DNA of 64,000 nt, taken from Candidatus Gastranaerophilales bacterium. GTDB taxonomy: Bacteria; Cyanobacteriota; Vampirovibrionia; Gastranaerophilales; Gastranaerophilaceae. Positions 1 through 64,000 of the stretch are shown in pieces. Below the pieces are notes generated by a model. That model ran no database searches. It worked only from the letters and a program-made list of their open reading frames with translations, and had not been told where the DNA came from. Position 1 is the stretch's first letter, and every line of letters starts with the position of its first letter. A program made the translations under genes and the position numbers. The stretch spans positions 1 through 64,000 of the forward strand of contig CALUYB010000008.1 in assembly GCA_944324905.1 (NCBI GenBank). The letters run 5' to 3'.

Positions 1-6
1 TGGCAT
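1..6 (-). CDS. Possible first two codons of a gene that lies left of the window
   Basis: Read on the minus strand, ATG CCA occupies the last six bases of the window edge. It is preceded by the Shine-Dalgarno-like AAAAGGA (complement of bases 14-20) at about 8 nt spacing. The site follows trmD on the same strand by about 80 nt, so a downstream operon partner would start here. In many bacteria that partner is rplS, but two codons cannot identify it. Confidence 0.3.
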
Positions 7-82
7 ATTTTTTTCCTTTTCTAGATTAAATTACTGCTATAACGTTATTTTCGCACAAAAATAACCATTGGCAAGGAAAAAG

Positions 83-796
83 TTATGATTGTGTAAAGTT
101 ATCCTTAACCTTTTCCCATAAATCAGGACGGCGATTTTTTGTTCGATTTATGCGCTCTTGCATACGGAACTTTTCAATTTCTTGATGATTCCCGTTTAGC
201 AACACATTAGGCACTGCCATACCCCTATATTCCCTTGGTTTTGTATATTGAGGGTGTTCTAAAAGCCCTTTTAAGCCTTCTGAAAAGCTGTCATCAATTG
301 CTGATTCATCTTTTCCCAAAAAACCATGCAGATGTCTTGAAACGCTGTCTATAATGCAAAGTGCGCCTAATTCTCCGCCTGTTAGAACATAATCACCTAA
401 AGAAATTTCTCTTGGTTTTAATCCTGTGCGAATTCTCTCATCAAAACCTTCATATCTGCCGCAAAGAAGAATTATTTGATTTTTTTGAGCGAGTTCTTTG
501 CTGATTTTTTGGTTGTAAACCTCACCCTGAGGTGTAAGCATTATAAACTCATAATTTTCAAGCTTTTCTATACTTTCATAAGCCTCAAAAACAGGCGGTG
601 CCATCATTACCATACCTGCTGAGCCGCCATAGGGTGTGTCATCTACCCTTCTGTGCTTATCATGGGTAAAATCGCGCGGATTAGTTGTATATAATTCAAT
701 AATGCCGTTTTTAAGCCCTCTGCCTAAAAGCGCGCAAGAACAGTAGTTTTCAATTATTTCAGGGAATAAAGTTATGACATTAAACTTTAATCCCAT
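83..796 (-). CDS. trmD: tRNA (guanine-37-N1)-methyltransferase TrmD
   Basis: TrmD methylates N1 of G37 next to the anticodon using S-adenosylmethionine, which prevents +1 frameshifting; it is cytoplasmic. The 237-residue length is normal for the family. The N-terminus (FNVITLFPE) and the SPOUT knot motifs LCGRYEGFDERI and SLGDYVLTGGELG, which form the SAM pocket, are intact. The C-terminal helix that contacts the tRNA is present. The gene overlaps the upstream rimM by 10 nt on the same strand, the usual rimM-trmD coupling. Of the classic rpsP-rimM-trmD-rplS operon only these two genes are inside the window, and rpsP is not directly upstream. Confidence 0.97.
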   Translation of the reverse strand: MGLKFNVITLFPEIIENYCSCALLGRGLKNGIIELYTTNPRDFTHDKHRRVDDTPYGGSAGMVMMAPPVFEAYESIEKLENYEFIMLTPQGEVYNQKISKELAQKNQIILLCGRYEGFDERIRTGLKPREISLGDYVLTGGELGALCIIDSVSRHLHGFLGKDESAIDDSFSEGLKGLLEHPQYTKPREYRGMAVPNVLLNGNHQEIEKFRMQERINRTKNRRPDLWEKVKDNFTQS

Positions 797-1293
797 GGCA
801 GAAGCCCTTTTATAGGTTTAATTACAATTTTTTTAGCTTTTACATCCACTATTGGGACAAGCTCTTTTACAAACGGGACAAGGATATTGCCGTATTTTTC
901 ATTTTCAGGTTTTATTGATAAAATATCATTCCCTGTGCTTTTTGCAATAGAATCAACAATTCCTATAAAATCATCTTTATCATCAAAAACATTTAGCCCT
1001 ACTAAATCGCCAATTAAGTATTCTTCTTCTTCAAGCTGGTTTTTAACTTCTTTTTTTGCAAGGTAAATATTTTCGCCCTTGAAGTTTAAAAGTTCGTTTA
1101 TATCCGAAATTTCTTTAAATTTTATAATTGCAAAATTCTTGTGAAATCTTATTTTTTCAATGTTTAAAGGAGTATTTTTTACAATTACTTTTTTTGCATT
1201 TTCTATTCTTTTAGGGTCTGAATAGCCCACTTTGGCTTCGCCTAAAATGCCATGAAAGTTAATTATTTTGCCAATAGAGATTAATTCGTTCAT
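787..1293 (-). CDS. rimM: Ribosome maturation factor RimM
   Basis: RimM is a 16S rRNA processing factor that binds S19 and helps assemble the 30S head. The protein has 168 residues. The N-terminal RimM beta barrel opens with ISIGKIINFHGILGEAKV, the family's typical start with a Gly-rich turn. A C-terminal PRC-barrel half follows, with the conserved stretch around NILVPFVKELVPIVD. The gene ends 10 nt inside trmD, so translation of the two is probably coupled. It is the first gene of this minus-strand unit in the window. The next gene upstream is divergent, so a promoter should lie within 1294-1433. Confidence 0.95.
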   Translation of the reverse strand: MNELISIGKIINFHGILGEAKVGYSDPKRIENAKKVIVKNTPLNIEKIRFHKNFAIIKFKEISDINELLNFKGENIYLAKKEVKNQLEEEEYLIGDLVGLNVFDDKDDFIGIVDSIAKSTGNDILSIKPENEKYGNILVPFVKELVPIVDVKAKKIVIKPIKGLLPWD

Positions 1294-1442
1294 AAAAAAA
1301 GTATAGCATAAACATTGTTTTGTTGATTAAATCTGTCGGGGATTAAATTTTTAAAATATACCATAATGGGTAATATTCCAAAGTTAAAAATTGGTATAGT
1401 ATTCTATTAAAATTTAGGGTTAGACAAGAAAGGATGGTTAAA

Positions 1443-2135
1443 ATGTCTGCACAGGCAAGTGTTTACACTACTACAGAAGAAATTAAAGTTGTTATTGTTG
1501 AGGATTACAAGTTAACTCGCGTTGGTTTAAGGTATGCGCTTAATCAAATTGAGAACATTAATGTTGTTGCTGAGGCTGAAAATGCTGAAGACGGTCTTGA
1601 AATTATTAAAAAAGAACAGCCTGATGTTGTGCTTATGGACTTAGGTTTGCCTAATATGAACGGACTTGAGGCAACTATTAAGGTAAGGGAAATTGCGCCA
1701 AAAACTCAAGTTGTCATTTTAACTTCACACGATAGAGAAGAAGAAGTTCTAGCTTCTTTAGGTTCAGGTGCTACTGCTTACTGTTTAAAAGATATCGACC
1801 CTAAAGCGTTGTCGGATGTTATTAAAAGTGCTGCACATGGTGCGTGTTGGATAGATCCTACTGTTGCAAAATTGGCTTTAAGATTATTCCCGAAACCAGA
1901 GAATGTTGAGCTGCTTTCAAAAGGCTCAAATGCTGATGTTAAGGCGCATTTAACTGAAAGAGAACAAGAAGTTTTAAAACTTTTGGTACAAGGCAGATCA
2001 AACACTGAAATTGCAAAAGAATTGATTGTTAGTGTACATACCGCAAAAGCGCATGTATGCTCGATTTTGCAGAAGTTGTGCGTGGATGATAGAGTACAAG
2101 CGGCAGTTAAGGCTATTAAAGAGGGACTGGTTTAA
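1443..2135 (+). CDS. NarL/FixJ-family response regulator (orphan)
   Basis: This is a cytoplasmic two-component output protein of 230 residues from the chosen start. The N-terminal receiver domain (about residues 14-130) has the acidic pair VEDYK, the phosphoacceptor D66 in VVLMDLGLPNMNG and the switch Lys in CLKDID. The C-terminal LuxR-type helix-turn-helix (TEREQEVLKLL, VSVHTAKAHVCSILQKL) binds DNA. The ATG at 1443 is preferred over the in-frame ATG at 1434 because AAGAAAGGA sits 9 nt before 1443 but directly abuts 1434. No kinase gene is adjacent, so the partner is unknown. NarL-type regulators without a linked kinase are common in Cyanobacteria. The target genes cannot be told from sequence. 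Confidence 0.9.
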   Translation: MSAQASVYTTTEEIKVVIVEDYKLTRVGLRYALNQIENINVVAEAENAEDGLEIIKKEQPDVVLMDLGLPNMNGLEATIKVREIAPKTQVVILTSHDREEEVLASLGSGATAYCLKDIDPKALSDVIKSAAHGACWIDPTVAKLALRLFPKPENVELLSKGSNADVKAHLTEREQEVLKLLVQGRSNTEIAKELIVSVHTAKAHVCSILQKLCVDDRVQAAVKAIKEGLV

Positions 2136-2156
2136 AATTTAAATTTAATACTAACT

Positions 2157-2181
2157 AAACCCCGCACCAATTGCGGGGTTT
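2157..2181. terminator. Intrinsic terminator between converging genes
   Basis: A 9-bp perfect stem, AAACCCCGC with GCGGGGTTT, encloses a 7-nt loop. It lies between the end of the response regulator (plus) and the end of typA (minus), so it can serve both strands. The flanking T and A runs are short. Confidence 0.8.
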
Positions 2182-2185
2182 AAAA

Positions 2186-3982
2186 TTATCTAGGGCAATT
2201 TTTAAAGTTTAAATTAGCCTTTCTCATCCTAACATTTTGCGGTGTAACTTCAACAAGTTCATCTTCAGCTATATATTCAAGGCAATCTTCAAGACTCATA
2301 ATTTTTGGGGCTTGAAGTGTAACCATAACGTCAGCTGTAGCTGAGCGCATATTTGTAAGTTTTTTGGTTTTGCAAATGTTAATGGCTAAATCCTGCGGGC
2401 GGTTGCACTCGCCAATTATCATACCCCTGTAAACCTTTGTTTTTGGTGTTACAAAGAATACGCCACGATCTTCAAACTGGTGAAGTGCGTATGGAATAGC
2501 TTCTCCATCTTCAAAGGCAATGAGTGAGCCTGTTCTTTGACGTGGGATGTCGCCTGCGTATTCGCCATAGTGTGAAAAGGTGTGATACATAATACCTTCG
2601 CCTTTGGTCATTCTTATAAAATCAGACCTAAAGCCGATTAGCCCTCTTGCAGGGATTAGAAAATCAATGTTTGTGCGCTTTTCCCCTGTTTCCATATTTT
2701 GCATTTGAGCTTTTCTTGAAGATAATTTTTCAATAACTGAGCCTGCATATTCTTGCGGTACGTCAACAATCAGGTTTTCATAAGGCTCAAGGGTGTGTCC
2801 GTCCTCTTTTTTAAATATTACCTCGGGTTTTGAAACAGCAAACTCATAACCTTCGCGGCGCATTGTCTCAATTAAAATGCTAAGGTGTAATTCACCCCTG
2901 CCTGATACTCTAAAAACATCGGTAGAGTCAGTGTCTTCAACCCTTAGGGAAACATTTTTTTCAAGTTCATAATATAGTCTCTTTCTTAATTGACGGCTTG
3001 TTACAAATTTGCCTTCCTGTCCTGCAAATGGTGAAGTGTTAACCGAAAAATTCATCTGAAGTGTGGGTTCGTCAATATGAATCAAAGGTAGCGCAATGGG
3101 GTTTGTAAGACTTGAGATTGTTTCCCCTATTTGAATATCTGAAAAACCTGCAATACCTACAATATCACCTGCGCCAGCTTCTTCAATTTCCACCCTGCCA
3201 AGGTCTTTAAAACCAAAGAGTTTTACAATTTTGCCCTTTTGCATTGTGCCGTCAGCTTTTATAAGGGTTACTTGTTCGCCTGAGTGTAAAATGCCGTTTT
3301 TAATTCTGCCTATTGCAATTCTGCCTACATAATCGTTGTAATCAAGTGTTGTAACATGAAATTGCAGGGTTAAATCGTCATCCCCAACAGGCGGTTGTAT
3401 ATTTTCTAAAATACAGTCTAAAAGTGGTGTTATGTCTTTTTCTTCGTCATTGAGTTCTTTTTTTGCAAATTTGTGAAGGGAGCTGGCGTAAATTATCGGG
3501 AAGTCAATTAAATCTTCTCTGTCAGTAAGTTCTGTAAATAAGTCAAAAACTTTATCTATAGTGCCATTTGGGTCAGCTCCGGGTTTGTCGATTTTATTTA
3601 TTACAACAATAATTTTAATACCCAACTCAAGTGCTTTTGAAAGAACAAAACGAGTCTGCGGCATTGGGCCTTCTTGCGCGTCAACAATAAGTAAAGCGCC
3701 GTCTACCATGCCTAAAACACGCTCTACTTCGCCGCCAAAATCGGCGTGCCCGGGGGTGTCAACGACGTTAATTTTTACACCCTTGTAGTTTACTGAAATA
3801 TTTTTTGAAAGTATTGTAATACCGCGCTCACGTTCAATGTCGTTACTGTCCAGTACTCTCTCGCCTGCTTCTTGGTGTTCTTTAAAGACACCTGTTTGCT
3901 GTAACATGCAGTCTACAAGAGTTGTTTTGCCGTGGTCAACGTGGGCTATAATTGCTATATTTCTAATGTTTTTCTTCTTCAT
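2186..3982 (-). CDS. typA: Translational GTPase TypA/BipA
   Basis: TypA/BipA is a ribosome-associated GTPase of the EF-G superfamily, involved in 50S assembly and in stress or cold adaptation. The 598-residue length is typical. Near the N-terminus are G1 [13 protein letters not shown]2 [11 protein letters not shown]3 [15 protein letters not shown] and G4 NKIDKPGAD. Domain II, the EF-G-like domains III and V, and the TypA-specific C-terminal domain ([18 protein letters not shown]) follow. The start at 3982 is chosen over an ATG 33 nt upstream because AAGAAGGA lies 9 nt before it and the family begins just ahead of the GTPase domain. The gene follows the orphan at 4027-4617 on the same strand. 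Confidence 0.97.
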
Positions 3983-4026
3983 TGTTGTCAATCCTTCTTT
4001 AGACAAGAATATCATACAACAAAAAT

Positions 4027-4617
4027 TTATATTGTTAAGTCAGCTTTTTTTGCAATAAAATTGTCGCCTTCATGTTTATAGCATCTGTACATTATGCTTT
4101 TTAATTTTCCATTGTTATCCATGTTAAAAAGCAGCTTTGTTTCCGGCTTTTCTATATTGTCCCAATTTTCTGCCATTTTTAACAAATTTTGGTCACGACG
4201 AATAAAAATATTTTGCCTATAGATTTTATGCTGTTTTTCGCTTTTAAGCTCTACTTGTTTTGATAGTGGCATAGAACTATCCGGGCCTTTTGCGTATTCT
4301 TCTTCTAATTCTATTAGTTCTTTTCTTGCCTGCGCATTTATTTCTCTAGCTTTTTTTGCTTCTTCCCCTGTAAAAATGTAGGGATTTCCACCTATTCTTC
4401 TAGCGTATATTCCTGTTTGTCTATCGTAATCACCTATTTGAGAGCGCAAGAACGAACCAATTTTTCTTGATGTTTCTTTGTCATAAACAGAGGATCTTGT
4501 ACCTTTCATCGTGTCAACGACAGCCATTGTTGCAGGGTCAAGTTTGTGCTCTTTGTAATCAAACATAGGGTTTGTGTCAGAAGTTATTTTTATTGCTCTT
4601 TGAAATGATATTTGCAT
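4027..4617 (-). CDS. Unknown 196-residue protein with MQIS-type N-terminus
   Basis: I do not recognise a family. The protein is hydrophilic, with no signal peptide or membrane segment. The first 20 residues (MQISFQRAIKITSDTNPMF) are rich in Ser, Thr, Asn and Ile and resemble the M-K-I-S starts of other orphans in this window. A charged, probably helical middle contains EEAKKAREINAQARKELIELEE, which may form a coiled coil. The C-terminus (LLFNMDNNGKLKSIMYR) looks like a single copy of the 'D-x-N-G-x-L' beta motif seen repeatedly in the proteins at 35.5 and 42-43 kb. It may be cotranscribed with typA, whose start is 44 nt downstream. Confidence 0.75.
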   Translation of the reverse strand: MQISFQRAIKITSDTNPMFDYKEHKLDPATMAVVDTMKGTRSSVYDKETSRKIGSFLRSQIGDYDRQTGIYARRIGGNPYIFTGEEAKKAREINAQARKELIELEEEYAKGPDSSMPLSKQVELKSEKQHKIYRQNIFIRRDQNLLKMAENWDNIEKPETKLLFNMDNNGKLKSIMYRCYKHEGDNFIAKKADLTI

Positions 4618-4673
4618 AGTTACTCTCCTTTGTTTGTATAAAACAGGTAAAAAAATATTTTGCTAAAAATAAC

Positions 4674-4702
4674 TTTACTAATAAGTATTTTAAAAGTAAA
4701 AT
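4674..4702 (+). promoter_or_regulatory. Candidate sigma-70-type promoter of glyA
   Basis: TTTACT (4674-4679) and TAAAAT (4697-4702) are separated by exactly 17 bp, 34 nt upstream of glyA. The surrounding AT-rich sequence makes chance matches likely, so confidence is moderate. Confidence 0.45.
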
Positions 4703-4735
4703 TCATATAGCGGACATATTTTGAGAGGGGATTAA

Positions 4736-5983
4736 ATGGAGCTTGATATTATAAAAAAACAGGATGCAGAAGTTGCAAAATATATTGAACAGGAGTTAAA
4801 ACGCCAGCAGAATACAATTGAGCTTATTGCAAGTGAAAATTTTACATCTGAAGCTGTTATGGCGGCACAAGGAAGTGTTTTAACAAATAAATACGCTGAA
4901 GGCAAGCCCTACAAAAGATTTTACAACGGTTGCGAAAATGTAGATAAAATCGAAGAATTAGCTGTTGAAAGGTGCAAAGAACTTTTTAAAGTTGATCACG
5001 CTAATGTTCAACCTCACAGCGGCGCACAAGCCAATATGGCGGTATTTTTATATGCTCTTAAGCCTGGTGATACCATTATGGGTATGGATTTATCAAACGG
5101 TGGACACTTAACTCATGGTTCACCGGTTAATTTTTCGGGGCTTTATTTTAATGTTGTAAGTTATGGTGTTAATGATAACGGCGAAATTGACTATGAAGAT
5201 GTTAAAAATAAAGCATTAGAACATAAACCAAAGTTAATAATTGCAGGTGCAAGTAACTACTCTAAAATAATAGATTTTAAAAAGTTTAGAGAAATAGCAG
5301 ATATGGTAGGTGCTTACTTAATGGTTGATATAGCTCATATTGCGGCCCTTGTTGCAACAGGCTATCATCCTTCTCCTGCTCCTTATGCAGATTTTGTAAC
5401 TACAACAACGCATAAGACTCTAAGAGGTCCTCGCGGTGGTATTGTTATGTGTAAGCAAGAACATGCTTTAGGTATTGATAAAGCGGTTTTCCCCGGTATT
5501 CAAGGCGGGCCACTGGAGCATGTAATTGCTGCAAAAGCAGTTGCTCTAAAAGAGGCGTTAAGTGACGAGTTTAAACAATACGGTAAAAATATAATTGACA
5601 ATGCTAAGGCTTTGTCAAATGCTCTTATGCAAGAAGGAATTGATATTGTAGGCGGTGAGAGCGAAAACCATCTTATGACAGTTGATTTAAGAAAGTTAAA
5701 TAAAACGGGTAAAGATGTTGCCAATATGCTAGAAAGAATTGGTATTACAGCCAATAAAAACACTGTTCCAAATGACCCTCAAAGTCCTTTTGTAACATCA
5801 GGTGTGAGAATCGGCGTTCCTGCAGTTACTACAAGAGGTTTTAAGGTTGAAGATATGAAAATCCTTGCAAAAATTATTGCTGACGGAATTTTAGAGCGTG
5901 AAGATGAAAGCGTTTTAAGGCAAAGAAGCCTTGAACTTTGCAAAAAATACCCACTTTATCCTGATATGAAATGTGGAGAGTAG
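4736..5983 (+). CDS. glyA: Serine hydroxymethyltransferase
   Basis: GlyA is a PLP enzyme that interconverts serine plus tetrahydrofolate with glycine plus 5,10-methylene-THF, feeding one-carbon metabolism. The 415-residue length is standard. The cofactor-binding lysine is K227 in [13 protein letters not shown]. Other hallmarks are LIASENFTS near the N-terminus, [11 protein letters not shown] and the active-site [16 protein letters not shown] lies just before the ATG. The gene is followed after 3 nt by the WecA-like gene, so the two are probably one transcript, although they have no obvious metabolic link. Confidence 0.98.
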
Positions 5984-5986
5984 AAT

Positions 5987-7042
5987 ATGATTAAACTTAC
6001 TCAAGCTCATATAATTGGTGCAATAATAGCTTATTTGCTGGGGATTTTTATAGTTCCGCTTGTAATTTATTTTTCAAAAAAAGCAGGGCTTGTAGATGTC
6101 CCAAACGAAAGAAAAATTCACCATGGTGCAATTTCTCGTCTTGGGGGAATTGCAATATGGGTGTCTGTTATGCTTACGTTTTTATTTTTGGTGCTTTTGA
6201 GCTACTATCCAAACGGCGTGGGCTTATCAGGTATTATTGTAGGCGGTTCGTTAATGTTCCTTTTGGGCTTGATTGATGATATTTTTTGCCTCAATGCTAA
6301 GTTTAAATTATTTATACAAATTGCCATTGCAACAATGGTAATACTTTTGGGAATTAGAATTGACGAACTTTATGTTCCATTTATGTCAAACCCTCTTGCG
6401 CTTGGATTTTGGGCATATCCTATAAGCTTGCTTTGGATTGTAGGCATTTCAAATGCAACAAATTTTATAGACGGTGTGGACGGTCTGGCTGGTTCAATTG
6501 TAACAATAGCCTGTATTGCAATAGGTATTGTGTCTTTTGTTGTAACTCCACCATCACCTATTTCAGCACTTGTTGCTTTTATTTTAATGGGTGCAATGCT
6601 TGCGTTTTTAACATTTAATTATAACCCTGCAAAAATCTTTATGGGTGATTCAGGTGCACTGTATGCAGGGTTTTTGCTCTCAACTCTTTCTATAAAAGGT
6701 ATTATGAACAATGCGCAAAGTCCTGTAATGTATCTTCCTTTTATAATATTAGCCGTTCCTATTTTAGATGTTGCTTTTTCAAGTATCAGAAGAATTATGA
6801 AAGGTTCAAGCCCATTTATAGCAGATAGCGAACATATTCATCACAAGCTTTTGCATCATGGCTGTTCTCAAGATAAAGTTGTGCTTATTCTTGCAACTTT
6901 TGCATTTGCTTGTGCAATAATTTCAATTCTTATTGCAGGTTCATTTAGCAAATATTATATATACGCTGTAATTCTTGTGGCAGTGCTGGTTATATTGAAT
7001 TTAATTTCAAAGGCAATAAAGAAATCGGACAAAAATGAGTGA
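5987..7042 (+). CDS. Polyprenyl-phosphate sugar-1-phosphate transferase (WecA/TagO-like, MraY superfamily)
   Basis: This is an integral membrane enzyme that moves a sugar-1-phosphate, usually GlcNAc-1-P, from a UDP-sugar to undecaprenyl phosphate, starting a cell-surface polysaccharide. It has 351 residues and about ten hydrophobic helices. The family motifs are present: ERKIHHGAISRLGG, LGLIDDI, NATNFIDGVDGLAGS, NYNPAKIFMGDSGAL (metal-binding Asp) and the His-rich loop SEHIHHKLLHHG typical of WecA/TagO rather than MraY. It overlaps the next gene by 8 nt. The sugar specificity and the polymer made are not visible from this locus. Confidence 0.9.
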   Translation: MIKLTQAHIIGAIIAYLLGIFIVPLVIYFSKKAGLVDVPNERKIHHGAISRLGGIAIWVSVMLTFLFLVLLSYYPNGVGLSGIIVGGSLMFLLGLIDDIFCLNAKFKLFIQIAIATMVILLGIRIDELYVPFMSNPLALGFWAYPISLLWIVGISNATNFIDGVDGLAGSIVTIACIAIGIVSFVVTPPSPISALVAFILMGAMLAFLTFNYNPAKIFMGDSGALYAGFLLSTLSIKGIMNNAQSPVMYLPFIILAVPILDVAFSSIRRIMKGSSPFIADSEHIHHKLLHHGCSQDKVVLILATFAFACAIISILIAGSFSKYYIYAVILVAVLVILNLISKAIKKSDKNE

Positions 7043-7358
7043 AAATGATATAAAAAATAAAAGATGGTATGATTTAGACCCTACTGTTAGTCTTGCAGTT
7101 AACTTGCTTGAACATTCAAGTGAAAATGTTAAGATGTATATTGCAAACTATATTATAGAGGAAGCAAAAAACAGGGGTGCAAAATTAGATTTAGATAATA
7201 AAGATGCCTTTAACTATGTCTGGAAGCGTTGGCAAGACAAAGATGAAAAAATGTTTGAGGCGATGGAGTATTTTAAGATAATTGACTTTGAAACAAAAAA
7301 ACAATTATCATTAGAAATAATAGATTACATTAGAAAATGCAAAAATAAATTTCAATAA
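7035..7358 (+). CDS. Unknown 107-residue cytoplasmic protein
   Basis: No family is recognised. The protein is small, charged and probably all-helical (for example LAVNLLEHSSENVKMYIANY and MFEAMEYFKIIDFETKKQ), with no signal peptide or membrane helix. Its ATG lies 8 nt inside the preceding transferase gene, which supports real, coupled translation and a shared operon with glyA and the transferase. A role tied to the upstream enzyme is possible, but nothing in the sequence shows it. Confidence 0.75.
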   Translation: MSENDIKNKRWYDLDPTVSLAVNLLEHSSENVKMYIANYIIEEAKNRGAKLDLDNKDAFNYVWKRWQDKDEKMFEAMEYFKIIDFETKKQLSLEIIDYIRKCKNKFQ

Positions 7359-7408
7359 TAATACATTTACTTGATGTTAATTTTTGAGGAGTAAAATAGA
7401 ATAGTTTT

Positions 7409-8287
7409 ATGAGAAGGGTGATATTTAGCTTTTTTGCTTTTTTTGTGCTTGCAATTGCGAGCATTACTCCTTCTTATGCTATAAAAATAGGTCTTGATGA
7501 TGGGGTTAAGCAATCTTATATTGGTTCTTCAAAACAAAGTATAGTAGTAGACGGTAAAACAGGCAAAAACCTTTTTACAATAAATGCTTTTGTGCCTTAT
7601 ACAATAAGGGCTTATAACAATGTTATTGTTATAAAAATTGACGGTAAATACTATAGTTTTGGTACAAATTACATAAAAGTAAAGCCAAAAGAGAAGAAAT
7701 GTTTCTTGGCGACAAAGAGAAAATGGTACAGAGGCGAGTTTATTGTATATAACATAAATAAAAAGCTGGTTGTTATAAACGATGTGCCTATTGAAGACTA
7801 TCTTTTGGGTGTTGTGCCTGCCGAAATGCCATCTAAATGGAACATAGAAGCGCATAAAGCACAGGCAATCGCAGCAAGAAGTTATGCTATTGCTAATTTA
7901 GGTAAAAGAAAACACAGCGGTTATGATCTGAAAGATACACCTTTAGATCAGGCTTATGGCGGTGCAAGCGCTGAAACTCCTCAAACAACGCGAGCTGTCA
8001 TGCAAACTCGAGGCATAGTTTTGACATATGGCGGAAAAGTAATTCCTGCGTATTATCATGCCTCATCCGGTGGCAAAACAGTGTCATCCGGTGCTGTTTG
8101 GGCAAGAGATTTACCTTACATAAAATCAGTTCCTGCCTATGATGAGGGAATTAGAAAAAACGGGCATGGGGTAGGCATGAGCCAGCATGGGGCAAATAAT
8201 CTTGCAAATAAAGGCTATAATGCTTATCAAATCTTAAATTATTTTTATAAAAATGTAAAATTTTCAGTCGTGAAAACTCAACTGTAG
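7409..8287 (+). CDS. SpoIID/LytB-domain protein, probable peptidoglycan lytic enzyme
   Basis: SpoIID-type proteins are lytic transglycosylases acting on peptidoglycan, often on glycan strands stripped of peptide. The 292-residue protein starts with a clear signal peptide (VIFSFFAFFVLAIASITPSYA), so it is exported. The SpoIID core starts near residue 130 with VPIEDYLLGVVPAEMP, followed by KAQAIAARSYA, YYHASSGGKTVSSGAVW and HGVGMSQHGANNLA, all typical. The start is uncertain: the only good Shine-Dalgarno, GAGGAG at 7386-7391, is 17 nt upstream of the ATG, further than usual, and an in-frame stop lies between them. Similar proteins occur in many non-sporulating bacteria including Cyanobacteria, so it does not imply sporulation. 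Confidence 0.9.
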   Translation: MRRVIFSFFAFFVLAIASITPSYAIKIGLDDGVKQSYIGSSKQSIVVDGKTGKNLFTINAFVPYTIRAYNNVIVIKIDGKYYSFGTNYIKVKPKEKKCFLATKRKWYRGEFIVYNINKKLVVINDVPIEDYLLGVVPAEMPSKWNIEAHKAQAIAARSYAIANLGKRKHSGYDLKDTPLDQAYGGASAETPQTTRAVMQTRGIVLTYGGKVIPAYYHASSGGKTVSSGAVWARDLPYIKSVPAYDEGIRKNGHGVGMSQHGANNLANKGYNAYQILNYFYKNVKFSVVKTQL

Positions 8288-8350
8288 TGATGGTTTTCAC
8301 ATTTCTTTTATTTAAAATAGCCTAATTTATTATTTTTTTTCAAAAAACCC

Positions 8351-8378
8351 TTGCCAAATGCCTATAAATAGGTATAAT
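8351..8378 (+). promoter_or_regulatory. Strong sigma-70-type promoter of hup
   Basis: TTGCCA (8351-8356), a 16-bp spacer and a perfect TATAAT (8373-8378) lie about 30 nt upstream of the hup start. This is the clearest promoter in the window and fits a highly expressed nucleoid protein. Confidence 0.75.
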
Positions 8379-8408
8379 AAAGGGGTAAATATGGAAAGGG
8401 GTTCATAA

Positions 8409-8681
8409 ATGAACAAAGAAGAATTAGTAAAAGCGGTTGCAGACAAAGCAAAACTTTCTCAAAAACAAACTGCAGAAGTTGTAGCAGCCCTTCTTGAAAC
8501 AGTGCAAAAAACAGTTTCTAAAGGTAAAAAAGTTACTTTAGTTGGCTTTGGTACTTTTGAAGCTAGAAAAAGAGCAGCAAGAACAGGCCGCAACCCACAA
8601 ACTGGTAAAGAAATTAAAATTGCTGCAAAAACAGTTCCTGCTTTCTCTGCAGGTAAAAAATTCAAAGAATTAGTAAAATAG
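8409..8681 (+). CDS. hup: HU-family DNA-binding protein
   Basis: HU is a small dimeric nucleoid protein that bends and compacts DNA. The 90-residue length is exact for HU. The N-terminal helices start MNKEELVKAVADKAKLS. The family signature GFGTFEARKRAARTGRNPQ is followed by the beta-arm tip NPQTGKEIKI and the closing FSAGKKFKELVK. GGAAAGGGG lies 7 nt before the ATG. A five-codon ORF (MERGS, 8391-8408) overlaps this Shine-Dalgarno and stops directly at the hup ATG; it is probably incidental. The gene is monocistronic: it has its own promoter and a terminator at 8708-8745. HU rather than IHF is inferred from length and sequence. Confidence 0.96.
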   Translation: MNKEELVKAVADKAKLSQKQTAEVVAALLETVQKTVSKGKKVTLVGFGTFEARKRAARTGRNPQTGKEIKIAAKTVPAFSAGKKFKELVK

Positions 8682-8707
8682 TTATGAAAACTTTGAATTA
8701 AAAATTT

Positions 8708-8745
8708 AAAAAGCCGATTTGCCTTTTATGGGTGGTCGGCTTTTT
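8708..8745 (+). terminator. Intrinsic terminator of hup
   Basis: A 10-bp perfect stem (AAAAAGCCGA with TCGGCTTTTT) encloses an 18-nt loop, and the 3' arm ends in a T run. It isolates hup from infC. Confidence 0.85.
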
Positions 8746-8790
8746 GCAAAAATAAAAATTTATGATAATATTTAAAAGTTAGAATTAAAT

Positions 8791-8807
8791 AAGGAGATAA
8801 AACAATT
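8791..8807 (+). promoter_or_regulatory. Shine-Dalgarno and AUU initiation codon of infC
   Basis: AAGGAG (8791-8796) stands 8 nt before ATT (8805-8807). An in-frame TAA at 8790-8792 excludes any start further upstream. No ATG or GTG lies between that stop and the conserved IF-3 core. AUU is the classic infC start codon, through which IF-3 represses its own translation in other bacteria. Confidence 0.85.
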
Positions 8808-9335
8808 AACAAAGAACTAAAAGCTCAAAAAGAATTGGTCAATGAAAGAATTAGAGCAAAGGAAGTAAGACTCATTGACGACAATGGTACAAATCATGGG
8901 CTTGTTGCCACAAATAAAGCGCTTGAGATGGCGCGAGAAAAAGATTTAGATTTAGTTGTTGTTTCTCCTAATCAATCCCCGCCGGTTGCAAAGATAATGG
9001 ACTGGGGCAAGTATAAATACGAAACCGAAAAGCGAGCAAAAGAGGCGCGCAAAAAGCAGCATACAATTGATATTAAAGAAGTTAAAATGCGCTATAAAAT
9101 AGACACTCATGACTATGAAGTGCGATTGAAAAGTGCGAAAAAATTTATTGCTTCAGGTAACAAAGTTAAAGTTGTTGTTATGCTGAGAGGTCGTGAAATG
9201 CAACATAACAAGCTTGCGCTTGACCTTGCAAATAAATTCTTGTCTGATTTTGAAGAAGGAACTTATTCTCTTGAAAAAGCTCCAATGCTCGAAGGAAGAA
9301 ATGTTGTTGCCATTTTAGCCCCTGCTGCAAAATAA
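8805..9335 (+). CDS. infC: Translation initiation factor IF-3, starting at AUU
   Basis: IF-3 binds the 30S subunit, keeps it apart from the 50S and checks start-codon pairing. From the ATT start the protein has 176 residues, the normal length. The N-domain begins MNKELKAQKELVNERIRAKE and contains VRLIDDNGTNHGLV. A basic linker (KRAKEARKKQHTIDIKE) and a C-domain (MRYKIDTHDYEVRL, VVVMLRGREMQH) follow. A TTG at 8835 would delete the first ten residues and has no Shine-Dalgarno, so ATT is preferred. In other bacteria IF-3 discriminates against its own AUU codon and thereby autoregulates. The usual partners rpmI and rplT are not next to it: a terminator and the converging flagellar operon follow. 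Confidence 0.95.
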   Translation: MNKELKAQKELVNERIRAKEVRLIDDNGTNHGLVATNKALEMAREKDLDLVVVSPNQSPPVAKIMDWGKYKYETEKRAKEARKKQHTIDIKEVKMRYKIDTHDYEVRLKSAKKFIASGNKVKVVVMLRGREMQHNKLALDLANKFLSDFEEGTYSLEKAPMLEGRNVVAILAPAAK

Positions 9336-9341
9336 AAAAAT

Positions 9342-9363
9342 AGCCTTTTGTTGGCAAAAGGCT
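9342..9363. terminator. Bidirectional terminator between infC and the flagellar operon
   Basis: AGCCTTTTG pairs with CAAAAGGCT (9 bp) around a 4-nt loop. On the minus strand the hairpin is followed by a TATTTTTTTATTTT tract, so it is best suited to end the flgF-flgL transcript. It can also stop infC readthrough. Confidence 0.8.
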
Positions 9364-9391
9364 TAAAAATGGTAAGTTTATATGTTTTAAA

Positions 9392-10306
9392 TTAAATGTA
9401 GTTTAAAAGCGTTGCTTGCTGCATTATTGTAGCGCCCGCCTGAAGTGAAGCTTGAAGTGCTGTTTGGTACATCATAAGCTGTGTTGCAGCTTCTGCTAAA
9501 TCTGTATCTTCAATGTTTGACTTCATTTCCGTTAAACCTAATGATACATTTTCATTTATTGAGCTTGTGGCATCAAGTCTTTGAACTCTGCTTGTCATAA
9601 CCGCCTGAGTGCTTGTGATATCTTTAATTCCGTTTTGAATAGGTGTTATACAGTCGCTTATGGCTTGAATATCCATATCAGGGTCTGCTAAGGCGTCATT
9701 AAGTTGTTTTAATGTAGCAAAAATTCCGCCGTTTTCATCACCGAAAATTTCCTGCCCATTTATATTTAATGGCATTGTAACGCCTTCTGAAATTTCAATG
9801 TTTCTTTCCCAGTTGCCATCTTGCGAGGTTCCAGAGTATGTAACATTTAAAGCATCATCTAGCGAGTATGGTATAGTATCGGTATTTGAGCCTGAGAAAA
9901 TATACTTGTCTTGATATTTTGTATTTGCAAGTTGTGCTATAGCACGTGTTCTTTGCTCTACTTCATCGCGAATTGCCTGCATACTATCTTGAGAGTTGTA
10001 TGAGTTTGCAGCTTGAATTGCAAGCTCATTAATTCTTTGCATGTTTTCTTGAATTAGTCCTAAAGTATCGTATGATTGGTTAAGTTCGTCTTTTGCTGTT
10101 TCAATATTTTTTGACCAATCATCAAGCTGATCAAGTTGCTTGTTGTACTTCATGACTTTTGTGCCATCAGATGGGTTTTGTGCTACAGATGTGAGCTTTT
10201 TGCCTGATGTTATTTGCTCATAAGTATTGTAAATGTTTGACAAATTTTTATTCATATTTGTCAACATTAAATTAGAAGTCATTTGTGCTGTTATTCTTAT
10301 ACCCAT
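9392..10306 (-). CDS. flgL: Flagellar hook-filament junction protein FlgL (HAP3)
   Basis: FlgL forms the second ring joining hook to filament and is exported by the flagellar type III system. It has 304 residues. The N-terminal D0/D1 helices (ITAQMTSNLMLTNMNKNLSN, ITSGKKLTSVAQNPSDGTKV) and the C-terminal helix (DLAEAATQLMMYQTALQAS) follow the flagellin-like pattern of FlgL. It is not flagellin: the IT-x-Q-M start and Q-x-T-x-L-N-Y-I end are FlgL-type, and it sits directly after flgK. It is the last gene of the operon, before the terminator at 9342-9363. There is no signal peptide, as expected. Confidence 0.93.
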   Translation of the reverse strand: MGIRITAQMTSNLMLTNMNKNLSNIYNTYEQITSGKKLTSVAQNPSDGTKVMKYNKQLDQLDDWSKNIETAKDELNQSYDTLGLIQENMQRINELAIQAANSYNSQDSMQAIRDEVEQRTRAIAQLANTKYQDKYIFSGSNTDTIPYSLDDALNVTYSGTSQDGNWERNIEISEGVTMPLNINGQEIFGDENGGIFATLKQLNDALADPDMDIQAISDCITPIQNGIKDITSTQAVMTSRVQRLDATSSINENVSLGLTEMKSNIEDTDLAEAATQLMMYQTALQASLQAGATIMQQATLLNYI

Positions 10307-10317
10307 AGTTATTTTCC

Positions 10318-11862
10318 TTATTTACCAAGCGCAACAAGTATTTCATATATTTCATTTGCGGCGTTAAATACCCTTGCTGAAGCCTCGTATCCTCTTTGGA
10401 ATTTAATCATATCGGCAAGTTCTTCATCAAGGTTGACACCTGTTATGCTTTGCAGATTTGTTTGAGTTGATTCATTCAGTGTATTTGCAGTGTCAAATTT
10501 TCCACTTATATCGCTTTGCTGCAAGCCTACTTCACCGCTGTAGTAAGTTAAAAAGCCTTCAAAAGTAACATTGTTTTCGCCGCCAAAGGTACTCATTGTT
10601 TTTTTATCTCTTAATTGAGATGTTGCAACAATGTTGTCAGTGTTACCAACGTTATGTTCCCAGCCGTCAACTGAAGTATCAACTCTTGCTGTAGCAATGA
10701 GATTTGGGTTATTTATTACATTTTGGTTTACGCTTATGCTATCAGCAGTTATTGGATTTGTAATGTTAAATATTGGTTCTGTTGAAGGTACAAGAATCAG
10801 CTCACCTGTTGCAGGGTCTGTATCGATTGCCATTGCTTGAGTTGTGCCGTCAACAAAAGTTTGAACATTGTTTACTTCAGTTGCAAAAGTGCTTGCCATT
10901 TCATCAATTTTTGCTCTCATGCCGCTTATTGTAATTAATCCGTCATCGGATTGATTTACAATATCAAGAATTGCGCCCAATTGACCGCCTGATACTTCAG
11001 AATTAGCATTTGAGTGAACTAAAGTGCCATCAGTTTTTTGTACTTGAATAATCGCCGGCGTTGTAGCGTCCCCTGCCACAACGTTTAATTTTACCTGTTG
11101 TTCTGCGCCTGCAACAAGTTTTATGTCGCCCATTTTAACATCAACTGAGCCGTTTTTGTTGTATTCGACGCTTAAATCCACATAAGCGGACATTTCATTG
11201 AGTAGATTTTCTCTTTCATTTAGTAATCCTGTAGAGTTACTTGGGCCTTGAACTACTATTTGCTTGTTTATTTCAGCCAGTCTTTCAAGTTTTTGGTTAA
11301 AATCTTGCACGCTCATATAAATGTCGCTGTTTTCAATGGTTGCAGGCTGTTGCCAGTTGCCTACAAGCTGTTCTTGCAAGTTATCCAACGACTTTGCAAC
11401 CGAGTTAAATTTCATAGCGACACTTTGTGCGCTTTCAATATAAATTCTTCTTGCTGATGGATCTGTCGGGTTTGCACTTAAATTTTGTGCAGCAGAAAAG
11501 AATTCAGAGAAAGTTTTTTGTAATCCGTCATCACCTAATTCGTTTGCAATTTCACCCAGTTGCCCCATTATAGAATCAAGAGTGTAGTAGTATTGAGCAT
11601 TAGAATTGGTGTCACGTGCAGTGTTGGCTGCTGCGTTATTTGCGTAACTTGTAAGTTGAGAAATGCAAGCGCCGTTTAGGCCTCTAATGTTGCTATAAAC
11701 ATTGTTGCCATAGCTGTATGTCGGATTTGTAGCAAAGTCAGCACGTAATTTAATATAACCGTCAACATTCATGTTTGCAATGTTTTGTGAAACAACTGCA
11801 AGCGCATGTTGATAGTTATTCATGGACTCTCTGCTAATATTCATTGTTTGACCAATTGTCAT
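10318..11862 (-). CDS. flgK: Flagellar hook-associated protein FlgK (HAP1)
   Basis: FlgK is the first ring at the hook-filament junction. The 514-residue protein starts with the rod/hook-type helix (NISRESMNNYQHALAVVSQN, IANMNVDGYIK). It ends with GVNLDEELADMIKFQRGYEA and VFNAANEIYEILVALG, the conserved C-terminal D0 helix of FlgK. The middle region is variable and Thr/Asn-rich. It lies between flgN, which encodes its export chaperone, and flgL, the usual arrangement. Confidence 0.93.
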   Translation of the reverse strand: MTIGQTMNISRESMNNYQHALAVVSQNIANMNVDGYIKLRADFATNPTYSYGNNVYSNIRGLNGACISQLTSYANNAAANTARDTNSNAQYYYTLDSIMGQLGEIANELGDDGLQKTFSEFFSAAQNLSANPTDPSARRIYIESAQSVAMKFNSVAKSLDNLQEQLVGNWQQPATIENSDIYMSVQDFNQKLERLAEINKQIVVQGPSNSTGLLNERENLLNEMSAYVDLSVEYNKNGSVDVKMGDIKLVAGAEQQVKLNVVAGDATTPAIIQVQKTDGTLVHSNANSEVSGGQLGAILDIVNQSDDGLITISGMRAKIDEMASTFATEVNNVQTFVDGTTQAMAIDTDPATGELILVPSTEPIFNITNPITADSISVNQNVINNPNLIATARVDTSVDGWEHNVGNTDNIVATSQLRDKKTMSTFGGENNVTFEGFLTYYSGEVGLQQSDISGKFDTANTLNESTQTNLQSITGVNLDEELADMIKFQRGYEASARVFNAANEIYEILVALGK

Positions 11863-11880
11863 AATTAACTCCTTTTAAAC

Positions 11881-12282
11881 TTAGGCTTCTTCCGTGATTG
11901 AAGAAATATCAAGACTGCTTTCTTGATTTTTCTTGCCCAAATGATTGTAGTCTGCATTTTTTGCAGACGTTATATTTAAAATTCCCTCAAATATTTTATT
12001 TATAACATTGAGCGAGTGTGTTATTAACACTTCGTTATTTTTCTGTAACTGTCCTATTGTTGCGGTTATTTCGTTTAATTCGTTTTTTTCCTCTTGTGTA
12101 AGGCTAAATTTTTCCTTATTTTCATATATTGTTTTTATTTCATTGTAAGCACAGATTAATTTTTCATCACAATTTGCAAGACCTTCAAGGTCTTTTTTAA
12201 TTAGCGCTTCTTGTTTTTGCTCAAGAAGTGTTTTTATTGTTATGTAACTTTCTTTTATTTTCTCAAAAGTTATTTCGCTCAT
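11881..12282 (-). CDS. flgN: FlgN-like flagellar export chaperone
   Basis: FlgN keeps FlgK and FlgL unfolded for export. The 133-residue protein is all-helical and acidic. It shows the FlgN pattern of a long N-terminal helix with paired Leu/Lys (TLLEQKQEALIKKDLEGLANC) followed by KNELNEITATIGQLQKNNEV. Sequence conservation in this family is poor, so the call rests on size, helical character and position just before flgK. It follows the FlgM-position gene by 8 nt. Confidence 0.75.
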   Translation of the reverse strand: MSEITFEKIKESYITIKTLLEQKQEALIKKDLEGLANCDEKLICAYNEIKTIYENKEKFSLTQEEKNELNEITATIGQLQKNNEVLITHSLNVINKIFEGILNITSAKNADYNHLGKKNQESSLDISSITEEA

Positions 12283-12290
12283 TTTTACCT

Positions 12291-12578
12291 TTATGCGCTG
12301 TAATCTGCAAGTACGCTTCTTCCATACGTTAGTCCGTATTTAATGTCCTCGTCGGTTATTTCTTCACCTATTGATTGTGCGGACTTTTTAATGTCATCAA
12401 TGTCTATTCCTTTAAAAATGTCATCTTGTGCAAGTTTAATGTCGTCTTCTTTAGTGTTTAGTGTTTCCGTTGGTGTTGTTTTTTGAATGTTTTGTGCAGA
12501 TTTAACCGCATAATTATAAAATATACGATTCAGTGCTTGAGTGTCTGCTATTTGATTTGTATTTGTTGAAATATTCAT
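12291..12578 (-). CDS. Small protein in the flgM position, possible anti-sigma factor
   Basis: A 95-residue acidic protein lies between flgJ and flgN, where many bacteria carry flgM, the anti-sigma-28 factor exported when the hook is complete. The N-terminus (MNISTNTNQIADTQALNRIF) is Asn/Thr-rich and flexible, like FlgM. The C-terminal third is helical, with a distinctive end (ITDEDIKYGLTYGRSVLADY). I cannot align the FlgM sigma-binding consensus with confidence. The window also encodes a SigF-like sigma factor that could be its partner. It may instead be an unrelated assembly protein. Confidence 0.6.
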   Translation of the reverse strand: MNISTNTNQIADTQALNRIFYNYAVKSAQNIQKTTPTETLNTKEDDIKLAQDDIFKGIDIDDIKKSAQSIGEEITDEDIKYGLTYGRSVLADYSA

Positions 12579-12581
12579 CTT

Positions 12582-12953
12582 TTATCCCGTAATATCTTCT
12601 AAATCGCCAGCTTCAGCCGGTACTGATTTTTCCATTTGTGCATATAGTTGTTTTGCAAAGCCAATGTTTGATGTGGGTGAGTTTGCAACGTCCCTGCCTA
12701 TTTGATTAAAAAATATGGATTTAAAATTGTCCATATATTTTGATTCCCCAAACATTGAGTTTTCTCTATCAACGGTTTTATCCATCTGTGTAAGCATTTT
12801 TGAAACAAGTATCGCTTCAAACTCTTTTGCGATTTTCTTTAACTGTTGCCTTTGTGTACCTGATGATCTAACAGTATTGATAAAATCGTAATCTCCGCCT
12901 TGAGAATATGTTTGTGGTATGTAGTTTTGAGTTGAATAAAAATTATCGCTCAT
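12582..12953 (-). CDS. flgJ: Rod-binding protein FlgJ, N-terminal domain only
   Basis: This is the rod-capping domain that helps assemble the flagellar rod. The 123-residue protein carries the FlgJ N-domain motif (LKKIAKEFEAILVSKMLTQM) and GIGFAKQLYAQM-like end (SNIGFAKQLYAQME). The muramidase domain fused to it in enterobacteria is missing. Instead the same operon encodes a separate lytic transglycosylase at 17128-17730. Split FlgJ is common outside gamma- and beta-proteobacteria. Confidence 0.88.
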   Translation of the reverse strand: MSDNFYSTQNYIPQTYSQGGDYDFINTVRSSGTQRQQLKKIAKEFEAILVSKMLTQMDKTVDRENSMFGESKYMDNFKSIFFNQIGRDVANSPTSNIGFAKQLYAQMEKSVPAEAGDLEDITG

Positions 12954-12961
12954 TTTTTACC

Positions 12962-14083
12962 TTAAATTATTTGTAATTCAGCTTGTAAGCTTCCTGACAT
13001 CTTTAGTGCCTGCAATATTGCAATTAAATCTGTTGGTGTTACCCCTATTGAATTAAGTGCGTTTACAAGTTCGCCTAAAGTCGAATTTGCTTTCATTTCA
13101 ATCAAACTGCCTTCTTTCTTTTCAATATCAATTTGAGTGTTTGTAACTCCGACTGTTTGACCCTGAGAGAAAGGTGCAGGCTGGGATACATCGTTATAAG
13201 CTTGAATTGTAACTGTTATTCCGCCATGGGCTACTGCTGCAGGCATAAGTCTGGCGTCCGCTCCAATTACAACCGTTCCTGTCCTTTCGTTGATTATAAC
13301 TTTAGCACGTTCTCTTGGTGCGTTTACTCTTATATTTTCAAGAATTGAAATAAAAGCAATTCTGTCGCTTAAATATCTTTGAGGAATTGTAACTTTTATG
13401 CTTCCGCCATCAACTGCAATGGCGTCTGATACGTTTCTTGAGATTATATTTGCAATTTGTGCTGCCATTGTATAGTCTGCTTGATCTAAAATAAGTGTTA
13501 ATGAATCCTCATCACCAATTGCGCTTATGATATCTCTTTCAATTATGGCGCCACCCGGCACTCTGCCTGTTGTTGTGATTGCTGTTCTTGAGCTTGAACC
13601 GCCTGATTTTGCACTAGCGCCGCCAACAGATAGCGGGCCTTGCGCAACAGCTACGATTTCACCGTTTGGCGCTCTTAATTGAGTTTGAACAAGCACGCCG
13701 CCTTCAAGGCTTTTGGCATCTGCCATAGCAGATACTACAACATCAACTCTATCGCCGTTTTTTGCAAAGGGTGGAATTGTTGCTGTAACAATTACTGCAG
13801 CTGACGCACCTTTTTGGATGTAGTTTGACTGGTCAATTGCCATACCTAAGTTTTGTAATAGCAATTGGTTTGTCATTTGGGTGTGACGTGAGTTATCACC
13901 TGTGTTCTGCAAACCTACTACAAGGCCATAACCCACAACTTGGTTTTCCCTTACCCCTTTTATGTGGGTAATGTCTTTAATCCTTACGCTTTGTGCGCTT
14001 ATTGCGTTTGCTGCTCCTGTATTTAGCAAGCAAAATGAAAATATAATTGCCATTGAAATAAGTTTTTTAAACACTTGTGTCAT
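12962..14083 (-). CDS. flgI: Flagellar P-ring protein FlgI
   Basis: FlgI forms the periplasmic ring around the rod in the peptidoglycan layer, which means the cell has an outer membrane. The protein has 373 residues with a signal peptide ending in NTGAANA. Strong family motifs include VRENQVVGYGLVVGLQNTGD, NAAAVIVTA-like KGASAAVIVTATIPPFA, RVPGGAIIERDI and INERTGTVVIGADARL. The C-terminus (STLGELVNALNSIGVTPTDL) is typical. It is exported by Sec and assembled with help from FlgA, encoded two genes upstream. Confidence 0.96.
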   Translation of the reverse strand: MTQVFKKLISMAIIFSFCLLNTGAANAISAQSVRIKDITHIKGVRENQVVGYGLVVGLQNTGDNSRHTQMTNQLLLQNLGMAIDQSNYIQKGASAAVIVTATIPPFAKNGDRVDVVVSAMADAKSLEGGVLVQTQLRAPNGEIVAVAQGPLSVGGASAKSGGSSSRTAITTTGRVPGGAIIERDIISAIGDEDSLTLILDQADYTMAAQIANIISRNVSDAIAVDGGSIKVTIPQRYLSDRIAFISILENIRVNAPRERAKVIINERTGTVVIGADARLMPAAVAHGGITVTIQAYNDVSQPAPFSQGQTVGVTNTQIDIEKKEGSLIEMKANSTLGELVNALNSIGVTPTDLIAILQALKMSGSLQAELQII

Positions 14084-14097
14084 CCTTTTTATAATTA

Positions 14098-14712
14098 TTA
14101 GAATATGTATCTCATGAAACGATAGAGTACGCCCTCGTTTTGACCTCTTGAAACTGTACCTGAGCCACTCATTGCAAATTGCAGATTGGCAACTTGATTT
14201 GAGCTAATTTCCCCTTGTTGGTCAATCCATCTTGGGTCGATAATTCCTGAAACCAAAAGATCTACACGTTCGTTTGCGTTAACTAAACTTTTCTTGCCTT
14301 GTACAAGCAAGTTGCCGTTTGGTAAAAGTTGTATAACTTGGACTGCGACCTTATCTTGAATACCTAAGCTCCTTTGTGTGTTTGTAGAGCCTGATACCGA
14401 TATTGTGCCGCTTGTATTGTTAAGCGCGCCTTTTAGGTTTGTTTTAAAAATTGTATTAATTGCATTTGACAAGTTTTCAAGAATACTTGAATTTTTTTCA
14501 GTTTTGTAAACGCCCGAATCAGTCAATGTTGGAACTTCGTCAATTACAATTGTTACAAGGTCGCCGACATTTCTTGCTCGAACTGAGCTATATAGTGGTC
14601 TTGGTTCAATAAAGCTGGATTGCGTGGCATTTAATGAAAAAAGGCTTTCTGCGTTTGCGCCTGCTGTTAAAAAGCTTATAAAACATAATGTAACTGCTAA
14701 CTTTTTTATCAT
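14098..14712 (-). CDS. flgH: Flagellar L-ring protein FlgH, apparently without a lipobox
   Basis: FlgH forms the outer-membrane ring of the basal body. It has 204 residues. The family core is visible: LYSSVRARNVGDLVTIVIDE, LLPNGNLLVQGKKSL, ISGIIDPRWIDQQGEISSNQ (with the flanking VSG), NLQFAMSGSGTVSRGQNEG, and the C-terminal RFMRYIF. FlgH is normally a lipoprotein, but the N-terminus here (MIKKLAVTLCFISFLTAGAN) has its only Cys at position 10, inside the hydrophobic core. The end AGANA-E looks like an ordinary signal peptidase I site. Anchoring may therefore differ from the enterobacterial model. Confidence 0.94.
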   Translation of the reverse strand: MIKKLAVTLCFISFLTAGANAESLFSLNATQSSFIEPRPLYSSVRARNVGDLVTIVIDEVPTLTDSGVYKTEKNSSILENLSNAINTIFKTNLKGALNNTSGTISVSGSTNTQRSLGIQDKVAVQVIQLLPNGNLLVQGKKSLVNANERVDLLVSGIIDPRWIDQQGEISSNQVANLQFAMSGSGTVSRGQNEGVLYRFMRYIF

Positions 14713-14723
14713 CCTTTTATCCT

Positions 14724-15446
14724 TTAAATTCTAACTGTTGCTTCGTTTTTATTACTTACTGTTGCGTTATAAATTTTGTTGTATTTTAAACTTTTAACTA
14801 AAATATTATCTCCTATGCTCCCCTCTTTTAGGGCTTTTCCATCTATTGTTATTTTTAAATTGTCTTTTGATTTAAAAATAATACTTATTGTTGAGTCTTT
14901 TAACACATCAGGTTTTGATTTTACATAATTTTTTAAAATTACTGTCCCTTTTTGGATATTTCTTGTTGCTACAAGAGGATTTTTAGGAAATACATCAATG
15001 GTTTGCCCTAAATACTGCCCTATCTCGCTCCTTTTAACTGATGAATTTGAAATTGTGATATTTTGTTCTCTTACAATTGGATTGTTTGCACACAGGACAT
15101 TTTTGTAAACAAGAGTATTTACGCTTATTGGGAAAGATTTTACAAAGGTATTTCCATCGTAAATGCTTACTCTTTTTAAATCTCTGCTTAAAAATCCGTT
15201 ATTGTTAGAGTCAATTTTAATGATTGGTTTATTTTTTGTTTCAATATTGCCTTGTGGCATATTTAAAATCCTGACTTCAATTTCGCCGCCACCTAAGTCA
15301 TCAACTTGTTTTTGTGCTTGTATTTTAATTTGGGTTTTAATTTGTGCTTCAAAATCTTCTCTGCTTAAAGTGTATGCACTGACGCTTGATACACTAAGAG
15401 CGAGTATAAATAACGATATTAAACTTTTTATTGTTTTATTTTTCAT
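14724..15446 (-). CDS. flgA: P-ring assembly chaperone FlgA
   Basis: FlgA is a periplasmic chaperone for FlgI polymerisation. The 240-residue protein has an N-terminal signal peptide (SLISLFILALSVSSVSA) and a C-terminal SAF-type fold: LVATRNIQKGTVILKNYVK, then IGDNILVKSLKYNKIYNATV, which matches the FlgA end 'G..I.V.N..S.K.....V'. It stands between flgG and flgH, a common order. The N-terminal half is divergent. Confidence 0.9.
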   Translation of the reverse strand: MKNKTIKSLISLFILALSVSSVSAYTLSREDFEAQIKTQIKIQAQKQVDDLGGGEIEVRILNMPQGNIETKNKPIIKIDSNNNGFLSRDLKRVSIYDGNTFVKSFPISVNTLVYKNVLCANNPIVREQNITISNSSVKRSEIGQYLGQTIDVFPKNPLVATRNIQKGTVILKNYVKSKPDVLKDSTISIIFKSKDNLKITIDGKALKEGSIGDNILVKSLKYNKIYNATVSNKNEATVRI

Positions 15447-15448
15447 AA

Positions 15449-16234
15449 TTATTGAAGATTATTTGTTACCTGTAGAATGTTTGAAGCTGATGTAATTATT
15501 TTTGAGTTTGATTCAAAAGCGCGTTCTGCTTTAATTAGCGCAATCATTTCTTCGACTGTTTGTACGTTTGAACCTTCAACAAAGTATTGTTGAATTGTGC
15601 CGTAGCCGTCTTGACCTGCAATACCGGGGACAGGAACACCTGAGGCCGGTGTTTCAAGGTATAAGTTGTGCCCTGTAGCAGCAAGACCCGAGTTATTTTG
15701 GAATTTTACAATCTGTAACTGTCCGACTTGAGTTTGTTCAGGTTGAGAGCCAACTTTTACAAATACCATTCCTTGTGGGGTTATAGTAATTTCTTTTGTA
15801 TTTTGCGGAATCTGAACAGGGGGCATGAGTTGATAACCATCTGTTGTAGTAAGTGAGCCATTGGCATCCATTTTAAAAGAACCATCACGAGTGTAGGCAA
15901 TTGTACCGTCATCAAGAGTTATTTGGAAAAATCCATCACCTTCTATTGCAACGTCAAGGTTTCTGCCTGTTGATTGCATAATACCTGTTGTAAAAATTCT
16001 TGATGTTGCTGCTGTTTTTACACCAAGACCTATTTCAACACCGACCGGCTGATATGTACCTTGCCCCATTTGCGCGCCTGCTGCACGCTCTGTTTGATAA
16101 ATCAAATCTTGAAATTCGGCACGAACTTTTTTGTAACCGTAGGTATTAACGTTTGCCATGTTGTTTGCGATAACATCAAGATTTGTTTGTTGTGCTATCA
16201 TACCTGTTGCTGCTGTGTGTAGTGATCTTAGCAT
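15449..16234 (-). CDS. flgG: Flagellar distal rod protein FlgG
   Basis: FlgG is the distal rod subunit, exported by the flagellar type III system. The 261-residue length is exact for FlgG. The start LRSLHTAATGMIAQQTNLDV and IANNMANVNTYGYKKVRAEF are signature sequences. The C-terminus (VEGSNVQTVEEMIALIKAER) carries the conserved NVQTVEEM.ALI motif. Downstream flgA begins 3 nt later. Confidence 0.97.
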   Translation of the reverse strand: MLRSLHTAATGMIAQQTNLDVIANNMANVNTYGYKKVRAEFQDLIYQTERAAGAQMGQGTYQPVGVEIGLGVKTAATSRIFTTGIMQSTGRNLDVAIEGDGFFQITLDDGTIAYTRDGSFKMDANGSLTTTDGYQLMPPVQIPQNTKEITITPQGMVFVKVGSQPEQTQVGQLQIVKFQNNSGLAATGHNLYLETPASGVPVPGIAGQDGYGTIQQYFVEGSNVQTVEEMIALIKAERAFESNSKIITSASNILQVTNNLQ

Positions 16235-16252
16235 TTTCTTTTTCTAACTCCC

Positions 16253-17131
16253 TTAGCCTTTTATGACACCCAAGTTTATTGCTTGTGATACTGTGTCACC
16301 CTGTGTTTTAACAATTTTTGCCATAGCTTCATACGAGCGTGTGACGGTGATGGTGTTTATCATTTCGTAAATTGTGTTTGTATTTGAACTCTCAAGCATG
16401 CCCTGTTGCAATCTCGCAGTGTTGTTTGCCTGATGCATACCTGCATCAATTCCTTCGTCTTGAATAAATTTTCCCTCTCCCAGCTGTGCGCTTAAAAGAG
16501 TTTTGTCATTAAAATCAACAACTTGAATTTGTTGCAGTGTTCTTGCAGTATTTGGATTTGTAACTTGAATTACCCCATTTTCACCTATGTTTAAGTCTTT
16601 TAAGTAATCAATTCTGTTGTTTGGGTTAAATTCCTCTTCCTCTGGATTAAGTACAAGTCTTATTCTCCTGTTTTGCGTGTCCATAACCCAATCACCCTCT
16701 TTTGTTACAAGGTAGTAATCATCTGTTATTTGAAAGTTACCTGCGCGGGTGTAATAATAATTTTTTTCATCATAAGGCACATTGTCAGGTATTTCTTGAT
16801 GTCTTATTTTAAAGAAACCATCCCCTTGAATACCTAGATCAAGTTTGTTACTTGTGGGGATTAATCCGCCTTGAGAGAAATCTATATATGTTCTATCTGC
16901 TGCGTTACCCAAGCTTAAACTTCCGACTCTTATAAAATCTGTGTCTTTTGGGTTATTTGTAAAAGGAACTTTTTTAACTTCGACATCAGCCTGCATTAAA
17001 TCTTTAAAAGTGATATTTGTCTTTTTAAAACCAACAGTGTTAACGTTTGCAAGGTTGTTTGCGTTAACGTCTTCTTGTTTTAAAAGCGACATCATACCTT
17101 TTGTTGCAGCTTCAAGACCTCTTGTAATCAT
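16253..17131 (-). CDS. flgF: Proximal rod protein, FlgF-like (FlgG paralogue)
   Basis: A rod subunit of the FlgF/FlgG family with 292 residues. The N-terminus (ITRGLEAATKGMMSLLKQED, then NANNLANVNTVGFKKTNITF) and C-terminus (SSNTNTIYEMINTITVTRSYEAM) follow the rod/hook pattern. It precedes the canonical flgG, the usual flgF-flgG order, so FlgF is the likely role, although FlgF and FlgG paralogues are hard to separate by motif. Its start overlaps the end of the transglycosylase gene by 4 nt. Confidence 0.88.
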   Translation of the reverse strand: MITRGLEAATKGMMSLLKQEDVNANNLANVNTVGFKKTNITFKDLMQADVEVKKVPFTNNPKDTDFIRVGSLSLGNAADRTYIDFSQGGLIPTSNKLDLGIQGDGFFKIRHQEIPDNVPYDEKNYYYTRAGNFQITDDYYLVTKEGDWVMDTQNRRIRLVLNPEEEEFNPNNRIDYLKDLNIGENGVIQVTNPNTARTLQQIQVVDFNDKTLLSAQLGEGKFIQDEGIDAGMHQANNTARLQQGMLESSNTNTIYEMINTITVTRSYEAMAKIVKTQGDTVSQAINLGVIKG

Positions 17132-17730
17132 ATTTTACCTCCTTTTATTGCTTCATAGGAGGCTAAAATATTTTTTACATAGTTTTGTGTTTCTTTATAG
17201 GGTGGAATATCCCCGTACTTTTGAACTGCCCCTGGGCCTGCGTTATAAGCTGCAAGAGCAAGTTTTGGGTCGTTGTTAAAACGATTTAGCATGCTTTTTA
17301 GATATTTAACCCCGCCCTCAATATTTTGTTCAGGGTCAAATGCGTCAACAACACCAAGACCTTTAGCTGTTTGAGGCATAAGCTGCATTAATCCCATAGC
17401 ACCGCATTTTGATTTAGCATCAGGGTTGAAGCCTGATTCTTGTTTTACAACAGCTTTTATAAAATCAGGGTCAAGATTATTTTTTTGTGCATATTTTTCA
17501 ATTAAATTTTCTATATTTTCTCTCGAATTTTTAAAAGAAATTTTTTCAATATTATTGTCAGGTTTATCTTGAGCCATTTTCTCATCAAGAATATTTTTAA
17601 ATTCTTTAGCTGCAGCATTATTTTCAACGCTAAGTTCGTTTTCGTTACCGAAAACGCGGTTAATGCTGTTTTCTATAGAACTTAACCTTCTTAAAGTTAA
17701 GTCAAGACCTGTGATTAAGCCCTCACTCAT
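17128..17730 (-). CDS. Lytic transglycosylase (SLT family) of the flagellar operon
   Basis: This enzyme cleaves peptidoglycan strands, here probably to open a path for the rod. It has 200 residues. The SLT domain occupies about residues 73-195, with catalytic E98 in KAVVKQESGFNP, followed by GAMGLMQLMPQTAKGLG, NIEGGVKYLKSML and LALAAYNAGPGAVQKYG. No signal peptide is visible, and about 70 polar residues precede the domain, so export through the flagellar type III apparatus is plausible. It is the first gene of the flagellar operon and probably replaces the muramidase half missing from FlgJ. Confidence 0.92.
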   Translation of the reverse strand: MSEGLITGLDLTLRRLSSIENSINRVFGNENELSVENNAAAKEFKNILDEKMAQDKPDNNIEKISFKNSRENIENLIEKYAQKNNLDPDFIKAVVKQESGFNPDAKSKCGAMGLMQLMPQTAKGLGVVDAFDPEQNIEGGVKYLKSMLNRFNNDPKLALAAYNAGPGAVQKYGDIPPYKETQNYVKNILASYEAIKGGKI

Positions 17731-17761
17731 TTTTATATAAACCTACCTCTTACCATTTTGC

Positions 17762-17776
17762 AGGCATAATATGCCT
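17762..17776. promoter_or_regulatory. 15-nt palindrome upstream of the flagellar operon
   Basis: AGGCATA-A-TATGCCT is a perfect inverted repeat about a single central base. It lies 32 nt upstream of the first flagellar gene (17730), in the region where its promoter should be. It could be an operator or part of a leader hairpin. No clean promoter boxes are visible around it. Confidence 0.35.
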
Positions 17777-17871
17777 TACAATATAAATATAACCTCACGC
17801 AGTGTTTATTCTCATCAATCAAACGATGGAATTTTTTCAAAAAAATAAATCTTTGGATTAATTTTAAATTA

Positions 17872-17895
17872 AAAAACCGGCAAATGCCGGTTTTT
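17872..17895. terminator. Intrinsic terminator of the 80-residue orphan
   Basis: AAAAACCGGC pairs perfectly with GCCGGTTTTT (10 bp) around the loop AAAT. It lies just downstream of the minus-strand gene at 17903-18145 and works on either strand. Confidence 0.85.
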
Positions 17896-17902
17896 GGGGT
17901 TG

Positions 17903-18145
17903 TTATTCAAAAACTTTAGAAATAAAACAAATTGCATCCATAAATGTTTCTTTTACAAATTCTTTTGCAAGTTTGTTTAGCGGTTTGTTGTCAATATGTT
18001 CAAAAGCCAGTGCAATCGGGTCTCTTGTTCTTCTAAAAGATGGGACAATGCTTCTTGTATCCATATAATCTAGTTTTGCTTTTAAATCTTGAGTGTCTTG
18101 AAATTTTATAACTTGTTCTTGTACATCAAATATTGTAGTGCTCAT
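17903..18145 (-). CDS. Unknown 80-residue protein
   Basis: No family is recognised. The protein is small and soluble, with a mixed charge pattern, an Arg-rich centre (SIVPSFRRTRDPIALAFEHI) and a C-terminal helix (LAKEFVKETFMDAICFISKV). GAGGAAAAAA lies just before the ATG, and a strong terminator follows the stop, so it looks like a real single-gene transcript. Its place directly upstream of the flagellar operon on the same strand is suggestive but does not show a flagellar role. Confidence 0.7.
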   Translation of the reverse strand: MSTTIFDVQEQVIKFQDTQDLKAKLDYMDTRSIVPSFRRTRDPIALAFEHIDNKPLNKLAKEFVKETFMDAICFISKVFE

Positions 18146-18326
18146 CTTTTTTCCTCGTTTGGTATATCGTACTTATATAAAAAATATATTCTTTATAAAA
18201 TTGCTATTTAAGTTTATTTTATGTTAACATTTCTTAATAATAATCTTAGTTAGCCTGGGTAATAGCAAAAAAAAATATTTTTGTGTTTTATGTTTTTAGT
18301 GTTGTATATATTAGCAGGGGAAAATA

Positions 18327-19799
18327 ATGAAAATTAGTGCTACAGGAAGTGTATATAAATCGGTGAATTTTGGGAGAAGTTTAACTAAGGATGAAACAAC
18401 GCAAGCTTATAAAGTGGCTTTAGAAGCAAGGAAATTAATGGGCATGGAGAAAGGTAACGGAGTTTTAGTGTTGCCTTCAGAAAAATTGCCCGATAATCAA
18501 GATGGAAGTGCTAAAAATGTTTTGAATAAATTTTTTGCCGGAGTAAAAAATTTATTGGGCATAAACTCTGTTGAAGTTACCGGAGAAATTGGTGATGACA
18601 CAGTTAAAACCTCTGTAAAATCAGCACTTAATGAGAATGGTTTAAAAAGAATAATAAAATTTGTTCCGCCTGCAAGTGATGAAGAACTTGCAAAAGCCGC
18701 AGAAAATGCCGCAAGAGAAGCTGATGGTTTGCGTGTTATTGTGGATGATAATTTTAATAAAGACAAAATAGGCATAATTGAAGAAGCATTTAAAAAAGTC
18801 AAAGGTGAAAAATATAATCAAAGCTTACTAATGTATGATCATGGCGGCAAGGCTTACCAATGGAGTCCCGATCAAATAAATCCTAATTATCATGGTAAGG
18901 TAATTGTTGGCTCAAGCAATTATTTAAACGATAATGGTGGCGCTTTGTGGGGTTCTACAAATTTTTATACAAATAGAATGGGCGCGCATCAGGGCGAATT
19001 TATCCATGGGGTTGCTAGTTCTTCAGATGGCATAAATTTAGCAGGTCAAATGGCAAATGATGACCAAATAAGGCAGGCACAGAATTTGCTTGAAACAGAG
19101 TTGAAACTTCATGATGATGAGTTGACTGAGCCTGCAAGATTTGCTGCTGCAAAGCGTGCTGATGTTGTTATGTCAGAGCATTTTTATAAACATTATAATG
19201 ATATTATTCCTGATATAAATGCAAAAATTCCTGATTTTGAAAAATCTTACAGTGAAGCATTGCAAAAAGGAACAGGCGATAACTATTTTGACTCGCTTGC
19301 AAAGGCAATGAAGGCTTTAGGGCTAAATGAAAGTTCTCCTGAAACATATGAAACAGTATGCAAGTATAGAAATGCGCTTTATGCCTCAGGTGCAAAAACT
19401 CTTGAAGATTTAGCGTCCTTAAGTGCAGAAGAACTTCAAGCTGCTTATAAAGATACATCTAATGTTGTTTTGCAAGGTGTTGAAATTAAAAAGAAAGTCC
19501 TTGAGGAGGCTGCAAAAGAAGCTGAATTAAATGCAAAAAAGGCTAAAATGCTTGAACAGTACCGAAAAAATGAAAGTGAAATATTAAGCGAAGGTGCAAA
19601 AATGTCCAAGGCAATGAACCCTCTAGATGTTACAGCTTTTGACAGATTTTTAAATTTTGCTCAAAAACACAAAAAAATGTTTGCCTTTGGCGGTTTACTT
19701 GTAGCAGCTGCTACAATTGGTGGTACTATGTACTCATATGGTAAAGAAGTGGCTGAAAAATCGCAAGCTGCAAAACCAAAGCCTGATGGTGTTAATTAA
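18327..19799 (+). CDS. Unknown 490-residue protein with MKIS tag and C-terminal membrane anchor
   Basis: No family is assigned. The first 18 residues (MKISATGSVYKSVNFGRS) form the M-K-I-S ... F-G type tag shared with other orphans here. The central part (about 130-300) is globular and mixed alpha/beta, with Asn/Gly/Trp-rich segments (YDHGGKAYQWSPDQ, GGALWGSTNFYTNRMGAHQG). Residues 310-430 are helical and Ala/Lys/Glu-rich. One membrane helix at about 451-469 (MFAFGGLLVAAATIGGTMY) is followed by a short basic tail, so the protein looks tail-anchored. The start has AGGGGA 6 nt upstream. Its last 8 nt overlap the end of pilD, which converges on it. It could be an enzyme, but no catalytic motif is certain. 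Confidence 0.8.
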   Translation: MKISATGSVYKSVNFGRSLTKDETTQAYKVALEARKLMGMEKGNGVLVLPSEKLPDNQDGSAKNVLNKFFAGVKNLLGINSVEVTGEIGDDTVKTSVKSALNENGLKRIIKFVPPASDEELAKAAENAAREADGLRVIVDDNFNKDKIGIIEEAFKKVKGEKYNQSLLMYDHGGKAYQWSPDQINPNYHGKVIVGSSNYLNDNGGALWGSTNFYTNRMGAHQGEFIHGVASSSDGINLAGQMANDDQIRQAQNLLETELKLHDDELTEPARFAAAKRADVVMSEHFYKHYNDIIPDINAKIPDFEKSYSEALQKGTGDNYFDSLAKAMKALGLNESSPETYETVCKYRNALYASGAKTLEDLASLSAEELQAAYKDTSNVVLQGVEIKKKVLEEAAKEAELNAKKAKMLEQYRKNESEILSEGAKMSKAMNPLDVTAFDRFLNFAQKHKKMFAFGGLLVAAATIGGTMYSYGKEVAEKSQAAKPKPDGVN

Positions 19800-20736
19800 A
19801 CCAAAAGTTTAAAATTTGTTTTGAATAAAATATCATTAACAGTGCGCTAATAACAAGTGCAGGCCCAAAAGGCATGTAGTAAAAGCTGCTTTGTTCTTTG
19901 TTTTTCATGTTCTTTAAAATAATAAACAGACATGAAATCAAAATAATGCTCAAAATTGCAAGATAGGTTAAGTAATAAGCGTATTGCGGTTTTACAAGTT
20001 TTATTGAAATTATACCTAAAATTGTAGCTGCAATAGCACCGGCGCAAGGGTAATTTTTGTTTTTAATGTATTTAAAAAATAGTGCAGGCATGGCAAAAAT
20101 TGCTTGCAAAACTATGCTAATAAAAATTGTTAATACGAGCATTTTCCAGCCTAAAAGCGCGCCTAAGCCCATTGCAATTAGTGTGTCGCCTTCCCCAAAG
20201 GCTCTTGTTTTAACGGTAATTGTGCCTATGCGTGCTAAAAATTCAAAAATTAAATAACCTGCTATAATGCCCAAAATACTGTCTAAAATGCTTATCGAGC
20301 CAAGGTTTAAAATGTTATATAAAAGTCCTAAGCCAATTAAAATATAAGTATGCAAGTCAATTACAACTTGCTCTTTAAAGTCTGTTATGCAAATTAAAAT
20401 AAAGATTGATGAAATAACGCATAAGATTAAAGTTTTAAGAGTTAAACCGAAATTTAAATACATTGCAATGTATAAAATTGCATTTGCGCTTTCAACAATG
20501 GGATATTGGACTGAAATCGGTTGTTTGCAAAATTGGCATTTACCAAGAAGAAAAATATATGAAATTACTGGTATGTTTGTATACCAGTTTAATTTTTTGC
20601 CGCATTTGGGGCATTTTGAAGGCGGGAAAACAATGCTTTCGCCACTTAAGCCTCTAAGGGCGACAACATTTAAAAAACTACCTATGCTAAGGCCTATAAG
20701 AGCTGCAAAAAAGCTATAAAGCATTTCAATGCTCAT
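19792..20736 (-). CDS. pilD: Prepilin peptidase / N-methyltransferase PilD
   Basis: PilD is an inner-membrane aspartic protease that cleaves and N-methylates type IV prepilins and pseudopilins. The 314-residue protein has the cytoplasmic zinc site C42-x2-C45 ... C67-x2-C70 (CPKCGKKLNW, CQFCKQPIS) of bifunctional enzymes. The two catalytic aspartates are D119 (ICITDFKEQ) and D184 in GEGDTLIAMGLGALLG. About eight membrane helices follow. It overlaps the sigma-factor gene by 11 nt and ends the gltP-to-pilD operon. Its pilin substrates are not encoded in this window. Confidence 0.93.
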   Translation of the reverse strand: MSIEMLYSFFAALIGLSIGSFLNVVALRGLSGESIVFPPSKCPKCGKKLNWYTNIPVISYIFLLGKCQFCKQPISVQYPIVESANAILYIAMYLNFGLTLKTLILCVISSIFILICITDFKEQVVIDLHTYILIGLGLLYNILNLGSISILDSILGIIAGYLIFEFLARIGTITVKTRAFGEGDTLIAMGLGALLGWKMLVLTIFISIVLQAIFAMPALFFKYIKNKNYPCAGAIAATILGIISIKLVKPQYAYYLTYLAILSIILISCLFIILKNMKNKEQSSFYYMPFGPALVISALLMIFYSKQILNFWFN

Positions 20737-21544
20737 ATTTGTGCATGCCTTTTTTTGTAATTAAGTTAAAAAGCTTATCCAGTGCTTTTTTTAATTTTCT
20801 TGAAACTTGCATTTGCGACATATCAAGCTTTTGAGAAATTTCCCTTTGGTTTAAACCTTCAAAATAATTTAAAATAATGAGCTGTTGTTCGTCGTATTCC
20901 AATTTTTTTATTGCTTCACTTAAAATAAGACGATTTTCAAAGCTTGCGAGAATATCTTTTTGACTTTCATCGACTAATCTATCGCCAAGAGTTGAAGTGC
21001 CGTTTTCTTCATTACCTAAAATTTGATCAATTGAAATAGCAGTTGTGCGCCTGTCAAGCTCATAGACTTCTTCTATTTTCTTTTCGCTCATTTGCAGTGC
21101 TTGCGCAAGCTCTTTATCCGATGGCGTTGTGCCCAGTTTTTCTGTTAGTTCCATTGTAATTTTATGCACACGATATGAAAGTTCTTTGATTTCGCGCGGT
21201 GCGCGGATAATCGTGCTTTTATCTCTTAAATAATGACGGATTTCACCTGTTATAAGATAAGTTGCATAAGTTTTAAAATTTGAACTTATTTCAGGCTTAA
21301 AAAGGTCAATAGCTTTAATAAGCCCTAAAGCCCCAACTTGAGTAATGTCTTCAATAGGGTCGGTAGCACGACGAGCAAGCGAGCGGGCAACTTTTTTTAC
21401 AAGCGGCATATAGGCAAGAACGATAAGCTCACGAAGATGTTTTTTTGTAGCTTCATCTTCAGTCGCCTTATATTCTTCAAGCCACTGAGAAACTCTATTT
21501 TCAGGGTCTATTGTGTCATTTGTGTTTAAAAATTCCTGCGCCAT
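20726..21544 (-). CDS. Group 3 sigma-70 factor, SigF/SigB-like
   Basis: This is an alternative RNA polymerase sigma factor of 272 residues. Region 2 (ARRATDPIEDITQVGALGLI, FKTYATYLITGEIRHYLRD) and the linker STIIRAPREIKELSYRVH are of the SigB/SigF type. Region 3 (SDKELAQALQMSEKKI) and the region 4 helix-turn-helix (LNQREISQKLDMSQMQVSRK) are complete. Cyanobacterial SigF controls pili and motility. Here the gene overlaps pilD, lies 3 kb from the flagellar operon, and the window encodes a FlgM-position protein, so control of motility genes is a reasonable inference. FliA or a stress role remain alternatives. Confidence 0.88.
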   Translation of the reverse strand: MAQEFLNTNDTIDPENRVSQWLEEYKATEDEATKKHLRELIVLAYMPLVKKVARSLARRATDPIEDITQVGALGLIKAIDLFKPEISSNFKTYATYLITGEIRHYLRDKSTIIRAPREIKELSYRVHKITMELTEKLGTTPSDKELAQALQMSEKKIEEVYELDRRTTAISIDQILGNEENGTSTLGDRLVDESQKDILASFENRLILSEAIKKLEYDEQQLIILNYFEGLNQREISQKLDMSQMQVSRKLKKALDKLFNLITKKGMHKYEH

Positions 21545-21556
21545 ATAAATTCTCGT

Positions 21557-23110
21557 CTATTTTTTTACCGCAAATTCCGAATCCAACCTTAAAAATACAG
21601 GTTGAATTTCTGATTTTTCAATTAATTTGCCTGTTTTAATCATTTTCGCTTTAAGTTCATCAAGTTTTATGTTGACGTCAATTTTTAACTGTTTAGCCAT
21701 ATTTGCCGCAATATTTGGACAATAAGGGTAAATTAAAACTGCAACTTTTGTCATTAAATCAAAAATTGAATATAAAACCTCGCCACATTCTTGCATTTTG
21801 CCTTCTTTTGCAAGGGTCCAAGGTGCATTGTCGTTTACAAATTTATTTGCCTCATCCACAAGAGAGATAATTTCACCGGCAGCTTCTGCTAATTCTACTC
21901 TGTCAAAGTGGTCTTTAACCTTTTCAATTGTAGCTACAGAAGCCTTTGTAAGAGAATTTTCGCAAATGTGTTCTTCTAAAATATTACCGTCGAAATATTT
22001 GCAAAGCATATTTAAAGAGCGGTTTAAAAGATTGCCCATGTTGTTTGCTAAATCTGCATTTACACGTTCTTTAAAATCTTCATCTGAGTAGTTGCCGTCT
22101 TTTCCAGAAGGTGCACTAACACACATAAAATAGCGGAAAGAATCGGGCTCTTTAAGTTCAAAAGCGTCCATAACGGTCTTTGGAGAGATAACGTTGCCGA
22201 TTGATTTTGACATTTTGTTTTTGTCAATTGTTATCCAGCCATGCGCATAAATTGTTTTAGGCAACTCAACATCAAGCGCCATAAGTATTGCAATCCAATA
22301 AATTGAGTGAAATTTCAGAATGTCTTTACCTATAATTTGAAAATCAGCCGGCCAGAAAGTGTTGAATTTTTCATCGCTTTCACCGTTTGGATTGTAGCCT
22401 AAAGCTGTAATATAGTTGCTCAGCGCGTCAATCCAGACGTAAATTACCTGTGTTGGGTCAGATTTTACTTCAATACCCCAGTTGACGTTTGTTTTGGCAC
22501 GAGAAACGGAAATATCTTCGATATTTTCAAGTTGATTTAAAACTTCATTTGCCCTGAAAGCAGGCATGATAAAATCCGGATTTTCCTTGATGTGCTTAAT
22601 TATTGCGTCTTTGTATTTTGTTAATTTAAAAAAGTAATTTTCTTCGCTCACAAGTTCGGGCTTTTTACCGTGAATCGGGCAATTGCCGTTCTCATCAAGG
22701 TCTTTTGGACTTAAAAAGCTTTCGCAGCCGCTACAGTATAAGCCTTCGTATTTGTGTTTATAAATATCACCCTTTTCAAGGAGTTTTTCAAAAATTTCCT
22801 GCACGATTTTTGTGTGTTCTAAATCGGTCGTTCTTATGAATTTGTCGTAATTTATGTCTAAAAGTGCCCAAGAATCTTTGAATTTTTGCGAATTTTCATC
22901 GCACAATTCTTTTGGTGTAATGCCTAAAGTTGCGGCAGTTTTTTGTATTTTAATACCATGTTCGTCTGTACCTGTTAAGAAAAATGCGCTGTCAGTTCTT
23001 TGTTTAAAGTGTCTGAAAAGTACATCTGTTAATATTTTCTCAAATGCATGACCTATGTGCGGAGCGCCGTTAACATAGTCTATTGCAGTTGTTACCATAA
23101 ATTTATTCAT
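21557..23110 (-). CDS. metG: Methionyl-tRNA synthetase
   Basis: MetG is a class I aminoacyl-tRNA synthetase that charges initiator and elongator tRNA-Met. From the chosen start it has 517 residues. The HIGH motif appears as APHIGHAFEK, and the KMSKS loop as KNKMSKSIGNVISP. A zinc knuckle (YCSGCESFLSPKDL ... GNCPIHG) lies in the connective domain. No C-terminal EMAP-type dimerisation domain is present. ATG at 23110 is chosen over one 36 nt upstream because AGGA sits about 8 nt before it and the family starts there. It is the fourth gene of the gltP-pilD operon. Confidence 0.97.
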   Translation of the reverse strand: MNKFMVTTAIDYVNGAPHIGHAFEKILTDVLFRHFKQRTDSAFFLTGTDEHGIKIQKTAATLGITPKELCDENSQKFKDSWALLDINYDKFIRTTDLEHTKIVQEIFEKLLEKGDIYKHKYEGLYCSGCESFLSPKDLDENGNCPIHGKKPELVSEENYFFKLTKYKDAIIKHIKENPDFIMPAFRANEVLNQLENIEDISVSRAKTNVNWGIEVKSDPTQVIYVWIDALSNYITALGYNPNGESDEKFNTFWPADFQIIGKDILKFHSIYWIAILMALDVELPKTIYAHGWITIDKNKMSKSIGNVISPKTVMDAFELKEPDSFRYFMCVSAPSGKDGNYSDEDFKERVNADLANNMGNLLNRSLNMLCKYFDGNILEEHICENSLTKASVATIEKVKDHFDRVELAEAAGEIISLVDEANKFVNDNAPWTLAKEGKMQECGEVLYSIFDLMTKVAVLIYPYCPNIAANMAKQLKIDVNIKLDELKAKMIKTGKLIEKSEIQPVFLRLDSEFAVKK

Positions 23111-23152
23111 AATTTTATTCCTGTTGTCTATATGAAAATTATACAATGAAGA

Positions 23153-24457
23153 TTAAAGTGCGTAAATAAGCTCTTTTGCGTATGGTTTAGATGTGCTTAT
23201 TTTAATTGCTTGATTAGCTGAAGCTATTGCCTCGTTTAGCTTTTCATCTTTTATATCGTTGTAATACAGTGTTAAAAGTATTTCTCCGCTTTTAATTTCA
23301 TCGCCTGTTTTTTTATTTAAAATGCAACCAGCGGCAGGGTCTATGCTGTCTGATTTTTTATCTCTGCCTGCGCCTAAAAGCTTGCAGGCACGAGCTATTT
23401 TAAGTGCGTCAAGTTCTTCAATATAGCCGTCTTTTTGTGCTTTTAGTTCATAAGAATTTTCTGCTTGCTTAAAAAGGCTGTAATCATTTACTATATCAGG
23501 GTTTGCGCCTTGATATGCGATGATTTTTTTAAATGTTTCAAGCGCAAGACCCGATTTAATGGCATTGTCAATTTTTTCTTTTGCTTCTTCTTTTGTTTTA
23601 CAAAAATCACCTGCAATAAGCGTTTTTGCAGCTATTTCAAGAGTTACATCATACAGGTCTTTTTGATAATTTCCTTTCAAAAATTCAATACTTTCAATAA
23701 TTTCAAGGCTGTTACCTATGTGAGTTCCCAAAGGCTGTTCCATAGAGCTTATTATGGCGGATATTTTTCTGCCCAAAAGTGCGCCTGTTTCTATCATAAG
23801 CTGTGCAAGTTCACTTGCTTCTTCTTTTGTTTTAATAAATGCGCCCGAGCCGTATTTAACATCCAGAACTATTGAATTTGCGCCGCTTGCAATTTTTTTG
23901 GATACAACAGAAGCGCAAATTAAAGACTTATTGTCAACCGTTGCGGTAACATCTCTAAGTGCGTATATTTTGCCGTCAGCCGGAGTTAAATTTGGACTTT
24001 GAGAGGATATTGCAGCGTTTATGTCCTTAATTTGTTTCATAAACTCATCTTTTGACATTTCGCATTTAAAATTAGGTATAGATTCAAGCTTGTCAACAGT
24101 TCCACCTGTATAGCCTAACCCTCTGCCTGATAATTTAGCGCAAGTTACTCCAAGACTTGCTAAAAGTGGTATAAGAACAATTGTTACTTTGTCGCCAACG
24201 CCTCCTGTAGAGTGTTTATCCGCAACAAAATTACTTATATGAGAAAAATCCAATACTTCGCCGGAATCTACAAAAGCCTGTGTCATCCAAGCGGTTTCTT
24301 CTTTATCAAGTCCGCAAAAACACACTGCCATAAGCCAAGCGGACATTTGATAATCTTCAACTTCGCCTTTTGTGTATCCGTTAACCAAAAAATATATTTC
24401 TTCTTTTGTGTGTTTTTTGCCTTCTTTTTTCTTTTGTATTAAGTCAACAGTTCTCAT
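23153..24457 (-). CDS. deoA: Thymidine/pyrimidine-nucleoside phosphorylase
   Basis: The enzyme splits thymidine or uridine with phosphate to give the free base and (deoxy)ribose-1-phosphate, in nucleoside salvage. It has 434 residues. The phosphate-binding signature (SGRGLGYTGGTVDKLESIPN) and KHSTGGVGDKVT are intact, as is the C-terminal domain with the GAGR motif (KLLGAGRDKKSDSID). Whether it is DeoA or the broader Pdp type cannot be settled by eye. It lies between rlmH and metG in a tight operon. Confidence 0.94.
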   Translation of the reverse strand: MRTVDLIQKKKEGKKHTKEEIYFLVNGYTKGEVEDYQMSAWLMAVCFCGLDKEETAWMTQAFVDSGEVLDFSHISNFVADKHSTGGVGDKVTIVLIPLLASLGVTCAKLSGRGLGYTGGTVDKLESIPNFKCEMSKDEFMKQIKDINAAISSQSPNLTPADGKIYALRDVTATVDNKSLICASVVSKKIASGANSIVLDVKYGSGAFIKTKEEASELAQLMIETGALLGRKISAIISSMEQPLGTHIGNSLEIIESIEFLKGNYQKDLYDVTLEIAAKTLIAGDFCKTKEEAKEKIDNAIKSGLALETFKKIIAYQGANPDIVNDYSLFKQAENSYELKAQKDGYIEELDALKIARACKLLGAGRDKKSDSIDPAAGCILNKKTGDEIKSGEILLTLYYNDIKDEKLNEAIASANQAIKISTSKPYAKELIYAL

Positions 24458-24465
24458 TTTTGCTC

Positions 24466-24882
24466 CTATTTGTGGTAAGGTTCATTATTTAAAATTCTAA
24501 ATGCTCTATAAATTTGCTCTATTAGTATAAAAGTCGCCTCTTGATGTAAAAAAGTCATTTTTGACATTGAAAATTTAAAGTCTGACAAATTTCTTACTTC
24601 CTTGCTGAGCCCTTCTGCACCACCTATTAAGAAAAGTATTTCATTTGCTATCCCTGAGATTTCTATCTCTCTTAGTTTTTGGGCAAATTCTTCGCTTGAT
24701 AACATTTTACCCTCTATTTCAAGCGTGACAATATACGCCCCTGTTTTGTTTTTTATATATTCAAAAATATTAGAAACTTCAAGAACTTCTACTTTTTTAA
24801 GGAGTCTTTTTTTAAATTCTTCAATTCCCAATTTAAAGTAGGGTTCTTTAATTTTACCTTCAAGGATTATTTTTATATTCAT
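24466..24882 (-). CDS. rlmH: 23S rRNA (pseudouridine-1915-N3)-methyltransferase RlmH
   Basis: RlmH is a SPOUT-family methyltransferase acting on helix 69 of the assembled 70S ribosome. The 138-residue protein has the SAM-knot motif ILFLIGGAEGLSKEV and the conserved end SMSKMTFLHQEATFILIEQI and YRAFRILNNEPYHK, diagnostic of RlmH. Its first base is the last base of gltP, a 1-nt overlap suggesting coupled translation. Confidence 0.95.
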   Translation of the reverse strand: MNIKIILEGKIKEPYFKLGIEEFKKRLLKKVEVLEVSNIFEYIKNKTGAYIVTLEIEGKMLSSEEFAQKLREIEISGIANEILFLIGGAEGLSKEVRNLSDFKFSMSKMTFLHQEATFILIEQIYRAFRILNNEPYHK

Positions 24883-26204
24883 TAAACTATTTCTTTGTAA
24901 CCGTCAGGATTGTTTAAAAGGCCATAGTTAATTTCATTTTCGTTATCTGCGATTATTGCTGCAACAACAGCGTCAGATGCGACGTTAACGGTTGAGCGCA
25001 TCATATCAGCGAGTCTTTCAAGTGCAAATAGGAATGAGAATCCAACAACAAGCTGATCAGGAGTTAAGCCGATACCATTTAAAACAAGAGCTATAGTAAT
25101 TAGCCCTGCCCCGGGGATACCTGCTGAAGTTGATGATGCTATTATTGCAAGCAGTGCAATTTGAATTACCATGCCTAAAGTAAGGTCAATACCATAAGCT
25201 TGAGTTAAAAATATTACTGCAACTGTTTGCACAAGTGCTGTTCCGTCCATATTAAGCGTTGCGCCCAAAGGAAGAACAAAAGAGCAGATTTTATTTGAAA
25301 TACCGCGTTTTTCGCAGCATGTAATAGTTAAAGGTAATGTTGCAGAGCTTGAAGCTGTGCCAAATGCCACCATAATAGCCTCTGTTATTGCTGTGTAGAG
25401 TTTTCCAACGGGAACTTTTGAAAAGATTTTCATTAAAAGCGGATAAACAATAAAGAATTGAATTGCAAGCCCCAATGTTATTACAAGGAAGTATTTCCAA
25501 ACCTCAGAGAACATTTCCATACCAAAGCTTGAAACAGAGCTTGCAGTTAGCGCAAAAACACCCGGTGCTGCAAGATACATAATCCAATCGGTTACTTTCA
25601 TTGTTGCTGCAAAAATGCTTTCAAAGAAAGACACTACAGGACGGTTTATTTCGCCGACTTTTGCAAGTGCTATGGCAAAAGTTAAAACAAAAATAATGAT
25701 AGGTATCATCTGTCCGTTTGACAATGAATTAAACAGATTAGACGGTATCATATTTAAAATCATACTCGCCATATTGGCTCTTTGCTGCGCGATTTCTCCT
25801 GCAACAAAACCTTGTAATTGTTGTGCCACGTCAGGATTTATGAAATTTTGTGCGCCAATTCCCGGTTTAAATACTAAGGCTAAAACAGCGCCAATTGTAA
25901 CAGCTGCAAGGGTAATTATGAAATAATAAAATATCATTTTTTTGCCAAATTTTGCCAGCTGTTTGTTATCGCCAATATTTGATACACCGATAATAATTGC
26001 GCTAATTACAAGGGGAATAACAACCATTTGAATAATATTAATAAAGCCTTGTCCTATAAAGCTTAAAACTTTATGAATTGTAGGGTAGCTTTCGCTTGGA
26101 AATAAAACCCCTACAACAATACCTGCAATAAGCCCAAAGAATATATGCCAGTTTCTTTTTATACCTAAAAGAATCGCTATTAATATTTGCATATGTATTC
26201 CCAT
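24882..26204 (-). CDS. gltP: Dicarboxylate/glutamate:cation symporter (DAACS family)
   Basis: This is an inner-membrane secondary transporter for C4-dicarboxylates or acidic amino acids, driven by protons or sodium. It has 440 residues and eight main membrane helices plus two re-entrant hairpins. The signature hairpin AFGTASSSATLPLT carries the serine-rich substrate loop. LGATLNMDGTALVQ holds the NMDGT cation site, and SAGIPGAGLI and the helix-8 Asp/Arg region (ALERLADMMRSTVNVASDA) are present. The ATG follows AAGGATTAAT. It is the first gene of the gltP-rlmH-deoA-metG-sigF-pilD operon. Substrate and coupling ion are not fixed by these motifs. Confidence 0.93.
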   Translation of the reverse strand: MGIHMQILIAILLGIKRNWHIFFGLIAGIVVGVLFPSESYPTIHKVLSFIGQGFINIIQMVVIPLVISAIIIGVSNIGDNKQLAKFGKKMIFYYFIITLAAVTIGAVLALVFKPGIGAQNFINPDVAQQLQGFVAGEIAQQRANMASMILNMIPSNLFNSLSNGQMIPIIIFVLTFAIALAKVGEINRPVVSFFESIFAATMKVTDWIMYLAAPGVFALTASSVSSFGMEMFSEVWKYFLVITLGLAIQFFIVYPLLMKIFSKVPVGKLYTAITEAIMVAFGTASSSATLPLTITCCEKRGISNKICSFVLPLGATLNMDGTALVQTVAVIFLTQAYGIDLTLGMVIQIALLAIIASSTSAGIPGAGLITIALVLNGIGLTPDQLVVGFSFLFALERLADMMRSTVNVASDAVVAAIIADNENEINYGLLNNPDGYKEIV

Positions 26205-26243
26205 TATTATTAATCCTTATCCGCTATTTTTGACATTAAGTTA

Positions 26244-26272
26244 ATATTACAACTATTTTATTGCTCTGACAA
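26244..26272 (-). promoter_or_regulatory. Candidate promoter of the gltP-pilD operon
   Basis: On the minus strand, TTGTCA (26272-26267) and TAATAT (26249-26244) are separated by exactly 17 bp, 40 nt upstream of the gltP ATG. Confidence 0.6.
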
Positions 26273-26429
26273 TACATGTAATGTTGTAGTTTGCCCTTTT
26301 TGAAAAATTAAAAATAAAAATTCAACCGTTTGGATGATTTATATCAAATCTAAATAAAGCAAAATCAATTTAACCCGTTAAAATTAAAAGTAATTGTATT
26401 TTATTTTAAAGAACCCAAAGGAACACAAG

Positions 26430-28088
26430 ATGTTCAAGCAAAAAACTTCTGATAATTCTTATAAAGGTTCAAAAAATGAACCAAACAACTCTATGCAGCT
26501 TGCACAAGCAGCACACCAGAGGTATCTTTTGCACTCATCCAGTGAAGACTTAACAACCGCGATAAACTATTATATTGAAGCCCTTAAAAATAACCCTGAC
26601 ACACCAAGTGCTTATTTTAGACTGGCAAGTTTATTGCACGACAATGGACAAATAGGAATTGAATCAGCTATCGAACAGTGCAGGAAAGCTGTTGAAATAG
26701 ATTCAAAAAATCCAAATGCTCATATGTATTTAGGATATTTTCTATCATTAAAAGGTGAATTTGAAGAAGCTAAAGAACAGTTTAAAACAGCCATTAAATT
26801 AAACCCTCTAAAATCTTCCAGAACAAGACTTGTTCTGGCACTTACGCTGCTTGAAAAAGGTAGAGCAAATAAAAATACCCTTGCTGATTTTTCATCGGCA
26901 CTTTATTATATTTTTTCAGGTTCATTTTTATTCTTTTTTGATAAAGCAAGCGTTAAAATGTTCTTTAAAAACATTTTAGATGACATTAGCTTTATTAAAT
27001 ACAGGGCTTTTGGCGAGATTCTAGAAAAAACAAATCAAGATAAAAATGCTTATAATTTATACGCTGATGCTCTTGATAAAACAAAAAATAAATCAATATT
27101 CTATGAGAGAATGGCACAAATTGCCAAAAAGAAAAAACGCTATGATGTTGCGCTTGAGTGTTACCAAAATTCTGTAGTACTTTCTAATTCAAATCCTATG
27201 AGAGTAGTTAGCGCAATAGAATTTATAGAAGAATACTACCCTGAAAAAACTGATGATTTAATTGATTTATATACTATTTTGACAAATCAAAATCCAAATA
27301 TTCCAAGATGTTATTATGAACTTGGGCAGCTTTATCTTAAAAAAGAAGATAAAATAAATGCTGTAAATGCTTTTAAACTTGCGCTAAAGCAGGATAGTGA
27401 AAATCCTTTTTACTTAAATGCGCTTGCTTTTGCTTATGTTCAATTGGAACAGTATGATAGCGCAATTGAGCTGTATCAAAAGGCATTGAGCATTAATCCT
27501 GATAATGAGTGGTCAGCTGTTGTTGCTCAAGCACTTGCTGCAATTTATCATCAAATAAAAGGTAACTCTGACGCAGCAATTTCAATGCTTCAAAATGCAC
27601 TGCTTTTAACAAAAGACAAATCACAAATTTATCAAGCAATTGCTGATATTTATTATGATATTGAAGATTTAGATAAAGCTATTGAGTTTTATAATGCATC
27701 TCTTGATGGTGATTGCAACAACCCAAAAGCTTACTCGCGTTTAGCTATGGCTTATTGGGAAAAAGACTATATCGAAAAAGCAATTGTATATTATTCAAAA
27801 GCAATTGACTTAGACCCTGAATATGACATTGCATATAATAATTTAGGTGTGATATTTCTTGATGGTTTGGGTGATGCTAAGCGTGCGCTTGCTTATTTTG
27901 AAAATGCTGTAGATATTAATCCTAATTATGTCCTTGCGCATTTTAATATTGGTCGTGCTTATGAAATGCTGGGTCAAAAAATTGATGCTGCAAAAAAATA
28001 CCAAGTTGCGCTAAACTTAAATAAAATTAATCCTGAAATTGAATCTCAAATGATTGAAGATATGCTTTTTAAGCTTTTTGAAGCATAA
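26430..28088 (+). CDS. TPR-repeat protein
   Basis: A 552-residue cytoplasmic scaffold made almost entirely of tetratricopeptide repeats. At least ten units show the W/Y-x-x-L-G/A ... P pattern, for example AHMYLGYFLSLKGEFEEAKE, PRCYYELGQLYLKKEDKINA and ARAY-like YNNLGVIFLDGLGDAKRALA. No signal peptide is present. ATG 26430 is preferred to a TTG 36 nt upstream because AAAGGA lies a few bases before it. It leads an operon with a second TPR protein and a diguanylate cyclase, so it probably scaffolds the same process. The partner proteins are unknown. Confidence 0.85.
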   Translation: MFKQKTSDNSYKGSKNEPNNSMQLAQAAHQRYLLHSSSEDLTTAINYYIEALKNNPDTPSAYFRLASLLHDNGQIGIESAIEQCRKAVEIDSKNPNAHMYLGYFLSLKGEFEEAKEQFKTAIKLNPLKSSRTRLVLALTLLEKGRANKNTLADFSSALYYIFSGSFLFFFDKASVKMFFKNILDDISFIKYRAFGEILEKTNQDKNAYNLYADALDKTKNKSIFYERMAQIAKKKKRYDVALECYQNSVVLSNSNPMRVVSAIEFIEEYYPEKTDDLIDLYTILTNQNPNIPRCYYELGQLYLKKEDKINAVNAFKLALKQDSENPFYLNALAFAYVQLEQYDSAIELYQKALSINPDNEWSAVVAQALAAIYHQIKGNSDAAISMLQNALLLTKDKSQIYQAIADIYYDIEDLDKAIEFYNASLDGDCNNPKAYSRLAMAYWEKDYIEKAIVYYSKAIDLDPEYDIAYNNLGVIFLDGLGDAKRALAYFENAVDINPNYVLAHFNIGRAYEMLGQKIDAAKKYQVALNLNKINPEIESQMIEDMLFKLFEA

Positions 28089-28099
28089 TAAATTGCCTT

Positions 28100-29179
28100 A
28101 TGAAAAAAATTTTAGAATTTTTTAAAAACACCACAGTTAGAGTTATAAGCGCATTATTGCTTGTGTTATTTTTGCTTAGCATATTTTTATTTTTTGATGC
28201 TTATGTAAGGCAGGTAAAAAAAGGTGTAAGTTTTTACTGGGTGTATAGGGGCGATAAATATTATAAAAAAAATAAAACTCAAAGGGCAATTGATTGTTAT
28301 AAAAAAGCTCTTGTTTACTATCCAAACCACTATAGGGCAAGGTATAATCTTGCAAATATTTATGTAACTTATGAGGATTACTATTCTGCGCTAAACCAGT
28401 ATGCTGACGCACTTGAGATTAAACCTGATTTTATGATTGCGCGTATTGACTATGCGCTTGTATTGTCCGAAGCGACTTTTAACCATGATAGAGCAATTGA
28501 GGAGTATCAAAAAGCAATTGATAAAAAACCAAAGTGGGTTTATATACCATTTTTTATTAACAATAGAAAAACATATAAATATAATACGGGAATTGCCTAC
28601 TATAATATGGGTCTTGCGTATCGTGCTAAGTCTTTGCTTGTGGGTGAAAAGAAATCTTCTGCACGTCAGTATTTATACAGTGCTATAGAAGCTTACAAAA
28701 ATGCTTTAAAAGTCCTTAAAAGTTATGAAATTTATTATAATTTAGGGCTTGCAAATCAGCTTTTAAAGAATAATGAGGAAGCAGGCATGAATTATTGTAA
28801 GGCAATAGAACTTGCGCCATTAAGGTATGAGGCACATTATAACCTTGCAATTTTATTAAGGGATATGAAACTATACAGAGATTCTCTTGAGGAGTTTAAA
28901 AAAGCAGGCCTTATATTGGATACTGATGGTGATAGCGTTAAAACGCGCTATATTTATGATGTTTTATCTGACGTTACCCAAAAAATGGTGCAACAGGGAG
29001 ATTATAAATATCTTGTTGAGCATATAGATGAAGAAGGGCATAAAGACGGTTACAATCAGGATGAATTAACTTATGTTGGTGGTAAACTTGTAGTTAGCGA
29101 AGAATTTGACCGCGCAGTTTTGAAAAATTTCAGAACATGTTCTGCAAAAGTACATTTTGAAGCGTTAGAGGAGGAATAA
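28100..29179 (+). CDS. Membrane-anchored TPR protein
   Basis: A 359-residue protein with one N-terminal membrane helix at about 14-34 (VISALLLVLFLLSIFLFFDA) and no cleavage site, so it is probably a signal anchor. TPR units follow, such as AIDCYKKALVYYPNHYRARYN, NQYADALEIKPDF, EIYYNLGLANQLLKNNEEAG and HYNLAILLRDMKLYRDSLEE. The repeats would face outside the cytoplasm by the usual rule, although positive residues flank both sides of the helix. It starts 12 nt after the first TPR gene and ends 4 nt before the cyclase gene. Confidence 0.83.
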   Translation: MKKILEFFKNTTVRVISALLLVLFLLSIFLFFDAYVRQVKKGVSFYWVYRGDKYYKKNKTQRAIDCYKKALVYYPNHYRARYNLANIYVTYEDYYSALNQYADALEIKPDFMIARIDYALVLSEATFNHDRAIEEYQKAIDKKPKWVYIPFFINNRKTYKYNTGIAYYNMGLAYRAKSLLVGEKKSSARQYLYSAIEAYKNALKVLKSYEIYYNLGLANQLLKNNEEAGMNYCKAIELAPLRYEAHYNLAILLRDMKLYRDSLEEFKKAGLILDTDGDSVKTRYIYDVLSDVTQKMVQQGDYKYLVEHIDEEGHKDGYNQDELTYVGGKLVVSEEFDRAVLKNFRTCSAKVHFEALEEE

Positions 29180-29182
29180 AAT

Positions 29183-30574
29183 ATGGATTATAAAACTTTT
29201 TATAATTTTATGTTGAAACTCACTAATGCCTTTGAAAAGTCAAGTTGCAGAAAGGATTTCCTTGATTCTTTAGAGGCTGCATTTTCTAAAGTTTTGCAGG
29301 TTGAGAGCATAAAAATATATGTGCTTGATGAGTTTTCTTACGTTTTAAAAGATTTTGAAAAACCTTGGGAAAGTTCAATTGAGCAAGATGAAAATAAAAA
29401 AATACAAGAAGTTATAAATTCTTTTATAGGTTCAAAAGATTGCGCAAAACTTGAAGATAATATAATTTATATGCCAATTTTTGACAATACTAAAATTATT
29501 GGTGTACTAAAAATAATTCTTGATAAAAAAATAAAGCCTGACAATGACTTTTTTGAAATTTCCCAGTTGGTGCAAAAACAAATTTCATATGCTGTCTTGA
29601 ATTTTAAATCAGGCGAGAAGATGAAACTAAATACAAAGTTTTATCAAACAATCAGAAACATAGCAAAGATTATTGAAACTCAGTACGAGCTAAGCTATAT
29701 TTTACCTATTTTGGGTGAGATGATAGACAGTTTTATATACGAACATTTGATTTATATTTTTATAAAAAATAAAAACAAAAAAGAATTTAAACTTGTTTGG
29801 CCTGTAAATATTAAAGATTCTAAGATTTATGAGTATTTAGAGGAACTTACGCCAAAGTCAGGAGTTGTTATTGAGCGTGATGGCAAGGTTGGAATTTTTC
29901 CTTTGTTAAGTGAGCAGAAGCTTTTGGGTGCAGTTGTAGCTTATAATCCATTTGATAAATTAAATGAAAATGAAATAAATTATCTTGATGAGATTTCAAA
30001 ACAGGCGTCAATTACAATTGAGCGCGCAAGCGAGTATATGAAAATCTTAAAAGACGCTACACTTGACGCTTTAACAGGGTTAAATAACCGTCATCAGTTT
30101 GCACTAAGGCTAAGAGAAGAAACCGCAAGTGCAAAAAGGCAAAATACGCCGCTGTGTTGTATTATGACCGATATTGATTTCTTTAAAAAGGTAAATGATA
30201 CATACGGACATGCTGTAGGTGACTGCGTTTTAAAGAATGTCGCGCGCACTATTAAAAAAGAATTAAGGGAAAATGATATACCTTCTCGCTATGGCGGAGA
30301 AGAATTTGCAATACTTTTGCCCCATACAACGCTTGAAGAAGCACAGCTGGTAGCTCAAAGGCTAAGAAGCGCAATAGAAAAGAAAAAAATAAATATAGAA
30401 GAATATAATATTGAAGGTGTAAAACAGCTCAGTGTAACTATTTCAATAGGTGTGAGCCAATATGATAAAAAAATGAAAGAACCTCAGCAGTTGTATCAAA
30501 ATGCCGATAAAGCCTTGTATAGTGCTAAAGAAAACGGTAGAAACAGAGTTGTTGTTTATAGCGAAAATTTATAA
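29183..30574 (+). CDS. Diguanylate cyclase (GGDEF) with N-terminal GAF-like sensor region
   Basis: This protein synthesises cyclic di-GMP from two GTP. It has 463 residues. Residues 1-290 look like one or two GAF-type sensory modules (SQLVQKQISYAVL; LNYLDEISKQASITIERASE, the latter typical of a GAF end). The GGDEF domain starts at DALTGLNNRHQFALRL, with DIDFFKKVNDTYGHAVGD and the active loop RYGGEEF (GGEEF at 371-375). The product-binding I-site R-x-x-D (REND, 362-365) sits five residues before the loop, so feedback inhibition is expected. There is no EAL domain. It is the last gene of the TPR-TPR-GGDEF operon. The signal sensed is unknown. Confidence 0.93.
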   Translation: MDYKTFYNFMLKLTNAFEKSSCRKDFLDSLEAAFSKVLQVESIKIYVLDEFSYVLKDFEKPWESSIEQDENKKIQEVINSFIGSKDCAKLEDNIIYMPIFDNTKIIGVLKIILDKKIKPDNDFFEISQLVQKQISYAVLNFKSGEKMKLNTKFYQTIRNIAKIIETQYELSYILPILGEMIDSFIYEHLIYIFIKNKNKKEFKLVWPVNIKDSKIYEYLEELTPKSGVVIERDGKVGIFPLLSEQKLLGAVVAYNPFDKLNENEINYLDEISKQASITIERASEYMKILKDATLDALTGLNNRHQFALRLREETASAKRQNTPLCCIMTDIDFFKKVNDTYGHAVGDCVLKNVARTIKKELRENDIPSRYGGEEFAILLPHTTLEEAQLVAQRLRSAIEKKKINIEEYNIEGVKQLSVTISIGVSQYDKKMKEPQQLYQNADKALYSAKENGRNRVVVYSENL

Positions 30575-30685
30575 TTTTTTGTTAAGTTTTGTAAAAATAT
30601 TGAAAATATTTAACCTCGGAATATATATTAATTTTATTTTTAAAAATTGTAATAAAATAAAAATAGCAAATACCTGAGGTTTGTT

Positions 30686-30925
30686 ATGTTAAGAACGAAA
30701 TCAAAACAATCTTATGTTAAAAACACCCTAAAAGTCAAGCACCACGGCAGGCTTTATTTTGTGAGCAAGGCTAAGTTGAACTATATTTTAAATAGAATTG
30801 GTATGCGCGCAAAGTTTGATTTTATTAATGAAGATCTTAGAGAATTTTTGTTTAAGAGCAAACTTTTGTATACTGAGTTTTTGCTACATATAAGCGATGG
30901 CGTCAAGGAGTTTGATAAAGAGTAA
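30686..30925 (+). CDS. Unknown 79-residue basic protein
   Basis: No family is recognised. The N-terminal half is strongly basic (RTKSKQSYVKNTLKVKHHGR) and the C-terminal half is helical and more acidic (NEDLREFLFKSKLLYTEFLL). TGAGG lies shortly before the ATG. Being small and Lys/Arg-rich, it could bind nucleic acid, but that is a guess. It is the last gene before the repeat patch, whose first elements begin about 40 nt after its stop. Confidence 0.6.
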   Translation: MLRTKSKQSYVKNTLKVKHHGRLYFVSKAKLNYILNRIGMRAKFDFINEDLREFLFKSKLLYTEFLLHISDGVKEFDKE

Positions 30926-30996
30926 AAATGCTGTTGTCCTTGTATGGCTATGCATTTGCTGCGGGTGCTTAACCAGTTGCTTTGAGCACCCAATTT

Positions 30997-31117
30997 GTCA
31001 CCTTTGAATTCCCACCCCGTCACCCTGAACGCCAAACCCGTCACCTTTGAATCCCCACCTCGTCACCCTGAACGCCAAACCCGTCACCTTTGAATCCCCA
31101 CCTCGTCACCCTGAACT
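30997..31117. repeat. 43-bp tandem repeat, about 2.8 copies
   Basis: Units start with GTCACCTTTGAAT at 30997, 31040 and 31083, an exact 43-bp period. Each unit contains a second GTCACC (GTCACCCTGAAC), so it is itself two related half-units. Differences are limited to single bases (AATTCCC versus AATCCCC; CCCCG versus CCTCG). Further dispersed copies of the unit start at 31203 and 31451. Confidence 0.85.
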
Positions 31118-31128
31118 TGTTTCAGGGT
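31108..31128. repeat. Palindromic element, first copy of the CTGAA family
   Basis: Arms ACCCTGAA and TTCAGGGT (8 bp, perfect) enclose the loop CTTGT. Identical copies occur at 31250-31270 and 31520-31540. A variant with arms ATGCTGAA/TTCAGCAT and loop ATAAA lies at 31401-31421. Arm length, loop length and the CTGAA/TTCAG core are constant while the outer bases covary. Confidence 0.8.
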
Positions 31129-31230
31129 CTCAATCACGTCCACAACCCATGCCCACCCCCTCACCCCAAACATCCAACCTGTCACCCTGAACACAAAAAC
31201 CCGTCACCTTTGAATTCCCACCCCGTCACC

Positions 31231-31358
31231 CTGAACGACCTATAACGTCACCCTGAACTTGTTTCAGGGTCTGTTCACTCTTGTCATCCTGAATTTGTTT
31301 GACTGCTTTTGCCAAAATCTTTGATTTTATGCAAAATCTCCCTACTGGGTAGGGTCTG
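31231..31358. repeat. 128-bp direct repeat, left copy
   Basis: Matches 31501-31628 (offset 270 bp) with two differences, T to C at 31346/31616 and at 31350/31620. It includes one CTGAA palindrome and a GTCATCCTGAATTTG segment. Confidence 0.85.
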
Positions 31359-31500
31359 ATAAATCTGTGTCACTAATGTTTTTAATTACCCATTACTAAG
31401 ATGCTGAAATAAATTCAGCATGACAGAGTGGCACCCTGAACGCAAAACCCGTCACCTTTGAATTCCAACCCCGTCACCTTGAACAATCCAACCCGTCACT

Positions 31501-31628
31501 CTGAACGACCTATAACGTCACCCTGAACTTGTTTCAGGGTCTGTTCACTCTTGTCATCCTGAATTTGTTTGACTGCTTTTGCCAAAATCTTTGATTTTAT
31601 GCAAAATCTCCCTACCGGGCAGGGTCTG
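31501..31628. repeat. 128-bp direct repeat, right copy
   Basis: Second copy of the block at 31231-31358. Sequence to the left of both copies is also related (GTCACCTTTGAATTCC at 31203 and 31451), so the duplicated unit may have been larger and since decayed. Confidence 0.85.
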
Positions 31629-31662
31629 CTCAACGCTGCCGTCATTGGGAGCACCGACTGCC

Positions 31663-31722
31663 GTATTCCGTAGTGCTTAATTGCCAATGCTCAACGCATT
31701 GTCAATTATCGCACCGACTGCC
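31663..31722. repeat. 60-bp exact direct repeat, left copy
   Basis: Identical over 60 bp to 31841-31900. It contains the hairpin at 31685-31701. The motif GCACCGACTGCC at its end also occurs at 31651-31662. Confidence 0.85.
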
Positions 31723-31765
31723 TTTGGTACGGTCTGCGCCCTGTCCGTCAAAGCTCAACGCTTTG
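31685..31765. repeat. Pair of 17-nt hairpins with constant loop TCAAC
   Basis: CAATGC-TCAAC-GCATTG (31685-31701, repeated at 31863-31879) and CAAAGC-TCAAC-GCTTTG (31749-31765) share the loop and differ by one compensated base pair in the stem. A degenerate copy with GC-TCAAC-GC is near 31629-31637. Confidence 0.7.
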
Positions 31766-31840
31766 CCGTCACGGGCTTCGCACATCTATGCGTTCGTCTT
31801 CGCTCACTAAGCGCAGTCGCGCTAAGTTCGCTCGACTCTC

Positions 31841-31900
31841 GTATTCCGTAGTGCTTAATTGCCAATGCTCAACGCATTGTCAATTATCGCACCGACTGCC
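31841..31900. repeat. 60-bp exact direct repeat, right copy
   Basis: Second copy of 31663-31722, 178 bp away. It contains the hairpin at 31863-31879. Confidence 0.85.
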
Positions 31901-32078
31901 GTATATTAAGTTTTGTTTCAAAAATTTTATACATGGTGTTACAAAATTACTTTTTGAATATAATGGTAGGGCAAAATTAAATAGTACTTTTGGATTATTT
32001 TTTAATCTGAAATGATTTGAAAATGTCTTTGTGCTAAGATTTTGCATGTATGGTAGTAAGTATTAAAGGAATTTGAAA

Positions 32079-33776
32079 ATGGCTTTACCAAATGTCGCAT
32101 ATTTCTCAATGGAAATAGCATTAGACCAATCATTAGCAACTTATTCAGGTGGTCTTGGTTTCTTAGCTGGTGCACACATGCAATCTGCAGGTTACCTCCA
32201 AATGCCTATGGTTGGCGTTACAATGTTGTGGTCATACGGCTATTACGATCAACGTATCAATCAAAATGGCGAAGTTGAAGTGGCTTACATCAGAAAGCAC
32301 TATGACTTTTTAACAGATTTAAATGTTTATACAACAGTAAAAGTTTTTGGCGAAGATGTAAAAGTCAAAGCTTACAGAGTAGAAGGCGACCTTTTTGGCT
32401 CATGCCCTGTTTATCTTTTAACAACAGATATTGACGGCAACTCTGAATGGGCAAGAAGAATTTCGCACAAATTATATGACGGAGACGAAAAAATCCGTAT
32501 TGCACAAGAAACAATTCTTGGTATAGGTGGTGTTAGAATTCTTCAAGAAGTCGGCTATCCGTTTGATTGCGTTCATATGAACGAAGGTCACGCGCTTCCT
32601 GCCGCTTTTGAACTTTTAAGACAATATAACGGCGACTTGAATGCTGTTAAAAAGAAAACAGTATTTACAACTCATACCCCTGTCGCTGCAGGTAATGAAG
32701 TTCACTGGGTTGATACTCTTATGGAAGGCGGCTTCTTTGCTGGTTGCCCACGTGAAAAAGCAATTGAGTTAGGCGGAGAAAACTTTTCACTAACCGTTGC
32801 TGCTCTTAGAATGTCAAGAGTTGCAAATGCAGTTTCTCAGCTCCATGGTTTAGTTGCAAACAAAATGTGGGATTGGGTTCAAGGCAGATGCCCGATTCGC
32901 GCAATTACAAACGCTGTAAATCAACACTACTGGCAAGATCCAAGAATTGCTTCTGCTGAGTCTTTCCAAGAGTTGCTAGACGCTAAAAAAGAAATGAAAA
33001 AGGATTTATTCCAATACATTTCAGATACTCAAGGTAAAAGATTTGACCCTAACGTTTTAACAATTACTTGGGCAAGAAGATTTGCAGATTACAAACGCGC
33101 TTGGTTAATTTTAATGGATAAACCGCGTATCGAAAAACTTTTGAACGAGAACAAAGTTCAATTAATCTTTGCTGGTAAATTCCACCCGGATGATACAATG
33201 GGCAAGGAAATGTTCAACAAAATCCTAAAAGAATCTTACAATATGAAAAACGTTGTAGTTCTTCCGGGTTATGAATTAGCATTATCAGCAAAACTTAAAA
33301 AAGGTTCTGATATTTGGTTAAATACACCTCTAAGACCTTTTGAAGCTTCAGGTACATCAGGTATGTCTGCCAACCTAAACGGTGCTTTGCACTTCTCGAC
33401 TTATGACGGTTGGACAGTTGAAGGTACTTTCCCGGGAATCAACGGTTACACTGTTGAATACCCAGGTCTAGATGATGATATTCCTTGGGAAGAAAGACAC
33501 TGGAAAGATCACCAATGTGTTATGAATACATTGGAAAATGAAATCATTCCAACTTACTACAACAACCCTGATGAATGGGCAAGATTAATGCGTCAAGCAA
33601 AAAGAACTGCTGAAGCATACTTTAATTCTGACCGTATGGTTATTGAATACTACAACCGTGTTTATAAACCAATTGCTCACGGTGGTTCTCAAGCTGGTCA
33701 AGATGAAGAAGGATCGGAAGCTAAAATTGCAGAAAATCCAAACCTTGATGCTTGGACATTCTCTAACATAAAATAG
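32079..33776 (+). CDS. Short-form alpha-glucan phosphorylase homologue (GT35) lacking the PLP lysine
   Basis: GT35 enzymes phosphorolyse alpha-1,4-glucans to glucose-1-phosphate using pyridoxal phosphate. This 565-residue protein matches the short bacterial/archaeal form: YSGGLGFLAGAH, HMNEGHALPAAFELL, FTTHTPVAAGNEVHW, WARRFADYKRAW, FAGKFHPDD and SDIWLNTPLRPFEASGTSGM. The family's cofactor signature is E-A-S-G-x-[GS]-x-M-K-x-x-[LM]-N. Here it reads EASGTSGMSANLNGAL, with Ser (codon TCT at 33366-33368) where the PLP-binding Lys should be. The rest is intact and there is no frameshift. It may therefore be inactive as a phosphorylase, regulatory, or use another chemistry. ATG 32079 follows AAAGGA by 8 nt. 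It has its own terminator. Confidence 0.85.
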   Translation: MALPNVAYFSMEIALDQSLATYSGGLGFLAGAHMQSAGYLQMPMVGVTMLWSYGYYDQRINQNGEVEVAYIRKHYDFLTDLNVYTTVKVFGEDVKVKAYRVEGDLFGSCPVYLLTTDIDGNSEWARRISHKLYDGDEKIRIAQETILGIGGVRILQEVGYPFDCVHMNEGHALPAAFELLRQYNGDLNAVKKKTVFTTHTPVAAGNEVHWVDTLMEGGFFAGCPREKAIELGGENFSLTVAALRMSRVANAVSQLHGLVANKMWDWVQGRCPIRAITNAVNQHYWQDPRIASAESFQELLDAKKEMKKDLFQYISDTQGKRFDPNVLTITWARRFADYKRAWLILMDKPRIEKLLNENKVQLIFAGKFHPDDTMGKEMFNKILKESYNMKNVVVLPGYELALSAKLKKGSDIWLNTPLRPFEASGTSGMSANLNGALHFSTYDGWTVEGTFPGINGYTVEYPGLDDDIPWEERHWKDHQCVMNTLENEIIPTYYNNPDEWARLMRQAKRTAEAYFNSDRMVIEYYNRVYKPIAHGGSQAGQDEEGSEAKIAENPNLDAWTFSNIK

Positions 33777-33790
33777 AGTTAATATTTTAT

Positions 33791-33829
33791 AAAATAGCGG
33801 GCAGGGTAAAAACTCTGTTCGCTATTTTT
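33791..33829 (+). terminator. Intrinsic terminator of the GT35 gene
   Basis: AAAATAGCG (33791-33799) pairs with CGCTATTTT (33820-33828). The stem continues inward with G-U and Watson-Crick pairs to about 16 bp around a TAAAAA loop, and ends in a T run. Confidence 0.8.
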
Positions 33830-33874
33830 GTTTATGATAAAATTTTTATATAAAGTAATAAATTGGAGAAAAAG

Positions 33875-35362
33875 ATGGAAGCTACTAATAACTCTACAAT
33901 TTCTAGCATTCGAGAGAACAGAATACAAAAGCTTAACGATTTAACAGACAAGGGGATAAATCCGTATCCTTATTCATTTGATAAAAATATCTCAGCTGAT
34001 GATTTGCAAAAGAAATATGCAAATTTAGCAGCAGGTGAAGAAACAACAGACAGCTATAACGTTGCAGGTCGTATAATGGCAATTCGCAATACAGGTATGT
34101 TTATTGACCTTATGGACGATTCAGGTAAGATACAAATTTTCTCTCATAAAGAAAATTTAGACCCTGACAAATTAGCAATTGTAAAAATGCTTGATGTTGG
34201 CGATATTGTTGGTTTTTCAGGAGATGTCAGAAGAACTCCAAGAGGCGAGTTGAGCATAAAAGCAAAAGATGTGAAATTATTGTCAAAATCACTTTTGCCA
34301 TTGCCTGAAAAATTCCATGGTCTAACAGATGTTGAAATTCGCTATCGCCAAAGATATGTGGATATGATTATGAATCCTGAAGTGCGCGATACTTTTAGAA
34401 AACGCTCTTTGATAATTCAAAAAATCAGAGAATATTTATGCGCTCAAGGATTTTTGGAAGTCGAAACACCAATGCTCCATGCTCAAGCTGGCGGTGCTTC
34501 GGCTAGACCTTTTGAAACATATCACAATGCTCTTGATATGCACATGGTATTAAGAATTGCGCCCGAGTTGCATCTAAAAAGGCTGCTTGTTGGCGGTGTT
34601 AGCGAAAAACTTTTTGAGATGAACAGAAACTTTAGAAACGAAGGTATAGACACTCGCCACAATCCTGAGTTTACTATGATAGAGTTGTATCAAGCTTATG
34701 TTGATTATAACGATATGATGGTATTACTTGAAAATATGGTTTCAACTGTTGCTCAAGAAGTTTTAGGCACAATGGTTATTGAATATCAAGGTAAAAAAAT
34801 CGATCTTACTCCACCTTGGGATAGAAAAACCATGATTGGTGCAATTAAAGAATTTACAAATATCGACTTTAATGAATATTTAACGGTTGATGAGGCAAGA
34901 AAACAGGCTGAGGGTATTGGTATTCATATTGATGATACTGACAGCTGGGGCAAAATTTTAGATAAAGTTTTCGAAGAAAAAGTTGAGCCAAATTTAGTTC
35001 AGCCTACTCACATTATTGACTATCCGCGAGATATTTCGCCTCTTGCAAAAGTTCACAGGGATAACCCACGCCTAACTGAACGCTTTGAAACTCGTGTTAA
35101 CGGCTGGGAAATTTCAAATGCATTTTCTGAACTTACAGATCCGATTGACCAGCGCAATCGTTTTGAGGCTCAGGCAAGAGAAAAAGCAATGGGGGATGAA
35201 GAAGCTTGCGGAATTGATGAAGACTTTATTTGCGCACTTGAACATGGTATGCCCCCTGCAGGCGGTATGGGAATAGGTATTGATAGACTTGTAATGTTAT
35301 TAACTGATTCCCCTTCAATCCGCGATGTTATTGCATTTCCAACTATGCGCCCAAGGTCTTAA
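33875..35362 (+). CDS. lysS: Lysyl-tRNA synthetase, class II
   Basis: LysS charges tRNA-Lys. The protein has 495 residues. The N-terminal OB-fold anticodon domain (NVAGRIMAIRNTGMFIDLMD) is followed by the class II core: motif 1 around RYRQRYVDMIMNPEVRDTF, motif 2 FEMNRNFRNEGIDTRHNPEF and motif 3 GMPPAGGMGIGIDRLVMLLT. ATG 33875 is chosen over a TTG 12 nt upstream, since TTGGAG is then a Shine-Dalgarno with 6-nt spacing. It is monocistronic between two terminators. Confidence 0.97.
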   Translation: MEATNNSTISSIRENRIQKLNDLTDKGINPYPYSFDKNISADDLQKKYANLAAGEETTDSYNVAGRIMAIRNTGMFIDLMDDSGKIQIFSHKENLDPDKLAIVKMLDVGDIVGFSGDVRRTPRGELSIKAKDVKLLSKSLLPLPEKFHGLTDVEIRYRQRYVDMIMNPEVRDTFRKRSLIIQKIREYLCAQGFLEVETPMLHAQAGGASARPFETYHNALDMHMVLRIAPELHLKRLLVGGVSEKLFEMNRNFRNEGIDTRHNPEFTMIELYQAYVDYNDMMVLLENMVSTVAQEVLGTMVIEYQGKKIDLTPPWDRKTMIGAIKEFTNIDFNEYLTVDEARKQAEGIGIHIDDTDSWGKILDKVFEEKVEPNLVQPTHIIDYPRDISPLAKVHRDNPRLTERFETRVNGWEISNAFSELTDPIDQRNRFEAQAREKAMGDEEACGIDEDFICALEHGMPPAGGMGIGIDRLVMLLTDSPSIRDVIAFPTMRPRS

Positions 35363-35379
35363 TTAATATTTCTTAATAT

Positions 35380-35414
35380 TTGCGGTTATTTTTTGAAATA
35401 ACCGCAACTTTTTT
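35380..35414 (+). terminator. Intrinsic terminator of lysS
   Basis: TTGCGGTTATTT (35380-35391) pairs perfectly over 12 bp with AAATAACCGCAA (35396-35407) around the loop TTTG, followed by CTTTTTT. Confidence 0.9.
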
Positions 35415-35457
35415 GATTTAATGTTTTTGTATATGCAGTTACTAGGTTAGGTAAAAT

Positions 35458-36975
35458 ATGGCTCAAATAAACCCTATTGGTAATAACCCGTTTTATATGT
35501 TTAATACCAAAAGCGCTGTTAATTCTCAGCCGCAAACAATGTCTGCCGCTCTACCGCAACCGCAAGTACAGCAACAAACTCTTGTTCCTGCTCAAAATAA
35601 TGTTGTGCAAAGCGAAGCTAATTCAGTCGTGCAAAGTAATAATTCAAATACGCAAACACCTGTAGCCAAAGACAATACTAAAAACAAAACAATAGCAACC
35701 GGTGTTGCTATTGGTGTAGCTCTTGCCGCAGGGGCAGGGATTATTTATGCTATAAAAACCGGTAAATTTCCCTCATTTAGAGGTAAAGCGCAAGACGCTG
35801 GTGAAAAAGTTAAAGACAATATAATAAATGCTGTTAGTGATGCCGTAGAAAGCGGCAAAGACGCTTTATCAAATGTTGGTGACGAAATTAAAGAAGAAAC
35901 AACCAAAAAAATAAATCGCCATATTGCAAAACATGATGCTGTGCCAAGATTAAAACAAAAACCTGTTGAAGAAATTGTAGAGCAAGTCACAGAGAAAATT
36001 CCTGAGCAAAAAGTCATAAGCAAACCAATAGAGAATGCAGTTGAGCCTAATAAAAAATCTAGTGATAAAACAAAAGATATTGCTTTTGTGGCGTTAGCTT
36101 TTGGTGTTGGATTAATTGCAAAAGCCTTTAGGAGTATTAAAAATAGTGACAGCTCTCAGGCTGCAGAGCTTAAAAAACAACTTCTAGAACAAGAATCATA
36201 TATCAAAGAGGTTGAAATACCATTAATTAATCAAGAATCCCAAGAATATTTAGAAAATTATAAACAAAATATACTTGATGCAATTGATATGGCTGAATTA
36301 CCGATTAAAAAAATGAGAGCCAAGTACAATTCTGCACTTAAAAAATACAAAATGCTCAACGAAGGAAGCTATAGTGTTAATTGGGATGGTACAGATACTA
36401 TAAAAGCATCAGTAAAACGCTCTGATAACGGCAGTGTTAAGCTAGAAGAATTTGATAAAAACGGTGATAAAATCGGCGTTGTTTACTATAATGCAATTGG
36501 CAGACCTACAAGTATAGAAACTTATAAAGATGGTCAAATTCGTCAAAAAGCAAGGTATAAGCTTGCAAAAGGTACAAACAAACCTTATCTTGCGCAATAT
36601 TTGGTATATGCAGGTAATAGCAAAAAAGCAAGCATGATTGCTTTTGATGAAAATAATAATCCTCAATATTATCTTGCAAGAAATAAAGAGGGTAAATTAA
36701 TAAAAGCTTTTGATATAAACAGTGATACTTTAGATGTTCAGACTATTTGTTTACCAGACGAGAGTGGTAAAAAATGGCTCAAGAAGTTTTCATATAAGGA
36801 AGATGGCTCTGTTGATGATGTAACAATTATGCCTTCAAATGATTTGCCGCGCAGAAGATATAATTATGAATCAGGTCAACCAACAAGTATGGACTTATTT
36901 GATAAAAATGGTGAGTCGCCAATTTTACATGTACCTTTTGAAGAAAATTATCAGTCTGAATTTATGGAAAAGTAA
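35458..36975 (+). CDS. Unknown 505-residue membrane protein with beta-repeat C-terminus
   Basis: No family is assigned. Residues 1-72 are Gln/Asn/Pro-rich and disordered (starting MAQINPIGNNPFYMF). Hydrophobic helices lie at about 79-99 (IATGVAIGVALAAGAGIIYA) and 207-225 (DIAFVALAFGVGLIAKAF), separated by a charged helical linker. A coiled coil at about 235-305 (AAELKKQLLEQESYIKEVEI) is followed by 180 residues of repeated 'D-x-N-G-x-x-x-x-x-x-Y' beta motifs (FDKNGDKIGVVYYNAIGRPT, FDENNNPQYYLARNKEGKLI). The coiled coil plus beta-repeat design matches the paralogue pair at 41.7-43.5 kb. Its last 25 nt overlap the end of xerD. It may be a surface or envelope protein. Confidence 0.75.
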   Translation: MAQINPIGNNPFYMFNTKSAVNSQPQTMSAALPQPQVQQQTLVPAQNNVVQSEANSVVQSNNSNTQTPVAKDNTKNKTIATGVAIGVALAAGAGIIYAIKTGKFPSFRGKAQDAGEKVKDNIINAVSDAVESGKDALSNVGDEIKEETTKKINRHIAKHDAVPRLKQKPVEEIVEQVTEKIPEQKVISKPIENAVEPNKKSSDKTKDIAFVALAFGVGLIAKAFRSIKNSDSSQAAELKKQLLEQESYIKEVEIPLINQESQEYLENYKQNILDAIDMAELPIKKMRAKYNSALKKYKMLNEGSYSVNWDGTDTIKASVKRSDNGSVKLEEFDKNGDKIGVVYYNAIGRPTSIETYKDGQIRQKARYKLAKGTNKPYLAQYLVYAGNSKKASMIAFDENNNPQYYLARNKEGKLIKAFDINSDTLDVQTICLPDESGKKWLKKFSYKEDGSVDDVTIMPSNDLPRRRYNYESGQPTSMDLFDKNGESPILHVPFEENYQSEFMEK

Positions 36976-37832
36976 ACTTCTCTTAAGCGTTTTTTGCTAA
37001 TGTGGGTGTAAAGTTGCGTAGTTACAATGCTGGAGTGTCCCAACAATTCTTGCACTACCCTTAAATCTGCGCCATTTTCAAGTAAATGTGTTGCAAAAGA
37101 GTGTCTGATTGTGTGTGGGGAAATATCTTTTTGAATTTTTTTGCCTAAATTGTGTATAAAAGTGTAAACGTACTGGCGGGTGATTTTTTTGCCGTCAGGT
37201 TTTAGAAAAACGTATTTTTGATTTTTTTTGCCAAAGTCACTTGTTAGAATTATTAATTCTCTTTCCTTAAAATAAGTTTTTAGTGCAATTTTTGCTTTTG
37301 AGCCTATGGGAATAATGCGCTCTTTTGAGCCTTTGCCCATGGTTTTAATAATTCCTGTTTTTAAATCTGTATTTTTAAATTCAAGATTTACAAGTTCTGA
37401 CACCCTAAGTCCCGTTGCGTAAAAAAGCTCAAAAAGTGCTTTGTGAGTGCAATCAAGATGAGTTGACAAAAGTTTTTCAATTTCTTTTACACTTATTACT
37501 TTTGGCAATTTTTTTGATATTTTTGGGGATGACAATGCAAGAGCGGGATTTTTCTCTATCATTGAATTTATGCAAAGATATCTGAAAAAACCCTTGATAG
37601 AAGCTATTTTTCTTACAATACTTGTCGGGTTTATGCCAATTGAGGCAAGGTGCCTGTTGTAAGCGCTTATGTGGGTACGCCTGATTTGACTTATATCTTC
37701 AATGTTATTTGCATTTGAAATGTATTCAAGAAAAGAAAAAACATCGTTTTTATAGGCTTCAATAGTGTTTTTTGAGAGCGCTTTTTCTATTTCTAGGTAG
37801 TTAAGATAATCTGAAACTAATGCTAAATCCAT
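36951..37832 (-). CDS. xerD: Tyrosine recombinase XerC/XerD
   Basis: This is a site-specific recombinase that resolves chromosome dimers at dif. The 293-residue length is typical of Xer. The N-terminal core-binding SAM-like domain (DYLNYLEIEKALSKNTIEAY) precedes the catalytic domain. The catalytic residues are R143 (ATGLRVSELVNL), K167 (MGKGSKERIIPI), H240 and R243 (SPHTIRHSFATHL), H266 (LLGHSSIVTT) and nucleophile Y275 (TQLYTHISK). All are present, so it should be active. XerC versus XerD cannot be settled without a tree. No phage or integron genes adjoin it, supporting the housekeeping role. Confidence 0.92.
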   Translation of the reverse strand: MDLALVSDYLNYLEIEKALSKNTIEAYKNDVFSFLEYISNANNIEDISQIRRTHISAYNRHLASIGINPTSIVRKIASIKGFFRYLCINSMIEKNPALALSSPKISKKLPKVISVKEIEKLLSTHLDCTHKALFELFYATGLRVSELVNLEFKNTDLKTGIIKTMGKGSKERIIPIGSKAKIALKTYFKERELIILTSDFGKKNQKYVFLKPDGKKITRQYVYTFIHNLGKKIQKDISPHTIRHSFATHLLENGADLRVVQELLGHSSIVTTQLYTHISKKRLREVYFSINSD

Positions 37833-37855
37833 AAAACTATTTTAGCATTTTAACA

Positions 37856-37893
37856 AAAATAAAGCCTCCTTAGTTTATTGGAGGCTTTATTTT
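37856..37893 (-). terminator. Intrinsic terminator of ftsZ
   Basis: A 14-bp stem, with GGAGGCTTTATTTT pairing to its complement across a 10-nt loop, lies 18 nt past the ftsZ stop. On the minus strand it ends in TTTATTTTTG. Confidence 0.9.
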
Positions 37894-37910
37894 ATATGTT
37901 ATTTTATTTT

Positions 37911-39107
37911 TTACAGTCTGTTTTTCGGGTTTAAAAATTCCGGAATATCAAGCAGGCTGTTTGCTGCAGCTTCGTGGTTTTGAGTGTCTTGTGAGCTTGT
38001 ACTTGTTGAAGAAGTTGTAGAACCCATTGTTCCAAAAGACAAACCGCTTGTGCTTGTTCCGCCAAAGAAGCTTGCTGCGGATAATTTTAAATCATCTTTA
38101 GCTGTTACTGTATCGCCGTTTTTAAGTTCAAAACCGGTTGCGATTATTGTAATCATAATCTCACCTTGAATTCTATCGTCAATTACAGAACCAAAGATAA
38201 CTTCAGCATCGTCTGAAACAGCGTCATGAATTACGCTTGCAGCTTCGTTAACTTCATGAAGTGTCATATCAGGGCCACCTGTAACATTCATAATGATACC
38301 TGTTGCGCCGTTGATTGATGTTTCAAGAAGTTTAGAATTGATAGCAAGTTTAGCAGCTTCCATAGCTCTGCCTTCACCTGATGATTTACCAATACCCATA
38401 AGTGCAGAACCTGATGATTGCATAATGGTTTTAACATCGGCAAAGTCAACGTTAATTAAACCGGGGACTGTGATAATGTCTGAAATACCTTGAACACCGC
38501 AAAGAAGAACTTCATCAACCACGCTGAATGCATCACGCATTGTTGTTCTTCTCTCAACTACCTCAATTAATTTGTCGTTAGGTATAACAATTAACGCGTC
38601 AACATTTTCTTTTAATTTTTCTAAACCTTGAAGCGCTTGTGTCATGCGGCGTTTGCCTTCAAATTGGAAAGGCTTTGTAACAACACCAATTGTAAGTGCG
38701 CCAAGTTCTTTAGCGATTTTTGCAACAACCGGAGCAGCACCTGTACCTGTTCCGCCGCCCATACCTGCTGTAACAAAGACCATATCAGAACCATCAAGTG
38801 CAACAAGTAAATCTTCTCTTGATTCTTCAGCAGCCTTCTCGCCGATTGACGGGTTACCGCCTGCACCAAGTCCTGCAGTTAACTTAGCACCCAGTTGAAT
38901 TTTTTTAGAAGCAGAGGACATTTCAAGGACTTGAGCGTCTGTGTTCATTGCCCAAAACTCAACGCCTGATAATCCTGCTTTAATCATTCGGTTAACAGCG
39001 TTTCCGCCGCCACCGCCTACACCTATTACTTTTATATTTGCTTGTGAAGCGTATCTGCTGTAATCAGATGCTTGTCTGTCGTAATTATCTAATTTGAACT
39101 TTTCCAC
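37911..39107 (-). CDS. ftsZ: Cell division protein FtsZ
   Basis: FtsZ is a tubulin-like GTPase that forms the division ring. The protein has 398 residues. The GTP-binding loops are [18 protein letters not shown] and the tubulin signature GGGTGTG at 117-123. The T7 catalytic loop ([11 protein letters not shown]) is intact. A Ser/Thr-rich linker leads to the conserved C-terminal peptide [13 protein letters not shown], which docks division partners. The start is GTG 39107, preceded immediately by TAA of a four-codon ORF whose GGGGG may act as the Shine-Dalgarno. The gene stands alone, away from ftsA/ftsQ and mur genes, as is usual in Cyanobacteria for murein genes. Confidence 0.97.
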
Positions 39108-39142
39108 TTAAATGGCCCCCATTTTTTTTATTATTTAATTTA

Positions 39143-39171
39143 ACTATATTTTAAAAGCGTTTATATGTAAA
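39143..39171 (-). promoter_or_regulatory. Candidate promoter of ftsZ
   Basis: On the minus strand, TTTACA (39171-39166) and TATAGT (39148-39143) have a 17-bp spacer. The predicted start point is about 30 nt before the GTG codon. Confidence 0.6.
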
Positions 39172-39335
39172 GCGTTCCTGATGAAATTATCCCCCAATGT
39201 TAACATAAATTCAATTAAACTTTACAGAATTTAATTTTTTCCCTTTTTCAGGTGTATAAATTTTTTTCTTAATTTTGCTTAATATTTTGCAATAAATATA
39301 AAATGCTGAAATTTTTTATTGTATATTCTAAAATT

Positions 39336-40271
39336 ATGGAAGAAAAAATTTTTGTAGCGGGACATAGGGGACTTGTTGGCGGAGCAATTTTAAGAAAGCT
39401 CAAGAAAAAAGGGTATAAAAATTTTGCCCTAAAGACTCATAGCGAGCTTGATTTAGAAGATACTAAAGCGGTTGAAGATTTTTTTGCGCAAGAAAAGCCT
39501 GACTGGGTATTTTTAGCAGCGGCAAAAGTCGGCGGAATATATGCAAATAACACTTATCCTGTTGATTTTTTGCTTAAAAATTTAAAAATTCAAAATAATA
39601 TTTTTGAAAGTTCATTTAAACATAAAGTTAAAAAATTTATGTTTTTAGGTTCGTCTTGTATTTACCCTAAAAACGCTCCACAGCCTATTAAAGAGGAGTA
39701 TTTACTCTCATCAAAACTTGAACCTACAAATGAACCTTATGCTCTTGCAAAAATTTGCGGTATAAAGCTTGCAAATGCCTACAACAGGCAATTCGGCACA
39801 AATTATATTTCTGTTATGCCTTGTAATTTGTACGGGATTGGGGATAATTACCACAGTGAAAACGCTCATGTTGTGCCTATGCTTATAAGAAGATTTCACG
39901 AGGCAAAAGTGAGTGGAGATAAAACCGTAACTGCCTGGGGTACAGGTACTCCGCTTAGGGAATTTTTATTTTCTGATGATTTAGCTTGTGCTTGCGTGTA
40001 TTTAATGGAAAATAAAAATGCTAATGAAATAGGCGAGTTTATAAACATTGGCTCCGGCAAGGAAAAAACCATAAAAGAAATTGTTGAACTGGTTAAAAAG
40101 ACCGTTGGTTTTGAAGGTGAAGTTATTTGGGATAAAACAAAACCAGATGGTACGCCAAGGAAATTAATGGATGTATCAAGGATTAACGCTTTAGGTTGGA
40201 GCGCTCAAGTTGAGCTTGAAGAAGGTTTAAAAATTGCTTATCAGGATTTTTTAGAGAGATATCCAGATTAA
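39336..40271 (+). CDS. fcl: GDP-L-fucose synthase
   Basis: Fcl is an NADPH-dependent SDR enzyme converting GDP-4-keto-6-deoxymannose to GDP-L-fucose for surface glycans. The protein has 311 residues from the conserved start MEEKIFVAGHRGLVGGAIL. Its Rossmann loop G-x-x-G-x-x-G, LAAAKVGGIYANNTYP, GSSCIYPKNAPQPI and the catalytic Y-x-x-x-K (EPYALAKICGIKLANAYN) are family-specific. An in-frame ATG at 39303 would add 11 hydrophobic residues; neither start has a clear Shine-Dalgarno. The usual partner gmd is not adjacent, so the pathway must be completed elsewhere. Confidence 0.92.
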   Translation: MEEKIFVAGHRGLVGGAILRKLKKKGYKNFALKTHSELDLEDTKAVEDFFAQEKPDWVFLAAAKVGGIYANNTYPVDFLLKNLKIQNNIFESSFKHKVKKFMFLGSSCIYPKNAPQPIKEEYLLSSKLEPTNEPYALAKICGIKLANAYNRQFGTNYISVMPCNLYGIGDNYHSENAHVVPMLIRRFHEAKVSGDKTVTAWGTGTPLREFLFSDDLACACVYLMENKNANEIGEFINIGSGKEKTIKEIVELVKKTVGFEGEVIWDKTKPDGTPRKLMDVSRINALGWSAQVELEEGLKIAYQDFLERYPD

Positions 40272-40287
40272 GATTTTATAAAACCCT

Positions 40288-40316
40288 TTGACTATTTAGC
40301 TAAAACATTGCATAAT
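40288..40316 (+). promoter_or_regulatory. Candidate promoter of glnA
   Basis: TTGACT (40288-40293), a 17-bp spacer and CATAAT (40311-40316) lie about 43 nt upstream of the glnA start. No GTA-N8-TAC (NtcA) box is visible in front of it. Confidence 0.65.
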
Positions 40317-40358
40317 AAGCTCATTATTTGTTGCGTACATTAAATAGGAGTGAAGGCA

Positions 40359-41705
40359 ATGTGTTACATACCGGAGCATGGAAAAACCCTTAGTAAAGAA
40401 GAAATTAAAAAGATTATCTGCGAAAATGACATCCATTTAATCAGGCTACAGTTTGTAGATATTAACGGAAATGTTAAAAATCTTTGTGTTCCATCATCTC
40501 AAATAGATAAAGTTTTAAATAACGAATGCATGCTCGATGGCTCATCAATTAAAGGGTTCAGAAGCATTGAAACTTCTGATATGTATTTTTACCCTGACCT
40601 TGCAACTTTTGCGGTTTTACCCTGGAAAGATGCCGGAAATAGCAATGTGGCAAGAATTATCTGTGATATACACAATGCCGATGGCACACCTTTTGAAGGT
40701 TGCCCCAGATGCAACTTGAAAAGAGTTGTAAAAGAAGCTCTTGATATGGGCTATACGTTAAACGCAGGCCCTGAAGCGGAGTTTTTCTTGTTTAAAAAAG
40801 ATGAACATGGAAAACCTACCCTTGAAACACATGACGAGGGATGTTATTACGATGTAGCTCCAAATGACAAGGGTGAGGCGATAAGGGCACAAATGGTTGA
40901 TGCGCTTCAAAAGATGGGTTTTGAAATAGAAGCAAGCCACCATGAAGTAGCACAAGGTCAACATGAAATTGACTTTAAATATGCAGACGCTATTACAACT
41001 GCTGACAATGTTGTTACCTTTAAATATGTTGTTAAAGCAATTGCTGATAAGCATAATTTGCACGCTACATTTATGCCAAAACCTATTTTTGGGATAAATG
41101 GTTCAGGCATGCACTGCAATGTTTCATTGTTTAAAGATGGCAAAAATGCTTTTTATGATGAAAATGCGCCTTATCAATTGTCTAATGAAGCTATTTATAC
41201 AATTGGTTCTTATTTAAAACACGTTCAAGAATTTACAGCAGTCTGCAATCCTCTTGTGAATAGTTATAAAAGGCTTGTCCCGGGGTATGAAGCCCCTGTA
41301 TATTTGGCATGGTCGTTAGCTAACCGTTCTGCTCTTATAAGAGTTCCTGCAAAACGTGGAAATGCTACTCGTATAGAGCTTCGCTCTCCTGATCCTACTT
41401 GTAACCCTTATCTTGTTTTTGCTGTGCTTTTAACTGCGGCATTAGAGGGTATTAAAAATAAAATTGAACCTCCGAAACAAAGAGAAGAAAATATATATGA
41501 AATGAGCGACGCTCAAAAGAAAGAAAAAGGCATTTTATCTTTGCCCGGCAGTTTAAATGAAGCTCTTTATATGATGAAAAAATCTGAACTTGTTAAAAAG
41601 GCTCTTGGGGAACACATATTTAACGAATTTGTTTCATCAAAAGAAAAAGAGTGGGATAATTACAGGATAAGAGTTACCGATTGGGAACTTAAACACTATA
41701 TGTAG
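40359..41705 (+). CDS. glnA: Glutamine synthetase type I
   Basis: GlnA makes glutamine from glutamate, ammonia and ATP and is the main ammonia-assimilation enzyme. The protein has 448 residues. Motifs present are [19 protein letters not shown], the catalytic [24 protein letters not shown], the ATP-binding [18 protein letters not shown] and [19 protein letters not shown]. The length and the gap where GSI-beta enzymes carry an insertion and an adenylylation Tyr suggest the GSI-alpha (Bacillus-like) type, which is not adenylylated; this is inference. ATG 40359 has AGGAG 8 nt upstream; a GTG 9 nt earlier abuts that site and is rejected. Confidence 0.97.
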
Positions 41706-41706
41706 T

Positions 41707-41732
41707 AAAAAGCCCTCATATGAGGGCTTTTT
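41707..41732. terminator. Bidirectional terminator of glnA and the converging orphan
   Basis: A 26-nt perfect palindrome made of AAAAAGCCCTCAT and its complement ATGAGGGCTTTTT. It is followed on both strands by T runs, and its right edge touches the stop codon of the minus-strand gene at 41732. Confidence 0.9.
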
Positions 41733-42652
41733 TAATCAAAATTAAGTATATAATCAACAGTTTTTCCTGTTGAACCAAAATCTTTGTTTTTTATATATTT
41801 AATCATTTTGCCATCTTTAAAAACAATCCAACAGTCGCCTTTTTCATATGTTATTTCTCCATTAATGCTTCTGTAAAATCCATCCTCATATTCGCCTCTA
41901 TAGTTTTTTTCTGTATAGTTTCTTTTGCAAGATACAACTTTTCCGTTTTCAAATGCAAAAAGTTTTTTAAATTTTGTTTCATATGGATTTTGCTCCATAT
42001 CTACTATAACATCAGCTGGTTTATTATTAGAGTATCCATAAATTTTTGCATCTTTGCATAAGCCTATGCGATTATATGTACTGCTATCCAGAGCAAGGCT
42101 TTTTAATTCTTTGCCGTCAAATTCGTAACTTTCTTTATTGTATTGTGAATCCTTGAATTCTGTTCTTCCAATATTAACAACATAGTAGCTTTCGTTTTCA
42201 TCTTGATTTATGTATATTCTGTCAAAATCGCCATATTCAGACTTAGTTGGAGTCATTGTTATAATTTCGTCTGGGTTGCGAAAATATCTTTTGAATAATA
42301 AAGAACCGCTATTTTTGTCATATTGAGATGTCATTGTGATGTCGTCATTGAAAACACCTATTTTAAAAAAAGTGTCCTGATTTTCAAAATCTAAACCTGT
42401 GGGTTTAGCTAGTATATCTTCAATTTTTTGATAATATTTTTTAGACTTTTCTAAATAATGCTCTGCTTCTTTGTAGCATTTTTCTCCTTCTTTTTTCATT
42501 TCATTAATTGCAATTAGGGCTTTTTGCGCCTGTTGAATTGCTTCTTTGCGCCTAATTGCATCAAGAGAATTGTTGTTATCGTCGTTGTTTGCTTTTTGTG
42601 TCGAAGTAAAAGATTGTCTGTAGCTGTATGCGCTAAAGGGTGAAATTTTCAT
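41732..42652 (-). CDS. Unknown protein, MKIS-tag paralogue B
   Basis: A 306-residue protein of no recognised family. It begins MKISPFSAYSYRQSFTSTQK, then has a helical, charged coiled-coil segment at about 33-80 (QQAQKALIAINEMKKEGEKC, EAEHYLEKSKKYYQKIEDIL). A beta-rich body follows with repeated Y-D/N-x-x-G motifs (SQYDKNSGSLLFKRYF, FAFENGKVVSCKRNY, WIVFKDGKMIKYI). There is no signal peptide or membrane helix. It follows paralogue A (42692-43537) by 39 nt on the same strand and ends in the terminator shared with glnA. The design suggests a structural or exported protein rather than a metabolic enzyme. Confidence 0.78.
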   Translation of the reverse strand: MKISPFSAYSYRQSFTSTQKANNDDNNNSLDAIRRKEAIQQAQKALIAINEMKKEGEKCYKEAEHYLEKSKKYYQKIEDILAKPTGLDFENQDTFFKIGVFNDDITMTSQYDKNSGSLLFKRYFRNPDEIITMTPTKSEYGDFDRIYINQDENESYYVVNIGRTEFKDSQYNKESYEFDGKELKSLALDSSTYNRIGLCKDAKIYGYSNNKPADVIVDMEQNPYETKFKKLFAFENGKVVSCKRNYTEKNYRGEYEDGFYRSINGEITYEKGDCWIVFKDGKMIKYIKNKDFGSTGKTVDYILNFD

Positions 42653-42691
42653 ATTTTCTCCAAGATTTTAAGATGTTGTTAATTAAGACAT

Positions 42692-43537
42692 TTATTTTTC
42701 TACAAAATTTATCATTTCGCCGTTTTTAAAAGTTATAATGTAGTTGTCTTTTTCGTATATTTCTTCGCCAAGTTCGTTTTTATAGTAGCTTGCGTCATCT
42801 TTGTCTAAAGTGCTATTTTTTATATAATTTTTGCGGCTAATTACAAGTTCTCCATCTTTAAAAACAAAGGTCGACGCGGCTTTTATGAATTTTGTATTTT
42901 TTTGTGCGTCAAGTGAGATACTTATCGGTTCGCCATTGTAGTATCTATAGTTTTTGGCTTCGCTTGAGTTCATAATTCCGTTTGCGCTACTATCAATAGC
43001 GCATCTTTTTAATTGATTGCCTTGAAATTCGTAAACCTCTTTATTTTCTTCGTAATCAATACTTTCTTTTCTTCCAAGGTTAACTAGTGAATAGTTTTCA
43101 TTTTTGTTTAAATATACTCTGTCAAAGTAGTCTGAACCATAGATTGATGGTGCTACCATTACAATTTCATTATTTGGGGTAAAAAGCCTTTGAGAGATTA
43201 ATCCTCCTGCAATATCATAGTGAGAGATTGTTTTTGTACCATTAATATCTTTTGGTACAAAAATTGTATTCTCTGGAGCATATTCTAAACCCGTGGGGTC
43301 ATTTTTGATGCTTTTGATTTCTTGATAATACATTTTAGATTTTTCTAAATAATCTTTTGCATCTTGATAATTTTTTTGTGCCTCTTGTTTTAATTCATTA
43401 ATTTCTACAAGAGCCTCTTGTGCTTTTTGCTGTTTTTCGATATCTGTTAGTGAATTAGTTGTTTTGGTATTTTTTGGTTTTTGTGTCGAAGTAAAAGATT
43501 GTCTGTAGCTGTAAATATTAACTGGTGAAATTTTCAT
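42692..43537 (-). CDS. Unknown protein, MKIS-tag paralogue A
   Basis: A 281-residue tandem paralogue of the gene at 41732-42652. It shares the start MKISPVNIYSYRQSFTSTQK, the coiled coil (AQEALVEINELKQEAQKNYQ), a PTGLEY-type turn and the beta-repeat body (HYDIAGGLISQRLF, FVFKDGELVISRKNY, IITFKNGEMINFV). The bodies have diverged, yet 36 bp encoding the tag end are identical in both genes. It lies between the atp operon terminator and paralogue B, so the two genes may form a unit. No function can be assigned. Confidence 0.78.
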   Translation of the reverse strand: MKISPVNIYSYRQSFTSTQKPKNTKTTNSLTDIEKQQKAQEALVEINELKQEAQKNYQDAKDYLEKSKMYYQEIKSIKNDPTGLEYAPENTIFVPKDINGTKTISHYDIAGGLISQRLFTPNNEIVMVAPSIYGSDYFDRVYLNKNENYSLVNLGRKESIDYEENKEVYEFQGNQLKRCAIDSSANGIMNSSEAKNYRYYNGEPISISLDAQKNTKFIKAASTFVFKDGELVISRKNYIKNSTLDKDDASYYKNELGEEIYEKDNYIITFKNGEMINFVEK

Positions 43538-43561
43538 ATTTATATCCTTTGCATTAAAAAA

Positions 43562-43586
43562 TCAGGTGTTTGTATAAAACACCTGA
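43562..43586 (-). terminator. Intrinsic terminator of the atp operon
   Basis: TCAGGTGTTT pairs over 10 bp with its complement around a 5-nt loop, 20 nt past the atpG stop. On the minus strand it is followed by TTTTTT. Confidence 0.88.
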
Positions 43587-43605
43587 AAAAAATTTTTTGC
43601 AAAAA

Positions 43606-44565
43606 CTATTTTAGAGCATCTGCGCCTGAAACAACTTCGTTTAACTCTTGTGTAATTTGGGCTTGACGAGCTTTGTTGTAGTCAATTGTAAGCACTCTTA
43701 TCATTTCTTGAGCGTTATTTGTTGCGGCACTCATAGCCGTCATTCTTGAGGCGAGTTCTGAGGCTTGCGCTTCTAAAAACGCTTGAAAAATGATGTTTGC
43801 AATATACATAGGAACTACTTTTTGTAAAATTGAACATAAATCAGGGATAAATTCTGTCAGCGGGTCTATTTTATGCACGCTTTCCCTATGAGTTACATTA
43901 TGTTCTTCATCAAATTCTTTTTTATGGAATTCTTTAATAACTACAGGCAAAAGTGTCCATTTTTCAACCTTGTAGGTCATCATATTCTGGTATCTTGTTG
44001 TAATTAATTCAATTGAATCAATTTCGCCATTGACATATTCTGCTGCTAAGTCTTCGGCTAAAACAAGCGAACTTGTTGAATCAGGGTTATCCATAATGCT
44101 TGTATATACATTTTTAATTTCAAAATCAAGGTTTCTTGTGGCGTTTTTAAGTGCCGCATGTGCTTTTTGCCCTACAAGATAGAGTTTTACTTTTTTGCCT
44201 TCTTCAAGAGTTTTTTTAATTTCATTTAAAGTAAATCTTACTATGTTTGCACTGTATGCTCCTGCAAGTCCTTTGTTTGAGGACATTACAACAAAACCTA
44301 CTGTCTTAATTTCCCTTTTTTCAAGTAGTTTTGGGTAATTATCTATTGCGCGTTCGGTTTTTATGGGTTCAAAATTGCCGCCTGATGTTGCTTTAAACAC
44401 TCTTGTGAACATTTTAAATAGTTCAAATGTAAAAGGACGCGACATCTTAACGGCATTTTCAGCTTTTTTTACTTTTGCCGCTGCAACCATTTTCATTGCA
44501 CGTGTTATTTTTTGAGTGTTTTGTACGCTTGTTATTCTGTCTTTTATGTTTCTTAAATTTGACAC
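43606..44565 (-). CDS. atpG: ATP synthase gamma subunit
   Basis: Gamma is the central rotor shaft of F1. The 319-residue protein is about 30 residues longer than the E. coli subunit. The N-terminal helix starts SNLRNIKDRITSVQNTQKIT and KAMKMVAAAKVKKA-like (TRAMKMVAAAKVKKAENAVK). The C-terminal helix (SRMTAMSAATNNAQEMIRVL, YNKARQAQITQELNEVVSGA) is highly conserved. Extra residues before the C-terminal helix (HKKEFDEEHNVTHRESVHKI) lie where cyanobacterial and chloroplast gamma carry their insertion, but no Cys pair is present, so thiol control is not expected. It ends the operon; beta and epsilon are not encoded here. Confidence 0.96.
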   Translation of the reverse strand: MSNLRNIKDRITSVQNTQKITRAMKMVAAAKVKKAENAVKMSRPFTFELFKMFTRVFKATSGGNFEPIKTERAIDNYPKLLEKREIKTVGFVVMSSNKGLAGAYSANIVRFTLNEIKKTLEEGKKVKLYLVGQKAHAALKNATRNLDFEIKNVYTSIMDNPDSTSSLVLAEDLAAEYVNGEIDSIELITTRYQNMMTYKVEKWTLLPVVIKEFHKKEFDEEHNVTHRESVHKIDPLTEFIPDLCSILQKVVPMYIANIIFQAFLEAQASELASRMTAMSAATNNAQEMIRVLTIDYNKARQAQITQELNEVVSGADALK

Positions 44566-44567
44566 TT

Positions 44568-46091
44568 TTAATCCTTTTTAAAGATATTTTCTTTAAATTT
44601 CTTTAGATGATTTTTTAGATTTTCTTTGTCATTGTCATCTAAAGCTGCACCGTTGTTGAGTTTTTCCTCAAGCTCTTTTAAGTTTGAAACAAAATATTCA
44701 AACCATTGATTTTTAAAGTCTTGAATATCTTTGTTTTCAACATCATCAAGGAAACCTTCGTTGCCTGCAAAAAGTATTGTTACTTGCTTTGCAACACTTA
44801 GAGGGTTGTATTGAGGCTGAATAAGAATTTGCGTTAATTTTTCACCCTTTAGCAATTGTGCACGCGTTGTTGGGTCTAAGTCTGAGGCAAACTGTGCAAA
44901 TGCTGCAAGTTCGCGATACTGAGCAAGGTCAAGACGCAACTGCCCCGCAACTTGCTTAATACCTTTTGTTTGAGCAGCACCGCCAACACGAGAAACCGAG
45001 ATACCTGCGTTAATTGCCGGTCTTTGACCTGCGTTAAAGAGGTTTGACTCAAGGAATATTTGACCGTCAGTAATTGAAATTACATTTGTTGGAATGTACG
45101 CTGATACGTCCCCTGCTTGTGTTTCGATGATTGGCAAAGCTGTGATTGAGCCGCCGCCAAGTTCATCTGATAATTTACAAGCTCTTTCCAATAATCTTGA
45201 GTGAAGATAGAAAACATCCCCGGGGTATGCTTCACGTCCTGGTGGTCTTCTTAAAAGCAAACTCATTGCACGGTATGCCTGTGCGTGTTTTGTTAAATCG
45301 TCATATACAATAAGTACATCTTTTCCTTGTTCCAAGAATTCTTCGCCGACAGCACAACCTGCAAAAGGTGCAATATACTGTAATGGTGCACTTTCATTTG
45401 CTGCAGCTGAAACAATTATTGTATATTCCATTGCGCCGTGTTCTTCAAGAGTTTTTGCTAACTGCGCCACAGTTGAAGTTTTTTGACCTATTGCAACGTA
45501 AATACAAATTACATTTTGCCCTTTTTGGTTTAGTATTGTATCTATTGCAATGGCTGTTTTACCTGTTTGTCTATCACCAATAATTAATTCCCTTTGACCT
45601 CTGCCTATTGGTGTTAGTGCATCAATTGCAGTTAAGCCTGTTTGCAGAGGCTGGTGAACTGATTTTCTTGTAATAATCCCCGGGGCAACACGCTCGATTG
45701 GTCTTGTTTTTGTTGTTTCGATATCGCCTTTGCCATCGATTGGCTTACCTGTCGGGTCTATAATTCTTCCTATAAGCTCGTCGCCAACAGGAATTGAAGC
45801 AATTCTTCCTGTTGATTTAACTTGCATACCTTCTTTAATTTTTGTATATTCACCTAAAATTACGACACCAACGTTATCTTCTTCAAGGTTTAAAGTAATT
45901 CCAAGTGTTCCTTCTCCGTCTTGAAATTCAACAAGTTCTGATGCCATTACGTTTTTAAGTCCGTAAATACGCGAAATACCGTCTGATATTTCAAGTACTG
46001 TTCCAACATTTGAAACTTCAGTTACAGATTCAAAGTTTTGGATTTTTTCTCGAATGATAGAACTTATTTCATCCGGTTTGATTGCTACCAT
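44568..46091 (-). CDS. atpA: ATP synthase alpha subunit
   Basis: Alpha is the non-catalytic nucleotide-binding subunit of F1, with 507 residues. The Walker A loop is [14 protein letters not shown], and the family signature [20 protein letters not shown] is intact. [20 protein letters not shown] marks the N-terminal beta barrel. The start lies 12 nt after atpH and the end 2 nt before atpG. Confidence 0.98.
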
Positions 46092-46102
46092 ATTTTTCCC
46101 TC

Positions 46103-46651
46103 TTATTTTGTTATTGCATTTTTAAATTTGTTTATTTTTCCGCTAACCGATGTATCAAAGACATCATCGCCCATCTTATAGACAAGACCTGCTATAATTT
46201 CATCTTTTACATCGTAGTTAACTATTATTTCTTTGTTTAAAATTTGTGATAATTTATTTTTTATTTGTTCTTTGTAATTATCATCAAGCTCAATTGCAGA
46301 TATAATTTCAACTTTTGATACGTTATTGATTTTATCCAGTAAATTATTGTAGATTTTTATAATTTCAAAAATTAAATTAAAGCGATTTTTTCTGATAAGT
46401 AATTTTAGAAAATTTATAATTATCTCATCTGTATCATTTACAAAAATAGCATCTATCACTGCTTCTTTGTCGTTAGCTGAAATTATTGGGTTAATAAGTG
46501 CTTGATAAAGCTCGTCTGATGATTTTAAAATAGTTTTAACGTTTTCAAGATTTTGATATATAGCACTATTTTCGAGCTTGTTTTCATTATTCAGCCCGAT
46601 TAAAGACTTTGCATATCTTGTTGCTATTGATTGATTTTCGCTTTTATTCAT
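46103..46651 (-). CDS. atpH: ATP synthase delta subunit
   Basis: Delta connects F1 to the peripheral stalk. The 182-residue protein starts [15 protein letters not shown], the normal delta N-terminal helix (A..YA.AL). It ends with [20 protein letters not shown], which matches the family pattern 'G..I.iGd.viD.S.....l'. The middle is divergent. It overlaps atpF by 8 nt. Confidence 0.92.
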
Positions 46652-47147
46652 TGGTTTTTAACCTATCGAGTTCGTCTATACTTTTTTGTATAAAATCATT
46701 GTGATACTGAGGTTTTTCTTTTAGGGTATTTTTGATGTGATTTTTTGCGACCTCTAAAGACGCAAGAGCAGTTTTTTGCGTAAGGTTTAGGGCAACTTTT
46801 TTGCTTTCAAATTCCATTACCTTTTTTGCGTTTTGCTCTATGTTTTTTGCCTGTAAATCTGCGTCTTTAAGTATCTTTTCGCCCATAAGCTCGGCACTTT
46901 TTTGTGCATTGTCAAAAATTTCTTTTACTTCATTTGCGATGTTTTTTATTGTTTCGTTTGCCTTTTGCAGCTCAACTTTAGAATTTTCTTTTTCTAAATC
47001 AGAATTTTCAACGGTTTCTTTTACTTTTAAGCAAGCTTTTTCTATGAGATTTCCCACTTTGAAAAATTTTATTGCAAAAATTATTAACCCCAAAAGGATT
47101 AAAAAGTTAAAAGCGTTTGATTTTACAATTAGTGTCCAAATTTCCAT
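46644..47147 (-). CDS. atpF: ATP synthase b subunit
   Basis: This is one of two different peripheral-stalk subunits. It has 167 residues with a single N-terminal membrane helix (NAFNFLILLGLIIFAIKFFK) and then a long charged coiled coil (EKENSKVELQKANETIKNIA). By position, immediately before delta, this is the b (AtpF) member of the b'/b pair found in Cyanobacteria, chloroplasts and alphaproteobacteria. It probably forms a heterodimer with the product of the next upstream gene. Confidence 0.9.
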   Translation of the reverse strand: MEIWTLIVKSNAFNFLILLGLIIFAIKFFKVGNLIEKACLKVKETVENSDLEKENSKVELQKANETIKNIANEVKEIFDNAQKSAELMGEKILKDADLQAKNIEQNAKKVMEFESKKVALNLTQKTALASLEVAKNHIKNTLKEKPQYHNDFIQKSIDELDRLKTNE

Positions 47148-47151
47148 AGAA

Positions 47152-47622
47152 TTATTCCTGCATTATTTTTTCTACAAGATTATTATCAACATCAGCTATT
47201 TTTTCTTCAGCATTTAAAAATTTATCGCTAATCATTTGTGCTAAATTTTTAATTTCACCCTTGAGGGCAGCTTTTGCCTCATTGCTTTCATTTAGTGTTT
47301 GCAATCTTTGTGCCTCAATACTTTCTTTTGCCTGATGTTTAGCGTTTTTTGTTATTTCGTCTTTTTTGTTTTTAGCTGCGTTAACTTGTGCGTCAACTTT
47401 TTCTTTGGCTTCAAACCTTGCTTTTGAAAGTTTATTTTTTCTGTCTTGCAAAATGGTTTTTGTCTTTTGGGCGTTGTCTTTTGCTTCATCATAGTTGTCA
47501 TCAATATATTTTTTACGTTTTTGAACAATATCATTAATTGGTTTATACAAAATGATATTCATTATAAACGTAAAAATTATAAAGCTTATGAATGCAACTA
47601 TAAAAGTGCCGTTGAATTCCAT
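47152..47622 (-). CDS. atpG': ATP synthase b' subunit
   Basis: The second peripheral-stalk subunit, with 156 residues. One N-terminal membrane helix (FIVAFISFIIFTFIMNIILY) is followed by KPINDIVQKRKKYIDDNYDE, the usual b' post-membrane sequence, and then a coiled coil rich in Ala, Lys and Glu. It lies between c and b, the cyanobacterial order. Its presence with a separate b gene is one of the better lineage markers in the window. Confidence 0.9.
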   Translation of the reverse strand: MEFNGTFIVAFISFIIFTFIMNIILYKPINDIVQKRKKYIDDNYDEAKDNAQKTKTILQDRKNKLSKARFEAKEKVDAQVNAAKNKKDEITKNAKHQAKESIEAQRLQTLNESNEAKAALKGEIKNLAQMISDKFLNAEEKIADVDNNLVEKIMQE

Positions 47623-47644
47623 TTTTTAAGACTTGCCTTTCTAA

Positions 47645-47890
47645 TTAACCCAAAAGTTGAAGTGCTATAAACAAAGCATAAATTGCTGTTGCTTCAGCAA
47701 GACCAAGACCGATAATGAAGTTAATAAATGCTTTACCTGCAATTTCAGGTTGTCTTGCCATAGACTCAAGCATACCTTTTGTTGCAATACCAATACCAAT
47801 ACCGCCGCCTATTGCACCAAAGCCGATTGCAATACCTGCGCCTAATTTGCTAAATGCTGCAACTTCAGTTGCTAATTGTTCTACTGCCAT
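47645..47890 (-). CDS. atpE: ATP synthase c subunit
   Basis: Forms the rotor ring in the membrane. The 81-residue protein has two helices joined by the conserved loop ESMARQPEIAGK. The ion-binding carboxylate is the Glu in GLGLAEATAIYAL of helix 2. Sodium-specific rings carry Gln in helix 1 (GQG) and Ser right after the Glu. Here the positions are Ile (GIGIGIATKG) and Ala, so proton coupling is the better inference. A good Shine-Dalgarno (AAGGAG) precedes it, as expected for a subunit needed in many copies. Confidence 0.96.
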   Translation of the reverse strand: MAVEQLATEVAAFSKLGAGIAIGFGAIGGGIGIGIATKGMLESMARQPEIAGKAFINFIIGLGLAEATAIYALFIALQLLG

Positions 47891-47906
47891 AGTTTTCTCC
47901 TTTATT

Positions 47907-48590
47907 TTATTCTTCTTTATTTACCGCTAAAGCTATGTAAGTTGTTGAAAGCAGCGTGAATACCAGTGCTTGAATTAATGCTACAAAAATTTCAAATGCC
48001 ATAAATGGAAGTGGCACAAAATATGCACACATGCTTGCAAAAGTGAAAACCAGAATTTCACCTGCTAAGATGTTTGCAAAAAGTCGCAGTGCAAGTGAAA
48101 ATGGTCTTACAAATAATTCCAGTAAATCAACAAGTGCAATCATTATGCCGTCGATTTTAAAGTTATGTATGAAAAATTTAAAGCCTTTTGCTTTAATTCC
48201 GTAGAATATATAATAAATTGACACTACAATTGCCATTGCAGCAGTCATATTTATGTCGTTATTAGGAGAGGCAAGTTCGCATTGGTGAAGGTGTATAAGC
48301 CTCCAAGGAAGTTGTCCTATAAGGTTTGCAGTTAAGATAAACATAAAAAGGGTAAGTAAAAGCGGCAAGTGTTTTTTGGCTTCATTTTTACCCATATTCG
48401 AACTTGCAATATCTGAAAAATAACTGATTATTCCCTCAAAAACAACTTGCAACTTATTTGGAATTAATGATAATTTTCTTGTTGCAATAAATGACACAAT
48501 TATAAGCAATGCCATAGTAAACCACATTGTTATTAAAGTGTCTAAATTAACATTCATACCTAGAAATTGAGCGTTTAAATGCTCTGTCAT
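47907..48590 (-). CDS. atpB: ATP synthase a subunit
   Basis: The stator membrane subunit that carries ions to the c ring. It has 227 residues and five to six membrane helices. The essential Arg lies in RPFSLALRLFANILAGEI, and the C-terminal helix is IFVALIQALVFTLLSTTYIA. It is the first visible gene of the operon; no atpI (Atp1) gene lies upstream in the 320-nt gap. Confidence 0.95.
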   Translation of the reverse strand: MTEHLNAQFLGMNVNLDTLITMWFTMALLIIVSFIATRKLSLIPNKLQVVFEGIISYFSDIASSNMGKNEAKKHLPLLLTLFMFILTANLIGQLPWRLIHLHQCELASPNNDINMTAAMAIVVSIYYIFYGIKAKGFKFFIHNFKIDGIMIALVDLLELFVRPFSLALRLFANILAGEILVFTFASMCAYFVPLPFMAFEIFVALIQALVFTLLSTTYIALAVNKEE

Positions 48591-48911
48591 GATATTACCC
48601 TATATTTGCTTCTTGTCCAATAATACACTTAAAGGCAATATTTGTTTTGGTCTGTTTGGAGGAGAAATTAAAAAAAATTCCTCCTTCTAAAAATTAGTAG
48701 GATTGACAAGGGCAAAAAATATTGTGAAATTTGCATAAATCCCGTTTTCTAAATCTTAAGATCTAGTTCTTATTATCCGCCCCAAATGCCCTAAAATTAA
48801 ATCTTTCAATTGATGAATAAATCATCTTAAGGGGGTATATATAAAATTGTAAGGGGTAAAAAATAGCCCGTTAAGTGTAAAAAAATAATTAGGGATAAAG
48901 TGGAGGAGAAT
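48591..48911. promoter_or_regulatory. Divergent promoter region between atpB and the response regulator
   Basis: A 320-nt gap with no gene. It must hold the promoters of the atp operon (minus) and of the two-component/flagellar operon (plus). Near the atp side, GGAGGA (48658-48663) and TCCTCC (48679-48684) form an inverted repeat around an A-rich loop. Such a hairpin in the atp leader could act as an attenuator or sequester a Shine-Dalgarno-like sequence. TTGACA at 48703-48708 has no matching -10 box at normal spacing. I see no confident promoter pair. Confidence 0.5.
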
Positions 48912-49622
48912 ATGAGGAGAGCTGATTTTAAAAGAAAGACAAGAGTAATTGTAGTGGATGATAATTATGATCATGCATCAGGTATTCGTGAATTGATTAA
49001 TCTTGAACAGGATTATGAAGTTATAGCTAATGCCGGCAATGTAAATGTTGCTATTTCTCTTATTAAAAAATATCAGCCCGACATTGTTTTAATGGACATT
49101 AATATGCCTGAAACAGACGGTATTACGGCAATTAGTGAAATTGAAAAGTTAGGCCTTAAAACAAGAATTATTGCTCTAACCGGTTATGATGAGGCTGATT
49201 TAATTTATCGTGCTATGAAAATCGGCGCAAAAGGCTATATTTTAAAAACAATGGCGTCTGCTCAGCTTATTCGCGCATTGGATGAAGTTTCAATGGGCAA
49301 AATTTATCTTCCTTCAGTACTTTGTTCTAAATTCTTTGAATATTTTCAAGCAGCTGAACGCAATGAAAAGGCTTATAATGCCACAGATGATGAAGAAAAT
49401 CTTCTTAATTATTTAACAAATCGTGAAGAAGAAGTGCTTGGTCTTTTAACAGAAGGTATTACTTACAAAGGTGTTGCTCAACAGCTCTTTATTTCAGAAA
49501 CAACTGTTAAAACGCACGTAAATAATATTTTCCAAAAATTACAGGTAAATGACAGAACACAAGCTGTATTGTATGCAATTAACAAAGGTTTTAGTGCAAA
49601 GAAAAAAGCAAAAATTGCATAA
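48912..49622 (+). CDS. NarL/FixJ-family response regulator leading the flagellar operon
   Basis: A 236-residue transcriptional regulator. The receiver domain has VVDDNYDHASG, the phosphoacceptor D62 in DIVLMDINMPETDG and the Lys in GYILKTMAS. The C-terminal LuxR-type helix-turn-helix reads LTNREEEVLGLL, then ISETTVKTHVNNIFQKLQ. ATG 48912 is used because GGAGGAG stands directly upstream; a GTG 12 nt earlier overlaps that site. The kinase gene follows after 35 nt, then flgB, so the pair most likely controls the flagellar operon it heads. It resembles the orphan regulator at 1443-2135 in architecture. Confidence 0.92.
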   Translation: MRRADFKRKTRVIVVDDNYDHASGIRELINLEQDYEVIANAGNVNVAISLIKKYQPDIVLMDINMPETDGITAISEIEKLGLKTRIIALTGYDEADLIYRAMKIGAKGYILKTMASAQLIRALDEVSMGKIYLPSVLCSKFFEYFQAAERNEKAYNATDDEENLLNYLTNREEEVLGLLTEGITYKGVAQQLFISETTVKTHVNNIFQKLQVNDRTQAVLYAINKGFSAKKKAKIA

Positions 49623-49657
49623 TGGCTTTTGGCAAAAGTTAAAAATGGTGAGTTTAG

Positions 49658-50896
49658 ATGTATAGGCACAACAAGAAAACCCTAAAAGGTTTTTTAAATT
49701 CTGAATATGAAAATAACGAAGAACTTTTTTCAAGAAGAACAGTAAATGGTCTTTTAAGAAGTTTATTGGAGCCAATTGCTGCAAATAATGCAAAGTCTTT
49801 GATTTTTACAAGATTTAAAAATACAAATGGCATTGAAGGCATTATAAAAAGGCTTGAATACTGCTCTAATGTTGAGATGTTTAGTTTTTTAGATTTTGAT
49901 GTAGTATCAAAAGATGACCTTGTGGAAACTGAATTTGTAATAATTACATCTCACAGGTACAATGCAATTTTAATTTGGGATTATTCGGATTCTAAAGATA
50001 AAAATGAAACAAGGCTATGCATTAGAGTAAACTCAAAAGATGTTAATGAAGTTTACGAGGTTGTAAAAAGCAGGCTAAAAGTCAGCCTTGATGAAAAATT
50101 TTATTCATACCGCCCTGAACGTCGTGAAAACGCGCTTTTAAACGATGCAATTTATAACGTTTTAAAAATGCTGAATGAAAACATTAAAGAAAATGATTTT
50201 AACCTAAAAGAGCAGGAATTTATTGCAAATAAATTGCAGACCCAAAACTCTTTAGATGAAATTAACGCAAATATTCGCTATTGTTGTCATGAAATTAAAA
50301 ATCAACTGAGCGTACTTGATATTTATGCAAAAATTCTTGAAAAGAAATTTGGGGAAGATAACAATTTAGGACTTATACAAAAATCAATTTCTTTAATACG
50401 CTTGCAACTGGATGATTTAAGAGCAAACGACAATTTAAATTTTGTGGAAAAAGATTTAAAAAAAGTAATTAAATCTTCAATTAAAGTTTTTGAGAAAATC
50501 TTGCCAGAGCGAAATAATAAAATAAAATTTGTAGATAACATCAAAGGTAGAGCAGTTGTATTTATTGACGAGGAAAGATTTTTTGCGGTTTTAAATAACA
50601 TTGTAAAAAATGCTGATGAATCAACTCAAAATGATGAAATTGAAATAAGAATTGAGGCTGATGAAAAATTTGCAAAAATATTTATAAAAAACCATGGGGA
50701 AAAGATTGAGGAAGAAATAAAAAATAAATTATTTACCGAAGGCTTTTCTACAAAGAAAAACGGCTGGGGCTTAGGTTTAAATATTTGCAAAAAGTACCTT
50801 GCAGCTCAATTGGGTTCAATTTCGCTTGTGAAAAGTGACGATGATGAAACAGAATTTTTAGTTACAATTCCATTGTCACAAAAAGCAGTAAGCTAG
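49658..50896 (+). CDS. Soluble sensor histidine kinase, partner of the adjacent regulator
   Basis: A 412-residue kinase without membrane helices. The phosphoacceptor H211 lies in CCHEIKNQLSVLD. The catalytic domain has the N box (NNIVKNADEST) and the G box (KNGWGLGLNICKKYL). The N-terminal region (about 20-165; AKSLIFTRFKNTNGIEGIIK, VIITSHRYNAILIWD) looks like a sensory module and weakly resembles the DICT domain known from cyanobacterial kinases; this match is tentative. It is cytoplasmic, so it should sense an internal cue. The stop is 9 nt before flgB, placing the kinase in the flagellar operon. Confidence 0.88.
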   Translation: MYRHNKKTLKGFLNSEYENNEELFSRRTVNGLLRSLLEPIAANNAKSLIFTRFKNTNGIEGIIKRLEYCSNVEMFSFLDFDVVSKDDLVETEFVIITSHRYNAILIWDYSDSKDKNETRLCIRVNSKDVNEVYEVVKSRLKVSLDEKFYSYRPERRENALLNDAIYNVLKMLNENIKENDFNLKEQEFIANKLQTQNSLDEINANIRYCCHEIKNQLSVLDIYAKILEKKFGEDNNLGLIQKSISLIRLQLDDLRANDNLNFVEKDLKKVIKSSIKVFEKILPERNNKIKFVDNIKGRAVVFIDEERFFAVLNNIVKNADESTQNDEIEIRIEADEKFAKIFIKNHGEKIEEEIKNKLFTEGFSTKKNGWGLGLNICKKYLAAQLGSISLVKSDDDETEFLVTIPLSQKAVS

Positions 50897-50905
50897 GAGG
50901 CGTTT

Positions 50906-51367
50906 ATGGATTTAATTAATAACAGAACAAGAGAAATAGCAGCACTTGCACTAGATGGCTTGTATCAACGCTCAAGAGCAATTTCAGCCAATACCGTAAA
51001 CGCTACAACTCCTGGGTATCAAAGAAAAGATGTTTGTTTTGAGGATCAAATTCAAGATATGATTGAAAGAGAGGACTTAAAAGAAAAAATTAAAGTCCAC
51101 AATTCCCAAAAAATTGTGGAAAATCCTGTAGAGGCCTTAAAAAAACAAGACCCGGCTCAAATTGCTTTTCTGAGAAGTTCTGTAAATAACGGTTTTTCAC
51201 CTGAAATTATTGGAGATTATTCAGATCCTATAAGTGCCGATGGAAATAATGTTAATCTTGAAGCAGAGATGATGGATGAAGCTAAAACCGGTACGCAATA
51301 TACAATTCTTGCAACTCTTATGTCAAGATCCTTTCAGGGATTGCAAAGTGTAATTAAGGGTCAATAA
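50906..51367 (+). CDS. flgB: Flagellar proximal rod protein FlgB
   Basis: FlgB is the rod subunit closest to the MS ring. It has 153 residues. The N-terminal LDGLYQRSRAISANTVNATT and PGYQRKDVCFEDQI follow the rod pattern 'N.AN..TPGY...'. The C-terminal stretch NVNLEAEMMDEAKTGTQYTI matches FlgB's 'GN.V....EM......Y'. AGGAGG lies 7 nt before the ATG. Confidence 0.93.
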   Translation: MDLINNRTREIAALALDGLYQRSRAISANTVNATTPGYQRKDVCFEDQIQDMIEREDLKEKIKVHNSQKIVENPVEALKKQDPAQIAFLRSSVNNGFSPEIIGDYSDPISADGNNVNLEAEMMDEAKTGTQYTILATLMSRSFQGLQSVIKGQ

Positions 51368-51379
51368 GGGAGGTAGTAA

Positions 51380-51874
51380 ATGAGTTTTGATATTTTTGAT
51401 ATAGCAGGTTCAGGAATGCACGCGCAAAGGGTTATGATGGATACTGTTTCATCAAACATTGCAAATGCTAATACTACAAGAAATGCAAAAGGCGAAAGGG
51501 AAGTTTATACAAAAAAGGAAGTTACTTTTAAAGCAGTTTACAAAAATGCACTTCGTCCCGCTATGCCAACAGGGCACCATGAAGTACAAATGGATATGGA
51601 AAACGGACCTTATTTAAGAGGTAGAGTAGTTTTTAAAGAAGATGGCATGGCGCAAGGAGTTATGGTGGATGAGATAAGAGAATCTGAAAACCCATATAGA
51701 ATGGTATATGACCCAACCCACCCCGATGCTGACGAAAAAGGCATGGTGCAGTTGCCCAACGTTAATGTTGTAGAAGAAATGGTTAATATGGTAAATGCTT
51801 CAAAGGCTTATGAGGCAAATGTTACAATAGCTCAAACCACAAAAACAATGATACAAAGCGCACTTCAAATATAA
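51380..51874 (+). CDS. flgC: Flagellar proximal rod protein FlgC
   Basis: FlgC is a rod subunit working with FlgB. It has 164 residues. The start FDIAGSGMHAQRVMMDTVSS and NIANANTTRNAKGE are diagnostic. NPYRMVYDPTHPDADEKGMV and the C-terminal VNVVEEMVNMVNASKAYEAN complete the family pattern. GGGAGG precedes the ATG. Confidence 0.96.
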   Translation: MSFDIFDIAGSGMHAQRVMMDTVSSNIANANTTRNAKGEREVYTKKEVTFKAVYKNALRPAMPTGHHEVQMDMENGPYLRGRVVFKEDGMAQGVMVDEIRESENPYRMVYDPTHPDADEKGMVQLPNVNVVEEMVNMVNASKAYEANVTIAQTTKTMIQSALQI

Positions 51875-51884
51875 GGTTTAAAAT

Positions 51885-52358
51885 ATGAGTTTTCAAATTA
51901 ATACAAATATTGGTTCAATAGATAATTTTAATAAAAGTTTTAATGACAGTATTAAAAATTTTAACGAGCAAATTGATAATGCGTCTGATTTTAACGAAGT
52001 TTTTAATGCGCTTACATCAAATGAGCCTAAAAATACAAAAGAACCGCAAAAGTTAAAGGGTTCTGTTGAAATGTTTTTAGGGGCTGATGCTATTAACGCG
52101 CAAAAGATTGAAAACCTTTCAGATACTGCAAGAATGGCGCACGATATAGGGGAAGGACTCTCAAGCGGTATAGGCAACTTGAGTTCTACACAAAAAGAAG
52201 CGGAAGATGCAATGGAAACGTTTGCTGCAGGCGGGGATATAAGCGTGCATGAAGTAATGATAGCTTCTCAAAAGTCTTCTCTTGCAATGCAAATGGCAAT
52301 TCAACTTAGAAATCAAATGATAAATGCATACAGTGAATTTAAAAATTTAAGAGTTTAA
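51885..52358 (+). CDS. fliE: MS-ring/rod junction protein FliE, with long N-terminal extension
   Basis: FliE links the MS ring to the rod. The C-terminal half is standard: KEAEDAMETFAAGGDISVHE, VMIASQKSSLAMQMAIQLRN and MINAYSEFKNLRV. At 157 residues it is roughly 50 longer than the common form. The extra N-terminal sequence is Asn/Phe/Asp-rich (IGSIDNFNKSFNDSIKNFNE) and probably disordered, perhaps part of the export signal. Position between flgC and fliF supports the call. Confidence 0.92.
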   Translation: MSFQINTNIGSIDNFNKSFNDSIKNFNEQIDNASDFNEVFNALTSNEPKNTKEPQKLKGSVEMFLGADAINAQKIENLSDTARMAHDIGEGLSSGIGNLSSTQKEAEDAMETFAAGGDISVHEVMIASQKSSLAMQMAIQLRNQMINAYSEFKNLRV

Positions 52359-52444
52359 AAAAGCTTAACAAATTGAATTAATTAACAAAAAAGTCTAAAA
52401 TATTGTAGTAACACAGTCAAAAATAATCAGGGATATTTAATAAA

Positions 52445-54181
52445 GTGAACGAACATCTAAAAGCCATGGCACTAGACATAAAAAAGATTTGGGACAAATT
52501 TGACCTGAATCAAAAGTTTATAATAGCTGCGCTTTTAGTTGTTGCAATGGTTGTTTGTCTGTATTTTATCTTTAAGGCAACTGAGCCTGATTGGACTGTT
52601 TTATATTCAGAATTATCAAGAGATGATGTGGCTGCAATTACTGAAAGCCTTAAAAAAAGCGGCTATGCTTTTAAATTATCTGAGGATAAGTCTGCAATTT
52701 TAGTTCGTGAGCAAGATAAAGAAAATCTTAGAATTTTCGTTGCAGAAAATGATCTTATAAAGGATTCATCCCCAGGGTTTGAACTTTTAGATGATTTACA
52801 AATGGGCTCAACTGATTTTAAAAATAAACTTACAAAACAAAGAATTTTTCAAGGTGAATTGACACGTTCAATTGAAAAAATAAGCGGTATCCAAAAAGCT
52901 CGTGTCCAGCTTGCAGAGCCTGAGCGCTCAGTGTTTTCTGACGATGATGAAGAACCAAGCGCAAGTGTTATTTTGATACTTGAACCTGGGTATAGGTTAA
53001 AGCCCTCTCAAATTCTTGCAATCAAGAACCTTGTAGCTTATTCTGTACCAAGACTTACAAATGATAGAGTATTTTTAACCGACCAAAATGGAAATGCTCT
53101 GAGTGAAGATGTTTCAAAGAATAATACAGATATGCAAACTTATAGAACATCTTTTGAAAAAGAAGCCGCAAAGAAAATCCAAGATACCCTTGAAACCATA
53201 ATGGGCAAGGATAATGTGTCAGTGCAAGTCAGTGCTGTTATGGACTTTAACTCAACTCGCTCAACAATTGAGAGCTATGTGCCGGCTGATGGTACTCAAG
53301 CAGGTGTAATTTTGGGACAGCAAAGTGAAAAAGAAACATATAAAAAGCCTCAACCTATTGTTTTAAAGAAGGATGAAGTTGCACTTAATCCTGATGATAC
53401 CAATGCGCAAAACCAGCAACAAGGCGCACAAGGTGCTGTTCAAGGAGAGAATGTTCAAAACCCTCAAACTCAAAATGTTATGACAGTTGTTGAAGAACAG
53501 AGCGGAATAAGTGAGGCGGACGAGAACGCAAGAAATGTAACCGATAAAGTCCGCGGTCGCGAATTAAGTTATGAAAAAGAGAAAAATGCGGTTAATTATG
53601 CTGTTACAAAAGAGGTTAAACAGGTTGTTTATGCTCCCGGGGCTGTAACTCGTTTATCTGTTGCGGTTGCGGTTAATAAAATTTTAACAGATGAAGAAAA
53701 AGAAGATATTAAAAATCTTGTAATAGCAGCTGCAGGCATGGATATTGCTCGTGGAGATGTTGTTAATGTTTCAAGTCTTAAATTTATGGGAATAGATAAA
53801 GCAGAACAGTTGCAAACGCTAAACCAAGAAAGATATTCAAAAATTATGGAAATGCTGGAGTTTATATTTTCAAATGTTGCACCTTTAATTGTAGTATTGG
53901 TGCTGGGTATTTTAGGGCTTACAACCTTTTCTTCCATATTTAAAAAGCCAGAGCCTCCAAAGCCTGTTTATCAGGAGGATAATCAGTATAACAATGCTTT
54001 TGACCCTTATTTAATGTTGGGCAACAATGATAATATGGATGCAAATTATTTAGATCAAGCTGAAAATGATGAGCCTGTATTTACCTCTGTTGTGGATAAA
54101 AAACGGGCTGAGATAACAGATATTATTATGAGTGACCCTCAAGATGCTGCAAGATTATTGACGTCATTTATAAAAGAGTAA
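52445..54181 (+). CDS. fliF: Flagellar MS-ring protein FliF
   Basis: FliF is the inner-membrane ring that houses the export gate and mounts FliG. The 578-residue protein has two membrane helices, near residues 27-45 (IIAALLVVAMVVCLYFIF) and 470-490 (VAPLIVVLVLGILGLTTF). The ring-building domains contain DWTVLYSELSRDDVAAITES, LTRSIEKISGIQKARVQLAE-like sequence and the conserved AVTRLSVAVAVNK. The C-terminal cytoplasmic tail (DPQDAARLLTSFIKE) is the FliG-binding helix. The start is GTG 52445; an ATG 24 nt later is a less likely alternative. Confidence 0.96.
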   Translation: MNEHLKAMALDIKKIWDKFDLNQKFIIAALLVVAMVVCLYFIFKATEPDWTVLYSELSRDDVAAITESLKKSGYAFKLSEDKSAILVREQDKENLRIFVAENDLIKDSSPGFELLDDLQMGSTDFKNKLTKQRIFQGELTRSIEKISGIQKARVQLAEPERSVFSDDDEEPSASVILILEPGYRLKPSQILAIKNLVAYSVPRLTNDRVFLTDQNGNALSEDVSKNNTDMQTYRTSFEKEAAKKIQDTLETIMGKDNVSVQVSAVMDFNSTRSTIESYVPADGTQAGVILGQQSEKETYKKPQPIVLKKDEVALNPDDTNAQNQQQGAQGAVQGENVQNPQTQNVMTVVEEQSGISEADENARNVTDKVRGRELSYEKEKNAVNYAVTKEVKQVVYAPGAVTRLSVAVAVNKILTDEEKEDIKNLVIAAAGMDIARGDVVNVSSLKFMGIDKAEQLQTLNQERYSKIMEMLEFIFSNVAPLIVVLVLGILGLTTFSSIFKKPEPPKPVYQEDNQYNNAFDPYLMLGNNDNMDANYLDQAENDEPVFTSVVDKKRAEITDIIMSDPQDAARLLTSFIKE

Positions 54182-54213
54182 AACGAGTAAATAGAGAGAA
54201 GAAATAAAGAGAG

Positions 54214-55236
54214 ATGCTCCCAATACAAGTAGAAGCCATGACACATTCACAAAAGGTTGCCGCACTTATGATAGTGCTGGGGCCTGCTGCTGCTTCTGAA
54301 ATTATGAAGAATATTACCGATGATGATATTCTGGAGCAAATAACTTTAGATATTGCTGCAATGAATAAGCTGCCTATCGAAACTCTGGAAGCCATAGTTG
54401 ATGAATTTCATACTATTTTTCAGGCTAATTCAATGTTGGCGTCAGGCGGTATGAATTATGCCAGACAGCTTTTAGAAAAAGCATATGGTACTGATCAGGC
54501 AAATAAAATTCTTGACAGATTGGTAACTATTTTAAACTCAAATCCGTTTCAGTTTTTTAATGATGCCGATCCTATTCAACTTGCAACTTCTTTTCAAAAT
54601 GAAAACCCACAGTTAATTGCTCTTATTTTGGCATACTTAAAACCTGAGCAATCTGCAAAGGTTTTAAATTGCTTGCCACCTGGTGTGCAACATAAGGTTT
54701 CTTTAAAAATTGCCCAAATGGCAACAACAAACCCTGAGATTATTTCAGAAGTTGAAAAAATTGTCGAAAGCAAGTTTTCAAATGTCGTTATACAAGACTT
54801 TTCAAAAGCAGGCGGTACGGAAGCTCTTGCAAGTATCCTAAACAGAACAGACAGAGCTACTGAGAAAAACGTTATTGAAATGCTTGAAGAAGAAACGCCA
54901 CAGCTTGCTGAAGATGTTAGAAGTCTTATGTTCGTATTTGAAGACATTGTTAACCTTGACGATAGAGCAATTCAGAGAATATTGCGTGAAGTCGATACAA
55001 AAGACCTTGCCCTTTCTCTTAAAGGTTCAAGAGATGATGTTAAAGATAAAATTTTGCGCAATATGTCAGAGCGCGCTCAGGCAATATTGCTTGAAGATAT
55101 GGAGTATATGGGCCCTGTTAGAGCTCGTGAAGTTCAAGAAGTGCAGTCCAGAATTGTTGGTATTATAAGAATGCTTGAACAAAATGGCGAAATCGTTGTT
55201 GTACGCGATGGCGCAGGAGATGAGTTAATTGAGTAG
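54214..55236 (+). CDS. fliG: Flagellar motor switch protein FliG
   Basis: FliG is the C-ring subunit that transmits torque from the stator. It has 340 residues. The N-domain (THSQKVAALMIVLGPAAASE) binds FliF. The middle EHPQ-type motif reads FQNENPQLIALILAYLKPEQ. The C-domain charged torque helix is DDRAIQRILREVDTKDLALS, followed by ILLEDMEYMGPVRAREVQEV. The Shine-Dalgarno of the ATG is weak; an ATG at 54238 would align with the family start but is no better supported. Confidence 0.96.
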   Translation: MLPIQVEAMTHSQKVAALMIVLGPAAASEIMKNITDDDILEQITLDIAAMNKLPIETLEAIVDEFHTIFQANSMLASGGMNYARQLLEKAYGTDQANKILDRLVTILNSNPFQFFNDADPIQLATSFQNENPQLIALILAYLKPEQSAKVLNCLPPGVQHKVSLKIAQMATTNPEIISEVEKIVESKFSNVVIQDFSKAGGTEALASILNRTDRATEKNVIEMLEEETPQLAEDVRSLMFVFEDIVNLDDRAIQRILREVDTKDLALSLKGSRDDVKDKILRNMSERAQAILLEDMEYMGPVRAREVQEVQSRIVGIIRMLEQNGEIVVVRDGAGDELIE

Positions 55237-56164
55237 AATTACATCAGATAAAATCAGTCTGGCCGATTCAATAGTTGTTGATTTTTTTTCAAATGATTCT
55301 CAACAGGAACAAGTTGAGCCAGAAGTTGATACTGTTAATACCGAGGAGATGACAAGGTTAAATCTCTTGCAGCTTGAAGCGCAAGATAAATCACAAAAAA
55401 TTATTGATGAAGCAAGCATGCAAGCTCAAGAAATTCTTGACAAAGCAAGGCTTGAGGCTGACCAGATGATATTAAAAGCTCAAGAAGATTCTCAGAAACT
55501 TAAAAATGAAGCAAATGAACTTTTGGAAAAATCAAAAGTTGAAGCAGATAGTTTGCTTGAAAGTACAAAAAATGAAGTTGAGCAATTAAAGGAAAATGCT
55601 TCTCAAGCTGGTGCAAAGGAAGGCTATCAAGCTGGATATGACGATGGGCTTAAAAATATAAAAGAAGAACTTGTACATAAAATTTTTGCAATGGATGAGG
55701 TCATTAAAAATGCTTTTGAGATGAAGAAAAAAATTATGTCTTCATCAAAAAGAGAAATAGTAGAGTTGGTGCTTATGATAGCACGCAGGGTAGTTCTTAA
55801 CTCTATTGATGAAACAAGCGTTGCGCGTATTGTTGATAAATCAATCTCGCTTTTAAACGATAAAGAAAACATTGAACTCATTTTAAGTGAAAAGTATGCA
55901 AAACTTTTAAATCAAGTTTTAAATGATGATTTGCTTGAGCAAAAGCCTGATTTAGAGATTGATATTGATAAATTACGCAGCATAAAACTTACTTTTAATT
56001 CAAAATTTGCTGATGATACATTAATTGTTCAAACTCCAAAAGAGCGTCTGGACTTAGGTTTTGAATCGCAACTTGATGAAATATCAAAAGAATTTTTAAA
56101 AGAGTTAAACTTGTCTTTTGACAAAGAAGATAAGGAAGTAGAGGAAGAATTTGAACAAGTTTGA
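55229..56164 (+). CDS. fliH: Flagellar export regulator FliH
   Basis: FliH binds FliI as a peripheral stalk of the export ATPase, homologous to ATP synthase b/delta. The 311-residue protein has a long charged coiled coil (LDKARLEADQMILKAQEDSQ) and a C-terminal delta-like domain (SKREIVELVLMIARRVVLNS, DDTLIVQTPKERLDLGFESQ). GYQAGYDDG supplies the Gly spacing motif typical of FliH. The start is TTG 55229, with AGGAG about 8 nt upstream and an 8-nt overlap with fliG. Confidence 0.9.
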   Translation: MSRITSDKISLADSIVVDFFSNDSQQEQVEPEVDTVNTEEMTRLNLLQLEAQDKSQKIIDEASMQAQEILDKARLEADQMILKAQEDSQKLKNEANELLEKSKVEADSLLESTKNEVEQLKENASQAGAKEGYQAGYDDGLKNIKEELVHKIFAMDEVIKNAFEMKKKIMSSSKREIVELVLMIARRVVLNSIDETSVARIVDKSISLLNDKENIELILSEKYAKLLNQVLNDDLLEQKPDLEIDIDKLRSIKLTFNSKFADDTLIVQTPKERLDLGFESQLDEISKEFLKELNLSFDKEDKEVEEEFEQV

Positions 56165-57464
56165 TTTTTCTCCTTATAAAAAAATTGTTGAAAATATTAA
56201 TCCGATTGCAAAAATCGGCAAAGTTGTAGAAATTATTGGTCTAATAATAGAAGCTGACGGGCCTGAATCTTCAATTGGTGACTTGTGTCATATAATATCT
56301 GATGATATGCCTCCCATTTGGGCAGAAGTTGTCGGATTTCGTGAAGATAGGATTTTGCTTATGCCACTGGGGTCAATTGACGGGCTAAAGGCGGGGGCAA
56401 AGGTTGTAAATACCGGCGAAGATATGAAAGTAAAAGTGTCTGACTCCTTGTTAGGCAGGGTTTTAGACGGCTTAGGGAATCCAATTGACGGACTTGGTGA
56501 AATTAGCGCAGATAAATACTATTCAACAGGCGGCAAGCTTATCAATCCGCTTAACAGAAAACCAATTGACGAACCTTTGAGCCTTGGAATACGTGCAGTT
56601 GACGGGCTTATAACCATTGGCAAAGGTCAAAGGATGGGTATTTTTGCAGGCTCAGGTGTTGGTAAAAGCACAACTCTTGCTATGATGGCAAAAAATACCT
56701 CTGCTGATATTAACGTAATAGCTTTAATTGGTGAGCGTGGTAGAGAAGTAAGGGAGTTTATTGAGCACACATTGGGTGTTGAGGGCATGAAGCGCTCTAT
56801 AGTTGTTGTTGCAACGTCTGAGCAACCATCTCTTGTTAAAATCAAAGCAGCTTTTGTAGCTTGTGCAATTGCTGAATATTTTAGGGACAAGGGCAAAGAC
56901 GTTCTTTTTATGCTGGACAGTGTTACCCGTATTGCTCTTGCACAAAGAGAAGTAGGGCTAGCAGTTGGTGAACCGCCTGCAACAAGAGGTTACACTCCTT
57001 CTGTTTTTGCGCTTATGCCAAAATTTTTAGAGCGCGCAGGCTGTAATGAATATGGTACAATAACGGGCTTATACACTGTACTTGTTGAGGGTGATGATTT
57101 TAATGAGCCTGTTTCAGATACTGCAAGAAGTATTTTAGACGGGCATATTATGCTCTCCCGTGCTTTAGCGCATAAAAATCACTATCCTGCAATAGATGTT
57201 CTGCAAAGTATTTCGCGTGTTATGAATAATGTTGTTTCAAAAGAACATAAAAGTGCTGCAGGAAAAATTCGCGCTTTACTTGCAAGTTATGCAAAAAATG
57301 AGGATTTAATAAATATTGGCGCGTATCAAAGAGGGGCTGACCCAATGACAGATAAAGCTATTGCAATAATGGATAAAATCGAGGGGTATTTAATTCAATC
57401 AACTGATGAGAAAACAAATTATGAAGTAAGTGTGGATGAGCTTATAAAATTGGCGCAGCTATAA
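56151..57464 (+). CDS. fliI: Flagellar type III export ATPase FliI
   Basis: FliI is the hexameric ATPase that energises flagellar export. The 437-residue length is standard. Walker A is GIFAGSGVGKSTTLAMMAKN and Walker B KDVLFMLDSVTRIALAQREV. GLAVGEPPATRGYTPSVFAL is the family signature. The start is TTG with a 14-nt overlap with fliH. It is the last gene of the operon; fliJ, fliK and the hook genes do not follow. The stop codon lies inside the terminator hairpin loop. Confidence 0.97.
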   Translation: MNKFDFSPYKKIVENINPIAKIGKVVEIIGLIIEADGPESSIGDLCHIISDDMPPIWAEVVGFREDRILLMPLGSIDGLKAGAKVVNTGEDMKVKVSDSLLGRVLDGLGNPIDGLGEISADKYYSTGGKLINPLNRKPIDEPLSLGIRAVDGLITIGKGQRMGIFAGSGVGKSTTLAMMAKNTSADINVIALIGERGREVREFIEHTLGVEGMKRSIVVVATSEQPSLVKIKAAFVACAIAEYFRDKGKDVLFMLDSVTRIALAQREVGLAVGEPPATRGYTPSVFALMPKFLERAGCNEYGTITGLYTVLVEGDDFNEPVSDTARSILDGHIMLSRALAHKNHYPAIDVLQSISRVMNNVVSKEHKSAAGKIRALLASYAKNEDLINIGAYQRGADPMTDKAIAIMDKIEGYLIQSTDEKTNYEVSVDELIKLAQL

Positions 57465-57480
57465 AAACTGCGCCTATTTT
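57452..57480 (+). terminator. Intrinsic terminator of the flagellar basal-body operon
   Basis: GGCGCAG (57452-57458) pairs with CTGCGCC (57468-57474); the 9-nt loop contains the fliI TAA stop. TATTTT follows. Confidence 0.8.
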
Positions 57481-57482
57481 AT

Positions 57483-58544
57483 TTATTCATTGCGAGTGAC
57501 ACTTAACGATATTCTTTTATCGTCAGGATTAAATTTTAAAATTGTTGTATCAATTTCATCGCCAACATCAAGGATTGTGCCATGTTCATTTTGATACTGC
57601 ACAAGTTCTGCTTGTGGTAAAAGTGCTTCAACACAAGGGTACACTTCAACAAATGCGCCAAAGTGTTTAATTCTTGTGATTTTACCTTTAACTTTTGCGC
57701 CTTCTGTTATTTTACCCTTAGCTTCAACCCATGGGTCAGGTTCAAGATTTTTAAGACTTAGCGATACCCTTTGTTTATCAAGGTCTATGCCTATAATTTC
57801 AACATCTATTTTTTCACCAACTTTTAAAATGTCGCATGGGTGATCTACCCATTTCCAAGATATTTGAGATAGTGGTAAAAGCCCGTCTACTCCGCCTATA
57901 TCAATAAATGCGCCAAAGTCTGCTATTCTTACGACTTCACCTTTAACAACTGCGCCTACTTCAAGTTGTCCAAAAACATCTTTTTTGATTTCTTCAATGT
58001 TGTCTGTGTAGACTTTTCTGTTAGATAAAATAAAGTTATTTTGTGCCATATCCATGGTAAGAATTTTTAACTCTATGGTTTGATTTACAATGCTATCAGG
58101 ATCTTTTGAGCGCAAATGACTTGATGGTACAAAGCCTCTGACACCCATAACATCAACCAGAATGCCGCCCTTGACAGATTGAACAACTATGCCTTCGACA
58201 ACTTTATCTTGTGCTTTTGCTTCTTCAAGAACTTTCCAGTTGTATGCCATGGCAACTTTTCTGTAAGAAACGGTAAATCTTCCGTCCTCGTCTTCTTCTT
58301 TAATAATTAAAAACTCGTATTCTTTTCCTTTTTCAAGAATTTCTTCAATATTGTCATCTTTATTTAATTTTGCTTCTTTTTCAGGACAAATGGCATTTGT
58401 TTTTGCCCCTATGTCAACGATTGCTCCTTCGCTATCGTAAGTGCAGATTGTTCCTTTTACTAAATCGCCCTTTTGAAAATTATACTCGTATTTTTGAAGA
58501 AGTTCCTCGTATTCTTTATCGCTAATCTGGTTTGATGGGCACAT
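57483..58544 (-). CDS. rpsA: S1-domain RNA-binding protein, ribosomal protein S1
   Basis: S1 binds mRNA near the ribosome's platform and aids initiation. The 353-residue protein contains four S1 OB folds: KGDLVKGTICTYDSEGAIVD, EGIVVQSVKGGILVDVMGVR, VGAVVKGEVVRIADFGAFID and EGAKVKGKITRIKHFGAFVE. The last two are the best conserved. ATG 58544 is chosen because AGGAGA lies 10 nt upstream and the predicted transcript starts too close to the alternative ATG at 58571 for that one to have a leader with a Shine-Dalgarno. The length is close to the short S1 of Cyanobacteria rather than the six-domain form. Confidence 0.9.
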   Translation of the reverse strand: MCPSNQISDKEYEELLQKYEYNFQKGDLVKGTICTYDSEGAIVDIGAKTNAICPEKEAKLNKDDNIEEILEKGKEYEFLIIKEEDEDGRFTVSYRKVAMAYNWKVLEEAKAQDKVVEGIVVQSVKGGILVDVMGVRGFVPSSHLRSKDPDSIVNQTIELKILTMDMAQNNFILSNRKVYTDNIEEIKKDVFGQLEVGAVVKGEVVRIADFGAFIDIGGVDGLLPLSQISWKWVDHPCDILKVGEKIDVEIIGIDLDKQRVSLSLKNLEPDPWVEAKGKITEGAKVKGKITRIKHFGAFVEVYPCVEALLPQAELVQYQNEHGTILDVGDEIDTTILKFNPDDKRISLSVTRNE

Positions 58545-58579
58545 ACTCAAAATGTCTCCTTGTATTATCATCCTTTATG

Positions 58580-58588
58580 ATTATAACA
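58580..58588 (-). promoter_or_regulatory. Extended -10 promoter of rpsA
   Basis: On the minus strand, TGTTATAAT forms a perfect TATAAT (58585-58580) with the extended TG-n element. No good -35 box is seen. Transcription would start near 58573. Confidence 0.6.
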
Positions 58589-58733
58589 AATTTTTTAACA
58601 TAGTACATATTTTTTGGTTAATATTTCTTAATAAATAGACTGTAAGGATGAGATAAAACTTAAAATTTATGGTATATGCTCTTTTTTTGTTACTATATTT
58701 ATAGAGTAATTATATTAAAGTTTTTGGATATTT

Positions 58734-59642
58734 ATGTTAAAGATAGATAATAATATTGCCCAGAGTGGGTTTAGGGTGTTATTTATATTACAACTTTTAA
58801 TGAAAGGGCCAATTTCAAAGGGTCAAATACTAAATGAAATATCGAAAAACTCCCTTTTAAAAAATGTTGCGTCTGATACAATAACGCTTGATATAAATAC
58901 TTTAAAATCCGTAGGTTTTGATATTTCTGCCGGAAACAAAAGTAATAACTACTGTTATGAGTTAAAAATAAATCCCATTAAGGTTAAACTCTCAAAAAGG
59001 GAGATGAAATCTCTTTTGCTGACAAAAAAAGCTATATTTCACTTTATGGATTTCAAGTACATAATTTCCATATATGAAACTTTTAAAAAACTGGCAAGAC
59101 ATATTGAATTTGATGAGCAACTTGAATCTTTATTGAATTTTGGAAATATTTTAAAAACTAACTTTGAAATACTGCATGAGCTTGATGTGCATGTCAGACA
59201 TAATAATGAAATTATTCTTTATTATAATTCTCCCTCAGGCAAAAGTCGCGAGATGAAGCTAATTTGCACAAGGCTTGAATATTCAAGAAAAAATGACAAG
59301 TTGTATTTGTGGGGGGAATGTGATGAGTATGGAGTGGTTTATTTAAGGTGCGACCATATAAAAAAAATATTAAAAGTTACAAAAATAAATGCAAGGTCGC
59401 AACTGGGCTCAAAAAAATGTGTGTATAAAGTTTCTAAAAAAAGAAATTTGCCTGAAAATGATGCAAGTAAAATTATAAAAATTACACCTGAGTATATAAA
59501 AATAAGAGAAGAATATTCAAACGATTTTTATCTCAAGCAAAAACTTTTATCCTATGGCAGCGAGCTTTTGGATGTTGAAGATGAAAAAATTAAATCCGAA
59601 TTAATAAAAATCATTCAAGATGTAGAGGAGATGTATATTTGA
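58734..59642 (+). CDS. WYL-domain transcriptional regulator, first of a pair
   Basis: A 302-residue protein with an N-terminal winged-helix-like region (GFRVLFILQLLMKGPISKGQ, TLDINTLKSVGFDISAG). A central WYL fold follows (ILYYNSPSGKSREMKLICTR, LEYSRKNDKLYLWGECDEYG), in which LYLWG holds the place of the W-Y-L motif. A C-terminal extension follows. WYL regulators bind small ligands or nucleic acid and often respond to DNA damage or control defence genes. It overlaps the next gene by 4 nt, and the two paralogues probably act as a heterodimer like PafB/PafC. Confidence 0.82.
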   Translation: MLKIDNNIAQSGFRVLFILQLLMKGPISKGQILNEISKNSLLKNVASDTITLDINTLKSVGFDISAGNKSNNYCYELKINPIKVKLSKREMKSLLLTKKAIFHFMDFKYIISIYETFKKLARHIEFDEQLESLLNFGNILKTNFEILHELDVHVRHNNEIILYYNSPSGKSREMKLICTRLEYSRKNDKLYLWGECDEYGVVYLRCDHIKKILKVTKINARSQLGSKKCVYKVSKKRNLPENDASKIIKITPEYIKIREEYSNDFYLKQKLLSYGSELLDVEDEKIKSELIKIIQDVEEMYI

Positions 59643-60520
59643 GGAAAATTGACGCATCTTATCGAATAATAAAAATTTTTAAAATGCTTTATGAAAAACC
59701 GCACTCTATGAATGAAATTATAGATGAGTTTTGCGCGGAGGATATTCTGATAAGCAAGGAAACTGTTGTAAAGTATTTTAAAACAATCAGACAGTCAGGT
59801 TGTATTTTGAGGAAAAAGCAGGGCAGGTTTTCAATTGAGAGTATACCTTTTACTTTGAATTTAACTGATAAGGATTACGAAAATCTTGCGCTTTTTGTAA
59901 ATCTCGGGGTGGATTTGTATGGTGAGAGCATGCAGCAGGATTTAAAAAATATCCTGAAAAAGTTTTTATCCCTTGCAGATAAAAGTGCTTATGAAAAAAG
60001 CATTTTTTATCTTAATGAACACAGGTTAAATTCAAGTGAATCCTTTGCTTTTAAGGAAAAAATTTCAAAGTTACTAAATTACGGTTGTGACAATTCAAAA
60101 ATAAAAATTTTATATAACGGAGAAAAAATATCTATATCACACATTACATTCAAGTATTTTGACAATTGTGTATATGTCCATGCTTTTAATGAGGCACTCA
60201 AAAATTATGAATTATATTCCTTGGATGATGTTAAAGAAATATATTCAACTCCTGAAATCCCATTGCAAAGTACTTTTGCTCCACATACGGTTTTTGAATT
60301 GTATGGCAGGTTAGCAAAGACTTATACGCTTTATGAAGGCGAAAGGGTAATAAAAGTTAAGGAGGATGCGATTGTAATTTCAAATAATTTTGAAGATAAA
60401 AAGCAACTTTTTAAAAGGCTCATCCGCTACGGCACTCTTTGTAAAATAATATCAACAAAAAGCGATGTAGAAAATTTTAGGGCTATGCTCAAGGAAATGA
60501 AAAACAACTTATCGAGCTAG
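59639..60520 (+). CDS. WYL-domain transcriptional regulator, second of a pair
   Basis: A 293-residue paralogue of the preceding protein. The N-terminal helix-turn-helix reads RIIKIFKMLYEKPHSMNEII and ISKETVVKYFKTIRQSGCIL, the HTH_11-type start of the family. The WYL region (IKILYNGEKISISHITFKYF, DNCVYVHAFNEALKNYELYS) is more degenerate than in its partner. The start is TTG 59639, overlapping the partner's stop by 4 nt, so translation is coupled. No target operon is adjacent on this strand: a convergent gene overlaps its end by 4 nt. Confidence 0.8.
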   Translation: MRKIDASYRIIKIFKMLYEKPHSMNEIIDEFCAEDILISKETVVKYFKTIRQSGCILRKKQGRFSIESIPFTLNLTDKDYENLALFVNLGVDLYGESMQQDLKNILKKFLSLADKSAYEKSIFYLNEHRLNSSESFAFKEKISKLLNYGCDNSKIKILYNGEKISISHITFKYFDNCVYVHAFNEALKNYELYSLDDVKEIYSTPEIPLQSTFAPHTVFELYGRLAKTYTLYEGERVIKVKEDAIVISNNFEDKKQLFKRLIRYGTLCKIISTKSDVENFRAMLKEMKNNLSS

Positions 60521-61245
60521 TTTATGCCCTGTTTTTCATAAGCTAAAATAATATTTCTTATTTCATAATCGTTGGGTTTTGTAGAGTATGCATACCTGTA
60601 ATACTCAAGGGCAAGCTCTTTTTTGTTTGCATTTTCAAGAATTTTTGCAATGTTAAAGTAGGCATCTGTAAGCATAGGGTCGATGTTTATTGCAATTGCA
60701 TATTCAAAAACACTTTCCTGATAGTTTCCATTTAGTCTTAAAATATCTGCTTTTAAAAAATGACCCTCAGTATTCAGGGGATTTTCTTTTAGTGCTAAAT
60801 TAATTGTCTCAAGTGCGTCTTTATATTTTTCTTTGTTCTTTAAATTCATTGCGCGTGCAAAAAGTTCATTGTAACTTGGTGTTATTTTTGCTGCTGCTTG
60901 AATATTTTTAGGATTAAGTGAAAGGTTGTATTCTTTTGGGATTTTTTCGTAGTTAAGAACTTTTTGTGCAGGTTTTTGAACAGTAAAGAGATTTTTTTCG
61001 CTTAGCATATTTATTGGGCGAAAGTCCTTAAAATAAGCTATATTTACTTCTTCGTTACTAATGGCCGGTAAATTTTTAGGGCTTATATTGGTTGTGTTGG
61101 TTATTTGATTATTAACATCAAGGTAAAATTCATAAACTACACCAGCGTTTATTTTTTCGGCACAAAAAGAGGGGTTAATGGTGCAAATTGCAATGATTAA
61201 CGCTAAAAATACAAACAAATGATTTTTTTTATATAAATCAGTCAT
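60517..61245 (-). CDS. Exported TPR protein
   Basis: A 242-residue protein with an N-terminal signal peptide (NHLFVFLALIIAICTINPSF then CA-E), so it is periplasmic or, if the Cys is lipidated, membrane-anchored; the lipobox is poor. The C-terminal 110 residues hold three TPR units (YNELFARAMNLKNKEKYKDA, GHFLKADILRLNGNYQESVF, AYFNIAKILENANKKELALE). ATG 61245 overlaps the stop of the upstream HD gene by 8 nt and is preferred over an ATG 57 nt further up that would spoil the signal peptide. The partner proteins are unknown. Confidence 0.8.
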   Translation of the reverse strand: MTDLYKKNHLFVFLALIIAICTINPSFCAEKINAGVVYEFYLDVNNQITNTTNISPKNLPAISNEEVNIAYFKDFRPINMLSEKNLFTVQKPAQKVLNYEKIPKEYNLSLNPKNIQAAAKITPSYNELFARAMNLKNKEKYKDALETINLALKENPLNTEGHFLKADILRLNGNYQESVFEYAIAINIDPMLTDAYFNIAKILENANKKELALEYYRYAYSTKPNDYEIRNIILAYEKQGIN

Positions 61246-61843
61246 TTTCAAGATAAATTTTTGTTTTGAATACTTCCTCAAAAAGAGTTTTTTTCTTGTC
61301 AAAAACCCTTTTAATCCCCTTGTTAAATATTATATTTACCTGCGGATTTAAAGTCAAAACAGCTTTGTTAAAATCATACGTTAGCAGGATATTTTGAACG
61401 CTCTGCAGGTGATTACAGTCAAGAGAATCTGCAAGTCTTAAAATTGAGGAAATGACTTTTACGGTATTTTTATCCTTTTGATTTAATGAACTAAAGAGTT
61501 TATGTTTTTCTTTCGGTTTAGAACCTCTGTGATACCTTGCACATAGGGCAACGGTTTTTGTTTGCTCGATTGTCAAATCATCTATTTTGTTTTCTAAAAT
61601 TAACTTTGCACTAACTTTGTTGTGTGGTTTTAAAAGCGATATGCTTAAATTTGTGCCTATGTCATGCAAAAGCGCGCTGTAGGAAATTAATTTTTCGGCA
61701 TTTTCAAAATTAAGCAGGTGGTTATTGGGAAATATTTCTTTTAAGTTAAAATAAATTTCAAGACTTATTTCTTTTGTATGTTTAGCGTGTTCTAAGTCAC
61801 TTTTTGAGGTTAGGTAATTTTTTAAAAATTCCTCTACTTTCAT
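61238..61843 (-). CDS. Stand-alone HD-domain protein like the Ppx/GppA C-terminal domain
   Basis: A 201-residue protein. Its sequence matches the C-terminal HD domain of exopolyphosphatase/pppGpp phosphohydrolases: EHAKHTKEISLEI, YSALLHDIGTNLSIS (HD at residues 60-61), ALCARYHRGSKPKEKHKLF and ILRLADSLDCNHLQSV. The N-terminal actin-like catalytic domain of Ppx/GppA is absent, and the gene starts cleanly, so this is not a truncation by the window. HD residues could bind a metal and give phosphohydrolase activity on a nucleotide such as (p)ppGpp, but this is inference. It sits 3 nt after the CheA hybrid and overlaps the TPR gene. Confidence 0.8.
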   Translation of the reverse strand: MKVEEFLKNYLTSKSDLEHAKHTKEISLEIYFNLKEIFPNNHLLNFENAEKLISYSALLHDIGTNLSISLLKPHNKVSAKLILENKIDDLTIEQTKTVALCARYHRGSKPKEKHKLFSSLNQKDKNTVKVISSILRLADSLDCNHLQSVQNILLTYDFNKAVLTLNPQVNIIFNKGIKRVFDKKKTLFEEVFKTKIYLEND

Positions 61844-61846
61844 TTT

Positions 61847-64000
61847 TTAGGCCTTTTTTAAAAAATTATCTACACTTCTTACAAAACTTTCCTGTTCAAA
61901 GCGGTCTTTTTGAATGTATAATTGCGCTCCAGCCTCTTTAAACAGTTTTCCCCATTTGGATTCAGGCATGGAGGTAAGAACAATAATCGGAATATTTGTC
62001 CAAGAGTCTTCTTTTCTTATTTCTTTTACAAATTCAAGCCCGCTCATTTGCGGCATTTCATTGTCTGTAATTACTAAGTCAAATTTTTCTTTGTGCATTT
62101 TAATTAATGCATCAGGTGCATTAGTTGCAATTTGTACCCTATAACCGTAACTTTGCAGAATATTTTTTTGTAGTGTTCTTGTAGTTAGAGAATCGTCTAC
62201 TACAAGGATTTTATGAGAGTAATTTTCTCTCATTTTAATTGCTTTGTTTGATGCAATAATTTTTGTGTTTATTTTCTTTGGCAAGGTAGTGCTGAAAATG
62301 TCGCCTACATTTAAAATAAGGCATATTTCACCATTTGCAAGAGTTGTGATACCTGAGATATTTTTTACTTTAAATAATGGTGCTTCCAGTTTTTTGTGCA
62401 GTACCTCTTGATCGTAAACTAATTTTTCTACAATTATTCCAACCAGTAAATTGTCCGATTTTACAATCATTAAAGTGTATTTATTTGCATGGCGCGGTTT
62501 GTTTTCTAATTCAAGAATTTGTGAAAGTGTGTAAACAGGTATAACATCGTCATTGTGAACGTAGTAGTTTTTGCCGTCACGCTCAAAAACATCTGTTGTG
62601 TCAATTCTAAGCACTGTTTTTATTGAGGATGTTGGTATGGCGTATAATTGGTCTTGTTCTGATACTATAAATGTTTTAATTGTTGCCATGCTTGCAGGCA
62701 GCTCTATTGTTACCATAGTACCTTTTTTAAATTCGCTGAAAATATCGACCCTGCCGTTTAGTTGAGATATTTTAGTGTGAACAATATCAAGCCCTAAGCC
62801 TCTGCCTGAAAGTTCTGTTACTGAATCTCCGGTTGTAAACCCCGGGTAGAAAATAAGATTTACAAGGTGTTCCTCGTCAATGTTATCTATTTCTTCTTGT
62901 GTTAAAAGTCCCTTTTCAAGCGCTTTTTGTTTAATTTTTTCAACATCTAAGCCTCGACCGTCATCAGTTACATTGATTATGATTTTGTTTTCATGGTGTT
63001 TTGCGCTTATTGTTATTTTGCCTACAGGGTTTTTTCCGTCATCTTTTCTTTCTTGCGGTAATTCTATGCCATGGTCAATTGAATTTCTTAAAATATGAAT
63101 AAGCGGGATTTTTATTTCTTCAATGATTTTTTTATCCGCTGCAACATCTGCACCCTCTGTAATAAATTCTATTTGCTTGCCTTTGTCTTTTGCAATGTTA
63201 TGTACCATGCGCGGAAAAAGGTGAAAAATTGTAGATAATGGCAAAATGCGCATGTTTTTAACCATACCTTCAATTTCTGTTGTAGCAGAGTTTAGTTTAG
63301 TGTCATTTTCTTGCATTTGTTTAAAAAGGTCGGACGTTTCTTTTATTAAATGCACCATTTTTTCGGCATGGTAGTTTTGTAGTACCATAAGTTGCCTGTT
63401 AAAAGCTGAAATTGCCCGTGGGTCAGGGGATATGCCAAGATTTGAATTTGCTATATATTTTCTGTCGAAATATTTAATATAATAGCCCATTTTGTTAAAG
63501 CTTTTTTGCCACTCTAAAAGCTCATTTTGAATATTTTTTGCAACACTTAAATGCTCATTTGTTTTAATTCTTGTGATAATCAAATCTCCAATTTGATTAA
63601 CTAATTTATCGAGTTTATACGAGTCAATTCTAAGCGTTTTAATGTCGCTCGTGTCAATTGTGCTAATCCAGTCTTGCGTGGTTTTTTCTGTTTTTGGCAG
63701 ACTCTTTTGGAGTTTTGGTTTTACAATGTTGATTTTAGACATTTGCTCAACAATTGTAATTTTTTGCAGCAAAAGTTCTATTTCAAATTTCCTCTCCTCA
63801 GGTTTAATAACTTCAGGTTCAAAAATTTTTCTTGTGTTTTCGCAAATTTCTTTTATAGCTTCAAGAGTGTCGTTTTCAAGGTTTTTTGAGTTATTTTCGT
63901 ATAAATTTAAAATATTTAGGATTGTTTCAAATATTTTTTTAATTTCAAAATTTTTAACCATTGTGAGAACTTGTGCTAAAAGTCCTTTTATATCAGGTAA
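61847..64000 (-). CDS. CheA-CheW-receiver hybrid kinase (PixL-like), 5' end outside the window
   Basis: A chemotaxis-type histidine kinase. The frame stays open to base 64000 with no stop upstream of the ATG at 63961 (it reads LPDIKGLLAQVLTMV), so the gene is almost certainly cut by the window edge and its HPt domain lies beyond. Visible in order are a dimerisation helix pair (DKLVNQIGDLIITRIKTNEH), the HATPase domain (LIHILRNSIDHGIELPQERK, NVTDDGRGLDVEKI, LSGRGLGLDIVHTKI), a CheW domain (FIVSEQDQLYAIPTSSIKTV) and a C-terminal receiver with the acceptor Asp in LVITDNEMPQMSG. This order is typical of cyanobacterial PixL/TaxAY-type kinases controlling phototaxis or pilus motility. Confidence 0.92.
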   Translation of the reverse strand, partial: LPDIKGLLAQVLTMVKNFEIKKIFETILNILNLYENNSKNLENDTLEAIKEICENTRKIFEPEVIKPEERKFEIELLLQKITIVEQMSKINIVKPKLQKSLPKTEKTTQDWISTIDTSDIKTLRIDSYKLDKLVNQIGDLIITRIKTNEHLSVAKNIQNELLEWQKSFNKMGYYIKYFDRKYIANSNLGISPDPRAISAFNRQLMVLQNYHAEKMVHLIKETSDLFKQMQENDTKLNSATTEIEGMVKNMRILPLSTIFHLFPRMVHNIAKDKGKQIEFITEGADVAADKKIIEEIKIPLIHILRNSIDHGIELPQERKDDGKNPVGKITISAKHHENKIIINVTDDGRGLDVEKIKQKALEKGLLTQEEIDNIDEEHLVNLIFYPGFTTGDSVTELSGRGLGLDIVHTKISQLNGRVDIFSEFKKGTMVTIELPASMATIKTFIVSEQDQLYAIPTSSIKTVLRIDTTDVFERDGKNYYVHNDDVIPVYTLSQILELENKPRHANKYTLMIVKSDNLLVGIIVEKLVYDQEVLHKKLEAPLFKVKNISGITTLANGEICLILNVGDIFSTTLPKKINTKIIASNKAIKMRENYSHKILVVDDSLTTRTLQKNILQSYGYRVQIATNAPDALIKMHKEKFDLVITDNEMPQMSGLEFVKEIRKEDSWTNIPIIVLTSMPESKWGKLFKEAGAQLYIQKDRFEQESFVRSVDNFLKKA

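Follow-up and report, generated by a model that had tools for sequence, protein, structure and literature searches.

A putative Ppx/GppA domain III HD protein encoded alone beside chemosensory and GGDEF genes in the family Gastranaerophilaceae

Introduction

HD phosphohydrolases bind metal through ligands of the form H...HD...D, with two further histidines for a second metal. Within this superfamily, HD-GYP proteins have the ligand pattern H-HD-H-H-D, and hydrolases of the SpoT/Mesh1 type carry the motif HDxxED. In Ppx/GppA enzymes the catalytic half is the actin-like one, and since the HD half is fused to it, the role of the HD half itself is hard to read. Two phosphodiesterases that have been tied to chemosensory or Wsp proteins serve as comparisons in this study, and we take Pch of Pseudomonas aeruginosa to be of the EAL type and RpfG to be of the HD-GYP type. 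Published reports describe Pch as a c-di-GMP phosphodiesterase in complex with CheA, i.e., with both a physical and a functional tie to this kinase (PMC3861689), and describe binding of RpfG by WspR in Lysobacter (PMC9758175).

Here, we analyze a locus in a 64,000-nucleotide stretch (contig CALUYB010000008.1, positions 1 to 64,000; hereafter the window) from a genome of Candidatus Gastranaerophilales, a relative of cyanobacteria that lives in the gut, where an HD domain of the Ppx/GppA type is encoded on its own next to the gene for a CheA hybrid kinase. Our searches of the open-licence literature returned nothing on an HD domain phosphohydrolase together with CheA and chemotaxis, nor on the Pfam family PF21447; searches combining Melainabacteria with c-di-GMP returned only papers that appear unrelated by title, and no description of the stand-alone HD protein was found in this literature.

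Results

Identity of the HD protein

The features of the locus are collected in Table 1. An initial annotation, made from the sequence alone, had read the HD gene as the HD part of Ppx/GppA occurring without its actin-like half, and both parts of this reading hold. The profile Ppx-GppA_III (PF21447) matches residues 16-166 of the protein at 48 bits (cut-off 27.3) and the general Pfam HD profile matches at 27.9 bits (cut-off 22), and PF21447 also matches all of the 27 diverse stand-alone members that we scanned (E <= 0.001). A sequence comparison with the PDB (E up to 1) yields six Ppx sequences, aligned over domain III. In an AlphaFold2 model of the window protein, made with five relatives (mean pLDDT 85.1, pTM 0.87; the other four of the five models were poor, with mean pLDDT of 45-59), Foldseek ranks 1-26 are all Ppx/GppA chains. 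The model superposes on residues 309-484 of 6pc0 with Z 21.0 and an rmsd of 2.2 over 175 aligned residues, and its match to Helicobacter pylori PPX/GppA (Z 21.0) takes in residues 1-199, i.e., the whole length. Thus the best matches by profile and by fold are to Ppx/GppA and not to an unrelated HD family.

Table 1. Features of the HD locus in the window
Feature	Coordinates	Strand	Details
Stand-alone Ppx/GppA domain III HD protein	61238..61843	minus	201 aa, ATG start; assigned by ORF, Pfam, predicted fold and alignment
CheA-REC hybrid kinase	61847..64000	minus	704 aa counted from an internal ATG within the window
TPR protein, signal-peptide-like start, 3' of HD	60517..61245	minus	likely ATG at 61245; listed TTG at 61302
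Two regulator-like genes	58734..60520	plus	302 and 293 aa; convergent with the TPR gene

Other HD hydrolases (2pq7, 3ccg, PgpH and SAMHD1) fit the model at Z of about 10-12, and a dGTPase is also among the Foldseek matches. We read the VIA rows beyond Ppx, at Z 10-12, as a shared fold only, as far as a predicted model allows. No HD-GYP chain is among the 50 VIA rows listed, and the HD-GYP chain 4r8z is found at Foldseek rank 41. The HD-GYP profile PF13487 gave no match to the window protein, with E allowed up to 1, or to any of the 27 diverse members, with a limit of 0.001. By profile and predicted fold, we therefore place the protein in the Ppx/GppA domain III family; judged from its sequence, it is not a Ppx/GppA enzyme, nor by profile an HD-GYP protein, nor by motif a SpoT-type hydrolase.

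The source genome (1.66 Mb, 99.5% completeness) gave no match to the actin-like half (PF02541), either beside the HD gene or elsewhere, with control matches in 10 of 14 genomes, and PF02541 had no match in any of the 191 genomes of the family. PPK1 (PF02503) likewise had no match in the source genome, with control matches in 7 of 14 genomes; no Ppx was found there, and one Rel is present. PF21447 scores above its cut-off in 91 of the 191 family genomes, once in each and in open frames of 187-329 aa (genome G013 contains one more, which falls below the cut-off), and the other 100 have no match at all. Over the phylum, 297 of 386 genomes have a match, and among the frames listed outside the family, those of four class-mates included, PF21447 lies in frames of at least 532 aa.

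Among named records, the nearest come from MAGs of Candidatus Gastranaerophilales and from one uncultured bacterium, and a scan of genome contigs found five close relatives only. Comparison with the named relative closest to it (89% identity) gives a dN of 0.051 and a dS of 0.317, and this ratio, together with presence in 91 of the 191 family genomes, shows the gene to be more than a chance reading frame. Four pattern matches occurred in viral contigs, none of them confirmed. Two scans of plasmid sequences gave 9 and 14 records with a match, and the genes in the four records that we examined are of the Ppx type and about 510 aa long, one of them confirmed by Pfam. In a record of Acetoanaerobium noterae (L203:1183-4522; 2.63 Mb, labelled plasmid, with 4 annotated features), two adjacent Ppx-type genes are followed by a 704-aa polyphosphate-kinase-like gene.

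The metal site

The window protein has the ligands H19-H60/D61-H74-H105-D139, with RYHR at 103-106 and K184, a pattern that by sequence agrees with that of metal-dependent HD phosphohydrolases. The HD (H60 D61) and RLADSLD (R136-D142) motifs described as intact in the initial annotation are both present, and no metal ligand is missing from the sequence. In our alignment, all six ligands are found in 37 of 38 CheA-linked and in 53 of 53 cyclase-linked proteins; the one exception, L030, is an alignment gap at H19, and the histidine is present in another alignment. In addition, R103, Y104, H105, R106, P110 and K184 do not vary among the 27 diverse members.

Full-length Ppx proteins of the phylum present a different picture. 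None of the 34 sampled (the 30 best-scoring and 4 class-mates) has all six ligands: in the 30 best-scoring, D61 is replaced by Asn and D139 by Val or Ile, and in the 4 class-mates the sole difference is Glu for D139. Outside the phylum, one of the four full-length Ppx that we viewed, a Clostridial protein (L203), has all six, so that a complete set does not single out the stand-alone form. A decaying remnant of Ppx is ruled out by the conservation of the ligands together with dN/dS. We consider it quite probable that the protein is an active metal hydrolase.

What such an enzyme would act on is a separate matter, and the initial annotation had favored a stringent-response role. A (p)ppGpp hydrolase or stringent-response sensor would be SAH-like, would lower (p)ppGpp and would tie starvation to motility, and this idea draws on the closest fold, PPX/GppA domain III, for which a PPX/GppA-ppGpp complex has been solved, and on the Rel of this genome, which could make (p)ppGpp. 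However, HDxxED is replaced by HDIGTN in the HD protein, whereas the genome's own Rel reads HDILED, the gene neighbors are chemosensory and GGDEF genes, and the actin-like half has no match in the genome or the family. With HDxxED absent, Rel already present and neither Ppx nor PPK1 found, we find the stringent-response role unsupported and regard it as very improbable.

Linkage to cheA

In the window, 3 nt (61844-61846) separate the cheA stop from the HD start. This link to the CheA hybrid, which had been pointed out before, recurs in all 38 HD genes of the CheA setting. The cheA frame runs past the window to contig position 64912 and includes an N-terminal Hpt domain, and Pfam places a Response_reg (receiver) domain at the C-terminal end. 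The reported overlap with an exported TPR gene is real as to the overlap, which is 8 nt from the likely ATG at 61245 or 65 nt from the listed TTG; as to export, the N-terminus of the TPR protein reads like a signal peptide.

In the chemosensory cluster, the genes for an MCP, CheA-REC and the HD protein share one strand, and a double CheW gene, in some loci together with a REC-GGDEF gene, occupies the other; Pfam finds Hpt, MCPsignal and CheW domains in it. The gene order cheA-HD-TPR-regulators is common to close relatives, and in five named loci it continues to S1 and fliI. The regulator-like pair, of which only the second gene has an HTH match, weak and sub-threshold, is kept beside the TPR gene in close relatives; we count it as flank, outside the module claimed here. 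At 52445-57464 of the window, near the chemosensory cluster, we read fliF-, fliG-, fliH- and fliI-like genes, and because of these the window species is probably flagellated.

We then crossed HD loci with matches to CheA (PF02895) across the 191 family genomes. A CheA match is present in 37 of the 91 HD genomes, and in 37 of 37 the HD gene has the same orientation and lies 1643-1844 bp downstream of the PF02895 match. One further genome, G067, has no PF02895 match, yet contains a CheA fragment beside the HD gene at a contig end, so that the HD genes in the CheA setting total 38 (37 genomes with a match, the window included, and G067). In the 37 loci fetched besides the window (36 PF02895-positive genomes and G067), the HD start was -41 to +24 nt from the cheA stop in every case, with starts as taken by the script.

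Presence of the two genes across the family is not correlated (both, 37 genomes; HD only, 54; CheA only, 49; neither, 51; Fisher p 0.31), and we count the 49 of 86 CheA-positive genomes without HD against the reading of a common module. In genome G026 (L044:1-3797), the TPR gene directly follows cheA and HD is missing; six genus-mates keep HD. Genome G029, which has CheA and no HD gene, encodes a GAF-GGDEF-HD-GYP protein beside the CheW gene of the cluster (L181:3463-5400). The HD of this protein reads YDIG, and the protein is possibly an HD substitute, one case among the seven HD-less loci that we viewed upstream.

Linkage to a divergent GGDEF gene

The remaining 54 of the 91 HD genomes have no CheA match, or 53 once G067 is set aside, and each of these 53 encodes, beside HD and divergent from it (head-to-head), a GGDEF protein of 217-259 aa. 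The script's distance window was passed by 51 of the 53; L119 and L128 show as overlaps, an upstream HD start having been taken there. The motif of these small cyclases is GGEEF in 49, GGDEF in 1 and GGEEI in 3, and the three that we scanned with Pfam match GGDEF at 156-169 bits and have no receiver domain.

In 15 wider CheA-less loci, the cyclase is the -1 neighbor of HD in 15 of 15, and the commonest gene is present in 6 of 15 at -2, 10 of 15 at +1 and 2 of 15 at +2. The +1 gene of these ten loci encodes a conserved protein of about 94 aa (e.g., L051:4669-4956), and the one that we scanned has no Pfam match. None of the 15 loci has a gene labelled as CheW.

HD as a chemotaxis-only protein is ruled out by the 54 of 91 HD genomes without a CheA match. 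The tie to motility signaling proposed initially is borne out as far as the linkage to CheA goes, and needs widening for the 53 HD genomes that have no CheA match and keep a GGDEF partner. Since these genomes keep HD beside GGDEF, the partner is better called chemosensory/c-di-GMP signaling.

The same loci bear on a role in which the protein would be no nucleotide enzyme and would instead partner the receiver domain of CheA or REC-GGDEF, either as a scaffold or as a phosphatase-like protein. We know of no HD-fold receiver phosphatase. The position of HD directly 3' of CheA, which in the window ends in a receiver domain, would suit such a partner, and in Lysobacter, RpfG is reported to be able to bind a Wsp cyclase and inhibit it in a way that does not depend on the activity of RpfG itself (PMC9758175). 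Against this, the three scanned small cyclases linked to HD have no receiver domain, and a scaffold would not need six fully conserved metal ligands. We judge a receiver partner of this kind unlikely and retain the phosphohydrolase reading.

Relation between the two settings

The HD tree was built from 125 domain III sequences (38 CheA-linked, 53 cyclase-linked and 34 Ppx). In it, the cyclase-linked HDs form one clade (100/96), with the CheA-linked HDs of genus g17 as neighbors (98/93). All 53 cyclase-linked genomes hence trace to one rearrangement and are not independent events. The tree itself is unrooted; on our reading, by parsimony with Ppx as outgroup, linkage to cheA would be the older state.

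The two cyclases are related as well. A profile of the small cyclases scores 212-258 bits against the cluster REC-GGDEF in 13 loci of other genera, versus 151-188 bits against 15 other GGDEFs, and a GGDEF tree of 53 rows (26 of the 53 small cyclases, 13 cluster proteins and 14 others) puts the small cyclases and the cluster REC-GGDEF on one side, against the 14 other GGDEFs, with support of 100/99. The other GGDEFs are a sample from the best-scoring matches, plus one from L181; an earlier tree of 56 rows was blurred by long branches, and three rows (two degenerate ones from the window's own genus and one other) were dropped. We infer that the divergent cyclase-HD pair would arise if the cluster lost mcp and cheA, and since no CheW is labelled in the 15 wider CheA-less loci, more than mcp and cheA was lost.

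A single origin of the cyclase linkage would also suit a phosphohydrolase for a housekeeping nucleotide or some other phosphate compound, whose signaling linkage was inherited by chance, as would the fit of other HD hydrolases to the model and the dGTPase match. Yet neighbor turnover is high around the cyclase-HD pair and not within it, and the other setting also puts HD with a signaling kinase. Chance inheritance seems to us improbable, and with both linkages and the relatedness of the cyclases, HD and the cyclase seem to be the retained core of a Wsp-like chemosensory c-di-GMP module.

The cyclase of the cluster is not intact everywhere. In the window's genus and its nearest relatives (four loci assigned to the genus and two named relatives), the cluster GGDEF scores 39-48 bits and has no GGDEF motif in 6 of 6 loci, and this REC-GGDEF gene has degenerated in all 5 of the close relatives viewed. 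The window's own copy, which faces the mcp-cheA-HD operon, lies at 66047-67447 of contig 8 (L037:2047-3447) and reads YRNEDNI at the motif site. RYGGEE is kept in the 13 loci of other genera (9 with HD and 4 without). In the stretch viewed beside the cluster in other genera, REC-GGDEF is absent from 9 of 18 loci with HD and 3 of 7 without. With the cluster GGDEF degenerate or absent in this way, the nucleotide link is strongest in the relatives and weakest in the window.

Discussion

Taken as a whole, the best explanation of these data, which we hold with moderate confidence, is a free-standing HD phosphohydrolase of a chemosensory, c-di-GMP-linked module. That the protein works in such a module at all is probable, and the evidence suggests an uncharacterised enzyme of second-messenger signaling. 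For catalysis, substrate, the direction of the signal and contact with CheA or the cyclase, we infer the following course. The module would comprise an MCP, the double CheW, the CheA-REC kinase, the REC-GGDEF cyclase and the HD protein. A signal received by the MCP would reach CheA and lead to phosphorylation of the receiver domains, and REC-GGDEF, where its GGDEF is intact, would make c-di-GMP. The HD protein would hydrolyze a phosphodiester or phosphoanhydride bond of a nucleotide of the pathway, so that the signal would be limited or ended. First candidates for this nucleotide are c-di-GMP or its product pGpG, an assignment that we make tentatively. In the sub-lineage without a CheA match, the cyclase and HD would have stayed together as the divergent pair. 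The window's genus has lost the GGDEF motif, and there the module may feed a different output, perhaps the flagellum.

The protein is not the sole c-di-GMP phosphodiesterase of these bacteria, a possibility ruled out by HD-GYP (PF13487) matches in every one of the 191 family genomes, 20 of which also have EAL matches. Since GGDEF matches are likewise present in all 191, turnover of c-di-GMP does not depend on HD. Bolder, and in our view doubtful, would be a lineage-specific class of phosphohydrolases of the c-di-GMP pathway, neither EAL nor HD-GYP and made up of lone Ppx/GppA domain III proteins with the full HD metal site, which would antagonize the output of a Wsp-like chemosensory cyclase and would persist where the kinase is lost. 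As the HD half is found here alone, with its full ligands and inherited with chemosensory and GGDEF genes, its own activity becomes directly testable. If it degrades c-di-GMP or pGpG, the network would gain a further enzyme class, and a chemosensory operon would carry its own signal breaker.

Comparison with known systems

The protein shares with Ppx/GppA the domain III fold, predicted over its whole length, a profile score above cut-off and the RYHR motif, which is present in 34 of 34 sampled full-length Ppx. Unlike Ppx/GppA, it is without the actin-like PF02541, which is missing by profile from all 191 family genomes, and it has all six ligands, versus 0 of 34 in the phylum's Ppx; Ppx of Escherichia coli and Deinococcus have HE where the stand-alone protein has HD. 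With the hydrolase domain of SpoT, Rel and Mesh1 it shares the HD superfamily but not HDxxED. HD-GYP phosphodiesterases (PF13487) resemble it more closely, in the superfamily, in the H-HD-H-H-D ligand pattern and in that HD is kept with GGDEF partners in 53 genomes. However, the protein has RYHR...P in place of the GYP motif, and PF13487 proteins are present besides it in every family genome.

As in Pch, the protein is tied to CheA, here by gene linkage, with contact and activity as presumptions, and it belongs to a different protein family. The likeness to Wsp lies in MCP, CheW-type protein, CheA with Hpt and receiver domains and REC-GGDEF being encoded together (PMC8552884). Unlike Wsp (WspA-F, WspR), the locus has its REC-GGDEF gene divergent, and in some genera degenerate or missing, and an HD protein is added.
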